From NCBI GenBank assembly GCA_021804085.1, contig JAJZKM010000003.1, forward strand, positions 1 through 63,505: a stretch of 63,505 nt of DNA, written 5' to 3'. This document shows, piece by piece, positions 1-63,505 of the stretch. Source of the stretch: a bacterium (GTDB lineage Bacteria; Patescibacteriota; Saccharimonadia; Saccharimonadales; UBA4665). Within the stretch, counting starts at the first letter, position 1, and the number at the start of each line of letters is the position of its first letter. The translations under genes were made by a program, and so were the position numbers. A model generated the notes under the pieces. That model made no database searches and was not told the DNA's origin. It worked only from the letters and a program-made list of their open reading frames with translations.

Positions 1-181
1 GGTTATTTTCTAAGATTAAGTTACGGTTGCCGTCTACTACACCTTGCTTTAACCAACCGTAAATAGTTCTAGTGTTAACATTATATTTTTCTGCTGCTAT
101 AGTTGCTCTCATGCCATTATTTCTAACATTATCTAGTATCTCAGTCTTAATACTAGGATCAATTGGAACAACTGCTCCCAT
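1..181 (-). CDS. Transposase OrfA-like helix-turn-helix protein, 3' end beyond the window edge
   Basis: Manual reverse-strand translation MGAVVPIDPSIKTEILDNVRNNGMRATIAAEKYNVNTRTIYGWLKQGVVDGNRNLILENN; typical IS OrfA HTH; runs off the window start. Confidence 0.6.
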   Translation of the reverse strand, partial: MGAVVPIDPSIKTEILDNVRNNGMRATIAAEKYNVNTRTIYGWLKQGVVDGNRNLILENN

Positions 182-223
182 GTTTAAAATTCCTCCCAAA
201 CTTACTAACTTAATTGTACCTTT

Positions 224-637
224 GTGCTAGCACAATGTGTCCAGTATATTGGTAGCCTGACACTACGCCATAGCTCTGAGCTGACGCACGAAGCTTTGCT
301 CGATGCCCTGAGCAAACACCCCAGTCCTGCAATATTACATAGTGACCAAGGCAGTGAGTACCTAAGCTACAAACACCAGGAGCTCTGTGACAAGATGGAG
401 ATTCAACTCAGTGCCAGTAACAAGGCTAGTCCTTGGCAGAATGGTTTCATGGAACGTTGGTTTGGTGGCTTTAAACGGGAGATGGGCAACCTTACTCAAC
501 ATCAAGATATATCCCAACTACACGAAGCCATTGTCATGCAGATTTACTACTACAACCACCGACGCATTCACAATGCTTTAGGCATGAGCCCAGCGGCTTA
601 CGCCGCTACGCTCCAAGCGAGACAAACTGTTCGCTAA
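224..637 (+). pseudogene. IS3-family-type transposase OrfB (rve/DDE integrase core), 5'-truncated remnant
   Basis: LHSDQGSEY and SPWQNGFMERWFGGFKRE ... YNHRRIHNALGMSPAAYAA motifs; N-terminal part with the first catalytic Asp is missing. Confidence 0.8.
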
Positions 638-834
638 AAGGGGAGGTTGACAAGCCCCTTAGGTTCACTATTATTGAATTTTCAGTAAACATATAATTTT
701 TACTCCTGAAAGGTGCTAATTTTCGAAGTTTTAAATTTTGATAAACCTAAAGTAACGATCTATAACGTCAGCTAGTATATGTATGTTGTGCTGTTTCGGT
801 TCTGTTTAGCTAGCTCTCCTAATAATGTTATTAT

Positions 835-1149
835 ATGAGCATGGATTCATGTAACTGCTGCACACCAAACTCTGAAACCACCAAGCAGATTGAGAAGCTT
901 GGCCCTTTAATGAAGGTTATAGGCGAGGATAGTCGTCTTAGAATACTTTGCGCATTGCAGTGTAGCGACCACTGCGTCTGCGAACTAGAGGAGCACACCA
1001 AGTTATCACAAAGCCTTATATCTCATCATCTAAAAGACTTAAAGACTACTAATATGGTTAGTGATGCTAAAAAAGGCCAGAAAGTATATTACTCTCTGAC
1101 CGATTTTGGCAGTAATGTTATGAAGTCGTTGCTGACTATAAAAGCCTAG
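835..1149 (+). CDS. ArsR/SmtB-family metal-responsive transcriptional regulator
   Basis: Winged-helix ArsR pattern (LGDxxRLRIL-like, CVCELEEHTKLSQSLISHHLKDLK); Cys-rich N-terminus CNCCTP. Confidence 0.85.
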   Translation: MSMDSCNCCTPNSETTKQIEKLGPLMKVIGEDSRLRILCALQCSDHCVCELEEHTKLSQSLISHHLKDLKTTNMVSDAKKGQKVYYSLTDFGSNVMKSLLTIKA

Positions 1150-1159
1150 TATTTAGAAC

Positions 1160-1336
1160 TTATTTATCTAGTTCCTCAAGAACTTCTTTTAACTCTTTTT
1201 CTAACCGATCTTTACGAGCTTCTAGGCTCTCGGAAGACTTAGAGCAAGAAAGACCACACTTACTGCAACAATCACATGGTTTCTTTTCAGCTTTCTTATC
1301 TTCGCAACTACATGGCTTTTTATCTAATGATTGCAT
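1160..1336 (-). CDS. 58-aa Cys-rich metallothionein-like small protein (absent from the ORF track)
   Basis: Manual reverse-strand translation MQSLDKKPCSCEDKKAEKKPCDCCSKCGLSCSKSSESLEARKDRLEKELKEVLEELDK*; GAGG ribosome-binding site, promoter and operator-like repeat upstream. Confidence 0.75.
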   Translation of the reverse strand: MQSLDKKPCSCEDKKAEKKPCDCCSKCGLSCSKSSESLEARKDRLEKELKEVLEELDK

Positions 1337-1370
1337 GATTATTCCTCATTTATCAATACTAATATTAAAC

Positions 1371-1415
1371 ATGAACGCACATTCATATATTAATCACCGG
1401 CTTTTTGTTTGTCAA
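1371..1415 (-). promoter_or_regulatory. Sigma70-like promoter (TTGACA-17 bp-TAATAT) with an ATGAA-N6-TTCAT ArsR/SmtB-like operator abutting the -10
   Basis: On the minus strand: -35 at 1415-1410, -10 at 1392-1387, inverted repeat at 1386-1371 (ATGAATGTGCGTTCAT). Confidence 0.7.
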
Positions 1416-1459
1416 GGACGATCAATTCGTTCTTGGATTTGAAAGGGTAAAATGTAGAA

Positions 1460-1612
1460 ATGGTAGAAAAACAGCTTTTCCAATGTTAGGTGTGTTGTTT
1501 GCGCTATGAAAACGAAGACATAGCAAAGAAGTGTGAAGCGTATTGCATAGAGCACAATGGTTGTAGTTTAGATATTACGAAACTTTCAGTGGAACGGATA
1601 ATCAGTTCTTAA
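1460..1612 (+). pseudogene. Cys-rich small ORF with an in-frame TAG (possible 40-aa ORF from GTG at 1490)
   Basis: Translation MVEKQLFQC*VCCLRYENEDIAKKCEAYCIEHNGCSLDITKLSVERIISS*. Confidence 0.35.
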
Positions 1613-1709
1613 AATCTGATTCCAGTAAATTATTTCAATTAGTAATTTCCTTATAAATTGAACCTTTTAGGATCACCATTTTCCACATCTGTTTGTTATG
1701 ATGTACTAA

Positions 1710-2273
1710 GTGGAAAACCTTCTATTTATACTGATATTTTTATTTGGTTCTGCTTCGTATGTAGTTGGCTTGAAAGAAATGTTTTCGGGCAAGTATGCCC
1801 CCAATGTATTCAGCAGAATAGTATGGCTTATATTAGCTATAATAAGTTTTGCCTCCCTTGTCCTTAGTCACAGCACTTCAGCGTCGGTATTATTGGCGGC
1901 CATATTTCTGCTAGGCAATGCCTTGATATGCATAACGAGTATTTGGAAAGGTTCAAAAAGATGGGGGAAGCTAGAATACATTTGTTTAGGAATTTTAATC
2001 ATAAGTGGTTTAGTGTGGGTGATTTTTAAGGCACCACTAATAAGCTTAACCATTGGTCTATTTGCACATTTCATCGGGGCTGCTCCAACCTATAGTCGAG
2101 TACTGTTTAACCCTAAAAGTGAAAGTATTGGGTTTTGGTCATTATTCTTTATTGCTAGCATATTTAGTATTATTGCTAGCTTGGGACAACCTATTAAGCT
2201 AATAATATTTCCAATCTACTTTACGTTTTTCGATGGCAGTATGACATTATTAACTATACGAAAATGGGTTTAA
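1710..2273 (+). CDS. Multi-pass membrane protein of unknown function
   Basis: 187-aa ORF with several hydrophobic segments; GTG start. Confidence 0.55.
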   Translation: MENLLFILIFLFGSASYVVGLKEMFSGKYAPNVFSRIVWLILAIISFASLVLSHSTSASVLLAAIFLLGNALICITSIWKGSKRWGKLEYICLGILIISGLVWVIFKAPLISLTIGLFAHFIGAAPTYSRVLFNPKSESIGFWSLFFIASIFSIIASLGQPIKLIIFPIYFTFFDGSMTLLTIRKWV

Positions 2274-2487
2274 TCCTCATCACTCAAAAACTAATAGGGC
2301 TTAATACTCTCACTGCATTGACTATTTACCACATAGCCATCAGTTCTCGCTTTATATGATTACAGTTCGTTCCTACTAAGCTCACCATAGTAAAGTTAGA
2401 ACTTGTTGTAACGTTTGGTTTTATCCTTAGTGATAACCAATTACTATCTGTTAGATAGTTCGATTTCTTTTTTGTTATTATTTAGGG

Positions 2488-2943
2488 ATGAGTAATTTCT
2501 CTGAAACTGATTTCAGACAGCAAGCTCTCAAAGACGGTATTACTCACATTTCAACTGGCGTTGCTGTCTTAAGAGACAAGAAGATTCTTCTGGTTCGAAG
2601 AACTAAGAATGATTTTCTTGGCGGTGTTTATGAGCTTCCTGGCGGCGGTGTTAATGAGGGTGAATCGATAGAAGATGCCGCTTTTCGTGAGGTTCGAGAA
2701 GAAACTGGTCTTATGCCAGTGCAAATAGTAGCAATTTATGAAGGTTTTGATTACTACACAGATAAAAAACCTAAGGTTAGACAGGTTAACTTTGTCGTTA
2801 AGGTTGAACCTGGCGATGTTGTTCTAAGTGAAGAGCATGATAATTTCACTTGGGTGGACTCTAACAGCATGCAAAGACTAAATATGACAAATAGTATGAT
2901 CAAGTGTGTTACCGAAGCGCTGGCAATAGCTGATTCCATCTGA
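2488..2943 (+). CDS. NUDIX hydrolase
   Basis: Nudix box GGGVNEGESIEDAAFREVREETGL. Confidence 0.9.
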   Translation: MSNFSETDFRQQALKDGITHISTGVAVLRDKKILLVRRTKNDFLGGVYELPGGGVNEGESIEDAAFREVREETGLMPVQIVAIYEGFDYYTDKKPKVRQVNFVVKVEPGDVVLSEEHDNFTWVDSNSMQRLNMTNSMIKCVTEALAIADSI

Positions 2944-3093
2944 TAATTTCGTTTGTATTTTGGCTATAACCCTGTCGTCCCATGATCACCATCTCAACCT
3001 ACAGATCGAAAATGCTTCTAAGTTTAGAAATTTGTCAGGGGCGCTCTTTTTGCCTGTTTGGTGCATATAAACTATCTTTGGTATTATTAGTTT

Positions 3094-3726
3094 GTGAAGA
3101 TTACTAAATATGCACACTCTTGTATTTTGATTGAAACAGACGAACGAGTTGGTTTGTTTGACCCGGGCAACTATTCTTGGGATTTATTCAATATTGATAA
3201 TCTAAATCGGCTAGATGATATTCTGATAACACATGAGCATGCCGACCATATGTACCTTCCTTTTGTAAAAGCTCTTACTGAAAAGTTCCCTGATGCACAT
3301 ATTACCACCACGGAATCGGCTGCAAATATCTTAAGAGAGGCTGGAATAGTCAATGTTGCATTTGAAAATAATCAGTATGTAACATTATTTTCAGCTGATC
3401 ATGAGTCGATGGAGCCACTTTCTAGTGTGCCACTTACGAACAAGGGCATACATTATTTAGATGTTTTCACAAGCCCGGGTGATAGCCATCATTTTTCAGA
3501 GACCAAAAAAATTCTGGCCTTGCCCGTAACAGCACCATGGGGAACAACAGCCAGAGCAGCAGAAATTATAGAGGAACTAAAGCCTGAGTACGTAATACCC
3601 ATTCATGATTGGCTTTGGCGAGATGATGTATGCCAAAGATTTTACGAGATTATGTCAAATTTCTGTAATAAACAAGGCGTAAAATTCCTGCAACCGATTA
3701 ATGGACAAAGTATAGACATTCAATAA
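3094..3726 (+). CDS. MBL-fold metal-dependent hydrolase (UlaG-like)
   Basis: ITHEHADH metal-binding motif; IPIHDW near the C-terminus; GTG start. Confidence 0.8.
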   Translation: MKITKYAHSCILIETDERVGLFDPGNYSWDLFNIDNLNRLDDILITHEHADHMYLPFVKALTEKFPDAHITTTESAANILREAGIVNVAFENNQYVTLFSADHESMEPLSSVPLTNKGIHYLDVFTSPGDSHHFSETKKILALPVTAPWGTTARAAEIIEELKPEYVIPIHDWLWRDDVCQRFYEIMSNFCNKQGVKFLQPINGQSIDIQ

Positions 3727-4005
3727 CCGGCGTTATAGTTGAAGCTCAGGACTTGCAATAATTTGCTCCTTCAGATGACTTCACTAATTCTCTTATAAAT
3801 CGAAGAGCTAAGGGTAACCATTTCGCATAGGAGGTTTCTTTACGGCACACGCAATGATATCGATTGGTTAATTGTGGCGCTCAAGGTTATCTCATGCGGA
3901 GTGTGCGCCAAATATGAGGTAGAATCTTAAATCGGTTTTTTTATGGGTATTTAAAAATATAGTTCCGGTGTCTGGGACAGAGAGTGTAGAATAAACATAA
4001 GTACT

Positions 4006-5217
4006 ATGGAAACAATGAATAGTGGTGATAGATACATTCTAACGGTTAATGCCGGGTCATCGAGCATTAAGCTTGCGTTGTTTGTTAAGGATGATATTAC
4101 TCAAAAAGTGCTTGTAGCATCCGTGGAAAACATAGGTCAGTCATCGGCAAAGATGGTAACATTCGATGGCACAAAGCCCATTGACGCAGATAACCATTCG
4201 GACGCTACCAAGCTACTGACAGAGTGGCTAACTTCGCAAATTGCCGCTAATTCTATTGTCGCTGTTGGTCACCGCATTGTGCATGGTGGGCAGTTTTATC
4301 ATGAAACCTTAGCATTCTCTGACGAGGTATTGACTAATTTGCGAAAGCTTGTGGCCCTTGACTCTGAGCATCTGTCGATTGAGCTGGAATTGGTTACAGT
4401 TTTTGGAGAGTTATTGCCACGGGCGCAGCAAGTTCTCTGCTTTGATACGGCTTTTCATCATAATCTACCGACACGTTCTAGGTTGTTGCCAATCCCGCGC
4501 CATTTTGAGGCGAAAGGTTTCCGCCGGTACGGTTTTCATGGTCTGTCGTATGCCTACATTCTAGAAGAGCTGCGGCGTGTTGAGGGCGAAGTAGCGGCGA
4601 ATGGTAAAGTTATTATTGCTCACTTGGGAAGTGGCGCGAGCTTAGCTGCTCTCCAAAACGGCAAGCCAATTGACACGACGATGAGCATGACGCCTGCATC
4701 GGGTATTTCGATGAGCACCCGCTCCGGTGATCTCGATCCAGGATTGGGACTATACCTTGCAAACACCGAAGGCTATAACGCTGAACGCTTTAATCGCATG
4801 GTTAATTTCGAGTCGGGCTTGCTCGGTGTGTCCGAAACGACCGCCGATATGAAAAAACTACTTGAAATTGAGACTGATGATGGGCGCGCGAAAGACGCAG
4901 TAGATATATTTTGCTATCAAACTAAAAAAAGTATTGGCAGTTTTGTCGCAGCATTAGGCGGCTTGAATACTCTGGTCTTTACTGGTGGCATGGGTGAGAA
5001 CGCTCCAAAGATCAGGGCTAGGATATGCGAAAGACTGGAGTTTTTTGGTGTTATTATTGATGATGGGCGCAATCAGCAAGGCGACCGTCTTATATCGGCG
5101 GATGGTAGCCAGGTTGGCGTGCACGTTATTCATACCGACGAAGCAATAACTATTGCGCGCGAAACAGCTGAGCTTATAAAAAAGGATCAGGGGGTGGCTT
5201 ATGAATCCAATCAATGA
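4006..5217 (+). CDS. ackA: Acetate kinase
   Basis: [49 protein letters not shown] motifs. Confidence 0.95.
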
Positions 5218-7576
5218 AAATCAACTAGACGAAAAAACACTAAATAATATTGACGCCTATTGGCGAGCAGCCAATTATTTATCCGTCGGTCAAATATATC
5301 TATGTGATAACCCGCTTCTTAAAGAGCCATTAAAATTAGAGCATGTTAAAAAATTACTGCTTGGACATTGGGGAACAACACCCGGCCAGAACTTCATTTA
5401 CGCACATCTGAACCGCATTATTAAGCAGTATGACCTCAATATGGTCTATATTTCTGGGCCTGGTCACGGTGGCCCGGCGCTTGTTGGTAATGTATACCTT
5501 GAGGGTACGTTTAGCGAATATTATCCTACGGTTACTCAAAATGAAGCCGGTCTTAAAAAACTATTCCAACTATTTTCATTTCCTGGTGGTTTATCCAGCC
5601 ATGTGTCACCGCAGGTGCCCGGTTCAATGCACGAAGGTGGCGAGCTTGGCTACTCACTCAGTCATGCCTTTGGCGCGATTTTAGATAATCCCGATCTTAT
5701 AACGGCTTGCGTTGTTGGTGACGGTGAGGCTGAAACTGGGCCGCTCGCAACTGCCTGGCATTCTAACAAGTTCATAAATCCAAAAACAGACGGTGCGGTT
5801 TTGCCGATATTACACCTCAACGGCTACAAGATTAGCAATCCTACCATCCTGGCTCGCATTGAACGGGATGAGCTGGAGCAATTATTTCGAGGCTACGGTT
5901 GGACGCCTTACTTTGTGGAAGGGGATGATCCCATGCAGATGCACCGGCTTATGGCTACGAAGCTCGATGAAGTCGTACAAGAGATCAAGAGAATCCAAAG
6001 TAATGCGCGTGATAACAATGATACTACCCGACCGCGGTGGCCTATGATCGTGCTCAATTCACCCAAAGGCTGGACGGGACCGAAAATGATAGGTGGCAAA
6101 CAGATTGAGAACAACTTCCTTTCGCATCAGGTGCCACTGGCCGTAGATGTTGATCATCCCGATAACGTAGTGGTGCTCGAAGAATGGCTTAAAAGCTACA
6201 GACCCGAAGAATTATTTACCGAATATGGAGCCTTATTGCCAGAGCTTGCTGCGCTTGCGCCATCGGGCGCGCACCGCATGGGTGCAAACCCTCATGCTAA
6301 TGGCGGTGGCCTGATGCGAGAGCTTGACTTGCCAGACTTTCGGGATTACGCCGTTACTATAGAGCAGAGGGGCGTCAGTAACGAGGGCAATGTGCATGCG
6401 CTTGGCCCTTATCTGCGCGACGTTATAAAGCAAAATCAGGCTCAGCATAATTTTAGAATATTCGGTCCAGACGAACTTATCTCTAACAGACTAGAAACAG
6501 TTTTTGAGGCAACAGACCGGCAATGGTCAGCCCGAATAAAATCAACTGACGAAAATCTGGCAATAAGTGGTGCCGTTTTAGACTCTATGCTCAGCGAGCA
6601 CCAGGCGGAAGGCTGGCTAGAAGGTTACTTGCTTACAGGCAGGCATGGCATACTCCACAGCTACGAAGCGTTTATCCGTATCGTAGACTCTATGGTCAAC
6701 CAACATGCCAAATGGATTAAGATGTCCAATGAATTACCCTGGAGACATGCCATACCATCGCTCAATTATCTATTAACATCGCACGTCTGGCGACAGGACC
6801 ATAACGGCTTTACGCACCAGGATCCAGGTTTTATTGATCATCTGCTCAACAAGAAAGCCACGGTGATACGTATTTACTTGCCCCCGGACGCAAACACGTT
6901 GCTGTCAACGATTGATCACTGCCTAAAGAGTCGTAATTACATTAATCTCACGATCACCGGCAAGCATAATAGTCCACAATGGCTATCTATGGATGAAGCG
7001 ATTGAGCATTGCACTAAAGGAGTGAATGTATGGGATTGGGCAAGCAATGACGATGGCGACGAGCCTGATGTAGTTATGGCTTGCGCTGGTGATGTTCCTA
7101 CGTTGGAAACCTTGGCGGCAGTATCAATTCTTAGGGAGCACTTACCAGATCTGAAAGTTCGTGTCGTGAATGTTGTTGACCTTATGCGACTGGAGTCTGA
7201 TACTGAGCACCCACATGGATTAAGCGATCCTGAGTATGACGCCTTGTTTACAAGGAATAAACAGATCATTTTTGCGTTTCATGGCTATCCTTGGGTTGTT
7301 CACCGGTTAACCTACCGCCGTACTAATCGCAATCTTCATGTACGGGGGTATAAAGAAGAAGGGACGATTACGACTGCGTTTGATATGACCGTAAAGAACA
7401 ACATGGATCGTTTTGACCTAGTATTGGATGTGATTGATCGTTTAGGCCTAACTGGAGATAAGGCTTTACAACTGAAACAACTAATGCAAGATAAGCTCAT
7501 TGAACATGAAGAGTACATAAAAATCCACGGCATAGATATTCCGGAAGTCCGCGATTGGCAATGGGTGTCGCTATAG
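5201..7576 (+). CDS. xfp: Xylulose-5-phosphate/fructose-6-phosphate phosphoketolase
   Basis: [47 protein letters not shown] motifs; overlaps the ackA stop. Confidence 0.95.
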
Positions 7577-7786
7577 CTTTACAGTAAGCCACAATGGCTA
7601 ACCGGACTTTGGTCAGTAAATCTATCTGAGTGGAGGGCATGTCCTTACAAAATATATGCGTTGCCGTTATGACTTAGCCTCAGAAATCAGTGAGAAATAC
7701 GGAGGTACTCATTAAACATCTGTTAGAAGCATGTTATAGAGCTTCTAAACTAATCTTGAACCTAGTTTTTTCAAAAGATCATATTC

Positions 7787-8620
7787 TTATGATGTAGTAT
7801 TTTCATCCAGACTTATTGCAATAGTTCCTGCGATTGCTAGGGCCAATCCTATACTAACTAATGGCCACAAACCTAGCCTTGGACGGTCACCGAGAAAAAA
7901 GATCCCTAGAATTATCGGAACTATAGTTTCGAAAGCGACCACGATGGCATTTATAGAACTTGCTAAATGTCTCTGAAGAGCAACTGTTAGGATTAATAAT
8001 CCGAGGACACCATATACTATAATTGCCCATAGAAGAGGTTGATCGATGACCTTCCAGTAAGGATGTCCCCATTTTAGCAATCGTCCAGCAATTGCCGTAA
8101 AACCAAATGCTACACCACTAATTCCTGCCAGCGAAAAAGTAGATAATTTATTATCTATGTGTGTAAGAATTTGTCCTAAAACAGCGATCAAAAATGGTCC
8201 AAGTATAACTATCCATCTAAAAAGAGTATTGACTGCATGGGCTTTTTCGGGTGAAGCACTTATTCCAAGCATGATAAGTCCCCCAAAAACCATAACCATA
8301 GGATAGTATAGATTGTGTTTTGGTTTCCTGTGTCTCAAGGTGGCGTCCACTACTACGGCTATTATGACGCTGAGGGCGATTATTGGTTGAACTATAAATA
8401 ATGGAAGTATATGGACAGCTATAAGTGTTAGAAACCATCCAGTAAGGTCGAGAACAACTCCAATGACATATGGCCAGTCATGCAAAAGGCTAATTAAAAA
8501 GTTAATTCTTAATTTATTTTCTTTGCTTTTCTTATCGGCACTGATTTTCTCTAAGCAGATCGCAATACCATTGGATATAGCTGCTCCACAAGCTGCCAAA
8601 ATTGCCAGAATATAAATCAT
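7787..8620 (-). CDS. DMT/EamA-like multi-pass membrane protein
   Basis: 277 aa, ~9 hydrophobic segments; one of few credible minus-strand genes. Confidence 0.65.
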   Translation of the reverse strand: MIYILAILAACGAAISNGIAICLEKISADKKSKENKLRINFLISLLHDWPYVIGVVLDLTGWFLTLIAVHILPLFIVQPIIALSVIIAVVVDATLRHRKPKHNLYYPMVMVFGGLIMLGISASPEKAHAVNTLFRWIVILGPFLIAVLGQILTHIDNKLSTFSLAGISGVAFGFTAIAGRLLKWGHPYWKVIDQPLLWAIIVYGVLGLLILTVALQRHLASSINAIVVAFETIVPIILGIFFLGDRPRLGLWPLVSIGLALAIAGTIAISLDENTTS

Positions 8621-8960
8621 ATCTCTACTGTAATATACGATGATCTATTTTAATAATAGATTGAATAGAGGTTGGGTAATTTGGCGTATCTGTTAATGGC
8701 TATAGGTATTAATAAAGTCCATGCAAACATTATTAAGCAAGATCAGAACTTAAGATTGTCAGCATACAGCAGAAAGTATGTATTAATTAATACTTTAATT
8801 GTTTGATTAATGTGTAACTCTTACTCTGTGATGCTAATATGTTCTTGAGCCGGTTGGCATTTATAAAAAATCAATCTGTAAAATTTAAAAAGGAGTTGAA
8901 GATAGATATAATTTATAAAGTTTATGAGTATATTGAGCGGTTTCAGAACATACCATTAAG

Positions 8961-9953
8961 ATGAGTCAATCAAATATCCATCGAGCGCAAAAAATATCAT
9001 TGAAGAGTACAAAAAAAGCTCTGGTTAAATTGAGTGTGCGAATTGATAACATACAACAAAATAATAAATTTCTGAGCTTTCTTTACGCACTTCAAAAAAA
9101 ATATAGTCAAGATCAAGCCGGAAATTTAGGTGCGTTGATTACCTATTACGGGTTACTAACTTTTTTCCCTCTCTTAAGCGCGGTATTGTCGATTACTCAA
9201 CTCTCAGTTTTGCATAGTGCTCATTTAAAATCTAAAGTATTACTCGCTCTTAATAATTATCTACCAATTATTGGACACCAACTACAAACGACTGTCCACG
9301 CAGAACAAAAGGCCGGTGTCGCATTAGTTGTTTCGGTAGTTATTGTGCTTTATGGTTCACGAGGTGCAGTCAATGCATTGCAGATGGCGTTAAACAATAT
9401 TTGGCATATACCCAAAGCAATGCGTGTCGGTTTCCCAAAAAATATTATTAGTTCACTAGTCATACTGTTGGCAATTGGTGGGGGTTTGATTATTACTGGT
9501 TTACTTTCTTCTTATGTTGTTGCCCATACAGACTCTTTCTATGTTCGTATCTTGGCATTTATTAGTAGTTTATTAATTACGTTCATAGTATTGATGTTTG
9601 TGTTTAAGCTAAGTATTTCTAAGTATGGACGATTTAAAGAATTTATATACGGCTCAATTTTTGCCGCATTCATATTGCAAATTATTCAATTGTTGGGCGG
9701 ATTGATCGTTGTTCACGAGTTTAAGCATCTTAGCTCATTTTATGGAAGTTTAGCTCTGGTCTTTATATTACTGTTCTGGATTTATTTACAGATCAGGGTT
9801 GTTTTGTATGCCGCGGAAATAAATACAATTATTAAATTTAAACTTTCACCACGAAGTTTAAGCGGTCTTCAACTTACTGCGGCCGATCGTAGAATAAATA
9901 AAGCGGCATATGAATCTGAAGTTTTCCAAAGTTCAAAGAATTTGAAAATTTAA
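8961..9953 (+). CDS. YihY/BrkB-family membrane protein
   Basis: GNLGALITYYGLLTFFPLL and LLFWIYLQIRVVLYAAEIN motifs of the family. Confidence 0.85.
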   Translation: MSQSNIHRAQKISLKSTKKALVKLSVRIDNIQQNNKFLSFLYALQKKYSQDQAGNLGALITYYGLLTFFPLLSAVLSITQLSVLHSAHLKSKVLLALNNYLPIIGHQLQTTVHAEQKAGVALVVSVVIVLYGSRGAVNALQMALNNIWHIPKAMRVGFPKNIISSLVILLAIGGGLIITGLLSSYVVAHTDSFYVRILAFISSLLITFIVLMFVFKLSISKYGRFKEFIYGSIFAAFILQIIQLLGGLIVVHEFKHLSSFYGSLALVFILLFWIYLQIRVVLYAAEINTIIKFKLSPRSLSGLQLTAADRRINKAAYESEVFQSSKNLKI

Positions 9954-10176
9954 ATTCTGACCTATAAGGCGATATATAGTCGAATTAATACAAATTTAAT
10001 CTTACTATCACTCGATATCGAGCTTTTGCTTATGTGACCAAAAATAAGGTGATACAGGTATTTATATTATAAACAAATGGCCATAAAAAATTGCCATGTT
10101 GAATAAAACTATTTTGCCGGTTAGGTAGGCAAAAAATATAATCCGGTTATTACATAAATTAACGGGGAAAGTTAAG

Positions 10177-10521
10177 ATGTTTAAAAAAATTATGTTTTCA
10201 GGGTACTCCCTACTGTTTATTATCATTACCTCATTGATAGTTCCCGGAACGGCTTGGGCGGTCACCAACGGCAATATTACCCAAGTAGAATCATTTATTA
10301 AAAGCATAATTACTGCTCTTACAGGAATTGCTGGCTTAGTAGCTACTGCCTTTTTTGTCATTGGAGGTTTTAAATATATAACAAGCTCTGGTAATCCCCA
10401 TAATCTTGAACACGCTAAGAGGACAATTGTTTTTTCTGCACTTGGACTGGCAATCGCGATAGGTGCATTTGTTTTAAGTAATATCGTGGCAAGCCTTGCG
10501 AGCTCTGCTTTTGGAGGTTAG
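10177..10521 (+). CDS. VirB2/TrbC-like pilin-type small membrane protein
   Basis: Signal peptide plus two TM segments; GGFKYITSSGNPHNLEHAKRTI. Confidence 0.7.
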   Translation: MFKKIMFSGYSLLFIIITSLIVPGTAWAVTNGNITQVESFIKSIITALTGIAGLVATAFFVIGGFKYITSSGNPHNLEHAKRTIVFSALGLAIAIGAFVLSNIVASLASSAFGG

Positions 10522-11814
10522 ATGTCGCCCCAATTACGCTTATTTATTGATCCAGTAGTGTCTGCGATGGGCGGTTTAGCCGCAGTCGTTTGCACTTTTA
10601 TGTTGGTCTGGGCTGGAATTTCATACATCACCAGCTCTGGTAATCCTGAAAAGTTACAAAGTGCAAAAAAACTTATAGTTCGTTCACTGCTTGGATTGAC
10701 GATCGTTTTCGCAGCGTTATCTATCACACTGATTCTAGTTCATGCTTATTCAGAGTCTGGGGGATTAATCCAACATAAATTGCCGATACTTACTTCAATT
10801 AAACCTGTAAAAACTGGCGGTGGTTTGGTTGCTGTTTTGATTGACGCTATTACGGGCGTATTGAAAGATATAATCGAAACTATAGCGAAACCATTCATTC
10901 AAGCTTTGTCGTATTTTACGAAATCTACACCACTACTCACTCACTCTTCTAGTGTGATGCATTTATGGGTTATCACTACAGGCATTGCTGACGCTTTAAT
11001 GGTTTTAGTTATTGCCTTATTAGGGTTTCATGTTATGGGAGGAGAGCACCTAGGTTTGGGTCACGTAAGTCTATCTTCTCTTGTGCCAAGAATTTTAGCA
11101 GCTTTTGTGCTGATCAATACTTCAATTTATATACTCGATGGGACTATAGAATTATCTAATGCAATGATTACTGCGGTAAGAGCTGGGATCGGTAGTGTGA
11201 CCCCGTGGCAATCTCTTCTAGAAGTGATTGGAGGTGTTTCCGTCTACAGTTTGCCGGCACTTATAATCTTTGTTATATTTCTAGTTTTTACAGTTATTTT
11301 GCTCATTTATTATATCGGACGTATTGTTGTTCTTTATCTAGGTGCGATTTTATCGCCAATTGTCATAATACTGTGGTTACTGCCAAGTTTTCGAGATTTC
11401 GCAGAAAATGCTCTGAAAGCGTATATGGCAACCATTTTCGTACTATTTGTACATGTTATTATTCTTGCTCTGGCTGGATCTTTGTTTCTTGGAATATCTC
11501 AGGTTGGTGGAACACCGGACCCGTTAATGTCTCTATTGCTTGGTCTTGCTACCTTAATTGCTTTGATAAAAACCCAGGGAGTTTTAATGCAGCTTAATTA
11601 TGCAAGCATTGGACCCAGAACTGCTCGTCGTTTAGGGGGGAGTTTTGTTAATGGAGTTAGCTATCTTAGCCTTGGGGCTCGTTATGGGTATTCGCAAGCA
11701 GTAGCTCCAGTGGCATCTGTTGTGGGTGAGGGAGCCCGACGAATCATACCCGAATCTAAGCCCAAAACTTATGTGCCGACAGACAAAATTGACGTAAAAG
11801 GGGGTAAGTCATGA
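10522..11814 (+). CDS. VirB6/TrbL-like polytopic T4SS membrane protein with N-terminal VirB2-like domain
   Basis: N-terminal AGISYITSSGNPEKLQSAKKLI parallels the preceding ORF; multiple TM segments; position in T4SS operon. Confidence 0.65.
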   Translation: MSPQLRLFIDPVVSAMGGLAAVVCTFMLVWAGISYITSSGNPEKLQSAKKLIVRSLLGLTIVFAALSITLILVHAYSESGGLIQHKLPILTSIKPVKTGGGLVAVLIDAITGVLKDIIETIAKPFIQALSYFTKSTPLLTHSSSVMHLWVITTGIADALMVLVIALLGFHVMGGEHLGLGHVSLSSLVPRILAAFVLINTSIYILDGTIELSNAMITAVRAGIGSVTPWQSLLEVIGGVSVYSLPALIIFVIFLVFTVILLIYYIGRIVVLYLGAILSPIVIILWLLPSFRDFAENALKAYMATIFVLFVHVIILALAGSLFLGISQVGGTPDPLMSLLLGLATLIALIKTQGVLMQLNYASIGPRTARRLGGSFVNGVSYLSLGARYGYSQAVAPVASVVGEGARRIIPESKPKTYVPTDKIDVKGGKS

Positions 11815-12308
11815 AAACTGCGATCATTCCTGCTGAAGTCACATCAATGGAAGATACTATCGCGGCAAATCTTAACTTAAGCCAGGTAATATTGCTAACG
11901 ATACCGATTTTTATTAATGTTTTTGTATTCGTGGTTTTACCACCCGAGATGCACCTAGATGCCTATAAGCTGATTATTAGCCTTATTCTGAGTTTACCCT
12001 TTTTTACTCTGGCAATTCGAATCAAACAAAGAATGGTGCTTAGCTGGGCGATACTTGCTTCAGGCTATATACTCCGTCCCCATAAATATCTATTAACTCA
12101 ACCTAACTTAGATCGTTGCACTTGTAATAATCAGATTAAATTAGATGTAATCAATGATTCAAAAATGGCTTTACCAATTTCAAGAACAAAAATTCAAGCC
12201 TTAAAACCTGCTGAGGTTGTTGTGGTTAAACGTTATCTTAATCACAAAGACGTCAAATATTTTACTAATAAAGAGGGCATATTAAATGCATATTTTGAAA
12301 CTAAATAA
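11811..12308 (+). CDS. PrgI-like (VirB3-type) membrane protein
   Basis: Two N-terminal TM segments; position upstream of VirB4; overlapping ORFs. Confidence 0.6.
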   Translation: MKTAIIPAEVTSMEDTIAANLNLSQVILLTIPIFINVFVFVVLPPEMHLDAYKLIISLILSLPFFTLAIRIKQRMVLSWAILASGYILRPHKYLLTQPNLDRCTCNNQIKLDVINDSKMALPISRTKIQALKPAEVVVVKRYLNHKDVKYFTNKEGILNAYFETK

Positions 12309-12909
12309 ACCAGGATCGGCAAAAGATCAGCTCAGTATTAAAAGTGTTCAAAATAATATACTTATGTTGCCGGGTAATCGATATCGTGCCGTGATCGAAA
12401 CATCAGCTGTAAATTTTGAACTTAAAAGTGACAGCGAACAAGATGCCCTGATCGAAACTTATCAAAGTTTTTTAAATGGTCTCAATAGCCCGTTTCAGAT
12501 AATAATACGAATTCGTGAAATTGACCTTGATAATTATCTTGAGGAAATGCATCAGAAAGCATTGCGCGAAAAAGAAAACATATATCGTTCACAGATAGAA
12601 AATTATGCTAAATTTGTTGCTGGTCTAGTAAACGTAAACAAAATATTAAGCCGGAGATTTTATGTAGTGATTCCGGTTGATATTTCTTCTCGGCAAGATG
12701 AAGATTTTGCTAGTGAGCAGCTAGCTCTTAAAGTTGAAATTATTTCTAGAGGATTAAAGCGTTTAGGAATGAATGTGCGGCAACTGGAAAGTCTGGAAAT
12801 ACTAGAATTATTCTATGGTTTCTATAATCCAGGGCAAGCCAAGGTTCAACCTTTAAGTGAAAAAGCTTTAAGTCTGATGCATATGGCTATTGTAAAGGAA
12901 AGACCATGA
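12286..12909 (+). CDS. TraC/VirB4 N-terminal-domain-like protein
   Basis: NFELKSDSEQDALIETYQSFLNGLNSPFQIIIRIREIDLDNYL resembles TraC-type N-terminal domains. Confidence 0.6.
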   Translation: MHILKLNKPGSAKDQLSIKSVQNNILMLPGNRYRAVIETSAVNFELKSDSEQDALIETYQSFLNGLNSPFQIIIRIREIDLDNYLEEMHQKALREKENIYRSQIENYAKFVAGLVNVNKILSRRFYVVIPVDISSRQDEDFASEQLALKVEIISRGLKRLGMNVRQLESLEILELFYGFYNPGQAKVQPLSEKALSLMHMAIVKERP

Positions 12910-14615
12910 AGAAATCATTTGGGTTTATTGCTAAAAAGGAAGATCATAGCGTTTGTTTGGGGGAACAAGATCAGCTTAGTCTGATTAGCTATAGTGGTCT
13001 TGAGGAATATGGTGATCACATAAACATAGATGGAAATTATTTTAGGACTTTATTTATTTCCGGATATCCTTATGTAGCTCATTCTGGTTGGCTTGATGCG
13101 CTTATTAATTTCAACCATAATGCTGATATTTCTTTTCATGTTGAGGATGTAGCCTCATTGAACGCTCTGCCGAAGCTGCAACGAAAGATTACGGAACTGG
13201 AATCTACTAAACGGGCTATGATAAAAGTCGGTAAAATAGTTGGTTCGGAACTAACCGACCCGCTTGAATCGGCAATCCAGTTAAGAGATAAATTGCAACG
13301 TGGACAGGAAAAACTTTTTCAAGTTGCAATATACATAACCCTTAGATCAACTTCAGAATCAGAAATGAATCAACTTTCAAGATTGCTTGAGAACACCTTA
13401 GCGTCTAGATTGTTCTACATCAAGACAGCTCAACTACAACAAATTGATGCGCTTCAGTCAGTGTTGCCACGAGGTGAAGATAAACTTAGACAAAAAAGAA
13501 ACATGGATAGTAGTTCGGCTGCACTTTGTTTTCCGTTTATGTCATCTGAATTAGTTCAAGAGGGCGGTATTTTATATGGTGTTAATAAATCAAATAGCTC
13601 GTTAGTTATGCTTGATCGATTCAATCTTAATAATGCAAATAGTATTACCTTTGCTCAATCTGGTAGTGGAAAAAGTTATTCTAGTAAGGTAGAAATACTT
13701 CGTCAATTGATGAGCGGAACGGATGTGATTGTCATTGATCCAGAAAGAGAATATCAGAAATTGGCCGATTCGTTCGGGGGATCGATTATTGAGCTTTCTG
13801 CTCAGTCACAGCATCATATAAATCCTTTTGATTTGGGAATAACTAACCTGACGAGACGCTCATTGGCTGAGCACGCTGTTAATCTTACTGAAATTATTTC
13901 GTTATTGGTTGATGGCTTAAATACAAGAGAAACAGCAGTAACTGACAAGGCGATAATGGCAGTGTATTCTTCGATTTCGGACAGAGAAGTTACGCTACAA
14001 GATTTTTACGATTATCTTATTGATCATGGCGAATTAAAGTTGGCAGAACGACTAGACAAGTATATCAGTGGCTCACTATCGAGCGTGTTTAATACGGAGA
14101 CGGATATAGACTTAAACAATCGCTTGATAGTTTTTGATATTAAAGATTTACCAGATAGTTTAAGGCAGATCATGATGGTCATAGTAGCAAATTACGTTGA
14201 ACATCGGGTAAAGCAAGATCCAAAAAAGCGACTATTAGTTATTGATGAGGGTTGGATGCTTTTAGAGCACGAACAAAGTGCTCGATTTATTTCTGGGCTC
14301 GTTCGAAGAGCTAGGAAGTATTGGTTGGGGGTGTCAATTATTTCGCAACAAGCTAATGATTTTTTATCTAATGATTATGGAGTAGCTATTGTTTCGCAAA
14401 GTTCACTCAGAATATTAATGCGTCAGGATACAACTACTATTGCCGGTGTAGTACGTGAGTTTAAGCTAAGCGAGTATGAGCAAAGTTTCTTGTTAAGTTG
14501 TGATCGAGGTGAAGCGTTAATTATTGCTGATTTGAATCATGTGGCATTAAGCGTAGTCGCTTCGCCAGCTGAACACCCTTTAATAACAACTGATCCCAGC
14601 GAGGTCTTTGCTTGA
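12906..14615 (+). CDS. virB4: VirB4/TraC-type T4SS ATPase
   Basis: Walker A AQSGSGKSYSSK, DPEREY, Walker B RLLVIDEGWMLL, SIISQQANDFL. Confidence 0.9.
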   Translation: MKKSFGFIAKKEDHSVCLGEQDQLSLISYSGLEEYGDHINIDGNYFRTLFISGYPYVAHSGWLDALINFNHNADISFHVEDVASLNALPKLQRKITELESTKRAMIKVGKIVGSELTDPLESAIQLRDKLQRGQEKLFQVAIYITLRSTSESEMNQLSRLLENTLASRLFYIKTAQLQQIDALQSVLPRGEDKLRQKRNMDSSSAALCFPFMSSELVQEGGILYGVNKSNSSLVMLDRFNLNNANSITFAQSGSGKSYSSKVEILRQLMSGTDVIVIDPEREYQKLADSFGGSIIELSAQSQHHINPFDLGITNLTRRSLAEHAVNLTEIISLLVDGLNTRETAVTDKAIMAVYSSISDREVTLQDFYDYLIDHGELKLAERLDKYISGSLSSVFNTETDIDLNNRLIVFDIKDLPDSLRQIMMVIVANYVEHRVKQDPKKRLLVIDEGWMLLEHEQSARFISGLVRRARKYWLGVSIISQQANDFLSNDYGVAIVSQSSLRILMRQDTTTIAGVVREFKLSEYEQSFLLSCDRGEALIIADLNHVALSVVASPAEHPLITTDPSEVFA

Positions 14616-14618
14616 TTC

Positions 14619-15098
14619 ATGTTTAAGATGTCGTTAATAGCTTTTGGTGTTACGGTTTTTGTTGTAATTATGCCTATTGTGGCTTTGTTCGAATCAACTA
14701 ATATTGCCGCATTAGGATCTGCTGCGATAAGTATTTTTACTTCGCCAAAAGTTACTTCTGATGAGTATGATTATGGAGAATGTACATACTGGGCAGCGTT
14801 ACGAAGAATAGAAATTGGTGAACCCATACCTAATACATGGGGAAATGCTATAACATGGGCAAAACGAGCAACTTCTGACGGATATATTGTTAATCATATT
14901 CCTACTTACGGAGCAATTATGCAGGATCCTAATGCTCCGGGCGGCCTGGGACACGTAGCGTTCGTTGAAAGCGTAAATCCACTTAGTGGATCATGGACAA
15001 TATCTGAAATGAATCGAGTAGGGTGGGATGAAATAGATTATCGAACACTATCTGCCACCTTGGCTGCATCGTACAACTTTATTCATCAAAAAACCTAA
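14619..15098 (+). CDS. Membrane-anchored CHAP-domain peptidoglycan hydrolase (VirB1-like role)
   Basis: N-terminal TM; YGECTYWAALRR and GLGHVAFVESVN catalytic motifs; last gene of the T4SS block. Confidence 0.75.
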   Translation: MFKMSLIAFGVTVFVVIMPIVALFESTNIAALGSAAISIFTSPKVTSDEYDYGECTYWAALRRIEIGEPIPNTWGNAITWAKRATSDGYIVNHIPTYGAIMQDPNAPGGLGHVAFVESVNPLSGSWTISEMNRVGWDEIDYRTLSATLAASYNFIHQKT

Positions 15099-15151
15099 CA
15101 AAATAAATCTCTTTAATTTTTACATACATCACCATATACTAGAGTCAATAT

Positions 15152-16597
15152 ATGGTGGGAGATAAATCGCAAACAAAACAAAGCAATGGGGTTGCAAGTT
15201 GGGGCAGGCGTTCTAAAATCTTAGCTACCATAGGTCCTTCCACTGACTCTTATGAACTCATAAAACATCTTATTGCGTCTGGAGCTAACGGAATACGATT
15301 AAATTTTTCTCATGGGTCTTATGAAGAACGTAAGCGACAAATAAGATGGATTCGTAAGGCCGAGAAAGAACTTGGGCGTAATGTAGCAATTGTGCTTGAT
15401 TTGCAAGGACCTAAGATTCGCTTAGGTGATTTTGAAGGAGTTATCGAGGTTAAAAAAGGTCAAATCTTGGCCTTTGAGAAGGGGGCTGATTATGTTTCGA
15501 GCGGCCATATTCCAACACAATATGATCTGAGCCTGAAAGTTAAACGAGGAGAACGAATATTATTGCTTGATGGTAGGATTCAATGCGTGGTTACTACCGT
15601 GAAGGATGGGGTTGTATACGCTGAACTAATTAACAACGGCATACTCATAAAACGTAAAGGAATGAATGTTCCGGATACTGATTTTGGCGGAGACGTGATT
15701 ACTGACAAAGATTACGCTGATCTGATTTTTGGTTCAACGAACGATATTGACTACGTTGCCCTAAGTTTCGTTCAGTCGCCGGATGATATTAAACATCTTC
15801 GCAATCTAATGGCTGGGATGAATTTTTCGGCCAAAATAATTGCCAAGATAGAGACAAAGGCTGCCGTTGAAAATATAGAAGATATTGTTAAAGAATCAGA
15901 TGTAGTTATGGTGGCCAGAGGAGATCTAGCCGTAGAAACTACTCCAGAAAGTATACCAATCGTGCAACGTCGTATTATTGGGCTGGGTCAACTTTATGCT
16001 ACACCGACGATCGTGGCGACGCAGATGCTTATCAGTATGACTGAACAGCTGACTCCCTCTCGAGCGGAGGTTTCTGATGTAGCTACTGCTGTTCTTTTGG
16101 GCGCAGATTGTTTAATGCTTAGTGATGAAACTGCCAGCGGTTTATATCCTATCGAGGCCGTGAAAACTATGCGCGACATTATTTGTTATACCGAGACTCA
16201 TTCTCCTTGTGATGGAGGAGGCGATCATTACAACAAAGGACACTCGCTTCAATTAGCGATATCCGAAGCAATCATTAAACTTGCTCAGATAATTCAAGCC
16301 AAAGCAATTATCGCGGAAACTAAATCTGGAGCCACTGCTATAGGTGTTTCTGCGTGCAGAATTGATATACCACTGCTTGCCGTAACCAACGATCCTATAA
16401 CTGCCCGTCAGCTCTCATTGGTTTATGGAGTTGAGTCGTTCTTGAGGCCAGTAGATAAAAAAGCGGCTCTCAAACTAACTGATTTTTTAAGAGCGCAAGA
16501 AGTTTTCAATAAGGGGGATATTGTAGTTACAGTGTCTGGAAAGTATCCGGGAGTTGTTGGGACTACGGATACTATAAAGGTTAGGATGTTAAACTAA
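15152..16597 (+). CDS. pyk: Pyruvate kinase
   Basis: KILATIGPST, LDLQGPKIRLG, AKIETKAAVENI, ARGDLAVE, LSDETASG. Confidence 0.95.
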   Translation: MVGDKSQTKQSNGVASWGRRSKILATIGPSTDSYELIKHLIASGANGIRLNFSHGSYEERKRQIRWIRKAEKELGRNVAIVLDLQGPKIRLGDFEGVIEVKKGQILAFEKGADYVSSGHIPTQYDLSLKVKRGERILLLDGRIQCVVTTVKDGVVYAELINNGILIKRKGMNVPDTDFGGDVITDKDYADLIFGSTNDIDYVALSFVQSPDDIKHLRNLMAGMNFSAKIIAKIETKAAVENIEDIVKESDVVMVARGDLAVETTPESIPIVQRRIIGLGQLYATPTIVATQMLISMTEQLTPSRAEVSDVATAVLLGADCLMLSDETASGLYPIEAVKTMRDIICYTETHSPCDGGGDHYNKGHSLQLAISEAIIKLAQIIQAKAIIAETKSGATAIGVSACRIDIPLLAVTNDPITARQLSLVYGVESFLRPVDKKAALKLTDFLRAQEVFNKGDIVVTVSGKYPGVVGTTDTIKVRMLN

Positions 16598-17880
16598 TGT
16601 TTACCAAGAAGACTATCGAAGATATTGACTGTAATGGTAAGAATGTTTTAGTTCGGGTGGACTATAATGTGCCGTTAGTTAATCATCGCGTGGTTGATAC
16701 CTACAGGGTCAGGCAGTCACTACCGACAATTAAGTATCTTTTAGATCATAACGCTAAAATCATATTGATATCTCATCTTGGTAGGCCCAATGGACAGCCG
16801 GATGCAAGATTTTCTCTTGAACCAGTTGTTAATGTACTAAGTAAAATGATTGGGACTAAGGTTATATTTGCCGAGGATTGTATTGGTGAAGTAGTAAGAA
16901 AAAATGTCGATAAGCTTAAGCCGGGTGAAATTTTACTCTGCGAAAATCTGCGTTTTCATCCCGACGAAGAAAAGAACTCAATTGTTTTCGCCAAAGAATT
17001 AGCTAAGCCGGCTGATTTATTTGTCCAGGATGGTTTCGGAGTGGTTCATCGAGCACATGCCTCTACCTCCGCTATTACCCAATGCCTACCCTCAGTTGCC
17101 GGTTTTCTGGTAAAGAGAGAAGTAGATGCAATAACTGAAGTCATGGATAACTCTAAACGTCCTTTGATGGCAATTATTGGGGGTGCGAAAATTGGGGACA
17201 AGCTAGATCTTATTAAAAGGTTTATAAGCTTATCAGATGTAGTTGCATTGGGAGGAGCTATGGCAAATACTTTTGCTTTAGCGCAAGGACATAAGGTTGG
17301 CAATAGTTTAGTTGATCGGGAAGAGTTGCCCCTGGCAAAAGATATTATTCGACTAGCGGAAAAAGAAGCTGCCAAGCGGCCTTTTGTTTTCACGATCCCC
17401 TATGATGTGGTTGTTGCTAAAGATGCGTCTTCAAAATCTAAAACGCGTATTGTTGATTGGGGAACTCATGTAGTAGCAGATATTGAACACTATCCACTTC
17501 GAGTCCCCGATTCAAGTTCAGTCGTCGGGGCTCAAGAAATGATTCTTGATATTGGTCCGTTTAGTGGTTCTTTTATTGCCGGAAGTATGCAATTAGTTAA
17601 CACCGTAGTTTGGAACGGTACAATGGGAGTTACAGAAGTAGAGGCCTTACTTGGCCCGATAGGACCGTTTGCCCACGGTACTGAGTTAATTATTGATGCT
17701 TTATTAGGGCAATTTGGACATCGTCCTTATAGTCTGATTGGCGGTGGAGATACTGTAGGTTATATTGAAAACAGAGGGCTTGTCGAGCAGTTTGATCATG
17801 TGTCAACTGGAGGTGGTGCAAGTTTGGAGTTGATGGCGGGTAGAAAACTGCCCGGCGTGGAAGCGCTGCAAGATAAATAA
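16597..17880 (+). CDS. pgk: Phosphoglycerate kinase
   Basis: VLVRVDYNVPL, LISHLGRPNG, VWNGTMGVTE, IGGGDTVGYIE, STGGGASLELMAG. Confidence 0.95.
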   Translation: MFTKKTIEDIDCNGKNVLVRVDYNVPLVNHRVVDTYRVRQSLPTIKYLLDHNAKIILISHLGRPNGQPDARFSLEPVVNVLSKMIGTKVIFAEDCIGEVVRKNVDKLKPGEILLCENLRFHPDEEKNSIVFAKELAKPADLFVQDGFGVVHRAHASTSAITQCLPSVAGFLVKREVDAITEVMDNSKRPLMAIIGGAKIGDKLDLIKRFISLSDVVALGGAMANTFALAQGHKVGNSLVDREELPLAKDIIRLAEKEAAKRPFVFTIPYDVVVAKDASSKSKTRIVDWGTHVVADIEHYPLRVPDSSSVVGAQEMILDIGPFSGSFIAGSMQLVNTVVWNGTMGVTEVEALLGPIGPFAHGTELIIDALLGQFGHRPYSLIGGGDTVGYIENRGLVEQFDHVSTGGGASLELMAGRKLPGVEALQDK

Positions 17881-17901
17881 GGTACAATAGGGATAATCGT
17901 T

Positions 17902-18699
17902 ATGAAACATTCAAAGTTGGTTGTAGCAAACTGGAAAATGTATCTTAACATACATGAATCTAGTCTATTAGTTCAAAGATTAGATAAAAAAATTCATTTG
18001 CATCGCAATGTAGAAGTTGTTTTAGCGCCAAATTTCCTTTCACTTTATTCCATAAATCAGGAAATCGATAAACGGAAATTTCGATTGGCTGCACAGGATG
18101 GATTCTTTGTTGACGAGGGTGCGTATACCGGCTCGGTATCGTTTAGTCAGATGCGCCAACTGATCGATTATTCCATTATTGGTCATTCGGAAAGACGTCG
18201 TTATTTTAATGAAGGTCTTGGTGAAGTTAGGGATAAGGTGGCAGCAGCAGTACGCAATCAAATTATACCTATATTGTGTGTTGGCGAAACCAAAAAGGAG
18301 CGAGCCCTAAAAGAAACTAAACAGGTTCTGCACGATCAGATAGTTACCGCTCTTAGCAATCTTACCAGTCAAGATGTACTAAATTTAGTTATTGCCTATG
18401 AGCCAGTTTGGGCAATTGGTTCTACAGAACCGGCAACACCAAGCATTATAGAGGAGGCGGTTAGTTGGATACGTTATCAAATACGAGAACTTTATGGCTC
18501 GGAAGCTGAAGAATCAGTAAGAGTTATTTACGGCGGTAGCGATGAGCCTGAATATGTTAATGCGATCATGAAAGTGCCTGGAGTCGATGGTTTACTGGTT
18601 GGCAGGGCTTCTCTTAACTATGAGCATTTCAGCGATATTATTTCTAGAGTGCATTTGGTCGCACTTAGCCAGGAAAACACCAAGGCGGAAGATAGTTAA
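17902..18699 (+). CDS. tpiA: Triosephosphate isomerase
   Basis: VVANWKMYLN, IIGHSERRRYF, IAYEPVWAIG, VIYGGSDEPE. Confidence 0.95.
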   Translation: MKHSKLVVANWKMYLNIHESSLLVQRLDKKIHLHRNVEVVLAPNFLSLYSINQEIDKRKFRLAAQDGFFVDEGAYTGSVSFSQMRQLIDYSIIGHSERRRYFNEGLGEVRDKVAAAVRNQIIPILCVGETKKERALKETKQVLHDQIVTALSNLTSQDVLNLVIAYEPVWAIGSTEPATPSIIEEAVSWIRYQIRELYGSEAEESVRVIYGGSDEPEYVNAIMKVPGVDGLLVGRASLNYEHFSDIISRVHLVALSQENTKAEDS

Positions 18700-19322
18700 T
18701 GGCAGAAAACAACTCAGCTAAAATAGAACCTGAACAAAAGTCTTCTGACAACACCTCTCCGCCAATTATAGTAAATAGTGGTCAATTGATGAAAGATCAC
18801 GCCCTAGATGTTGATGGTGAATCTAGCAATGACACTGCGGATACGAAGCCTCTTGCTCAACATGAAATGAGAATTGAACCGATAAGTAGTGCCGAAGAAC
18901 TTAAGGCTGAACCTAAGCCTGAGCAAGCAAAATCTGAGACTGAATCAACTGGCAATGATTCTAACAAGAATAGCGTGATCGAAACTCAAGTTGAAGATCA
19001 AAAAGAGGTCTCGCAGCCGAACAATGTTAATGTTGTCAAGAAACCTTCGGTTAACAGTGAAGTTTCTGATACACAAGACCAAAAGCAAACGGAAATGGAA
19101 ACCTTAGAACGGCTCGATAAAGTAGTCGGTATGGTAAATACTAAAATGTATTTTTTACCAATCAATCTTGAACAGAAACGACGAAATGCCAGGCTAATTA
19201 TTATCGGTTTTGTTTTTATTTTAGTTTTAATTGTTGTATGGGTGGATTTTACTCTTGATGCTGGATTAATTCATACTGGCTTCCATATTCCGCATACACA
19301 TTTCTTTGAACTTAACCAATAA
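18699..19322 (+). CDS. Acidic, low-complexity protein with one C-terminal TM segment
   Basis: Continuous ORF abutting the tpiA stop; Glu/Ser/Asn-rich; C-terminal hydrophobic helix. Confidence 0.6.
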   Translation: MAENNSAKIEPEQKSSDNTSPPIIVNSGQLMKDHALDVDGESSNDTADTKPLAQHEMRIEPISSAEELKAEPKPEQAKSETESTGNDSNKNSVIETQVEDQKEVSQPNNVNVVKKPSVNSEVSDTQDQKQTEMETLERLDKVVGMVNTKMYFLPINLEQKRRNARLIIIGFVFILVLIVVWVDFTLDAGLIHTGFHIPHTHFFELNQ

Positions 19323-19342
19323 GACCTTACAATTAATTATCT

Positions 19343-21499
19343 ATGGAGCCAAAACAAAATGAATCAACTATAGACGGAAATATCCTTCAAGGTCTAAACG
19401 ATGAGCAAATTAAAGCAGTTTTAACTACCGAGGGACCATTACTTATTCAGGCAGGCGCTGGTAGTGGTAAAACAAAAACCCTAACCCATCGCATAGCCTA
19501 TATTTTGCATAAACAGCTTGCTCTTCCCGAAGGAATATTGGCGGTGACATTTACCAATAAGGCTGCGCAAGAGATGCGCAGTCGTATTGCTGCTATTTTA
19601 GGTGTCAAATCACCTAATCGGTCATTTATGCCCTATATGGGCACTTTCCATTCAGTCTGTGTGCGTTTATTGAGAATCGATGCTGATAGTGTGGGTATTC
19701 CTAAAACTTTTGTAATTTTCGATGAATCCGATCGTCTTGCGGCAGTGAAAAGAGCTGCGCGTAAGATTATGCTTGACGAAAAAGCTTTTCCTTTGCGGAC
19801 GATAGCTAATCTGATTTCATCAGCCAAAAATGAAATGATTGGCCCAGAAGAATATGGTTCTACGACCACCAGTCCTATCGCTCATGAAGCGGCTAGAATT
19901 TATCCACTTTACGTACAGGAATTAAGGAATGCTGGTGGTCTCGACTTCGATGATTTAATAAATGAAACAGTAAGGATGTTCAGTACTCGCCCGGAAATTC
20001 GCAAAAAATGGCGAGATAAATTTAGCTATATCATGGTTGATGAGTATCAGGATACCAACGCCGCGCAATATCAACTGGTAAAGTTATTAACTAATGAGCA
20101 GCACAACTTGACAGTTATTGGTGATGATTGGCAGTCTATATATTCCTGGCGAGGCGCCGATTACCGAAATATTTTAAATTTTGAACGTGACTATCCCGAT
20201 ACTAAAATCATAAAATTAGAGCAAAATTATCGATCGACAAAAAATATACTTAATGCCGGACAGGCGATTATTACAAAGGCACAAGAAAGGAGTGACAAGA
20301 AACTTTGGACTGAAGCCGAGGAAGGTTTACCTGTACAAGTTTTACATATTAGAGATGAACGAGCAGAAGCAGAAGCTGTGTGTATGCGAATTCATGCTGC
20401 AGTTAGTGCGGGACTGCGTAATTACCGTGATTTTGCGGTGCTATATAGAACCAACGCTCAGAGTAGAGCTGTAGAGGAGGCGTTCATTCGTTTTGGCTTA
20501 CCGTATAAGGTGGTAGGAGGAGTCAGATTTTATGATCGCAAAGAAATAAAAGATATTGTGGCTTACCTTAGGCTTATTTTTCAGCCGGCAGATAAAATTA
20601 GTTTTGAACGAATTGTTAATACTCCCTCTAGAGGTATCGGTGCCGCGAGCTTGACTAGATTTATGTATTGGCAAGAACAAGCTAATTTACCATTAATCGA
20701 AGCCCTTATTTCAAGTGGAGATTGTCCGGGATTAACTGCACGAGCCGTAACGGGCTTACGTTCGCTTGGAGACATAATATCTAGCTTTATTCAGTTAAGT
20801 GCCAAAACCAACACAGTTGGTTTAATTGATTCTCTTATCTCAAGGCTTAATTACTTGGATTATCTTAGCGATGGTACCCCTCAGGGGGAGGCTAGGCAAG
20901 AAAATGTAAAGGAGCTTCTTAGTGTAGCAAGAGAATATGACAACTATGCTTTAGCAGACTTTCTCGAGGAAGTTACATTGGTCAGTGATCTTGATTCGCT
21001 AGATATAAATTCGGATGCGGTAACTATGATGACGCTTCATTCGGCCAAGGGTTTGGAGTTTCCGGTAGTATTCATAACCGGCATGGAGGAATCTCTGTTT
21101 CCTCATTCACGAGCAATATATTCCCAGAAGGAATTAGAAGAAGAACGCCGTTTAGCATATGTAGGTATAACTCGAGCGAGACAAGAGTTGTACCTGTTGG
21201 CTGCTGCATCACGTATGTTGTATGGCGGGGTCCAGCATAATCCTCCTAGTCGTTTTTTGAATGAAATTGACTCTATGGTAGGAAATGAGATTATTGGAGA
21301 AAGTTCAACCATTAAACCGATTAGTGCTCCAAATGAATTGCACTATTTACCCGATCTGGTAGAGGGTGACGGAGTTAGGCATCCTCAGTTTGGTGAGGGG
21401 ACTGTTCTTGATATTAATGGGGATTTGGCGACAATTTATTTCAAAGGCAAGGGCAGTAAAAAGTTGGATATTGGGTTTGCGCCACTATCTAAGCTGTAG
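19343..21499 (+). CDS. pcrA: UvrD/PcrA-type DNA helicase
   Basis: IQAGAGSGKTKTLTHRI, VDEYQDTN, DDWQSIYSWRGAD, TLHSAKGLEFPVVF, YVGITRARQELY. Confidence 0.9.
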   Translation: MEPKQNESTIDGNILQGLNDEQIKAVLTTEGPLLIQAGAGSGKTKTLTHRIAYILHKQLALPEGILAVTFTNKAAQEMRSRIAAILGVKSPNRSFMPYMGTFHSVCVRLLRIDADSVGIPKTFVIFDESDRLAAVKRAARKIMLDEKAFPLRTIANLISSAKNEMIGPEEYGSTTTSPIAHEAARIYPLYVQELRNAGGLDFDDLINETVRMFSTRPEIRKKWRDKFSYIMVDEYQDTNAAQYQLVKLLTNEQHNLTVIGDDWQSIYSWRGADYRNILNFERDYPDTKIIKLEQNYRSTKNILNAGQAIITKAQERSDKKLWTEAEEGLPVQVLHIRDERAEAEAVCMRIHAAVSAGLRNYRDFAVLYRTNAQSRAVEEAFIRFGLPYKVVGGVRFYDRKEIKDIVAYLRLIFQPADKISFERIVNTPSRGIGAASLTRFMYWQEQANLPLIEALISSGDCPGLTARAVTGLRSLGDIISSFIQLSAKTNTVGLIDSLISRLNYLDYLSDGTPQGEARQENVKELLSVAREYDNYALADFLEEVTLVSDLDSLDINSDAVTMMTLHSAKGLEFPVVFITGMEESLFPHSRAIYSQKELEEERRLAYVGITRARQELYLLAAASRMLYGGVQHNPPSRFLNEIDSMVGNEIIGESSTIKPISAPNELHYLPDLVEGDGVRHPQFGEGTVLDINGDLATIYFKGKGSKKLDIGFAPLSKL

Positions 21500-21629
21500 C
21501 ATTCTAACAATTGCCAATGATACAATTAAGAATTAGTTGCTGTGTCTAATTAATTATTTGGAAGAAAAGTAACTATTACACATCTAGTATATGATCGATA
21601 GCGATATTATCAAAGAAACCAGATAGTCT

Positions 21630-22901
21630 ATGCGTAAAAGACTCTACCTCTATCTGCGAAGACTTAGACGAAAAGTAAATCGTCATCTTAAAGTAGCGAA
21701 AAAAGCTAGCAAACATCCTTTTGCGATACCGACCTATGTTTTTAGTGGTCTTTTGGTGCTTACTCTGGGGGGACTGTTAATTTTTAAACCTAATCACCCA
21801 GGCAACGCTCCAGTTACAAAGGTTGTTATTATTAGCCATGACAATGTCAAACAGATAGTTCCTTCAATTGAGCCAACGGTTGGAAAATTACTTGCAAAGC
21901 TTAATATTGTGCTGCGTACGGGTGATGTTGTTCAGCCAAGCCTTAATACTGTGATTAATCAGGATGATTTTCGCATAAACATATATCGTGCCGTGCCTGT
22001 AGAAATAATTGAAAATGGTGTTAAAAAGTTTACTTTTAGCGCCGCTGTAACTCCAAGAGCAATTGTTGAACAGGCGGGCATAAAATTATATCCTCAAGAT
22101 TACGTATACAAGATACCGACAGCAAATTTTTTAACCGAGAATGCGATAGGTGAGCGAGTGGTTGTAGTTCCAGCCGTACCTATCAATCTTAATCTTTATG
22201 GTAGCCCAGTACAAATAAGAACTCATGCTACCACCGTGGCTAATTTAATAAAGGAAGAACATATTAACATAACCTCAGACAATCAAATTATTCCGTCTCT
22301 TTCGACGCCTATAACGCCAAATATGCAAATTTTTATTGTACGTCCAGGCGAAAAGCTTCAATCAATTACCCAATCAATACCGATGCCAATTGAGACTATT
22401 TATGACAATTCGCTATCTTATGGTACCAATGCTATACAGCAGCAAGGATCGTCCGGACAAGAGGTTGTGACCTATAAACTTCAAATAAATAATGGAATTG
22501 TAGTAGGGCGTACGCCGATCCAAACCATTGTTAGCATTCCGCCAGTGACAGAAATAGTTCTTGAAGGAATTAACTTGTCTGGAATTCAGGGTGACATGGC
22601 TCTGGCTGGGATAGCGCCTCAGGATTATGGTTATGCTAGTTACATTATTAGTCATGAATCTGGTTGGTGCCCCACTAAGGCGCAAGGAGAAACATATTGT
22701 CCAGCTGTGCCGGATAATCCAATGACTAGTGGAGGTTATGGACTGTGTCAGGCTACGCCAGGCTATTTGATGGCCGCGGATGGGAGTGATTGGGAGACGA
22801 ATCCGATTACTCAGCTTAGGTGGTGCTCGTGGCATGCCGAAAGTCGTTATGGTGGCTGGCAAAACGCTTATGATTTCTGGGTTCAAAATAGATGGTGGTA
22901 A
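21630..22901 (+). CDS. Rpf/YabE-like secreted protein (DUF348/G5-like) with C-terminal lysozyme-like domain
   Basis: Signal/TM; repeated DUF348-like segments; ISHESGWCPTKAQGE...GGYGLCQATPG. Confidence 0.7.
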   Translation: MRKRLYLYLRRLRRKVNRHLKVAKKASKHPFAIPTYVFSGLLVLTLGGLLIFKPNHPGNAPVTKVVIISHDNVKQIVPSIEPTVGKLLAKLNIVLRTGDVVQPSLNTVINQDDFRINIYRAVPVEIIENGVKKFTFSAAVTPRAIVEQAGIKLYPQDYVYKIPTANFLTENAIGERVVVVPAVPINLNLYGSPVQIRTHATTVANLIKEEHINITSDNQIIPSLSTPITPNMQIFIVRPGEKLQSITQSIPMPIETIYDNSLSYGTNAIQQQGSSGQEVVTYKLQINNGIVVGRTPIQTIVSIPPVTEIVLEGINLSGIQGDMALAGIAPQDYGYASYIISHESGWCPTKAQGETYCPAVPDNPMTSGGYGLCQATPGYLMAADGSDWETNPITQLRWCSWHAESRYGGWQNAYDFWVQNRWW

Positions 22902-22908
22902 AAAAATA

Positions 22909-23694
22909 ATGGATTACGATGCTAAAAAAGAATTGGGTCAACACTGGCTAAACGACCCAGACGTATTAGCTTATATCGTTGATTTAGCTGAACTTAAGAA
23001 AAAAGATTTAGTTTTAGAAATTGGTCCAGGCAAAGGAAGTTTAACGAATTATTTAGCTCCTAAAGTAGCAAAAGTTATTGCTGTAGAAATCGATCCACAA
23101 CTAATGAAAGGATTAAAAGAAAAAGTCAAATCAAACGTTGAAATTATTAATCAGGATATACGTTATTTTAATTTTGATTCTTTGCCTGAAAATTACAAAG
23201 TAATTGCAAACATTCCTTATTATTTAACAAGTTTTTTGATTCGTTTGCTTTCGGAAGCTAACAATTCTCCAGAACGGTGCGTTTTAATGGTGCAAAAAGA
23301 AGTTGCAGAGAGGATATCAGAGGGTCCCGGAAAAATGTCAATCTTAAGCATAACTGCGCAGGTATATTGGCGAGTAAGTCTTGGAGCTGTGGTACCGGCT
23401 AAGCTTTTTAATCCACCCCCAAAAACTGACTCAATGTTGATACGTTTCGACAGATTAAGTCAGCCTTTAGTGCCGGATGACCTGAGAAAAGAGTTTTTTA
23501 GAACTTTAAGGATTGGTTTTTCGCAAAAACGAAAGCAATTAGTTAACTCAATTGCTAGCGGATATAGAGTCGAACGAAATGTAGCAGAAGAATTTTTAAA
23601 AAGCTCTGGGATTAGTCCTACGCAGAGACCACAACAGCTTAGCATTGATCAGTGGCTAAAGTTGACAGAGAATATAGTTAAAAAAACCCAATAA
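22909..23694 (+). CDS. rsmA: 16S rRNA (adenine1518/1519-N6)-dimethyltransferase; start revised from 22780
   Basis: KKELGQHWLNDPDVL, LEIGPGKGSLT, IANIPYYLTSFL; ATG at 22909 in frame and past the previous gene's stop. Confidence 0.9.
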   Translation: MDYDAKKELGQHWLNDPDVLAYIVDLAELKKKDLVLEIGPGKGSLTNYLAPKVAKVIAVEIDPQLMKGLKEKVKSNVEIINQDIRYFNFDSLPENYKVIANIPYYLTSFLIRLLSEANNSPERCVLMVQKEVAERISEGPGKMSILSITAQVYWRVSLGAVVPAKLFNPPPKTDSMLIRFDRLSQPLVPDDLRKEFFRTLRIGFSQKRKQLVNSIASGYRVERNVAEEFLKSSGISPTQRPQQLSIDQWLKLTENIVKKTQ

Positions 23695-23749
23695 ATTATG
23701 TTATTATAATAAAACTGCAAACTATTATAGTTTGCAAGAACAACGAAAA

Positions 23750-24146
23750 GGGGCTGAATTTAGCTCGACGTTGGATTTATAGATTGGATCCGCAGGTCGC
23801 TTGTCAGCGTTATAGGCAAAACATTTTAAGTGCAAACGCATTTAATCGCGTAGCCAGCACTGTACGGAATTTTTTCCGTGTGCCGACTTTCGCACCAGCT
23901 TTAGTTTAAACTAAAGCGGCGCCGGGCACGATGCCGGATAGAGCTCAATAGGCGTCTCATATATCTGGTTGCTGCAAGTCATCTGATTGTTTTTCTAGAT
24001 ACTTGCCTAAGACTTAAGAAAACTGCGATGGAGTAAGTTTGTCCTTTTAGATAGCACCGTCTAAGACATTTAAAAAGGACTAAACCTGTAGAAATTCAAT
24101 CACATTAAACTGACGGACCCGGTTGCAATTACCGGCAGCTCCACCA
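23750..24146 (+). ncRNA. ssrA: tmRNA
   Basis: Alanine-type acceptor GGGGCUG/CAGCUCC (G3-U pair) with A-CCA; GGACCCGGTTGCAATTACCGG T-arm-like end; internal GCA AAC... tag ORF ending in TAA inside palindrome GCTTTAGTTTAAACTAAAGC. Confidence 0.93.
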
Positions 24147-24399
24147 AGTCTTATGCCTAATTATTATATATCATTTCGTAGATACTAGACCGAAGTGCAT
24201 CTCATTTATTGGCTACTACTTTAGTCTCGCGTAATACCTCCTCATACCCATAACTCTCTACCTAGAGGTGGGTTAGGGTTGTTAGAATAACTCAATAGAT
24301 AGTCCTTACGGTTTAGGACAGATGCTTTTTATGTTGCATAGACTGCAAGATAATGTAATTACTTGCAATAAACTCGAAAAAATGATATTAATATAATAT

Positions 24400-25257
24400 A
24401 TGGAACAGAAAGACTTCTTATTTCCTACCGCATCTAATAATGTTTATATGAATAATTATGAAAATAATTTCAATCTTTCTTTTTTGAAAATAGAAAGGGG
24501 ATTGAGTGAAGAAAATGCTAGTCTTAAAGAAGAAAATGCTAGTCTTAAAGAAGAAAATACTAAACTTAAAATTATCAATGCCGAGCTTGAGCGGTTGGCG
24601 ACATTAGATGGTCTTACTGGTTTATCCAACTATTCCGAAATCATTAAACAGGCCGAGAACTTTATTGCAGAATCAAAAACATTCGCGGTTGTCGTAATTG
24701 ATGTTAATAATTTTAAAAAGGTTAATGATACGCTTGGTCACGTAGAAGGCGATCGGCTACTTACGGAGATAGCAAGTGTTCTAAAGAAATGCTTTCGGGA
24801 AAATGATGTTGTTGGATATGGCTTAAATAATACTCCAGATAAATCAGATAATGATGTTGTTGAATTTAGTAACTCAAATGATATTCCAAACAAAACAGTT
24901 CTTGGACGTCAAGGAGGTGACGAATTTTGTATTTTAGTTTTGCTTGACCCTCGACCAGATAAAGAAAACACCAAAAATTATCAGGAAGAAAACGGTACAG
25001 AAATTGATCCAACAAAGTTAACAGATGTAATGAATAATATTTATGAACGACTAAATAGTAATTTTTTAATATCTTTAGAATCTTTGAATGAATCTTTGGA
25101 AAAAGAGCATGAACTAAAACATGAACTAAAAAAATATCCCGAGGATGTTAGTCTTGCGATAGGGTATTCTATTTACAATCAAGGCGATACGGTCGATGAA
25201 ATGTTTGAACGGGCAGACGATCTCATGTATAAAGACAAGCATAAACGCAAAAGTTAA
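24400..25257 (+). CDS. Coiled-coil plus GGDEF diguanylate cyclase
   Basis: LERLATLDGLTGLSNYSE, GRQGGDEFCILVL; no TM; heptad repeat in the N-terminal third. Confidence 0.85.
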   Translation: MEQKDFLFPTASNNVYMNNYENNFNLSFLKIERGLSEENASLKEENASLKEENTKLKIINAELERLATLDGLTGLSNYSEIIKQAENFIAESKTFAVVVIDVNNFKKVNDTLGHVEGDRLLTEIASVLKKCFRENDVVGYGLNNTPDKSDNDVVEFSNSNDIPNKTVLGRQGGDEFCILVLLDPRPDKENTKNYQEENGTEIDPTKLTDVMNNIYERLNSNFLISLESLNESLEKEHELKHELKKYPEDVSLAIGYSIYNQGDTVDEMFERADDLMYKDKHKRKS

Positions 25258-25337
25258 AATAGCGATTTAGTTTATTTGTTTGAAATAATCTTAATATAAG
25301 TGCTTGACCTTCAAACCTTTGGGGGCTAGGCTAAAAC

Positions 25338-26609
25338 TTGATAATGTTCAGATTCGAAAAAGCAAAAACATATGTTAGTGGCGCACTGACAAAAAAGGAG
25401 CTTGGGTTAAGCGCGGTTGATGTTGCTGGAGCTAGAGAGTATATCCTGAATTATTGGCCTATTCTTATTCATACGCAGACAAAAGATGTAGGAAGTCTTA
25501 TCGGAGTCCCATATCCATATCTTGTTCCTTCTAGTGCTAAAGGTCATGAATTTGATTATGAGGAACTGTTTTATTGGGATAGTTATTTTATGGTTCAGGG
25601 TCTTTGGGATCAGAAGCACAAAGATCTGATTTCTGGGATAGCAGATGATTTAATATTTCTTTTTAATCGTTTTCATGTCATACCTAATTCATCTCAATAC
25701 TATATGACTAGTAGATCACAACCACCCTTTCTAACTTCACTATTGTTTGAAATTTATGAACATTACGACCTGGGGCAACAGTGGATCAATGAACGTATGA
25801 AAGTGGCAGAAGAGGAATATCATGTAGTTTGGATGGGGCAAAGAAAACCCAATGCGCGACAGGTTTATCGTGGTTTAAGTAGATACTACGACTATAACTA
25901 CTTAAATGATATTGCTGAAACTGAAAGTGGTTGGGATATGACAACGCGTTTTTATCGCAAAGCATTAAACTTCTTACCAGTTGATCTTAATGCATTGTTA
26001 TATAAGTATGAAACTGATTTTGCAAGACTTGCCGACATAAACGGTGATTCTCAAGAGTCCGAGAAATGGAAACTTTTGGCGAATCAACGACGTGATGTAA
26101 TGAATGAGTTGATGTGGGACAAGTCAAAAGGCCTTTATTTTGATTTTGATTATACTAAACGTAAACGTGGCTCTATTGCATCCCTAGCTAGCTATTATCC
26201 TATGTGGGCCGGAATGGTAAATGACCAACAAGCTGCACTGCTTGTTAAGTCTCTCAAGCGTTTCGAAAATAATGGCGGTTTATCGGCTACGGATTTTTCT
26301 TCTAGTCTGTTGTTTTCTCCTGTTCCTACACAATGGGATTATCCCAATGGATGGGCTCCTTTGCATTTTATTGTTATACAGGCGCTTGAACGATATGGAT
26401 ATCATAATGACGCTAAGAGATTAGCTAACAAATGGTTACGATGTAATCTTGATTGGTTTTTAAAGAATGGTGTTTTTTTGGAAAAATATAACGTAGTTAA
26501 TACGGATAAACCTCCAAAGAAAGGTCTTTATCCGTCACAAATCGGTTTTGGGTGGACTAATTCAATATTTGAGCGTTTTTGCAAAGACTATATTGATAGC
26601 TCGGTGTAA
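25338..26609 (+). CDS. Trehalase (GH37-like)
   Basis: FYWDSYFMVQGL, SRSQPPFLT, ESGWDMTTRF, TQWDYPNGWAPLHF, GFGWTN signature-like motifs. Confidence 0.85.
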   Translation: MIMFRFEKAKTYVSGALTKKELGLSAVDVAGAREYILNYWPILIHTQTKDVGSLIGVPYPYLVPSSAKGHEFDYEELFYWDSYFMVQGLWDQKHKDLISGIADDLIFLFNRFHVIPNSSQYYMTSRSQPPFLTSLLFEIYEHYDLGQQWINERMKVAEEEYHVVWMGQRKPNARQVYRGLSRYYDYNYLNDIAETESGWDMTTRFYRKALNFLPVDLNALLYKYETDFARLADINGDSQESEKWKLLANQRRDVMNELMWDKSKGLYFDFDYTKRKRGSIASLASYYPMWAGMVNDQQAALLVKSLKRFENNGGLSATDFSSSLLFSPVPTQWDYPNGWAPLHFIVIQALERYGYHNDAKRLANKWLRCNLDWFLKNGVFLEKYNVVNTDKPPKKGLYPSQIGFGWTNSIFERFCKDYIDSSV

Positions 26610-26635
26610 TATATAAGTAAGGGATAATTTGAATA

Positions 26636-26712
26636 GGGGGTATAGCTCAGTTGGCTAGAGCGCAGCATTCACATTGCTGAGGCCCATGGTTCGAGTCCAT
26701 GTATCCCCACCA
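26636..26712 (+). tRNA. tRNA-Val(CAC)
   Basis: Cloverleaf with GGGGGTA/TATCCCC acceptor, loop TTCACAT, encoded CCA. Confidence 0.95.
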
Positions 26713-26743
26713 AGTAATTTTAATTCAAGTTAGCGAGATTTAA

Positions 26744-27165
26744 TTGAATACTGAAGTTTGTCCATTTTGTAGTAAAGATAAAAAAGTACTTAGGAGTAAT
26801 AAGACTGCTCAAGCAGTTCTCAGTAATCCACGTAAAGTACCAGGTCATTTTTTGGTCATGCCAAAACGTCATTTTGAACATCCTTGGGAACTGTCCACAG
26901 AGGAATTAAAGGATGTTTTTGAGCTAATTTTTTTATTGAACAGAAATTGGTAGATAAACTTGGTCAGGGAGTTGATTTGCGTCAGAATTACCGACCATAT
27001 ATTCCTGGCGGGGGAATTAAGCAAGACCATCTGTTGTTTCATGTTTATCCTAGATATAATAACGATTATCTTGAGCAGGTTTCGGAAAAGTACGAGGCTG
27101 ACTTATATACCGAATTGGATGAAAATGAATATAATCAGTTTGCTAAAATACTAAGTGATGAATAA
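26744..27165 (+). CDS. HIT-family protein split by a -1 frame change at T7 (26744-26953 joined to the second frame)
   Basis: First part CPFCSKD...VPGHFLVMPKRHFEHPWELSTEEL; second part LRQNYRPYIPGGGIKQDHLLFHVYPR; a -1 shift joins ELIFFIEQKLVDKLGQG. Confidence 0.75.
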
Positions 27166-27628
27166 AACTAGTTGTGGAATTTTGCTTTTTAAAATAGAAG
27201 ATGGGACTATTTTTGTGCTACTCGCTCATCCAGGCGGACCACTTTGGGAAAAGAAAGACTTTTGGACCATACCTAAAGGTGAGCAAGAAGCCGGAGAATC
27301 GGAAACAGATACATCACGACGGGAGTTTGAAGAAGAAACTGGTCTTAAAGTCCCTGAAGGAAAATTAGAGGACCTAGGATGTATTAGGCAATCATCAGAT
27401 AAAATAAATCATATATGGGCTATTCAGGGCAAACCGTCACTTAGCGATTTTGCAAGTAATAGCTTTAGTCTAGAGTGGCCTATTAAATCAGGTAAATTAC
27501 AGCTTTTTCCAGAAAACGATCGTATTGCTTGGTTTGACTTAGTGGAAGCCAGGAAAAAACTATTTAAGACCCAGAAAGGTTTTATTGATAAGCTAGAGTC
27601 TTTTTTGACTCCTGATCTGATAATATAA
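27155..27628 (+). CDS. NUDIX hydrolase
   Basis: IPKGEQEAGESETDTSRREFEEETGL Nudix box. Confidence 0.88.
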   Translation: MMNKTSCGILLFKIEDGTIFVLLAHPGGPLWEKKDFWTIPKGEQEAGESETDTSRREFEEETGLKVPEGKLEDLGCIRQSSDKINHIWAIQGKPSLSDFASNSFSLEWPIKSGKLQLFPENDRIAWFDLVEARKKLFKTQKGFIDKLESFLTPDLII

Positions 27629-27640
27629 TTAATATTTATA

Positions 27641-29077
27641 ATGAGAAAATATTACATTACTACCTCAATTGCGTATGCTAACGCAGAGCCTCATATAGGT
27701 TTTGCTATGGAACTTATTTATGCAGACGTGTTGGCTCGCTATCATCGTCAGCAAGGTGATGAAGTGATTTTTTCTACTGGAACTGATGAACATGGGGGAA
27801 AAATTGCGGAGAAAGCTAAGGAAAATAACAAGACTCCGACGCAATTCGTGAACGACATGTCACTACATTTTAGTGCTCTTGGTCGTGCTTTAAATGTTTC
27901 TAACAATCGTTTTATTCGTACAACAGATCAAGGTCATATTCAACGTAGTCAGAAAATATGGAGCTTACTCAGTAAAGACATCTACAAGGGTAAATATAGT
28001 GGTTGGTATTGTGAAGGTGAGGAGGCTTTCTTTAGCGATACAGAAGTGAAGGCTACTGGTGGTATATGTCCGACTCATAATCGTCCATATGAAAGAATTG
28101 AAGAAGAGAATTATTTTTTTCGCCTTTCTGCATATAATGACCGTATAAAAACAAATATTATGGATGATAGCTTCAAGATTCTCCCGTTATCCCGTAAGAA
28201 TGAGATTCTGTCTGTTATAGATCAAGGGCTTGAGGATATTTCGATCAGTAGGCCAAAGGACAAGATTAGCTGGGGAATAGAAATACCTAACGACCAAAAC
28301 CAAGTAATGTATGTATGGTTTGAGGCCTTAATGAATTACATTACTGTTCTAGGGTATCCTGAGCATGAAGATTTTAAGTCTTACTGGCCAGCTAATACGC
28401 AGGTTATTGGAAAAGATATTCTCAGGTTTCATGCAGCTATTTGGCCAGCAATTTTGTTTGCGCTAGATTTACAATTACCGGAAAAGTTATTCGTGCATGG
28501 ATTTGTTACTGCTGAAGGTAAAAAAATGAGCAAATCGATAGGTAATGTAGTTAATCCGAACGATGTAATAGCTAAGCATGGAGCTGATGCTTTACGTTAT
28601 TATTTGTTGCGTTATATTCCAAGTGGTGAGGATGGGGATTTTTCTTGGAACCGTTTTGAGGCTGCATATAACAATGAGTTGGCTGATGAGTTGGGTAATC
28701 TTGTACAACGTACTGCTGCTATGGTTGAGCGCTATTTGGACGGAAAACTAATTGATATTCCACCTCCAGAACATGATATTGCGGCCTATCTGGAAGCTCT
28801 TTCCAATTGTCGTTTCGATCGAGCCCTAGATAGCGTTTGGGAGCAAATTCGTGGCTTAAACCAATTCGTGGACGAGGAAAAACCTTGGGAAATAGCCAAA
28901 ACTAATGACAAGGAACATCTCAACGAGGTGTTAGCTTACTTAGTTAGTAGTATTAGAGAAGTGAGTTCGTTGCTTGCTCCTTTTATGCCGCAAACTTCGG
29001 AAAAAATTTCCTCAATTTTTGGGGGTGAAAAAGTTAAAGCGCAAGCAATTACTCTATTCCCCAAAGAACAAAAGTAA
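27641..29077 (+). CDS. metG: Methionyl-tRNA synthetase
   Basis: PHIGFAMELIYADVLARY, FSTGTDEHGGKI, KMSKSIGNVVNP. Confidence 0.95.
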   Translation: MRKYYITTSIAYANAEPHIGFAMELIYADVLARYHRQQGDEVIFSTGTDEHGGKIAEKAKENNKTPTQFVNDMSLHFSALGRALNVSNNRFIRTTDQGHIQRSQKIWSLLSKDIYKGKYSGWYCEGEEAFFSDTEVKATGGICPTHNRPYERIEEENYFFRLSAYNDRIKTNIMDDSFKILPLSRKNEILSVIDQGLEDISISRPKDKISWGIEIPNDQNQVMYVWFEALMNYITVLGYPEHEDFKSYWPANTQVIGKDILRFHAAIWPAILFALDLQLPEKLFVHGFVTAEGKKMSKSIGNVVNPNDVIAKHGADALRYYLLRYIPSGEDGDFSWNRFEAAYNNELADELGNLVQRTAAMVERYLDGKLIDIPPPEHDIAAYLEALSNCRFDRALDSVWEQIRGLNQFVDEEKPWEIAKTNDKEHLNEVLAYLVSSIREVSSLLAPFMPQTSEKISSIFGGEKVKAQAITLFPKEQK

Positions 29078-29898
29078 TGAATGTAACTTTCACGGATACT
29101 CACTGTCATATTCAATCAATTGAGCTTGGCAATGAGGATGATCGAACTTATAAGTTATGGAATCGTGCGAGTTGGAGTATTCATGACGTAATCGAGAGAG
29201 CGAATACAGCAGGAGTAACTAAACTTGTTTGTGTTGGTTGTGATCTAGGAGATAGTGAGTTGGCTCTTAGGGTTGCAAATAACTACTCTAATTGTTTTGC
29301 CTCCATAGGTATACATCCACATGAAGCAGGCCGTCATAAATCTTTAAAGACTGCAAGAGAAGCCCTGCAAGATATGGCAGTTCAAAAAAAAGTAGTTTCG
29401 ATTGGCGAGTGTGGTCTAGATTATTTTTATAATATCTCTTTGCCGGAAGAACAAAAAGATCTTCTCAAAATGCAACTAGAAGTTGCTGTAGAATATGATT
29501 TACCAGTTATTTTTCATGTCAGAGAAGCATTTTATGATTTTTGGCCAATTTTTGATTATTACGGGAAAGGCAAAATACGTGGAGTTCTACATAGTTTCAC
29601 TGACTCTAAACAAATACTTTCATTAGCACTTGAAAGGGGTTTATTTATAGGTATAAACGGTATATCTACGTTTGCGAGAGATGAAAGAATGCAGTCGATG
29701 TATAGGTCAGTCCCGTTGGATAGAATCTTACTTGAAACAGATTCGCCATACTTGACACCAAATCCATATCGTGGTATGATAAATGAACCAAAACAGATAA
29801 TTACTATAGCAAAGCACTTGGTTGATTTGAGTGTTGGGGATATTAATGCTTTATCCGCAGCAACAGAACATAACGCTCGTACGCTTTTTGCGATATAA
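29077..29898 (+). CDS. tatD: TatD-family DNase
   Basis: FTDTHCHIQ, GIHPHEA, IGECGLDYF, LLETDSPYLTP. Confidence 0.92.
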   Translation: MNVTFTDTHCHIQSIELGNEDDRTYKLWNRASWSIHDVIERANTAGVTKLVCVGCDLGDSELALRVANNYSNCFASIGIHPHEAGRHKSLKTAREALQDMAVQKKVVSIGECGLDYFYNISLPEEQKDLLKMQLEVAVEYDLPVIFHVREAFYDFWPIFDYYGKGKIRGVLHSFTDSKQILSLALERGLFIGINGISTFARDERMQSMYRSVPLDRILLETDSPYLTPNPYRGMINEPKQIITIAKHLVDLSVGDINALSAATEHNARTLFAI

Positions 29899-29912
29899 TT
29901 AGAGATTGTGCT

Positions 29913-30221
29913 ATGAAATATATGGATATGAATGAAATATACAGGAAAGAAACTTCACCGATTCGTGACCGAATCGATAGAGTCAAAGTAGCTGTAAACT
30001 ATGCTACTGATGCAGCATATAAGGAGCTTCTAAAAAGAGGTATCAATCCTGAGGTAAAGGATGTGGTAAATCAACAAAAAGATATAGACAATAATTTCTC
30101 TGAACCTATAAAAACAGAACCTATAAAAACAGAATCTGCGCTTGATGGGTTAACAAAAGACAACATTGATGAAATTAGAAATTATATTGCTGGAATTCAT
30201 GATGACGAACAAGCAGCATAG
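29913..30221 (+). CDS. Small hypothetical protein
   Basis: 102-aa ORF in the collinear block; internal EPIKTEPIKTE micro-repeat. Confidence 0.5.
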   Translation: MKYMDMNEIYRKETSPIRDRIDRVKVAVNYATDAAYKELLKRGINPEVKDVVNQQKDIDNNFSEPIKTEPIKTESALDGLTKDNIDEIRNYIAGIHDDEQAA

Positions 30222-30251
30222 ATCAAAATTATTTAAATTGGAAGCTATCAA

Positions 30252-30626
30252 ATGATTATTGATCATATAAAAAAAGTCTTTTATCTTCCAGCCAAAGACG
30301 CTGATAGTGTTAAAGATATTATTCGTTATGAAGCCAAATTAGGAGGTGATCTGTTTGGCCCTGTTGCGCGGGGATCTAGACGAGAGTTTTTCTGGCTTGA
30401 TTCCAATACTTGGGTTTGGCATGAGGAATGGAAAGATGAAAGTGGAATTAAGCATCAAGTGACTACACGTTATCTAGTTTATGATAATGGCATATACAAA
30501 GCTCAGAGTAATTCAGAGCGTCTAATGTTGAGCGACGGGGAACTTATGAATTTTTATCAAGCGGTCAAACTTTATGGCACAAAGGTTGTTTCTTCTTTAG
30601 AGCAGCTATCCGCAAGACAAAGCTAG
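30252..30626 (+). CDS. Small hypothetical protein
   Basis: 124-aa ORF tightly packed before the cysteine desulfurase. Confidence 0.6.
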   Translation: MIIDHIKKVFYLPAKDADSVKDIIRYEAKLGGDLFGPVARGSRREFFWLDSNTWVWHEEWKDESGIKHQVTTRYLVYDNGIYKAQSNSERLMLSDGELMNFYQAVKLYGTKVVSSLEQLSARQS

Positions 30627-30636
30627 CACCAGTTCT

Positions 30637-31779
30637 ATGGATAGAAATGTATATCTAGATTATGCGGCAGCGACACCTATAGATGCTCGCGTTCTGGAAG
30701 CTATGCGTCCGTATTTTTCAGAATTGTTTTACAATCCGTCAGCCATTTATCTGGAGTCAAGAAAGATTAAAAAAGAACTTACCGTAGCGCGTGAAAAAGT
30801 TGCGTTTTGGTTGGGGGTAAAACCGGTTGAAATAGTATTTACTGCTGGTGGGAGTGAGGCTAATAATTTAGCTATAAAGGGAGTAATGGATTTATATCCC
30901 GAAGCTAAAGTATTGGTTTCGTCTATCGAACACGATTCGGTTCTTGAGCCTGCAAAGAATTACAAATACTGCATGGTTGAAGTTGATGGTGATGGCATTT
31001 TGGATCTAAGCGACCTAGAAAAAAAAATTGATTCCCAAACCGTTCTGGTTAGTGTGGCATATGCTAACAATGAGATTGGCACAATACAACCACTTAGGAG
31101 AATTGCGGCTTTAATCCAATCAGAAAGAAGGGAACGTCTAAAGAGAGGCATTACTTTACCGATTTTGTTTCACACTGATGCCTGCCAAGCTGGAAATTAT
31201 TTAGATTTACACGCTAGTCGACTTGGTCTTGATTTAATGAGCTTAAATGGTGGTAAACTTTATGGTCCCAAACAAAGTGGCTGTTTATTTGTTCGTACTG
31301 GGGTAAAGTTAAAACCGCAGATCGAAGGTGGTGGTCAAGAATATAATTTGCGTTCAGGAACTGAAAATGTAGCTGGTGCTATCGGATTTTCCACGGCACT
31401 TGATTTGGCTCAGAAAGAAAAAGATCAGGAAGCAATACGTTTACTCGAGCTTCGTCAGCTATATATTGCGTTATTAAAAAAACAGATTCCCGGTATTAGT
31501 ATTAACGGATCACTTAAGGCAAGGTTGCCGAATAATCTCAATGTATGTTTTGGTGGTCAAGATAACGAGTCACTCTTAATCAGGCTTGATCTAAAAGGTA
31601 TTATGGCTTCTGCCGGATCCGCTTGTAGTGCCGGTAAAATGCCTCCATCTCACGTGCTTTCGGCTATCGGATTAAGTACCAAAGAAATTAGGTCTTCGGT
31701 GCGTTTTTCCCTAGGTAGAGGCACGAATATTACTGACATTGAACGTTGTGTAGCCACGATCAAAGCATTAGTTGGTTAA
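30637..31779 (+). CDS. Cysteine desulfurase (NifS/IscS family)
   Basis: YLDYAAATPID, GGSEANNLAIKG, HTDACQAGNY, GGGQEYNLRSGTEN, SAGSACSAGKM. Confidence 0.93.
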   Translation: MDRNVYLDYAAATPIDARVLEAMRPYFSELFYNPSAIYLESRKIKKELTVAREKVAFWLGVKPVEIVFTAGGSEANNLAIKGVMDLYPEAKVLVSSIEHDSVLEPAKNYKYCMVEVDGDGILDLSDLEKKIDSQTVLVSVAYANNEIGTIQPLRRIAALIQSERRERLKRGITLPILFHTDACQAGNYLDLHASRLGLDLMSLNGGKLYGPKQSGCLFVRTGVKLKPQIEGGGQEYNLRSGTENVAGAIGFSTALDLAQKEKDQEAIRLLELRQLYIALLKKQIPGISINGSLKARLPNNLNVCFGGQDNESLLIRLDLKGIMASAGSACSAGKMPPSHVLSAIGLSTKEIRSSVRFSLGRGTNITDIERCVATIKALVG

Positions 31780-31861
31780 TGATCCGCATATGCTTTGCTA
31801 AGCATTAGTTTTAAGAGTATATTTAGATATAAATTAAGAGTATTAAATATGGTGGGATAAA

Positions 31862-32482
31862 ATGACAATCTGGTGGTTAGCGGCAATCCTAGTAACACTT
31901 GGCTCTGGTGGTATTAGTTTAATTTGGTTGTTTGTAAAATTGGACAGATTAAAGGTTTCTGATGGCGAGTCGAGAAAACGGGTTCTTGATTCAGCTAATT
32001 CTGATGTAGAGCATATCTTTAATAATGAATTTCGTGAAGAATTACGTAATAGAGGTAGGTTGTACTTTGAGAAAATCATTGCCGAAAATGCAATGTTTCT
32101 TCAGCAAGATCTTCGTTTAACAACGAGTGATCTTAATGAGTATATGAAGAGAGAATTATTAAGCAAGTTGCGTGAAGAATTTTCTAAGTACGAGGAATCT
32201 ATAACTGACGCGAAACAGCTAGCAACCGAGTCGATAGAAAAGACAAAACAAACAATAGAGGATGAAAGGAAGCTACTAAGTGATAAGCTGACCGAAGAAA
32301 TTGAAGTTGAAAAAGAACGTATGGTTAAACGTTTTTCCGAAAATGCTGCTGATATTGTTAACCATTATGTGCTTGCTGCTATTGGCGAGCAGATCGATTT
32401 AAGTGATCAGTTGGATTTTATTATTAGCGAAATCGAGAATAATAAAAACGACATAATTGAGGACATTAAGCATGGTTCGTAA
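31862..32482 (+). CDS. atpF: Probable ATP synthase subunit b
   Basis: One N-terminal TM followed by a long charged coiled coil; first in the F1 operon. Confidence 0.6.
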   Translation: MTIWWLAAILVTLGSGGISLIWLFVKLDRLKVSDGESRKRVLDSANSDVEHIFNNEFREELRNRGRLYFEKIIAENAMFLQQDLRLTTSDLNEYMKRELLSKLREEFSKYEESITDAKQLATESIEKTKQTIEDERKLLSDKLTEEIEVEKERMVKRFSENAADIVNHYVLAAIGEQIDLSDQLDFIISEIENNKNDIIEDIKHGS

Positions 32483-32978
32483 AGAAAATTTCCAGTTGCC
32501 TACGATAATTGTTGGTCGATCAGATGTCATGAAACTAAGACGTGACTTATTAGCAGCAGAAGATTATATTTCCCAAATTGAACTAAGGGGATCTAAGGCG
32601 TCCCTGAAACACCTGCCTAGGATATCGCAGAGATTGAGCGACTTTAATGACATTAACGGTGTTAATATAATGAATCGTGACGATCGAAACAGGTCACTGT
32701 TGTTTATTAATGAATTGTTAAAAAGCGCCCCAGAGTTACACATTAGTTTTGCCAGTGATCCCTCAAGTGCTTTTTTGCTTAAAATAATTATCTGGTTTAG
32801 AAATAACATCGACCCGTTGATTTTAGTAAATATCGGTCTTGAACCATCAATAGTTGCTGGGTGTACCTTGCGTAGCGCTAACAGATACTATGATTTTAGC
32901 TTGAGACACAACTTTGCTGCGCATAGGGATTTGTTAATTAACGGGCTCAAGGAACCTTTGGTTAATAACAAAGTATGA
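32457..32978 (+). CDS. atpH: Probable ATP synthase subunit delta (divergent)
   Basis: Position between b and alpha; C-terminal delta-like region. Confidence 0.6.
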   Translation: MRTLSMVRKENFQLPTIIVGRSDVMKLRRDLLAAEDYISQIELRGSKASLKHLPRISQRLSDFNDINGVNIMNRDDRNRSLLFINELLKSAPELHISFASDPSSAFLLKIIIWFRNNIDPLILVNIGLEPSIVAGCTLRSANRYYDFSLRHNFAAHRDLLINGLKEPLVNNKV

Positions 32979-34374
32979 GCGACAATCGTCATTTTGATCA
33001 TTTAGTGGAAAAAGGTAACCCGATTGGCGAGATAGTCGCCTTGAACAGTTATCTAATCAAGATCAAGGGTATGCAGCCGGTAAATATTCGTTCATTAGTT
33101 ATGTTTGAAGATGGCAGCAAAGGTTATGTTCAAGACGTCCGCGAGGACCATGTAAATGTACTATATTTGGGCACCAATGAACTTAGTATTGGTATGCGTG
33201 CTACTGTGCAATACGATGATTTGGTTACCAAAGTCGGTAGAGAGTTTGTCGGCAGAGTAATAAATGTTTTTGGAGAGCCTTTAGATGGTAAGGGGCCAAT
33301 CGTAGCCGAGTCTGCTTGGCCGGTTTTTAACATTGCGCCTCCTCTTAATGAGCGTGAGGGTTTAAGTGAACTTTTGCCTACCGGGGTGACCGTTATTGAC
33401 ACAATGCTGCCACTTATTAAAGGTCAGCGATTGGCTATTCTGGGAGATAGCAAGCTTGGGAAAACTGCTCTGGCAGTTCAAATCGCAACTAACCAAAATG
33501 AAAATAGGGTTACAGTCTATGTCTTAATAGCTAAGAGAAGTACGGATATTAGTAGTCTAATAAAACGTCTAGAAGACTCAGGAGCAATTAAAAACTGCAT
33601 AGTAATAGTTTCAACTATCTTTGATTCGCTAATCGCTAGCTACCTAGCACCCTATATCGGTTGTTCTATGGGAGAATATCTTTGGCAGAAGACTGATCGT
33701 GATGTTTTGGTAATCTATGATGATTTGACTAGTCATGCTCATATCTATCGAGAAATATCTTTGCTTGGAAGAGTTAGCCCGGGGCGAGAATCTTACCCTG
33801 GAGATATGTTTTATGCGCATTCTTCTCTTTTAGAGCGCGCCGGAAAGCTTGCGTCTAATCACAAAACCCTTACTGCTCTACCAATAGTATTGGCTGACGG
33901 TGGAGATATCGCTGCATATCTCCCAACCAATATAATGTCAATAACAGACGGACAGTGGATTTTTGATTCGAAAGTCTTCAAGGATACTATGCGACCAGCG
34001 GTAAATGTTGGGCTTAGTGTTACACGTGTGGGTGGAGTTGGTCATAATACTAAACAAAAGCAACTTAATGCCGAAGCGATGAAGTTATTGGCGGATTATA
34101 GAGAAGCTCAAGAATTTGCTCATTTTGGTTCCGAGCTAGCTTTAGAATCGCAGAAAGCGCTCAACAAGGGTCGGATGTTTTATCAACTTATGAATCAGTC
34201 AAGTAATGAGCACTTTAGTGTAATTGCTCAAACCATGATGACTGACATAGTTTTGCATGCGCCAATGGACGTACCTCTTGATATTGTTACTATGAAAAAG
34301 AAAGTAAACGATATTGCGTCATCCGTTAAATCTGACACCGACTACACTAAGGCTATAGATCAACTGACTCGCTT

Positions 34375-34399
<25 letters not shown>
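32975..34399 (+). CDS. atpA: ATP synthase subunit alpha
   Basis: GDSKLGKTALAVQ, PGRESYPGDMFYAHSSLLERAG, VGLSVTRVGG. Confidence 0.93.
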
Positions 34400-36547
<2,148 letters not shown>

Positions 36548-36548
<1 letters not shown>

Positions 36549-36814
36549 TGGCAGACGCAGTTAAAAGCGTTAAAACTCTTAAAGTGAAAGTAGCTTCTCC
36601 GTATATGATTTACTTTGATCAGCCAGCAATTTCTATTTCGGGGGTTAATAAAACTGGCCCTTTTGATGTTCTTGTCGGTCATCATAATTTTATAACTTTG
36701 CTCGAACCATGCGAATTGCTTATAAAGACCGAAACCGAGGAGAAAAGAATTCGTATTAATGGTGGTTTACTGCATGTCAAAGAAAATATCGCAAATGTTT
36801 TTCTAGATATATAG
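36548..36814 (+). CDS. atpC: ATP synthase subunit epsilon, short form
   Basis: 88 aa beta-sandwich-sized ORF immediately after atpD. Confidence 0.75.
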
Positions 36815-36955
36815 CTTCTATTAATAACGATATAGATGATGTTTTATCCGATCAGTTCATAAAGATCTCTAAATTAATATTGGAACTTAATGTATGAATG
36901 AAAGCAAATATTTAGTCTAGTCAGAATTGCTTTATTTATCATAAAATAAAATAAT

Positions 36956-38008
36956 ATGTCTAAAAAAATTTTTGTAGGGATGTCTGGCGGCGTAGATAGT
37001 TCGCTTAGTGCAGCCTTGCTGCAGGAAGAAGGATATTCAGTTACCGGAGTTTACATGAAGAACTGGACTCGCAACTTGCCTGGGTTTGTTTGTTCCTGGG
37101 AAGATGATTTTAAAGATGCAAAAACTGTTGCTTTGCAGTTAGGAATTGATTTTAAGGTATTTGACTTTGAGTCTTCTTATCGTAAAAAAGTTGTTGATTA
37201 CATGCTGAACGCCTATGTTAGTGGCTTAACGCCGAATCCGGATATTGTTTGTAACCAAGAAATAAAATTTAAGCTGTTTCTTGATACTGCGATAGAGCAA
37301 GGAGCAGATTATATAGCTACAGGGCACTATGCACGTGTCCATGCCGGCCAACTATATACAGGCTTAGATGCATCTAAAGATCAAAGTTATTTTCTCTACC
37401 GGATTTCTGGTTCTGCCTTGAAGCGAACAATATTTCCCCTAGGTGAATTAAAGAAAAATCAAGTCAGAAAAGAGGCTCAAAAACGCGGACTAATTACCGC
37501 AGCTAAACCGGATAGCCAAGGTATATGCTTTGTTGGAGAAGTTGGTATAAAGCAGTTTCTTTTAAGCGAGCTTGGAAGTCAGCGTCCAGGGGAAATTATT
37601 GATCAGAAAGGTAAGATAATAGGTGAACATGATGGAGCATTGTTTTATACCATCGGCCAGCGTCATGGGCTAAATATTGGTGGTGGTTTACCATATTACG
37701 TTACACATAAGGACATGCAAGCTAACCAAATTTTTGTAACAACTGATTTAAATGATCCTTATTTGTGGAGTAAAAAAATAGAATTAAGAGATTTATCATG
37801 GATTGATGAGCCGCCCATTGCGGGTAAAAAATATGGTGTAAAATGTCGTTATAGATCAGATAATGTCGGTTGTATTATTTCTATAAAGAGGGACATAGCA
37901 TTCGTGGAATTTGACACTGAGGTTCGAGCTGTAAGCCCAGGCCAGTCAGCAGTTATTTACGAAAATGATAGGTTAATTGGAGGAGGAACTATCTCTAAGG
38001 CAGTATAA
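36956..38008 (+). CDS. mnmA: tRNA 2-thiouridine(34) synthase
   Basis: VGMSGGVDSSLSAALL, TPNPDIVCNQEIKF, GHYAR, DSQGICFVGE. Confidence 0.95.
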   Translation: MSKKIFVGMSGGVDSSLSAALLQEEGYSVTGVYMKNWTRNLPGFVCSWEDDFKDAKTVALQLGIDFKVFDFESSYRKKVVDYMLNAYVSGLTPNPDIVCNQEIKFKLFLDTAIEQGADYIATGHYARVHAGQLYTGLDASKDQSYFLYRISGSALKRTIFPLGELKKNQVRKEAQKRGLITAAKPDSQGICFVGEVGIKQFLLSELGSQRPGEIIDQKGKIIGEHDGALFYTIGQRHGLNIGGGLPYYVTHKDMQANQIFVTTDLNDPYLWSKKIELRDLSWIDEPPIAGKKYGVKCRYRSDNVGCIISIKRDIAFVEFDTEVRAVSPGQSAVIYENDRLIGGGTISKAV

Positions 38009-38017
38009 ACTGCTAGA

Positions 38018-39916
38018 ATGTTTATGATTATGACAGCACAAGAAATTCGAAGAGCCTATTTGGAGTTTTTAAGCGATAAGCAACACAAGATCATTCCACG
38101 AGCACAGTTAGTTCCAAAAGATGATCCGACGACACTTTTTACGGGAAGCGGCATGCAACCGCTTTTGCCTTATCTTCTAGGCCAAGATCATCCTAACGGC
38201 TCTCGTTTAGTTGATAGTCAGACTTGTCTTAGAGCTCAGGATATTGAGGAAGTTGGTGATAATCGACATACAACATTTTTTGAAATGCTTGGTAATTGGA
38301 GTTTAGGAGATTATTTTAAGCAAGAACAGATCAATTGGTTGTGGCAGTTTTTGACAGAAGTAATTGGGCTTGATCCAAAGAGAATATATGTCAGTTGCTA
38401 TAGTGGCAGCGAGACAGAAGGAATTGATAAAGACAAAGAAAGTGCGGAGATATGGAGTAGCATTTTTTCAGCTGCCGGTATTGAAGCGAAGCAAGTTGAA
38501 ATTGGATCTTGCGAAAACGGCTCTAAAATAGGAGAGCAAGGCGGAAGAATATTCTTTTATGAGGATAAAAATTGGTGGTCAAGATCTGGTAGTGCTAAAA
38601 CAATGCCCGATGGAGAGCCGGGTGGTCCTGATACTGAGTTATTTTATCTCTTCCCCAGCGTAAAACATACTTCGGATTACGGTGAAAAGTGTCATGTTAA
38701 TTGTGATTGTGGTCGATATATCGAGCTAGGTAATTGCGTTTTTATGGAGTACCTTAAGCAATCCAGAGGTTTTGTTAAATTACCAAGGAGAAACGTAGAT
38801 TACGGCGGGGGCCTGGAAAGAATTGCAGCAGCAGCAATTGACGATCCTGACGTATATTCAATTAGTCTTATGCGTCCAATTATTGACGTGATCGAAAGGC
38901 TGTCTAATAAGTCTTACGCCACCCACACTACAGCGATGAGGGTTATCACTGATCACGCACGGGCAGCTACGTTTCTAGCTGTAGATGGGGTAGTACCAAG
39001 CAACAAAGAACAAGGATATGTCATGCGGCGCTTGATTCGCCGCGCCATCAGATTCGCTTTTGAGCTTGGCATTGAACAGAATTTCATTGAAGAAGTTACA
39101 AATTCAGTAATCAGCATATATAAAGAGGATTATCCGGAAGTTGCGGAAAAGCATGACCAAATTATTGAGACATTAATCAAAGAAGAAAAAATATTTCGTC
39201 AAACTCTTAGGAAGGGACTTAAACAGATTGATCGTTTAGGTCGTAGTGGCACCTTAAGTGGTCAGGACATATTTACACTTTATGATACTTTTGGTTTTCC
39301 GTTGGAATTGAGTGTTGAAGAAGCTTTTAGTCGGGGATTAGAGCTTCATGACGATTGGAGAGATGAGTTTAATCAGTCAATGGCAGAACAGCGAGAGCGT
39401 TCCCATACTGCATCCAAAGGAGCTTTTAAGGGTGGACTTGGTGGCAGTGGTTTAATCCACAAGAAATATCACACTGCTACTCACTTACTCTATAAGGCAT
39501 TGCGTGAGACATTAGGGGACGGCGTTATTCAGCATGGCAGTAATATTACCGAGGAGCGTCTACGTTTCGACTTTAGTTATCCGAAAAAACTTTCCCCTGA
39601 ACAGATAAAAAAAATTGAAGATATAGTAAATATGCAAATATCTAATGATCTTAAGGTTAGTTGGGCGGAATATACTACCGATAAAGCTATAAATGAACTT
39701 GGTGCCTTAGGTGCTTTTGGAGATAGGTATGGTGATAGCGTTAAGGTTTATTCAATGACTGAAGAAGGTGCGAATAAGCCATATAGTCTTGAAGTCTGTG
39801 GTGGACCCCATGTCGACAGAACGTCAGAATTAGCCGAAGGAGGCAAGAGGTTTAAAATTATTAAAGAAGAGTCCTCTTCATCTGGTATTAGGCGTATTCG
39901 GGCTGTATTAGTTTAA
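38018..39916 (+). CDS. alaS: Alanyl-tRNA synthetase, short
   Basis: TGSGMQPLLPYL, FFEMLGNWSLGDYFK, HTATHLL (HxxxH) and CGGPHVD (CxxxH); ORF ends soon after the editing domain. Confidence 0.93.
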   Translation: MFMIMTAQEIRRAYLEFLSDKQHKIIPRAQLVPKDDPTTLFTGSGMQPLLPYLLGQDHPNGSRLVDSQTCLRAQDIEEVGDNRHTTFFEMLGNWSLGDYFKQEQINWLWQFLTEVIGLDPKRIYVSCYSGSETEGIDKDKESAEIWSSIFSAAGIEAKQVEIGSCENGSKIGEQGGRIFFYEDKNWWSRSGSAKTMPDGEPGGPDTELFYLFPSVKHTSDYGEKCHVNCDCGRYIELGNCVFMEYLKQSRGFVKLPRRNVDYGGGLERIAAAAIDDPDVYSISLMRPIIDVIERLSNKSYATHTTAMRVITDHARAATFLAVDGVVPSNKEQGYVMRRLIRRAIRFAFELGIEQNFIEEVTNSVISIYKEDYPEVAEKHDQIIETLIKEEKIFRQTLRKGLKQIDRLGRSGTLSGQDIFTLYDTFGFPLELSVEEAFSRGLELHDDWRDEFNQSMAEQRERSHTASKGAFKGGLGGSGLIHKKYHTATHLLYKALRETLGDGVIQHGSNITEERLRFDFSYPKKLSPEQIKKIEDIVNMQISNDLKVSWAEYTTDKAINELGALGAFGDRYGDSVKVYSMTEEGANKPYSLEVCGGPHVDRTSELAEGGKRFKIIKEESSSSGIRRIRAVLV

Positions 39917-39981
39917 ACTTAAGAACTCGAATAATCTTTATATAGACGACCTAAAAGTAATGCTATACTAGAGAAGTAATT

Positions 39982-41319
39982 ATGCTTAATAAACTGAAAT
40001 TAGTTGGCTTAAATATGGCCAATAACGCATTATCTTCGTCCAAGGCCAAGATCAAACAAGTTCGGCAGCGTTCAACTAAAGGACCAGCATCGGATAATTT
40101 CATTGTGGCTTTGGATATTGGTACCGAATACGTTAAGGCATTAATCGGCGAGATCGGAGATAATGGAAACATTAGTATTATTGGCGTAGGCCGGCAACAT
40201 CAAGGCTTAAGTGACATGCAGGCCGGAGCGATATCAGATATTGCTGCAGTAGTTGAAAATTGTGACCGAGCACTTAGTGAGGCTGAATCTCAGGCAAAGG
40301 TTAGTGTGAGATCAGCAATTATTGGTATAGCCGGTGAATTAGTTAAGGGTACTACGATTACCGTCCGTGTAGTTAGGAAAACTGCAGACACTACTATCGA
40401 CATTGATGAGATGGAAAAGATTGTTCGGTTGGTTCAACAACGCGCTGAAGAAAAGGCTAAGCAGCAGTTAGCGTGGGAGCTTGGAGGCAAGGAAGTTGCG
40501 GTTCGTCTAGTTAATTCGGCTTTGGTTAGTCTCGAAATTGACGGCTATCCAGTTACCAATCCTATAGGTTTTCAGGGTAAAAATGTTATCGTTCAGCTTT
40601 ACACGGCTTTTGCGCCAATGATTCATATTGGTGCACTCGAAAAGACTGCCGAAGAACTGGACCTTGAGCTCTTGGCGGTTGCCGCAGAACCTTTCGCCGT
40701 AGCAAGGGCGGTTATTGGGGATAAACAAAACCAAAATCTTAGTGCTATTCTGATGGATGTTGGAGGTGGTACAACCGATATAGCCGTGATCGATGAAGGT
40801 GGAGTCCAGGGTACAAAGATGTTTGGTATTGGAGGGAGGGCCTATACTCGTTCTATTGAACGAGATATGGGCGTTAGTTTTGATCAGGCCGAAACTCTCA
40901 AGTTGGCGTATGGTGGAAATCAGCTTCCGCCACAAAAACGTCCATTAGTTGAATCAGCGTTAGATAAAACTGCCGATGTTTGGATTAATGGAATAGAGAT
41001 TGCTTTAGCTGAGTTTCCCTCACTTGACCATCTACCGAACAAAATGTTCCTTTGTGGTGGTGGTGCTAGCTTAGATCTTCTAATGGAGCGTTTAGAGGGA
41101 GAGGATTGGTATAAAACCCTTCCATTTACTAGACGGCCTACGGTGAGGCTCATTCAGCCGCATCAAGTCATTGGGATTAAAGATACGACTGGTAGGATTA
41201 CTGACCATACCTTCATCACTTCCATGGGATTACTCAGAGTGGGTTTGGACACACTCCAGCTTGGAGATAGCGAGGGCGGAAGTATTCGAGAGAAATTAGA
41301 CAGGATGCTGAGCGTATAG
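39982..41319 (+). CDS. ftsA: Cell division protein FtsA
   Basis: VALDIGTEYVKALIGE, MDVGGGTTDIAVI, FLCGGGASL. Confidence 0.88.
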   Translation: MLNKLKLVGLNMANNALSSSKAKIKQVRQRSTKGPASDNFIVALDIGTEYVKALIGEIGDNGNISIIGVGRQHQGLSDMQAGAISDIAAVVENCDRALSEAESQAKVSVRSAIIGIAGELVKGTTITVRVVRKTADTTIDIDEMEKIVRLVQQRAEEKAKQQLAWELGGKEVAVRLVNSALVSLEIDGYPVTNPIGFQGKNVIVQLYTAFAPMIHIGALEKTAEELDLELLAVAAEPFAVARAVIGDKQNQNLSAILMDVGGGTTDIAVIDEGGVQGTKMFGIGGRAYTRSIERDMGVSFDQAETLKLAYGGNQLPPQKRPLVESALDKTADVWINGIEIALAEFPSLDHLPNKMFLCGGGASLDLLMERLEGEDWYKTLPFTRRPTVRLIQPHQVIGIKDTTGRITDHTFITSMGLLRVGLDTLQLGDSEGGSIREKLDRMLSV

Positions 41320-41321
41320 AT

Positions 41322-43070
41322 ATGGCTGGAACCAAAGATATTGTATATGTAGATGTTGATGATGAAATTACTACTTTAATAGATAAAGTAAGACTTTCCA
41401 GTGGGAAGGTGGTTATTTTAGTTTTACCTAAGAAGGCTAGTATTCTCCAGTCGATCGTTAATATGAAACTACTTAAAAGATCTGCTGAGAAAGAAAAAAA
41501 GAATATTGTTCTGATAACTTCTGAATCGGGAATAATTTCGCTTGCAGGTGCTGTTGGACTGTATATTGCCGCAAACCTAAATGATGCACCCAGAATTCCT
41601 CCTGTACCCAATAAAGGGAGTTCTCTTCCTGATACTGTTGAAGAGGATTCGGAGTTAAATATGAGTGGTAACGAGGAAATTCCTGATCTTGCAAAGAACG
41701 TAAATTTGGCCACAAGTGTAGGTGCATTGACTGAACTTGCTAAATCTCAAGCTCAAAAACCAGACTCTGCCCTTGAGACCCTAGATCTTGACAATGATTC
41801 GCAAAATAAAACCGAAGCATCAGAAAGTCAAAAGAAATCAAAAGACAAAAACCTAAAAGTGCCTAATTTTGATCGTTTTCGCTTTTTATTGATTAGTTGT
41901 TTTGTGCTCTTAATAGTGATTATAGTATTAGTATTTTTTGCGTTCGAGGTGTGGCCACATGCATATATTAATGTTGATACCAATGCCAGCAACGTAAATA
42001 CTTCACTCAATATTTCCCTAGATACTCAGAGTCAATCAGTAAACATTACTGCCGGAGATATCCCTGCCCGTGAAGTTAGCCAACAGAAGACATTTAGTCA
42101 AACTGTAAATACTACGGGTCAAGCTAATCAAGGAAATAGCGCCACCGGAAGTGTTACTTTTAGTGGAGAGGATTGTCCAAACCCAAGCGATAATCTATAT
42201 GCATACAACGACAATAGTTTTGTTATACCTCAAGGGACTGGTCTAAGTTATAAAGGATTAACCTATATTACTGAGGCAGATACTACGATGACACCTAAAC
42301 AAGGATTTCAACAGCCTGGAAATTGTGTTGATTATGTTTCAACGTATACTAATGCTAACGGTTCAACACCTATCTCTGCCCAATCACCTGGATCAAACTA
42401 CAATACACCCAATAATGTAACATTTTCAGTATCCGGATATAGTGAATTTAGTGCTACAGGGTCTGCTAGTGGTGGGACCGACAACATTGTCAACATAGTT
42501 TCTCAGACTGATGTAAATAATGCAGTTTCAAAAATTAATTCCAATGACAGTAGTCTAATTGAACAAGCATTGAGTAATCAGTTGAAAGGGGAGGGTTTGT
42601 ACCCTATTGATGCTACATTCTCGGGCAGCAAACCGCAGATTAGTCCAAATCCATCCGTAGGAGCACAATCCAATACTGTATCTGTTACCGAGACCATTAC
42701 TTATACTATGTTTGGTGCCAGCATGAAGAATATTGATGCTGTTGTCGATTCTAATATAAGATCACAGACTAGTAGTAATCAAAACATTATTAATAACGGA
42801 ATTAACCAATCCGCGTTTAAGCAACAGGGTGTTAATGGATTAACTGATCAGGTGCTCATAACATCATTAGCCGAAGTTGGGCCTAATATTTCGGTTAGCA
42901 CGATAAAGAAGGAAGTAGCAGGTAAATCTCCGCAAGCAATTATTTCTGCCATAAAAAATAATCCAAATGTTACAAAAGTAAGTGTTCGGCTGAGTCCATT
43001 CTGGGTATCCTCGGCTCCTTCTAGTCTTTCTAAGATAACCGTAAAAATCGCCAAACCAACTAACCATTAG
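41322..43070 (+). CDS. Single-TM envelope protein with large Ser/Asn/Thr-rich, baseplate-J-like exterior domain
   Basis: Soluble N-terminal alpha/beta-like domain, TM near residues 190-210, long exterior region. Confidence 0.6.
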   Translation: MAGTKDIVYVDVDDEITTLIDKVRLSSGKVVILVLPKKASILQSIVNMKLLKRSAEKEKKNIVLITSESGIISLAGAVGLYIAANLNDAPRIPPVPNKGSSLPDTVEEDSELNMSGNEEIPDLAKNVNLATSVGALTELAKSQAQKPDSALETLDLDNDSQNKTEASESQKKSKDKNLKVPNFDRFRFLLISCFVLLIVIIVLVFFAFEVWPHAYINVDTNASNVNTSLNISLDTQSQSVNITAGDIPAREVSQQKTFSQTVNTTGQANQGNSATGSVTFSGEDCPNPSDNLYAYNDNSFVIPQGTGLSYKGLTYITEADTTMTPKQGFQQPGNCVDYVSTYTNANGSTPISAQSPGSNYNTPNNVTFSVSGYSEFSATGSASGGTDNIVNIVSQTDVNNAVSKINSNDSSLIEQALSNQLKGEGLYPIDATFSGSKPQISPNPSVGAQSNTVSVTETITYTMFGASMKNIDAVVDSNIRSQTSSNQNIINNGINQSAFKQQGVNGLTDQVLITSLAEVGPNISVSTIKKEVAGKSPQAIISAIKNNPNVTKVSVRLSPFWVSSAPSSLSKITVKIAKPTNH

Positions 43071-43083
43071 AAATATATCAGCT

Positions 43084-43497
43084 ATGAATGACGTACGCAC
43101 AATACTGGGAATAGATATAGGGACTGTCAGGATTGGGGTTGCTAGATCGAGTTTCCCCGGTGGCATTCCCGCACCGTTGACAGTTTTGCATAACGACGAA
43201 GAACTGAGTGAAAAATTGGCACAATTAATTGCCGCAAATAATGTATCACTAATCGTAGCTGGAATACCGCGCTCTCTATCTGGAGATGATACTCCGCAAA
43301 CCAAATATACAAAGCAAATAATTGATAAGCTAAGACAGCAATTATCAATTAAGATTTACGAACAAGATGAGGCGGCGACTTCTTTGCATGCAGAAGTTGA
43401 ATTAAGAAACCGTAAAAAACCGTACTCTAAAGGTGATATTGATTCGCTGAGCGCAGTTTATATATTGGAAGATTTCATGAGAGATAATTTAAAATAA
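43084..43497 (+). CDS. ruvX: Holliday junction resolvase-like RuvX/YqgF
   Basis: LGIDIGTVRIGVA, VAGIPRSLSGDD, DEAATSLHAE, KGDIDSLSAVYILEDF. Confidence 0.9.
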   Translation: MNDVRTILGIDIGTVRIGVARSSFPGGIPAPLTVLHNDEELSEKLAQLIAANNVSLIVAGIPRSLSGDDTPQTKYTKQIIDKLRQQLSIKIYEQDEAATSLHAEVELRNRKKPYSKGDIDSLSAVYILEDFMRDNLK

Positions 43498-43509
43498 GAG
43501 GTGATCTAA

Positions 43510-44550
43510 TTGCATTTGAACTTAAAACGAATTCCGTTGAAGATTAGGATAATTTTTGTCTTGGGACTAATTATTTTTGTTAGTGCCATTATTGGTGTTA
43601 GGCAATATTATTTTGTGAACCTTAGGCCTGTTAGTACAAATACTAAAACTGTTATCTTTACTGTGCCAAGCGGTGCAACAATATCTCAGATTGGTAATTT
43701 ATTAAGTAAGGATTCTTTAATTCATTCGCCTTGGGTTTTCGAGTGGTATGTACATAGTGCTAATTTAACTAATAGTTTGGAGGCGGGTACTTTTGCACTT
43801 TCTCCTAGCGACAGTGTGCAGCAAATTGCAAGTATTGTTGCATCTGGGCACGTAGCCGAGGGAGTTGTTACTATCTTGCCTGGAAAAAATTTGAATCAGG
43901 TGACAAATACGTTTATAAATGATGGTTTTTCTCCCACATCTGTAAAACTAGCGTTAGATCCGTCAAATTATCTTGCCTTGCCGATCATTGCAGATAAACC
44001 AGCCAACGTAAATACACTTGAGGGATTGTTATATCCTGACTCATTCGACAAAACCTCAACAACCCTACCAAGTCAAATCTTGCGTGAATCATTGGTCGAA
44101 ATGGGCCAACACATAACGGCATCTATGCAAGCTGCTTTTGCGAGTGAAGGATTAAGTGTATATCAGGGTATTATTTTGGCTTCAATTGTTCAGCAAGAAG
44201 TATCAAAACCATCAGCTATGGCGCAGGCTGCCCAAGTATTTATCGCACGTCTAAAACAGGGTATGCCTCTAGGGTCAGATGTTACGGCTAATTATGGAGC
44301 TATAATAAATGGACATGCGCCTTCGTTAACATATGATTCACCGTATAATACTCTAATTCATACAGGGTTGCCGCCAACACCAATAGGAACAGTAAGTCAG
44401 GCATCATTAGTCGCGGTGGCTCATCCGGCAAATACACAGTGGCTGTATTTTGTAACTGGTGATAATGGAGTGACCTATTTTGAACAGACGCTTCAGCAAC
44501 ATAATGCTGACGTGGCGCAGTACTGTCATAAACTTTGTTCTCAACCCTAG
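43510..44550 (+). CDS. mltG: Endolytic murein transglycosylase MltG
   Basis: GLLYPDSF, ASIVQQEV, LGSDVTANYG, YNTLIHTGLPPTPIG. Confidence 0.92.
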   Translation: MHLNLKRIPLKIRIIFVLGLIIFVSAIIGVRQYYFVNLRPVSTNTKTVIFTVPSGATISQIGNLLSKDSLIHSPWVFEWYVHSANLTNSLEAGTFALSPSDSVQQIASIVASGHVAEGVVTILPGKNLNQVTNTFINDGFSPTSVKLALDPSNYLALPIIADKPANVNTLEGLLYPDSFDKTSTTLPSQILRESLVEMGQHITASMQAAFASEGLSVYQGIILASIVQQEVSKPSAMAQAAQVFIARLKQGMPLGSDVTANYGAIINGHAPSLTYDSPYNTLIHTGLPPTPIGTVSQASLVAVAHPANTQWLYFVTGDNGVTYFEQTLQQHNADVAQYCHKLCSQP

Positions 44551-44795
44551 TACTTCTGATTTTACAAACTAGAGATTATATTCTAACGAATAGATCTTTG
44601 AGTATTTGCCATATAAATTGTTTTAATTATTAGTTGATTAGGACGCGTAGGTATTTTATTCGGATAATTTATATGTCTTAATACTAGAGCATAATATATT
44701 GTGCAATTCGCATATAATCTATTCAAATAGCTATTAGCTCTTGCGTTTATCTGCTAAAATTAATATGGGTATATTGTTACTTATTATCTATTAGC

Positions 44796-45938
44796 TTGAC
44801 TCTAGGGAGACGTTTTAATATCAGTAAGACATTCTTAAAAACTCTAGATACATCGCGATTTATTCACCTTGGACGCAAGCGGTCTGTTCTAAATTTCCGT
44901 GTTTTTCTACCAAGAATTAAAAGCAAGAATTTAGTAAATATTGCTTTATTAGTTGGCAATAGCGTACTCTTCATAGCCGTAATATCTTTTATAATATCCG
45001 CACCAAAAGAATCTGCAGGTAGCCAGCTCTCAGTGTTTACTGCTAACGATAATAGCGTTGTAAATCCATTAGATCAGTTATCATCCGCCACCATAGCTTT
45101 AACCGTAGCTAGGATGACCAATCTTCCAGAAGCAATAGCCATCAACAATCAAGCAGACAGTGAGCTGGCGTTGTTAAATATGGCTCCTGTTAATAATAGT
45201 GTTATTTCAAAGCCCCAAGTTGTAACTACTGACTATATATCTAATAAGGATATTAAAGTTTATGTCGTGCAGCCTGGAGACACTGTAACTTCTATAGCTG
45301 CAAAGTTCAACATAACTAGTAATAGTATTCTTTGGTCCAATAATATATCTGGCAATGAAATTACTCCTGGGGTGAAACTTCTAATTCCGCCTGTTAGTGG
45401 TATTGTATATACGGTTAAAGCTGGTGATACACCTGCCTCGTTGGCTCAAAAATATGGGTCTAACGAGTCATTGATAGTGGCCTATAACGATGCCGAAATA
45501 CATGGTATTTATCCTAATGAAAAAATTATAATACCCAATGGTACGCCACCGAACGCAGTACAACTTGCAAGCAATTCAGCAACTTATGGATGGGGCTTTG
45601 AGTCATCTTATGGATATAATGGTTATGATTTTGGCTATTGTACCTATTGGGTAGCTAAATTGCGAGCTGAGGCTGGTGATCCTTTGCCAACTGATCTCGG
45701 TAATGCTTCAACATGGGCGTATTATGCGGAGCAATTTGGAATTCCAGTGGGCACTACGCCAGAAGTTGGTGCTGCGGTGGTTATGTCAACTACTGCAGAT
45801 GGTGGCCAAGGTCATGTTGCTTATGTAGAAGCTGTAAATCCTAACGGTACTATAACGATTAGCGAAATGAATTATCTTGGTTGGGATATACCAGATACAC
45901 GTACTGTACCAAGTGCTGGATACACCTACATATATTAA
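44796..45938 (+). CDS. LysM + CHAP cell-wall hydrolase
   Basis: LysM-like YVVQPGDTVTSIAAKFNITSNSILWSNN and YTVKAGDTPASLAQKYG; CHAP CTYWVAKLRAEAGDPLP and GHVAYVEAVNPNG. Confidence 0.85.
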   Translation: MTLGRRFNISKTFLKTLDTSRFIHLGRKRSVLNFRVFLPRIKSKNLVNIALLVGNSVLFIAVISFIISAPKESAGSQLSVFTANDNSVVNPLDQLSSATIALTVARMTNLPEAIAINNQADSELALLNMAPVNNSVISKPQVVTTDYISNKDIKVYVVQPGDTVTSIAAKFNITSNSILWSNNISGNEITPGVKLLIPPVSGIVYTVKAGDTPASLAQKYGSNESLIVAYNDAEIHGIYPNEKIIIPNGTPPNAVQLASNSATYGWGFESSYGYNGYDFGYCTYWVAKLRAEAGDPLPTDLGNASTWAYYAEQFGIPVGTTPEVGAAVVMSTTADGGQGHVAYVEAVNPNGTITISEMNYLGWDIPDTRTVPSAGYTYIY

Positions 45939-45992
45939 TACAATTAATCCTATGTTAATTAAAGTTACTTTGAAAGAGGAAAAACTTAAATA

Positions 45993-47270
45993 ATGAATTT
46001 TATTGATCAAGCAAAAATTAGTATTTATGCTGGAAACGGCGGTGACGGTAAGGTTAGTTTTAGGCATGAAAAATCTAATTCACGGGGAGGCCCGGATGGC
46101 GGTGACGGAGGTGATGGCGGAAACGTAATATTTGAGGCTAGCAATAATGTTAGTAGCTTAAGCTATTTTCGTTACTCAAAAACGCTTCGTGCCGAATCTG
46201 GTCAACATGGATCTAGCAAAAGAATGCACGGTAAGAGTGGCAATGATCTTGTGGTAAAAGTTCCAGTTGGAACTGAAGCGCGTGATGAGAAAGGAATAGT
46301 CGTGGCCGATATGACAGAAATTGGCCAGACAGTAGTATTGGCAGTTGGTGGAAAGGGTGGTTTTGGCAACTCTCATTTCGTAAGCTCTAGGCGTCAAGCT
46401 CCGAATTTTGCCGAAAAAGGTGAACCTGGCGACTCTAAGGAAATAACATTAGAGCTGAAGATGTTAGCTGATATTGGTCTTGTTGGCCTACCCAATGCTG
46501 GTAAATCGACCTTAATAAGAGCTATTAGTAATGCAAAACCAAAAGTGGCTGACTATCCTTTTACCACACTTGAACCTTCGGTCGGAGTGGTTGACGTAGA
46601 CCAAAATACTAGCTTGCTGGTAGCGGACATTCCCGGGCTGATTGAAGGTGCGGCCGAAGGCAAAGGTTTGGGCCACGATTTCTTGCGACATATTGAAAGA
46701 ACAGCAATTATTATGCATGTCATAGATGCATATGACGAGGATGTTGCGAAGTCTTACGAAATAATTAGAAAAGAACTTAGAGCTTATTCGACACAATTGA
46801 TAAAACGTTCACAGATAGTAGTGCTTAATAAAACTGAATCGATGGACGAACAATCTAAAAAACAATTGGTGGCTGACTTGAAGAAAGTTGTTAAACCAAA
46901 GACAACGCCAATAGTAGCCATATCAGCTAAAAGTAAAGAAGGCATAAGAGATCTGGTATTTATTGCGAGCAAAACAAATATACGAGCACTTTCGGTCAAG
47001 TCAAAGAAAGAAAAACCTAAAATTCATGAATATACTTTAAATATAGCCGACTCAGCGTGGCAAATCAGCCAAATAGCACCAGATGCATTTAGGGTTGATG
47101 GCGCCCAGATTGAACGTTTTGCTATACGAACAAATTTTTCAAATGATCAAGCACAAGCACGCTTACTAGATATTCTACGTAAACGAGGAGTAATGCACGC
47201 ATTAGTAAGAGCCAACATTAAGCCAGGTGATGTTATAGACATAGCCGGAAAAGGCAAGATAACCTATTAA
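45993..47270 (+). CDS. obgE: GTPase Obg
   Basis: Gly-rich N-terminus GNGGDGKVSFRHEK; GLPNAGKSTLIRAIS; ADIPGLIEGA. Confidence 0.95.
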   Translation: MNFIDQAKISIYAGNGGDGKVSFRHEKSNSRGGPDGGDGGDGGNVIFEASNNVSSLSYFRYSKTLRAESGQHGSSKRMHGKSGNDLVVKVPVGTEARDEKGIVVADMTEIGQTVVLAVGGKGGFGNSHFVSSRRQAPNFAEKGEPGDSKEITLELKMLADIGLVGLPNAGKSTLIRAISNAKPKVADYPFTTLEPSVGVVDVDQNTSLLVADIPGLIEGAAEGKGLGHDFLRHIERTAIIMHVIDAYDEDVAKSYEIIRKELRAYSTQLIKRSQIVVLNKTESMDEQSKKQLVADLKKVVKPKTTPIVAISAKSKEGIRDLVFIASKTNIRALSVKSKKEKPKIHEYTLNIADSAWQISQIAPDAFRVDGAQIERFAIRTNFSNDQAQARLLDILRKRGVMHALVRANIKPGDVIDIAGKGKITY

Positions 47271-48719
47271 ATGAGTGAGAGTCTATTTTTCTATGATCTT
47301 GAAACCTCTGGTAAAGATCCATCTAAAGACCGAATTATGCAATTTGCAGGCCAGCGTACTGACACAGAACTTAAGCCCATAGGCGACCCCTTCAACGTCA
47401 TCATAAGATTAAACGAAGATGTATTGCCAGACCCTGAAGCAATATTAATTCATGGTATTACGCCACAGCAAACAATCTCAGATGGCATTAGTGAGGCTGA
47501 GTTTCTTGAGTTTTTTTACCAAAAAGTGGTTACCGATAATACTGTTTTCGTTGGTTTTAATAATATTAGTTTTGATGATGAATTTATTAGGTATATTAAT
47601 TACCGTAATTTATACGATCCTTATGCGTGGGCATATGAAAATGGTGCTTCTCGCTGGGACTTGATAGATGTAGTTAGAATGACGCGAGCATTAAGGCCAG
47701 AAGGTATTAATTGGCCCGTAGATGCGTTAGGTGTGAATACTAATAAACTAGCTTTACTTGCTGAAGCTAACTCTATTAAGCATGAATCTGCTCATGATGC
47801 GCTTTCAGATGTTCTAGCAACTATAGATGTGGCTCGACTAATAAAACAAAAGCAAACAAAACTTTATGACTATCTTTTTGGCATTAGAACTAAACAGAAA
47901 GCTGCTGAATTGGTTAATTCCGGACAGCCTTTTATCTACACCTCACCGCATCTTAACTTGGATTATCTTCATACCACTGTAGTGACCAAGGTTGCCGAGC
48001 ACACTAAATCTAGCAGCTATTTAGTTTATGATCTAAGGTATGATCCCAGTCCTTGGATAAAAATGGATATTCAGGAACTTGTCGACTCTTGGCGTTATGT
48101 ATCCCGCGAAGTCTCAGCTGATCCGCGTTTACCAGTAATAAATCTAAAACTGAATCGTTGTCCGGCTATAGCTCCGTATGGAGTCGTAAAAGATGCTGCT
48201 ACTCTACAGCGCTTAAGAATTGATCTTGATAAAATCAATTACAATAGTGGCGTACTTGAAAAAACTGATGGCTCATTTTCCGATAAATTACTTGCAGCTT
48301 TTGAAATATTAGATCAAGAGCGAAAACAAAAGTCGTCTGATAAGAGTGTTGATAGTCAATTATATGATGGATTTTATTCTGAACATGATCGTAGATTAAT
48401 CGGGAAGTTTCATCAAAACCCAGATTTATATAATATTCAAGAACTCAAAAATGATTTAGAAGATCCTAGACTTAGATCTTTATGTGATTTTTACGTAGCC
48501 CACAACAATAAAAAACAGTTAACCCAGGAAGAGCGAATTGCCTGGGATAAATATTTAAATCAACGACTTTTTAACGGTGGTGAGGCTAGCCTATTAGCGA
48601 GGTATTTTAAAAAAATTGAACAGTTGCTCCTTGAGCGAACGGATCCGTCCTCCAAGGTTTTGCTCGAAGATCTCAAGCTGTATGGGGAGTCCTTGATGCC
48701 CAGCTATATCGAAGAATAG
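47271..48719 (+). CDS. sbcB: Exonuclease I-like DEDD 3'-5' exonuclease
   Basis: FFYDLETSGKDPSKDRIMQFAGQRTD, GFNNISFDDEFIRY, HESAHDALSDVLAT. Confidence 0.85.
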   Translation: MSESLFFYDLETSGKDPSKDRIMQFAGQRTDTELKPIGDPFNVIIRLNEDVLPDPEAILIHGITPQQTISDGISEAEFLEFFYQKVVTDNTVFVGFNNISFDDEFIRYINYRNLYDPYAWAYENGASRWDLIDVVRMTRALRPEGINWPVDALGVNTNKLALLAEANSIKHESAHDALSDVLATIDVARLIKQKQTKLYDYLFGIRTKQKAAELVNSGQPFIYTSPHLNLDYLHTTVVTKVAEHTKSSSYLVYDLRYDPSPWIKMDIQELVDSWRYVSREVSADPRLPVINLKLNRCPAIAPYGVVKDAATLQRLRIDLDKINYNSGVLEKTDGSFSDKLLAAFEILDQERKQKSSDKSVDSQLYDGFYSEHDRRLIGKFHQNPDLYNIQELKNDLEDPRLRSLCDFYVAHNNKKQLTQEERIAWDKYLNQRLFNGGEASLLARYFKKIEQLLLERTDPSSKVLLEDLKLYGESLMPSYIEE

Positions 48720-49041
48720 ACGTCGCCGTTTAGAAATTCTATATTTTTTTAATATATCTTGTACTTTTTGTTGGAAATTATTGCTAAAGTGATAAAAAAT
48801 CATAAAGGTAATTCCAAGCGCTAATATGCACCACATTCCAAAATTAATATTAGTTCCGATCATAATACTCAAAGATAGTAAGGCGTTCACTGGATCTGCT
48901 CTCCCTTAGTAAAGATATAAGTGAAAATACCACAATATAGAAAAATAGTCAATATGATGTAAAAGATAATACTGGAGTTTGGAACAAAGTGATTTTTTCA
49001 GATATAATAGACGGGTTTACATAAAGAGATTTCAATATATA

Positions 49042-51855
49042 ATGTCAGATTTTATTACGGTTCAAGGTGCGCGAGAGCATAATTTAAACAATGTTAGCGT
49101 TAAAATTCCTAGGAATAAATTAGTTGTTATAACTGGGCTATCTGGGTCAGGAAAGTCTTCGCTTGCTTTTGATACTATTTATGCTGAGGGCCAGCGTCGT
49201 TATGTCGAGAGCTTAAGTTCTTATGCAAGACAATTTCTTGGATTAATGGAAAAGCCAGACGTTGATCAAATTGATGGTTTAAGTCCAGCTATTTCAATAG
49301 ATCAAAAATCTACTAGTCGTAATCCTCGTTCGACGGTTGCTACAGTTACGGAAATATATGATTATTTACGATTGCTTTATGCACGGATTGGCGTACCGCA
49401 CTGTCCGATTGATGGCGTTGTAGTTGAGCGTCGAACTCCAGAAGGCATCATTGAACAGATATCTAAAGCCATTTTTGGTAAACGATCAATTATTTTGGCG
49501 CCTATTGTCGTGGATAAAAAAGGTGCCTTTGAACACATTCCTGAGCAATATAGTCGTGCTGGTTTTGCTAGAGCAAGAGTAGACGGAGTAATCTATGCCC
49601 TCGATGAATTTCCTGAATTAGATAAAAATATACGCCACAATATTGAAATTGTTGTTGATCGTTTAATACTAGACAATGAAAACAGAACGCGCTTGGTTCA
49701 GAGTGTCGAGCAGTCTTTAGATATAACTGGCGGGAATGTTTACGTACTTGACGCTGATAATGCTGAAATTACGACTTATAGTATGCGATATGCTTGCCCG
49801 AATCATCCAGAAGTGACGATACCTGAGCTGGAACCTAGAACTTTTAGTTTCAACTCGCCTCACGGAGCCTGTCCTGTTTGTACGGGCCTTGGCTCTAGGC
49901 TCGAAGTTGATCCTGCACTGGTAATACCAAATGGGCGGTTGACTATTGCCGAGGGGGCGATTCGTCCATACAACAGGATTAACGTAGATAATTGGTATAT
50001 GAAAAAACTTTCAATGGTTGCGGAACGCTATAATTTTTCGGTGCACGTTCCTACTGGAGAATTGACGGAAGACCAGTTGAAATTAATATTATATGGAACT
50101 GGAAATGAAAAATATCGTATTAGTATAAGTTCCGGTCGTAGTTTTGAGAGTACCTTTGAGGGAGTTATTCCTAATCTGGAACGTAGACACAAAGAAACCG
50201 ATAGTGAATTTATTCGTAAAGATATAGAGAGGTTTATGCAAGAGCGGCCTTGTCATAAATGTCACGGGCTAAGGTTAAAACCTGAAGTGTTGGCTATAAC
50301 TGTTAATAATGATTCAATAATGGATGTTTGCAATCTATCAATAACTGATGCTCTTGCTTGGATCAATAATCTGGAGCTTAACGCGAATGAAGCTCATATT
50401 GCAAATCTAATTATTAAGGAAATATCTGCTCGCCTAAAATTTCTTATTGATGTTGGACTGGATTACTTAACCTTACTTAGAAGCGCTACTACTCTTAGTG
50501 GGGGAGAAGCTCAACGTATTCGGCTGGCAACTCAGATTGGATCGGGCTTAATGGGAGTGCTATATGTGTTGGACGAACCAAGCATTGGTCTTCATCAACG
50601 AGACAATGCTCGTTTGATTGATACACTTAAGAGACTTCGAGATCTTGGAAATTCTGTTATCGTAGTGGAGCACGATGAAGAAACTATACGTTGTGCTGAT
50701 TATTTGTTAGATATAGGTCCGGGTGCCGGTATTCATGGTGGCGATGTAGTCGCCGAAGGTACTCCTGATCAGGTATCTGCAATGACAAGCAGGAGTATTA
50801 CTGCGCGCTACCTATCTGGGGAAATGAAAATTCTTGTACCCAAAAAACGTAGGCAAGGTAATGGTAAGACTCTCAAAATTTTGGGAGCTAGGGAAAATAA
50901 TCTTAAAAATGTTAATGTTACCATACCTCTTGGCTGTTTGGTTGTTGTTAGTGGCGTAAGTGGATCGGGAAAATCGAGTTTAATAAATGACATTTTAGCT
51001 AAGGAGCTTCTAGCTAGATTGAATAGAGCCAATACGGTACCCGGTAGACATGATGACATTGAAGGAATCTCCGAATTGGATAAGGCTATAATTATTGATC
51101 AAAGTCCTATAGGGCGTACGCCTAGATCTAACCCGGCAACATATACTGGATTATTTACGCCAATTAGGGAATTATTCGCCGGTGTTCCAGAGGCACGTCT
51201 AAGAGGATATAGTGCTGGGAGGTTTAGTTTTAATGTTCGGGGAGGAAGATGTGAAAATTGTCGAGGGGATGGAATTATAAAGATTGAGATGCATTTTTTA
51301 CCGGATGTATATATTCCCTGTGAGGTTTGTGAGGGAAAACGTTATAATCGCGAAGCTCTTGAGATACACTTCCTAGGGAAAGATATTAGCGAAGTTCTTG
51401 GCATGACTTGTGAACAGGCCTTAGATTTTTTTTCAAACATACCAGCAATTAGTAGAAAGCTACAAACATTGGTAGATGTAGGATTGGGCTATATTACTCT
51501 TGGGCAACCGGCAACTACGCTAAGTGGAGGAGAAGCCCAAAGAATTAAATTAGCTAGCGAGCTTAGCCGTCGGGCAACAGGTAGAACATTATATATTCTT
51601 GACGAGCCTACAACTGGTCTACATATTGCCGATGTTGAGAAATTGCTCGATATGATGCATGCATTAGTTAATGCCGGTAACAGTATGATTGTTATCGAGC
51701 ATAATCTTGATGTAATAAAAAATGCTGACTATCTGATTGATATGGGTCCTGAGGGTGGCGACGCTGGCGGAAACGTAATTGCATGCGGTACTCCTGAAAC
51801 AGTAGCCTCGAGTAAAGATAGTTATACCGGGGAATTTTTAAGAAAGATTATGTGA
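49042..51855 (+). CDS. uvrA: Excinuclease ABC subunit A (start revised from 48979)
   Basis: [44 protein letters not shown], duplicated ABC signatures [12 protein letters not shown] at 49042. Confidence 0.95.
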
Positions 51856-51909
51856 TAGAATATTACTCTCTATTTCTGTTATAATAGAATTTAACTAAAA
51901 AGGTATCTT

Positions 51910-52593
51910 ATGTCTCAGGATATAATTAATTTGGCTTTAGAGCCACGAACTATTACAGGTAAATCAGTAAAACATCTTAGGAATGCAGGAAAAATCCCGG
52001 CTGTTATTCATGATCATGGTCGTCCATCCATAGTGGTCGAGGTCGACGCTCTGGCGCTTAAGAAAGTATATAGCCAGGCCGGAAAACATCATCCACTAAA
52101 TATTACTGCTGACGGAAAAACATATACAGCAATGATTAAATCTGTAGAATTTGAGCCTAGACATAATCGGCTAAACCATGTTGTATTTAATGCTGTTTCT
52201 GCAGATCAAATGGTAGAGGCGGAAATTCCAATTGAGCCAAAGTATAGTGAGGGGAACGAGGCTTCACCTGCAGAAAAAGCTGGTCTAATTGTTTTGAATA
52301 ATATTGAAGTTGTAGAGGTTGAGGCTTTGCCAAAAGATCTGCCGGATGTAATTTACTACGATGCCGAAAAGCTTATTGAAGTCGGTGATCATATGTCGGT
52401 GGCGGATCTAATGACTCCACCAAAAGTCTCGATAAAAACTGAATCAAGTCAGGTTATAGCTACTGTATATGAGCCAAGCGCTCTTGCTGCTGCTAATGAT
52501 GCTGCAGGTGGCGGGGAAGAAGAAGTGTTAGTTGAAGATAGTGGATCCGAAGATACTAATGCACCAAATAAAGAATCCGGTAAGGAAGAGTAG
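51910..52593 (+). CDS. rplY: Ribosomal protein L25/CTC family
   Basis: ITGKSVKHLRNAGKIPAVIHDHG; acidic tail. Confidence 0.88.
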   Translation: MSQDIINLALEPRTITGKSVKHLRNAGKIPAVIHDHGRPSIVVEVDALALKKVYSQAGKHHPLNITADGKTYTAMIKSVEFEPRHNRLNHVVFNAVSADQMVEAEIPIEPKYSEGNEASPAEKAGLIVLNNIEVVEVEALPKDLPDVIYYDAEKLIEVGDHMSVADLMTPPKVSIKTESSQVIATVYEPSALAAANDAAGGGEEEVLVEDSGSEDTNAPNKESGKEE

Positions 52594-52666
52594 ACTTTAG
52601 CCCTAAAGTTCCTAGTTAATATAAAGAAGCGTATACTATGATGTTGGTTTGTTAGGGTAATATAAC

Positions 52667-54193
52667 GTGACAGAAAAATCTTTCTTTACTTTCGAAGACG
52701 ACGAAGATGATGACTCTAAGAAGGATGAAAAACTTATTTCGTCAAGCAATGATTTGTTGCGGAAAGAACATTCCAAAGAAGAGGTTGCGGGCCAGACTTT
52801 GAAGTTGGTTCATTATTTTCTAGAGAAAGAGCAAAAGCAAGAGAATGATTTGGATCTTGAAAATTCTGAAATTCAGACTCTAGAAGATTTTGATAATGAA
52901 GAGAGTTATATCAATAAAGAGCTTGCAATAGATCATCTCAACGATCCTGTAGTAGACGGTCAAGTGCAGCCACAAGTAGAAGGTTTTCTTAACGAAGTTG
53001 TTTCAGGTGTAAGTCCCGAAGAAGCCTATGACAAGATGTTAAATGATAATCTTTATCAAAATAACATTGAAATAAGTAGTAAAGAAGCTGCTGGAAACGA
53101 AGGAAGAGAAGATATTCATCAGTTACTCGGACAAAATGATGAAGTATATGAGGAAAACCATACCGAACCTGATATAAAAACCATACCTCATAATCTTGGT
53201 TCTGATTCTGACACTCTAAAGGTGCCACATGATCGTGAACACATAGAACCAAAAAAAGAGGTAATACTACCAAAAAGATCTGAACAATCTTCAACTATTA
53301 ATAGACTTGCTGAATATATAATTACGGAGCAGCGTAAAACGAAGATTAGTAAAGCACGAGAAACCGAGCGAAAAAAACTTGGAAAAAAGATAAAGGCAAT
53401 GGAGCAAAATCTTACATTGAAAGAAAACACCTTACAGGAACTAGGTGAAAAACAAAAGAAAGAAAATAAGTTTTTGATCGAACAGGATAAATTAAATGCT
53501 AAAAAGGCTGATGTAGAACATTTAGCAGATTTTGTTATTGCAACAAATAAAGAGCGATCTCGATCAAAAATAAACTCAGAAAATATCCCCAGGCCTATAG
53601 AAACAAACATCTTCGAACAGGATAAATTAAATGCTAAAAAGGCTGATGTAGAACATTTAGCAGATTTTGTTATTGCAACAAATAAAGAGCGATCTCGATC
53701 AAAAATAAACTCAGATTCTGTTCATGTTCCAGATCCGATAAAGGTAATTGGACGAGATAAGTTATTGGAATTAAGTAAAGACATAACAGTAGAAGGTGCA
53801 TCTCTTAAGGATATGTATGAAAATCATCTTTTTGGAGAGGGTGCTTTAAGGCGTTTAGTCAGTGCGCATACTAAAGGAGAAGAGATTAGCACAATGGTAC
53901 GTAGAGAAGTCTTAGAGAGGCAAGTGGATTTTGAGCGTGACCCTATGATGCGTGATCGTGATTATTCTACGGTTGATTCAGAGAACTTATTATCCTCGAT
54001 AACTTCAGATAGAAAAGTCCAACAATCTACTGGGTTTCAATCTGATTCAATTAATAAAAGCGAAAATGAAAATCTAGTTACTCAACAGGATTTTGACGGC
54101 AAAAGCAAAACGGTAAAAGTACGTGCTCTTCCGACCTTAATGGTGGTGATCATAATTCTTATTATTGGGATAATTGTTTATGCTGCTGGATAA
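52667..54193 (+). CDS. Charged coiled-coil protein with C-terminal TM anchor and internal perfect duplication
   Basis: 508-aa ORF, C-terminal VVIIILIIGIIVYAAG; EQDKLNAKKADVEHLADFVIATNKERSRSKINS occurs twice. Confidence 0.7.
   Translation: MTEKSFFTFEDDEDDDSKKDEKLISSSNDLLRKEHSKEEVAGQTLKLVHYFLEKEQKQENDLDLENSEIQTLEDFDNEESYINKELAIDHLNDPVVDGQVQPQVEGFLNEVVSGVSPEEAYDKMLNDNLYQNNIEISSKEAAGNEGREDIHQLLGQNDEVYEENHTEPDIKTIPHNLGSDSDTLKVPHDREHIEPKKEVILPKRSEQSSTINRLAEYIITEQRKTKISKARETERKKLGKKIKAMEQNLTLKENTLQELGEKQKKENKFLIEQDKLNAKKADVEHLADFVIATNKERSRSKINSENIPRPIETNIFEQDKLNAKKADVEHLADFVIATNKERSRSKINSDSVHVPDPIKVIGRDKLLELSKDITVEGASLKDMYENHLFGEGALRRLVSAHTKGEEISTMVRREVLERQVDFERDPMMRDRDYSTVDSENLLSSITSDRKVQQSTGFQSDSINKSENENLVTQQDFDGKSKTVKVRALPTLMVVIIILIIGIIVYAAG
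53478..53715 (+). repeat. Perfect 103-bp direct repeat (53478-53580 and 53613-53715), period 135 bp
   Basis: Both copies read identically in the sequence. Confidence 0.95.
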
Positions 54194-54219
54194 AAATACG
54201 AAACTTTAGTTATAATTTC

Positions 54220-55107
54220 ATGAAGATGCAAAAGATAATTCTATATTACGTATTCACTCCTTTATCTGATCCTGTTGCCATAAAGCTTTGGCAGAATAGT
54301 TTGGCTCGGAGTTTAAGTCTGAAAGGGCGAATTATTGTTTCTAGACAAGGATTGAATGCGACGCTTGGTGGTGAGATGGGTAATCTCAAGACATATATTA
54401 AGGAGACTAAAAATTATCCATCTTTTAAAGGTGCAATATTCAAATGGAGTGATGGTGTAGCGGATGATTTTCCTCGCTTGAGCGTTAAATTACGCGACGA
54501 ACTAGTTAGTTTCAAATCGCCTAAGGATATTAATGTTACGGTAAACGGAATAATTGGTGGGGGTAAACGCATCCGACCGTCTGAACTTCATGATCTCATT
54601 AAAAATAATACTAACGATGTGGTATTTGTTGACGGTAGAAATAAGCAAGAAGCTGCGATAGGTAGGTTTAAAAATGCAGTTGTATTTGATGTAAATCATA
54701 CTAGGGATTTTTTGGAGGAGATAGATAAACCCAAGTATTCTTCTTTAAAAGAAAAAACAGTTGTTACGTATTGCACCGGGGGTATACGATGCGAGGTACT
54801 GAGTAAACTACTTATTGATGCTGGATATAAAGATGTTTATCAACTTGATGGTGGCATTATTACTTATCTTGACCAATACAAAGATCAAGGACTGTGGGAG
54901 GGTTCGTTGTATGTTTTTGATCGTCGTCAAAGCATAAAAGCTTCTCCTAACGCCAAAACGATCGGTATTTGTAGCTATTGCTCCGATCCTACAGAGCGCT
55001 ACATTAATTGTAGTAACAGTCAATGCAATGAGCTTATTTTGGCGTGTCAAAAATGCGCGCCTAAAAGTAGCGAATGTGTAAATTGCCTCACTACGTTAAA
55101 TCGTTGA
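54220..55107 (+). CDS. trhO: Rhodanese-domain tRNA uridine(34) hydroxylase (TrhO/YceA-like)
   Basis: YCTGGIRCEVLSKLLIDAG, VYQLDGGIITYL; C-terminal Cys cluster. Confidence 0.88.
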   Translation: MKMQKIILYYVFTPLSDPVAIKLWQNSLARSLSLKGRIIVSRQGLNATLGGEMGNLKTYIKETKNYPSFKGAIFKWSDGVADDFPRLSVKLRDELVSFKSPKDINVTVNGIIGGGKRIRPSELHDLIKNNTNDVVFVDGRNKQEAAIGRFKNAVVFDVNHTRDFLEEIDKPKYSSLKEKTVVTYCTGGIRCEVLSKLLIDAGYKDVYQLDGGIITYLDQYKDQGLWEGSLYVFDRRQSIKASPNAKTIGICSYCSDPTERYINCSNSQCNELILACQKCAPKSSECVNCLTTLNR

Positions 55108-55169
55108 AATAAAAAGCATTTTAATTCACTATAGATATGGGCGATGCGTGATTGCTGGACTGATTCTTA

Positions 55170-55280
55170 ATGTTTATCTTGATGTCACCTCATTAGTGGT
55201 GTTGGTCAATGCGTAAACATAAGTATCGGTTTTATCATGTTGAACCTTTAGATGAAACCCTAAACTAGGGCTTTAGGTTC
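55170..55280 (+). ncRNA. Two tandem hairpins upstream of uvrC; candidate leader or sRNA
   Basis: ATGTTTA/TAAACAT, TTGA/TCAA and CACC/GGTG nested; then GAACCT...CCCTA-AAC-TAGGG...AGGTTC. Confidence 0.35.
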
Positions 55281-55326
55281 ATAATAGATATGTTTTTGCC
55301 CTTAATTTTCTAGGCCTTAATCAAGA

Positions 55327-56838
55327 TTGAAAGAAATAATGATGGATAGAGAAATTGTTAAAAAATTATCGATTATTCCTATGGTGCCTGGGGTCTATTT
55401 TTTTAAAGACAGTAATGGTGAGATAATCTATATCGGTAAAGCGGCTAAACTTCGCAATCGAGTACGTCAGTACTTTCAGACAAGTCGTAAACGTGATCCA
55501 AAAACTTCAGCACTAATTCGAGAAATAGCCGATATTGAATGGCTAGAGGTAGAAACTGAACTTGACGCAATTTTTTTAGAGGCTGAACTTATTCGTCGAT
55601 ATTTGCCACGATACAATATTCTTTTAAGGGATGATAAAGCGCTAGCATACATTAGAATAAATTATGACAGCGATTATCCTACGGTTGACTTTACTAGGCG
55701 TCCTTTAGATGATGGGGCGCGTTATTTTGGTCCATATTCTTCGGTTAGTGCAATTCGTCAAGCGCTTAAATATTTACGTAAAGCCTTTCCTTACGCTACT
55801 AAAGTTCAACCAAATCAGAAACGTGCAAATTTACATTATCATCTTGGTCTAGACCCTGGTCTTGAAGATGGCAAAACATCCCTCGAAGATTATAGAGCTA
55901 ATCTAAGGAAGTTGATGGGCTATCTCAGTGGTAAGCGTGTAAGTATTATTAGTGAGCTCGAAAGAGACATGAAACGAGCTTCAAATAGTCAGGATTTTGA
56001 GAAAGCTGCTCACATTCGAGATCAATTGATGAGTTTAAGGTGTCTCACCGATCAAATCGGTTTTAGTGACAAGGAATTTGGAGATATTAGTAAAGAACCT
56101 GGACTGAGAGAATTGGCAAAACTTTTTAATTTAGTGAATTATCCACGTCGGATAGAAGGTTATGATATTAGTCACATGCAAGGAACCGATGTTGTGGCAA
56201 GCATGGTAGTATTCACAAATGGTGTGAGCAATAAAACTCAATACCGTAAGTTTAAGACCAAAAAAGAGATAAATAATGATTTTTTTAACATGCAGGAAAC
56301 CATCCGCCGTAGACTTAAACATTTGAAAGACTGGGGAGTGCCAGATCTAATATTGATTGATGGAGGAAAAGGTCAGCTCGACGCAGCGTTAAAGGCGCGA
56401 GAGGAGATACCTGAAGCCTCTAATATTCCTTTTATTGGACTAGCAAAAAGAGAGGAACAGATAGTAATTGAAAGTCAAAGAAGCAAAATTAAGTTAAATC
56501 ACAGCTTAATTCAGGAAATGCATGGGCATGCTGTATTATCCGAGCGTTTTATATTAATTACTTTGCCTAGAAATAGTAATGTAGTCAAGCTATTGCAAAG
56601 GGTCAGGGATGAAAGCCATCGTTTTGCAGTTAGTTATCATTCAACACTTAAAACGCACAGAATGACAGTGTCATCATTAGAAGATATCCCTGGAATTGGA
56701 CCACAGACCAGAAAACAACTTATTAAACGTTTTGGCTCGGTCAAAGGAATACTTGGAGCAAGTGAGGATGATTTGGTGGCAGAAATTGGACCTGCTCGGG
56801 CGAAGGTGGTTAAGTCTGGTCTAAATCTGATAAGCTAG
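55327..56838 (+). CDS. uvrC: Excinuclease ABC subunit C
   Basis: PGVYFFKDSNGEIIYIGKAAKLRNRVRQYF, GYDISHMQGTDVVASMV, LILIDGGKGQL, IPGIGPQTRKQLIKRFGS. Confidence 0.95.
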   Translation: MKEIMMDREIVKKLSIIPMVPGVYFFKDSNGEIIYIGKAAKLRNRVRQYFQTSRKRDPKTSALIREIADIEWLEVETELDAIFLEAELIRRYLPRYNILLRDDKALAYIRINYDSDYPTVDFTRRPLDDGARYFGPYSSVSAIRQALKYLRKAFPYATKVQPNQKRANLHYHLGLDPGLEDGKTSLEDYRANLRKLMGYLSGKRVSIISELERDMKRASNSQDFEKAAHIRDQLMSLRCLTDQIGFSDKEFGDISKEPGLRELAKLFNLVNYPRRIEGYDISHMQGTDVVASMVVFTNGVSNKTQYRKFKTKKEINNDFFNMQETIRRRLKHLKDWGVPDLILIDGGKGQLDAALKAREEIPEASNIPFIGLAKREEQIVIESQRSKIKLNHSLIQEMHGHAVLSERFILITLPRNSNVVKLLQRVRDESHRFAVSYHSTLKTHRMTVSSLEDIPGIGPQTRKQLIKRFGSVKGILGASEDDLVAEIGPARAKVVKSGLNLIS

Positions 56839-56844
56839 AGTAGT

Positions 56845-58077
56845 ATGGTTTCACCAATTTTTACTCCTGATTTTTTTTCTAGCAATAGAGCTAAACTTAA
56901 GGCAATGATAACCCCAAACACGCCAGTTATTATTACCGCAAATGGTTTACTTCAGCGTGGCGCAGATAGCAGTTATCCGTTTTCTCAGGACTCAAATTTT
57001 TGGTATCTGAGTGGCATATCAGATCCAGATATAGTAATGGTAATTGATGCCGAAGGGAAAGAATTTCTGATTGTTCCCATAAGGGAAGGTTCTAGGGTGG
57101 TTTTTGATGGGCAGATTGATGTAGGGTCGCTCAGCGAAGTTTCAGGGATTACGGAGATCGTGAACGAGACTAGTGGCTGGAAACGATTGGACGCTATCCT
57201 CGAAAAAAACAAGAAACTGGCGACTCTAGCTGCGGCACCTCCGTTTATTGAGCAATTTGGCATATATTCCAACCCCTCTCGGGCACATTTACTAGATCGG
57301 CTCCGTCGTCACGTCAAGGATTTAGAAATTGAGGATATTCGGCCTCAGTTAGTTGATTTAAGAATGATCAAACAAAGTGTGGAGCTTGAGGCAATTAAAA
57401 CTGCTATTGATATTACTGTAGAAACACTTAAGGATGTTTTAAGCACTCCTTATGGAACTTATAATAATGAATATGAAATCGAAGCAGATATTACGCATGG
57501 TTTTCGACATCGGGGAGCGGATGGTCATGCTTTTGAACCGATAGTAGCTGGAGGAGTTAGAGCCTGTACGATGCATAATATTAATAATAATTTTAATCTT
57601 ACACGTGGTGAATTAGTTATTCTGGATGTTGGTTCTGCAGTTTCTGGTTATGCGAGTGATATTACTCGTGTGTACTCAACCGATAAGCCGACTACCCGCC
57701 AGAAAGAAGTGTTTAGGGCGGTTAAAGATACGCAGGAATACGCAATTAGTCTTCTTAAGCCCAGGGTGTCTTTACGTACATATGAACATCAAGTGACTAA
57801 ATTTATCGGCCGTAAGCTTAAAGAGTTAAAAATAATAGATAAAATAAACGAAAACAATATTCGTCGATATTTTCCTCATGCTACTTCACATTTTTTGGGA
57901 CTTAACGTACATGATGTCGGTAATTACATGAAACCGTTAAGAGAAGGTATGGTTATTACTGTTGAGCCCGGAATTTATATTCCTGAAGAAGGTATAGGCA
58001 TCAGGATTGAGGATGACATATTAATAACAAATGATGGAGCAAAAGTACTAAGTGCGAGCTTGCCGACTAAGCTTTAA
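56845..58077 (+). CDS. pepP: Xaa-Pro aminopeptidase (M24)
   Basis: DSNFWYLSGISDPD, LDVGSAVSGYASDITRVY, HATSHFLGLNVHDVG, VEPGIYIPEEGIGIRIEDD. Confidence 0.92.
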   Translation: MVSPIFTPDFFSSNRAKLKAMITPNTPVIITANGLLQRGADSSYPFSQDSNFWYLSGISDPDIVMVIDAEGKEFLIVPIREGSRVVFDGQIDVGSLSEVSGITEIVNETSGWKRLDAILEKNKKLATLAAAPPFIEQFGIYSNPSRAHLLDRLRRHVKDLEIEDIRPQLVDLRMIKQSVELEAIKTAIDITVETLKDVLSTPYGTYNNEYEIEADITHGFRHRGADGHAFEPIVAGGVRACTMHNINNNFNLTRGELVILDVGSAVSGYASDITRVYSTDKPTTRQKEVFRAVKDTQEYAISLLKPRVSLRTYEHQVTKFIGRKLKELKIIDKINENNIRRYFPHATSHFLGLNVHDVGNYMKPLREGMVITVEPGIYIPEEGIGIRIEDDILITNDGAKVLSASLPTKL

Positions 58078-58094
58078 CTAAATACTGTAATACT

Positions 58095-58454
58095 ATGCGA
58101 AATCCTTTTGCCCGATTATGTATTCGTTGGTTTGTTTGTGTTCTTGGACTGTGGATTGCATCACGGGTGATCTCGACCGACATTCATTACGCAAGTCTCT
58201 ATGTAATCGTTGTAGCAGGGCTTATTCTGGCACTATTAAATGCAATAATTAAGCCATTTTTAGTTATTATATCTTTGCCGGCAATTCTGTTCAGTCTTGG
58301 TATTTTCATGATAATCATTAATGGTTTTATGGTTTTTATTGCTAGTTGGTTATATCATCCATTACATATAACAAATTTTTGGTCTGCTATATTTGCCGGT
58401 ATGGTGATTGGACTGGTAAACTATTTAGTAAGCAAAGTAATTGAGAAAGACTAA
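58095..58454 (+). CDS. Phage holin family 4-like membrane protein
   Basis: Four TM segments; NAIIKPFLVIISLPAILFSLGIFMIIINGFM motif. Confidence 0.8.
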   Translation: MRNPFARLCIRWFVCVLGLWIASRVISTDIHYASLYVIVVAGLILALLNAIIKPFLVIISLPAILFSLGIFMIIINGFMVFIASWLYHPLHITNFWSAIFAGMVIGLVNYLVSKVIEKD

Positions 58455-58461
58455 GAGAATA

Positions 58462-58674
58462 ATGAGTATATATAATTACATAGCTTTCGGCGCAATGGTA
58501 TTAATGGTGATCTTGATTCTTGTGCAAACTAGAGGCGCTTCACTTGGGGCGGGTCTTGGTGGTGCGGGAGAGGTCAATACCACACGTCGAGGCACCGAAA
58601 AAACAATATTCCAATTGACCATAGTGTGTGCCTTAATTTTTTCCTTGGCCTTGTTGCTTAGCGCTATAGGCTAA
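58462..58674 (+). CDS. secG: Preprotein translocase subunit SecG (start revised from 58441)
   Basis: ILILVQTRGASLGAGLGGAGEVNTTRRGTEK; two TM segments. Confidence 0.88.
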   Translation: MSIYNYIAFGAMVLMVILILVQTRGASLGAGLGGAGEVNTTRRGTEKTIFQLTIVCALIFSLALLLSAIG

Positions 58675-58689
58675 ACTGAGGAAATCTGC

Positions 58690-60468
58690 ATGCAGCGGAG
58701 GAAACGATTCAAGCGCGTCATCTCGGGTAAAACAGCACAAGCTAGCCAATTGTATGAACAAATTGGCTTGAGTATAGAAGAGAATATATTTGGGCGTTTC
58801 CAACAAATAAAGGTTGTTAAACGTTTTGTTGGTGGTTGGGTATTATTTTGGTTTTTCCTTGCAGCCGTTACGGGTTTGCAACTTAGTAATTTATCGGCAT
58901 ATTTTCAAACTATCAAACCTATCCCCGGAGGTATATATAACGAAGGAATCCTAGGAACATTAACAAACGTTAATCCAATTTATGCTACTAGTGAAGTAGA
59001 TACCAGTCTTTCTAAACTTATTTTTGCGGGGCTTTTTTCCTATAATGATCAAAATAAATTAATTGATGACCTGGCTAGCGGATATACTATTTCGCCAAGC
59101 GGTAAGGTCTACACCATAAATTTACGCCCTGGGCTTCGGTGGCAGGATGGGCGTCCTTTAACTGCTGCTGATGTTGTGTATACGATTCAGACTATTCAGA
59201 ACCCCAATGCGCAGTCGCCACTGTATTCTAGTTGGTCGGGTGTTAATGTGAGTGAAATAAATCCAACTACGGTACGTTTTGTGCTTCCAAATCCATTGGC
59301 ATCTTTTATCTACAATTTAACCATTGGAATTATTCCAGAACATATTCTTTCCAAAATTGCTCCGTCTGATCTACGTGCCGCATTATTCAACACTGATCAT
59401 CCAGTAGGAGCTGGACCATTTTCATGGCATGCCATTGATGTTAGTGGTAATGCTCCCGAAAATGCTGAAGAACAAATAGCCTTAAAACCCTTTTCTGACT
59501 ATGCGTTAGGTAAACCAAAGCTTGGAGAATTTATTGTAGATGCATATGCAAACTCTACACAGTTGATTAATTCTTTTATTTCAGGTCAATTAAATGCTAT
59601 TGCTGGGCTGGATCAGGTACCCGCTGCAGTTAGACGCATGCCAGGAGTTCAAGTACATAGCTTTATTCTTACCGCGGGTGATTATGTTTTCTTTAAAACC
59701 CAAGGTGATATTTTAAGTGATTCAAGTATTCGTCAAGCATTAGTTTTGGGTTCTAACCCTTCTGCTATAATTTCGCAACTAGGATATTCAACAATTCCGG
59801 TCACTGAACCTATTCTTCTTGGTCAGTTGGCTTTTAACGCTAAATATAAACAAGTCACCAACCAACCAATCAAGGCGGATACCATACTGACAAATGATGG
59901 ATGGAATCTTGGGGTGGGCGGTTATCGTTATAAAAATTCTCAGCAACTTAGCTTTAATATGGTGATAACCGATACGCCGGAAAACCAACTAGTAGCCTCA
60001 TTACTTAAAAAACAATGGAAAAAAATAGGAGTTAATCTAGTCATAATTAGTGAGTCGGCTGCTACTTATACTACGACTATCCAGGACCATAACTATGATT
60101 CAACACTGGATGGGATATCTATAGGCATAGATCCAGATGTTTTTGTTTACTGGGATAGCTCTCAATACGATCCACGTTCGGGCGGACTCAATTTATCAGA
60201 GTTTGATGTTCAGTCTGCGGATCAGGCCCTAGAAGCCGGAAGAACACGTCTTACTCCTGCATTAAGAGTTTTAAAGTATCAACCATTTTTGAGTGACTGG
60301 CAAAAGGATGCTCCCGCTCTTGGGCTTTATCAGCCTAGGTCTATATATATTACTAAGGGTGCAGTTTATAACCTAAATAATCAACAAATTAATTCTCCTC
60401 AGGACCGGTATGATAATGTACAAAACTGGGAGATTGTGCGAGCAGGCGTAACAGATTCTAGGCCTTGA
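58690..60468 (+). CDS. Oligopeptide ABC-type solute-binding protein, TM-anchored
   Basis: SBP_bac_5-like: LRPGLRWQDGRPLTAADVVYTIQ, HPVGAGPF; one N-terminal TM, no lipobox seen. Confidence 0.85.
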   Translation: MQRRKRFKRVISGKTAQASQLYEQIGLSIEENIFGRFQQIKVVKRFVGGWVLFWFFLAAVTGLQLSNLSAYFQTIKPIPGGIYNEGILGTLTNVNPIYATSEVDTSLSKLIFAGLFSYNDQNKLIDDLASGYTISPSGKVYTINLRPGLRWQDGRPLTAADVVYTIQTIQNPNAQSPLYSSWSGVNVSEINPTTVRFVLPNPLASFIYNLTIGIIPEHILSKIAPSDLRAALFNTDHPVGAGPFSWHAIDVSGNAPENAEEQIALKPFSDYALGKPKLGEFIVDAYANSTQLINSFISGQLNAIAGLDQVPAAVRRMPGVQVHSFILTAGDYVFFKTQGDILSDSSIRQALVLGSNPSAIISQLGYSTIPVTEPILLGQLAFNAKYKQVTNQPIKADTILTNDGWNLGVGGYRYKNSQQLSFNMVITDTPENQLVASLLKKQWKKIGVNLVIISESAATYTTTIQDHNYDSTLDGISIGIDPDVFVYWDSSQYDPRSGGLNLSEFDVQSADQALEAGRTRLTPALRVLKYQPFLSDWQKDAPALGLYQPRSIYITKGAVYNLNNQQINSPQDRYDNVQNWEIVRAGVTDSRP

Positions 60469-60503
60469 GCTGATTAGTGAGTTTGCGCTACTATATTTAG
60501 TAA

Positions 60504-60590
60504 GCGGATATGGCGGAATGGTAGACGTGCTAGCTTCAGGAGCTAGTGGGCTTTATGCCCGTGGAGGTTCAAGTCCTCTTATCCGCACCA
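60504..60590 (+). tRNA. tRNA-Leu(CAG)
   Basis: GCGGATA/TATCCGC acceptor, loop TTCAGGA, long variable arm, encoded CCA. Confidence 0.95.
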
Positions 60591-60869
60591 AGTTTATCTT
60601 TCCGTCCACGAATAGAAGCCAGCAGTGAGTTACCGGGGAATTTCTTAAAGGCATCTATATCTATTTACCAAGGATATCGGCTTTATACTGCAAACGAATT
60701 GTTCTAAATAATTCCAACAATTTTGCATAAAGAGTTATTGCAGAAGATTAATGAATATAAGAGTACTCTACATTAACTTTTGTTTTATAAGACTAAGGCG
60801 TTTTAGGTCTTATTGTGCTATTATCTATTCCTAGGATGGGTGTGAAAGTAAAAGTGGATCGAAACAGTC

Positions 60870-62507
60870 ATGAATAAAGTTGCGCATTACCTTCAAGAGC
60901 ATATATCTGGTGAAGTAATGACCGGTAATGACGCCAGAAAATATTTTTCTACAGATAGTAGCATTTTCACCATAACTCCTAGTGTTATAGTTTATCCGAA
61001 AAATGAAAATGATGTCAGGAAGATTGCTCGTTTTACTTGGCAGCTAGCGGAGCGAGGTAGAACCATTCCCTTGACAGCAAGGGGGAGCGGAACTGACTTA
61101 ACTGGTGCGGCGATAGGTAGTGGGGTTCTTATAGTTTTCCCTTCACACTTAAACCAAGTTAAATATTATGATGCTAAAACAGAGCAAATAATTGCTGAAG
61201 TAGGAATTAATTTTGGTAAGCTTCAGCAGCTTCTTTTGTCATATGACCGTTTTATTCCTGCAGCTCCCGCTAGTATGGAATATTCAACTCTTGGTGGTGC
61301 GGTTGCAAACAATGCATCCAGTAAGTATTCATTGAAATACGGGGATATGAGGAAGTCTGTGCAAGGGCTTCGGGTGGTACTTTCGAATGGTGAAATTATT
61401 GAAACTAGGAAACTCAGTAAGAAAGAGTTGAATCGCAAACTCGGACTTTCAACTTTCGAAGGTGAAATTTATCGATCAATCGATACTCTATTAGAAGAAA
61501 AAAAGGATATAGTATCTAAATCTATTTTGAATGTTAGTAGAAATTCGTTTGGTTATAATTTATCAGACGTCAAAAACGATGATTCATCTTTCGATCTGAC
61601 ACCACTTTTGGTTGGCAGCCAAGGCAGCTTAGGCTTAATAACTGAAGTTACTATGGGAACTAGTCGATCTAGACCGATGACTACACTTTTGTCAGCATAT
61701 TTAAATAGTGCCGATGATCTACAGGCAACAGTGATTCAATTGCGTTCTCTTGATGAGATGCCTAGCGCAATAGAGGTAGTTGATGGATCGCTACTAGAAT
61801 CTGTTGCACAAGAAAATCCCAATTACTTGAAGGAAGTTATAGCATCACCTTTTCCTAAGTTTGTTTTGCTTGTGGAATTCGACACTGAAAACGAACATAA
61901 ACGACACAAACTAGTTAAGAAAGCTTCAAAAATTCTTAGCCAATACAGCAGTGATGTGGTCGTCGAAGAAGATAAAGAGCGTCAAAAAATAATATGGAAG
62001 GTAAGGGAAGCATCAGCACTTTACAGTGGACATAACCAAGGACAATTAAATCCTCTTCCTTTGATTGATGACGGAATTGTGCCACTGGACAAATTATCAG
62101 CTTTTATAAACGCCATTTATGATCAGTTCAATCGTGAACATTTGCAAGTTGCAATTTGGGGTCACGCTGGAGATGCCAATTTGCATGCACAGCCGTATCT
62201 TAATTTGGGACAAGTTGGAGACAGGCAAAAAGCGTTTAGGATGCTTGAAGACTACTGCCGTACCATTAAAGACCTCGGGGGATCATTAAGTGCCCAGTAT
62301 AATGATGGCCGTTTACGAGGATCTTATTTGAGTAAAATCTATCCAGAAGATGTATATCAGTTATTTGTTCAAGTAAAGAAAGTATTTGATCCCTATAACA
62401 TCCTGAATCCCGGCGTCAAGATTGGTGTCAGCAACGATGAGATAAAACCACAGCTTAGAAACGAATATAGTCTACAGCATATTTATGATCATTTACCATT
62501 ATCTTGA
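60870..62507 (+). CDS. FAD-linked oxidase (GlcD / D-lactate dehydrogenase-like)
   Basis: PLTARGSGTDLTGAAIGSGV, LGGAVANNASSKYSLKYGDM, GHAGDANLHAQPYL, FDPYNILNPGVKIG. Confidence 0.88.
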   Translation: MNKVAHYLQEHISGEVMTGNDARKYFSTDSSIFTITPSVIVYPKNENDVRKIARFTWQLAERGRTIPLTARGSGTDLTGAAIGSGVLIVFPSHLNQVKYYDAKTEQIIAEVGINFGKLQQLLLSYDRFIPAAPASMEYSTLGGAVANNASSKYSLKYGDMRKSVQGLRVVLSNGEIIETRKLSKKELNRKLGLSTFEGEIYRSIDTLLEEKKDIVSKSILNVSRNSFGYNLSDVKNDDSSFDLTPLLVGSQGSLGLITEVTMGTSRSRPMTTLLSAYLNSADDLQATVIQLRSLDEMPSAIEVVDGSLLESVAQENPNYLKEVIASPFPKFVLLVEFDTENEHKRHKLVKKASKILSQYSSDVVVEEDKERQKIIWKVREASALYSGHNQGQLNPLPLIDDGIVPLDKLSAFINAIYDQFNREHLQVAIWGHAGDANLHAQPYLNLGQVGDRQKAFRMLEDYCRTIKDLGGSLSAQYNDGRLRGSYLSKIYPEDVYQLFVQVKKVFDPYNILNPGVKIGVSNDEIKPQLRNEYSLQHIYDHLPLS

Positions 62508-62563
62508 AAGATTAGTCTAGGTACTATATCCTATAAAGGCTAATATAATTTTAGATCCTTTTA

Positions 62564-62649
62564 GCGCGAGTGCTGGAATGGTAGACAGGCCAGCTTGAGG
62601 TGCTGGTGTCCATTAGGACGTGGAGGTTCAAGTCCTCTCTCGCGCACCA
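62564..62649 (+). tRNA. tRNA-Leu(GAG)
   Basis: GCGCGAG/CTCGCGC acceptor, loop TTGAGGT, encoded CCA. Confidence 0.95.
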
Positions 62650-62650
62650 A

Positions 62651-62727
62651 GGGCGCTTAGCTCAGCTGGCTAGAGCACCTCGTTTACACCGAGGGGGTCG
62701 GGGGTTCGAATCCCTCAGCGCCCACCA
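62651..62727 (+). tRNA. tRNA-Val(TAC)
   Basis: GGGCGCT/AGCGCCC acceptor, loop TTTACAC, encoded CCA. Confidence 0.95.
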
Positions 62728-62770
62728 AAGTATCCGTATGAGAACCCTGCACCTTATTGGTGTCGTTCAA

Positions 62771-62805
62771 TTCGCCCATCGGGATGTCCCTGAGGGCGGA
62801 TTTTT
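62771..62805 (+). terminator. Rho-independent terminator after the tRNA pair
   Basis: CGCCC-ATC-GGGATGTCCC-TGA-GGGCG stem-loop followed by TTTTT. Confidence 0.7.
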
Positions 62806-63088
62806 CTATGCAAAGAGAGTGGTGAATTTTTGCTGGAATGAGACGTGAAAGAAAGCCGTCAAAGGGCTCGTTATAGTCAACTCAGACAGTTCGCTCTCAT
62901 GTCTCGGCCAATACTGATTGGCCTGCAAATATCACTTAATGTCAAGCTACCTTTTTGCCGAATAGCCTATCCATTCTAGACTTAGTTTTTTATAAGCTTA
63001 TGGCGTAAGCTCTATGTGACATTTTTAAGGCAGCATATGATTATTGTCGCAATTAGATAAATCGCTAGACAGTCAGTGCTAGCTAAAC

Positions 63089-63286
63089 CTATTGTTTATT
63101 AGGGGGAAGTTTAGATCCAGCGACACCCAACAGTACCAATGCTGCGAGCAATAGTACCGCCATGGCCGCGAAACTCGCTGTCCTCCCCATTAGCGCCAAA
63201 GGAAGAGCCAATAGACTACAAGCCGCTCCGAGAAGCGCAAACATAACGGCAGGCTTGGAAGAAGATACTGATTGCTTTTTTGTCAT
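63089..63286 (-). CDS. Small two-TM membrane protein
   Basis: 65-aa minus-strand ORF with two hydrophobic Ala/Leu-rich helices. Confidence 0.5.
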   Translation of the reverse strand: MTKKQSVSSSKPAVMFALLGAACSLLALPLALMGRTASFAAMAVLLLAALVLLGVAGSKLPPNKQ

Positions 63287-63505
63287 GATAGAACATCCTT
63301 TCTTGTATTGTAAATGCTTATAGGGAGATAGAGTAATTTGTCTTCTTCCTATAAGATTTACACTTTAATTTTATTAAAAGTTACATTTATCATACGATTC
63401 ACCCCTATGCATATATATTCAAAGTGTCGTACAAATAACTGACAGCTTGAGTATATATCATGTCGTGGTGAGTTTCATGATCTGTATTAGATTTAGAGTT
63501 TTTCG

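Follow-up and report, generated by a model that had tools for sequence, protein, structure and literature searches.

The question raised by this locus is whether a short, cysteine-rich open reading frame (ORF) that faces an ArsR-family gene is genuine and, if so, whether the two together constitute a metal-response unit. The window (i.e., the whole stretch of 63,505 nucleotides analysed) is contig C8 of a 652-kb assembly (G000, 81% complete), and its reverse strand carries at positions 1160..1336 a 58-aa ORF whose location, sequence and seven cysteines are exactly as given in the initial annotation; 10 bp separate its stop codon from that of arsR. Metal buffering in very small bacterial genomes is scarcely described and, as far as titles and abstracts tell, the 17 library papers naming both metallothionein and Patescibacteria include none on a metallothionein of these bacteria, to which G000 would belong by its size and gene content. 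We consider it likely that the locus is a two-gene metal-response cassette, which would pair an ArsR repressor of the alpha3N type with a metal-derepressed thiolate buffer.

The number of cysteines is in itself unremarkable (of the 474 frames of 40-100 aa that run from stop to stop in the window, 9 have at least seven) and was dropped as an argument, so that the case for the gene relies on conservation. Homologues of the 58-aa protein (72, 67 and 60% identity) were recovered from three other genomes, namely G080, which belongs to another genus of the same family, and G007 and G006, which share the genus of G000; hence, the gene is carried by four genomes from one family and two genera. Between the G000 and G080 copies the differences fall mostly on third codon positions (14, 3 and 20 at positions 1, 2 and 3), and the pairwise dN/dS ratios (NG86; pairs with finite dS) range from 0.04 to 0.22. 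Conservation and dN/dS together rule out a spurious ORF, and these comparisons indicate that it is a genuine gene under purifying selection. Both the ORF and its cysteine pattern, on whose recurrence in relatives the initial annotation had staked its proposal, are thus conserved in three further genomes.

In the alignment of the four proteins five of the seven window cysteines are invariant (C9, C11, C21, C23 and C27; core pattern CxC-x9-CDC-x3/4-C), so that the seven-cysteine cluster first described holds for this core, while C24 and C31 vary among the homologues (which have 5, 5 and 8 cysteines in total). Four leucines (L38, L45, L49 and L56) are likewise invariant and lie in a helix that the structure model places at residues 38-57 (pLDDT >90 over most of it), the N-terminal cysteine region being of low confidence. 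We found no family in Pfam or NCBIfam at E<=1 (metallothionein models included) and no significant chain match in the PDB, although several coiled-coil proteins were among the weak, non-significant PDB matches to the helix; the sole PHROGs match had E=0.61, and no full-length homologue of the gene was present among phages, plasmids and viral contigs. Compared with SmtA/BmtA-type traits, the protein possesses CxC motifs and is devoid of aromatic residues and histidine, yet it has five invariant cysteines (few for a metallothionein, in a family of four sequences) and a long C-terminal helix, which probably mediates dimerisation. Judged by sequence, the protein is outside the known metallothionein families, and the earlier suggestion of an uncharacterised small-protein family is borne out by its absence from Pfam, NCBIfam and the PDB.

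The small gene is preceded by a promoter (TTGACA-N17-TAATAT, 1387..1415, reverse strand) that matches 10 of 12 consensus positions, with the TTGACA present upstream at all four loci, and by a ribosome-binding-site-like GAGG (1344..1347, reverse strand) read directly in the sequence. Between them lies a predicted ArsR operator, the palindrome ATGAA-N6-TTCAT (1371..1386), which is found 32-52 bp ahead of the ATG at 4/4 loci, where it overlaps the -10/start region (in G000 it abuts the -10). Since its centre (N6) differs among the loci, the conservation of the palindrome goes beyond mere sequence relatedness. The version extended by a 3' AT (ATGAA-N6-TTCATAT) occurs once in the 652-kb G000 assembly, at the small gene, and in G080, G007 and G006 at the small gene and at most one further place. 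A second operator-like site (TGAG-CATGGA-TTCA, 836..849), putatively autoregulatory, lies over the arsR start codon; TGA(A/G)-N6-TTCA overlaps this codon at all four loci, three of them with the imperfect half TGAG. Moreover, five ArsR paralogues that share its cysteine set (loci L010, L028, L029, L011 and L012) have TGAA-N6-TTCA overlapping their own start codons. Given its presence at the small gene, at the arsR start and at the five paralogue starts, the TGAA-N6-TTCA-type site very probably serves ArsR proteins of this class as operator, and a motif of the type predicted by the initial annotation is thus found at the small gene in every locus. The proteins encoded by the five paralogues start near M-N-M-x-S, and their loci contain thioredoxin-like and ArsP-like permease genes, or SLAC1-type channels.

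On the opposite side, a scan matched an intrinsic-terminator-like hairpin with a T run for the small-gene transcript (1069..1101, reverse strand) inside the arsR coding sequence. For the antisense hairpin we calculated -16.9 kcal/mol in G000, -17.5 in G080, -12.7 in G007 and -2.8 in G006 (where the hairpin is absent), and the proportion of synonymous recodings that were equally stable amounted to 0.0002, 0 of 5000, 0.008 and 0.54, respectively. We stress that the segment was picked after the scan (0.6 chance matches expected) and that the copies in G000 and G080 resemble each other closely, and we regard its role as terminator of the small gene as suggestive only.

The product of the facing gene (835..1149, forward strand, 104 aa) has an ArsR-type winged helix-turn-helix, as recognised by HTH_5 (E=3.9e-15) and the metalloregulator model NF033788 (79.8 bits, cut-off 55), and is 81-92% identical to its three homologues. 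Nine relatives all retain two N-terminal cysteines (C8, C9) and, in the alpha3 region, the pair C47-x-C49. The alpha3N signature consists of two cysteines (CxC) in the alpha3 region and one or two N-terminal ones (PMC8790569); hence, by its cysteine signature (as distinct from a residue-by-residue alignment to CadC), the repressor matches the CadC/AztR-type alpha3N set (N-terminal CC plus CVC). A search of the PDB with the ArsR profile matched CadC (1u2w) with E=1.5e-11, and the AlphaFold model (pLDDT 44) was too poor for site geometry. The alpha5 signature DxHx10Hx2E is absent from the protein, which has no histidine after residue 65, and the SmtB/CzrA-type repressor initially envisaged is therefore not borne out: the alpha5 ligands are missing and the cysteines point to the CadC/AztR-type alpha3N site. 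Sensors of the alpha3N kind have a preference for thiophilic ions, Cd and Pb among them (PMC8790569); arsenic is a possible inducer, given the ArsP neighbours of the paralogues.

The small gene and arsR lie tail to tail in 4/4 genomes. When the ORFs of the four contigs (minimum length 50 aa) were all compared with one another, they were the only clear matches common to the four, alongside the frame antisense to arsR, which recurs on some contigs; a further weak match (24% over 190 residues) involved a tRNA-synthetase-like frame. The neighbourhood survey proposed at the outset thus returned the co-occurrence of the two genes and nothing else common to all four genomes, and as the neighbours are not common to the four contigs, the cassette sits in differing contexts. 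Its distribution is narrow: the small gene is found in 4 of 93 family genomes, no further full-length homologue was encountered in 391 order and 381 phylum genomes (the samples overlap), and an ArsR scan of genome contigs recovered only the three known relatives. Matches at order and phylum level with E between 0.002 and 0.05 were rejected, being partial and several of them having internal stops. The three relatives are the MAGs TL1-5.bin107, FK5.bin11 and TL1-1.bin26; the codes TL (Tongling pyrite mine) and FK (Fankou Pb/Zn mine), and a bin named TL1-5, appear in a study of acid-mine-drainage sediments (PMC7779479), so that, by their sample codes, the relatives probably come from Chinese mine-drainage sites.

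Among candidate core-gene controls rpoB was available in two genomes only and phosphoketolase in the window genome only, and P-type ATPases were used instead. Between G000 and G080 (different genera) ArsR is 92% identical and the ATPases 58-64%, whereas G000 and G007 (same genus) share 85% identity in ArsR, 84% in rpoB and 72-81% in the best-matching ATPases. ArsR is thus closer across genera than within the genus, the reverse of the ATPases, which suggests (assuming orthology of the ATPases) that the cassette moved between genera. G000 and G080 have in common a third, shorter gene, which encodes a small CxxC protein (weak DUF7128-like match). In the window (1460..1612, forward strand) only a remnant is left, which an in-frame TAG interrupts after nine codons; in G080 the gene (L002, 1223-1384, reverse strand) is intact and divergent from that of the cysteine-rich protein. 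Transposase fragments (a helix-turn-helix at 2-199, reverse strand, and an integrase-core rve at 224-637, forward strand) occupy the contig end immediately next to the cassette and are a possible vehicle of its mobility. Farther along the window, a phosphoketolase-like gene (5201-7576, forward strand) adjoins an acetate-kinase-like gene (both named from sequence); the former had no matches in G006, G007 and G080.

We infer a feedback loop in which an ArsR dimer would occupy the palindrome over the -10/start region of the small gene and repress it, while ArsR bound to the second palindrome, over its own start codon, would keep its own expression low. A soft metal or metalloid (Cd, Pb, Zn, Cu/Ag or As(III)) would bind the N-terminal CC and the alpha3 CVC and release the repressor, whereupon the 58-aa protein would be made and would chelate the ion via the CxC-x9-CDC-x3/4-C thiolates, probably as a helix-held dimer; as free metal falls, repression would return. 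The metal-buffering switch proposed earlier is self-contained as a regulon, but it is not the sole metal defence of the cell, as a heavy-metal-type (TPCP-motif) P-type ATPase is encoded in all four genomes (in G000 on another contig and without an ATGAA-N6-TTCAT-type operator). A broader and rather doubtful extension is that a hitherto undescribed family of metal-binding mini-proteins with a disordered CxC-x9-CDC-x3/4-C head and a dimerising helix forms, with its own alpha3N repressor, a mobile cassette among metal-exposed bacteria with small genomes, in which the convergent layout, by placing the buffer's terminator within the repressor gene, would also couple buffer and repressor through antisense RNA.

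That same ATPase lends some weight to another role for the 58-aa protein, namely that of a metallochaperone, or of a metalloid carrier, akin to ArsD or to copper chaperones, which would pass its ion on to an exporter: a five-cysteine core fits one or few ions, and the helix could serve as a docking element. We consider this unlikely, since the ATPase is located on a separate contig, the exact operator occurs in G000 only at the small gene (hence the ATPase is not visibly co-regulated) and no chaperone fold is predicted in the structure model. That the small gene is linked strictly one to one with this ArsR gene, and with nothing else, could alternatively mean that the protein acts on the repressor itself, by stripping its metal or binding it, as an anti-repressor or reset peptide of a mainly regulatory circuit; the terminator-like hairpin, which at three loci would render the small-gene RNA antisense to the 3' end of arsR, fits such a role. 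As ordinary operator control explains the linkage equally well, G006 has no hairpin and an ArsR-binding motif is not known, we hold this to be very improbable.

Slightly lower still we place the view that the module responds not to metals but to stress by thiols or sulfur, with the cysteines acting as redox or persulfide switches. The G007 cassette does adjoin Fur-like, glutaredoxin and YgaP-like genes, and a paralogue in G058 adjoins rhodanese-like and glutaredoxin-like genes (named from sequence), but neighbours differ from locus to locus, the ArsR scores against the BigR and TsoR models are far under their cut-offs, and the alpha3 CxC with the N-terminal CC is the signature of an alpha3N metal site (PMC8790569). 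The metal-response cassette, if confirmed, would represent a minimal sensor-plus-buffer unit of ~580 bp, for which no sequence relation to known metallothionein families was found. It seems able to cross genera and is compact enough for work on the whole unit in E. coli.

With CadC and AztR the repressor shares the N-terminal cysteines and the alpha3-region CxC, and CadC controls a P-type efflux ATPase. AztR also controls one (PMC8790569), whereas the linked target here is a small cysteine-rich protein. Control of metallothionein by ArsR-family proteins is established for SmtB/SmtA, BxmR/BmtA and AzuR/NmtA (PMC8790569). The locus appears analogous to smtB-smtA of Synechococcus PCC 7942 in combining an ArsR/SmtB repressor, an adjacent small cysteine-rich gene and an inverted repeat near the start site, but that pair is a divergon with genes ~100 bp apart (PMC8790569), while the genes here converge with a 10-bp gap; moreover, SmtB senses through alpha5, a site absent from this ArsR, and the effector matches no Pfam metallothionein model. 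A similar analogy, with control of the buffer here being proposed, may be drawn to BxmR-BmtA/Bxa1 (Oscillatoria brevis) and AzuR-NmtA (Anabaena), in which the effector is a metallothionein; ours matches no curated metallothionein family. BxmR includes an alpha3N site, as does our repressor by its signature, but it also has alpha5, and AzuR has only alpha5 (PMC8790569), which this ArsR lacks; in layout, the convergent cassette differs from both the operon of BxmR and the unlinked arrangement of AzuR. We reason that the cassette is best read as working like smtB-smtA while differing from it in its unrelated effector, its sensing site and its convergent layout.
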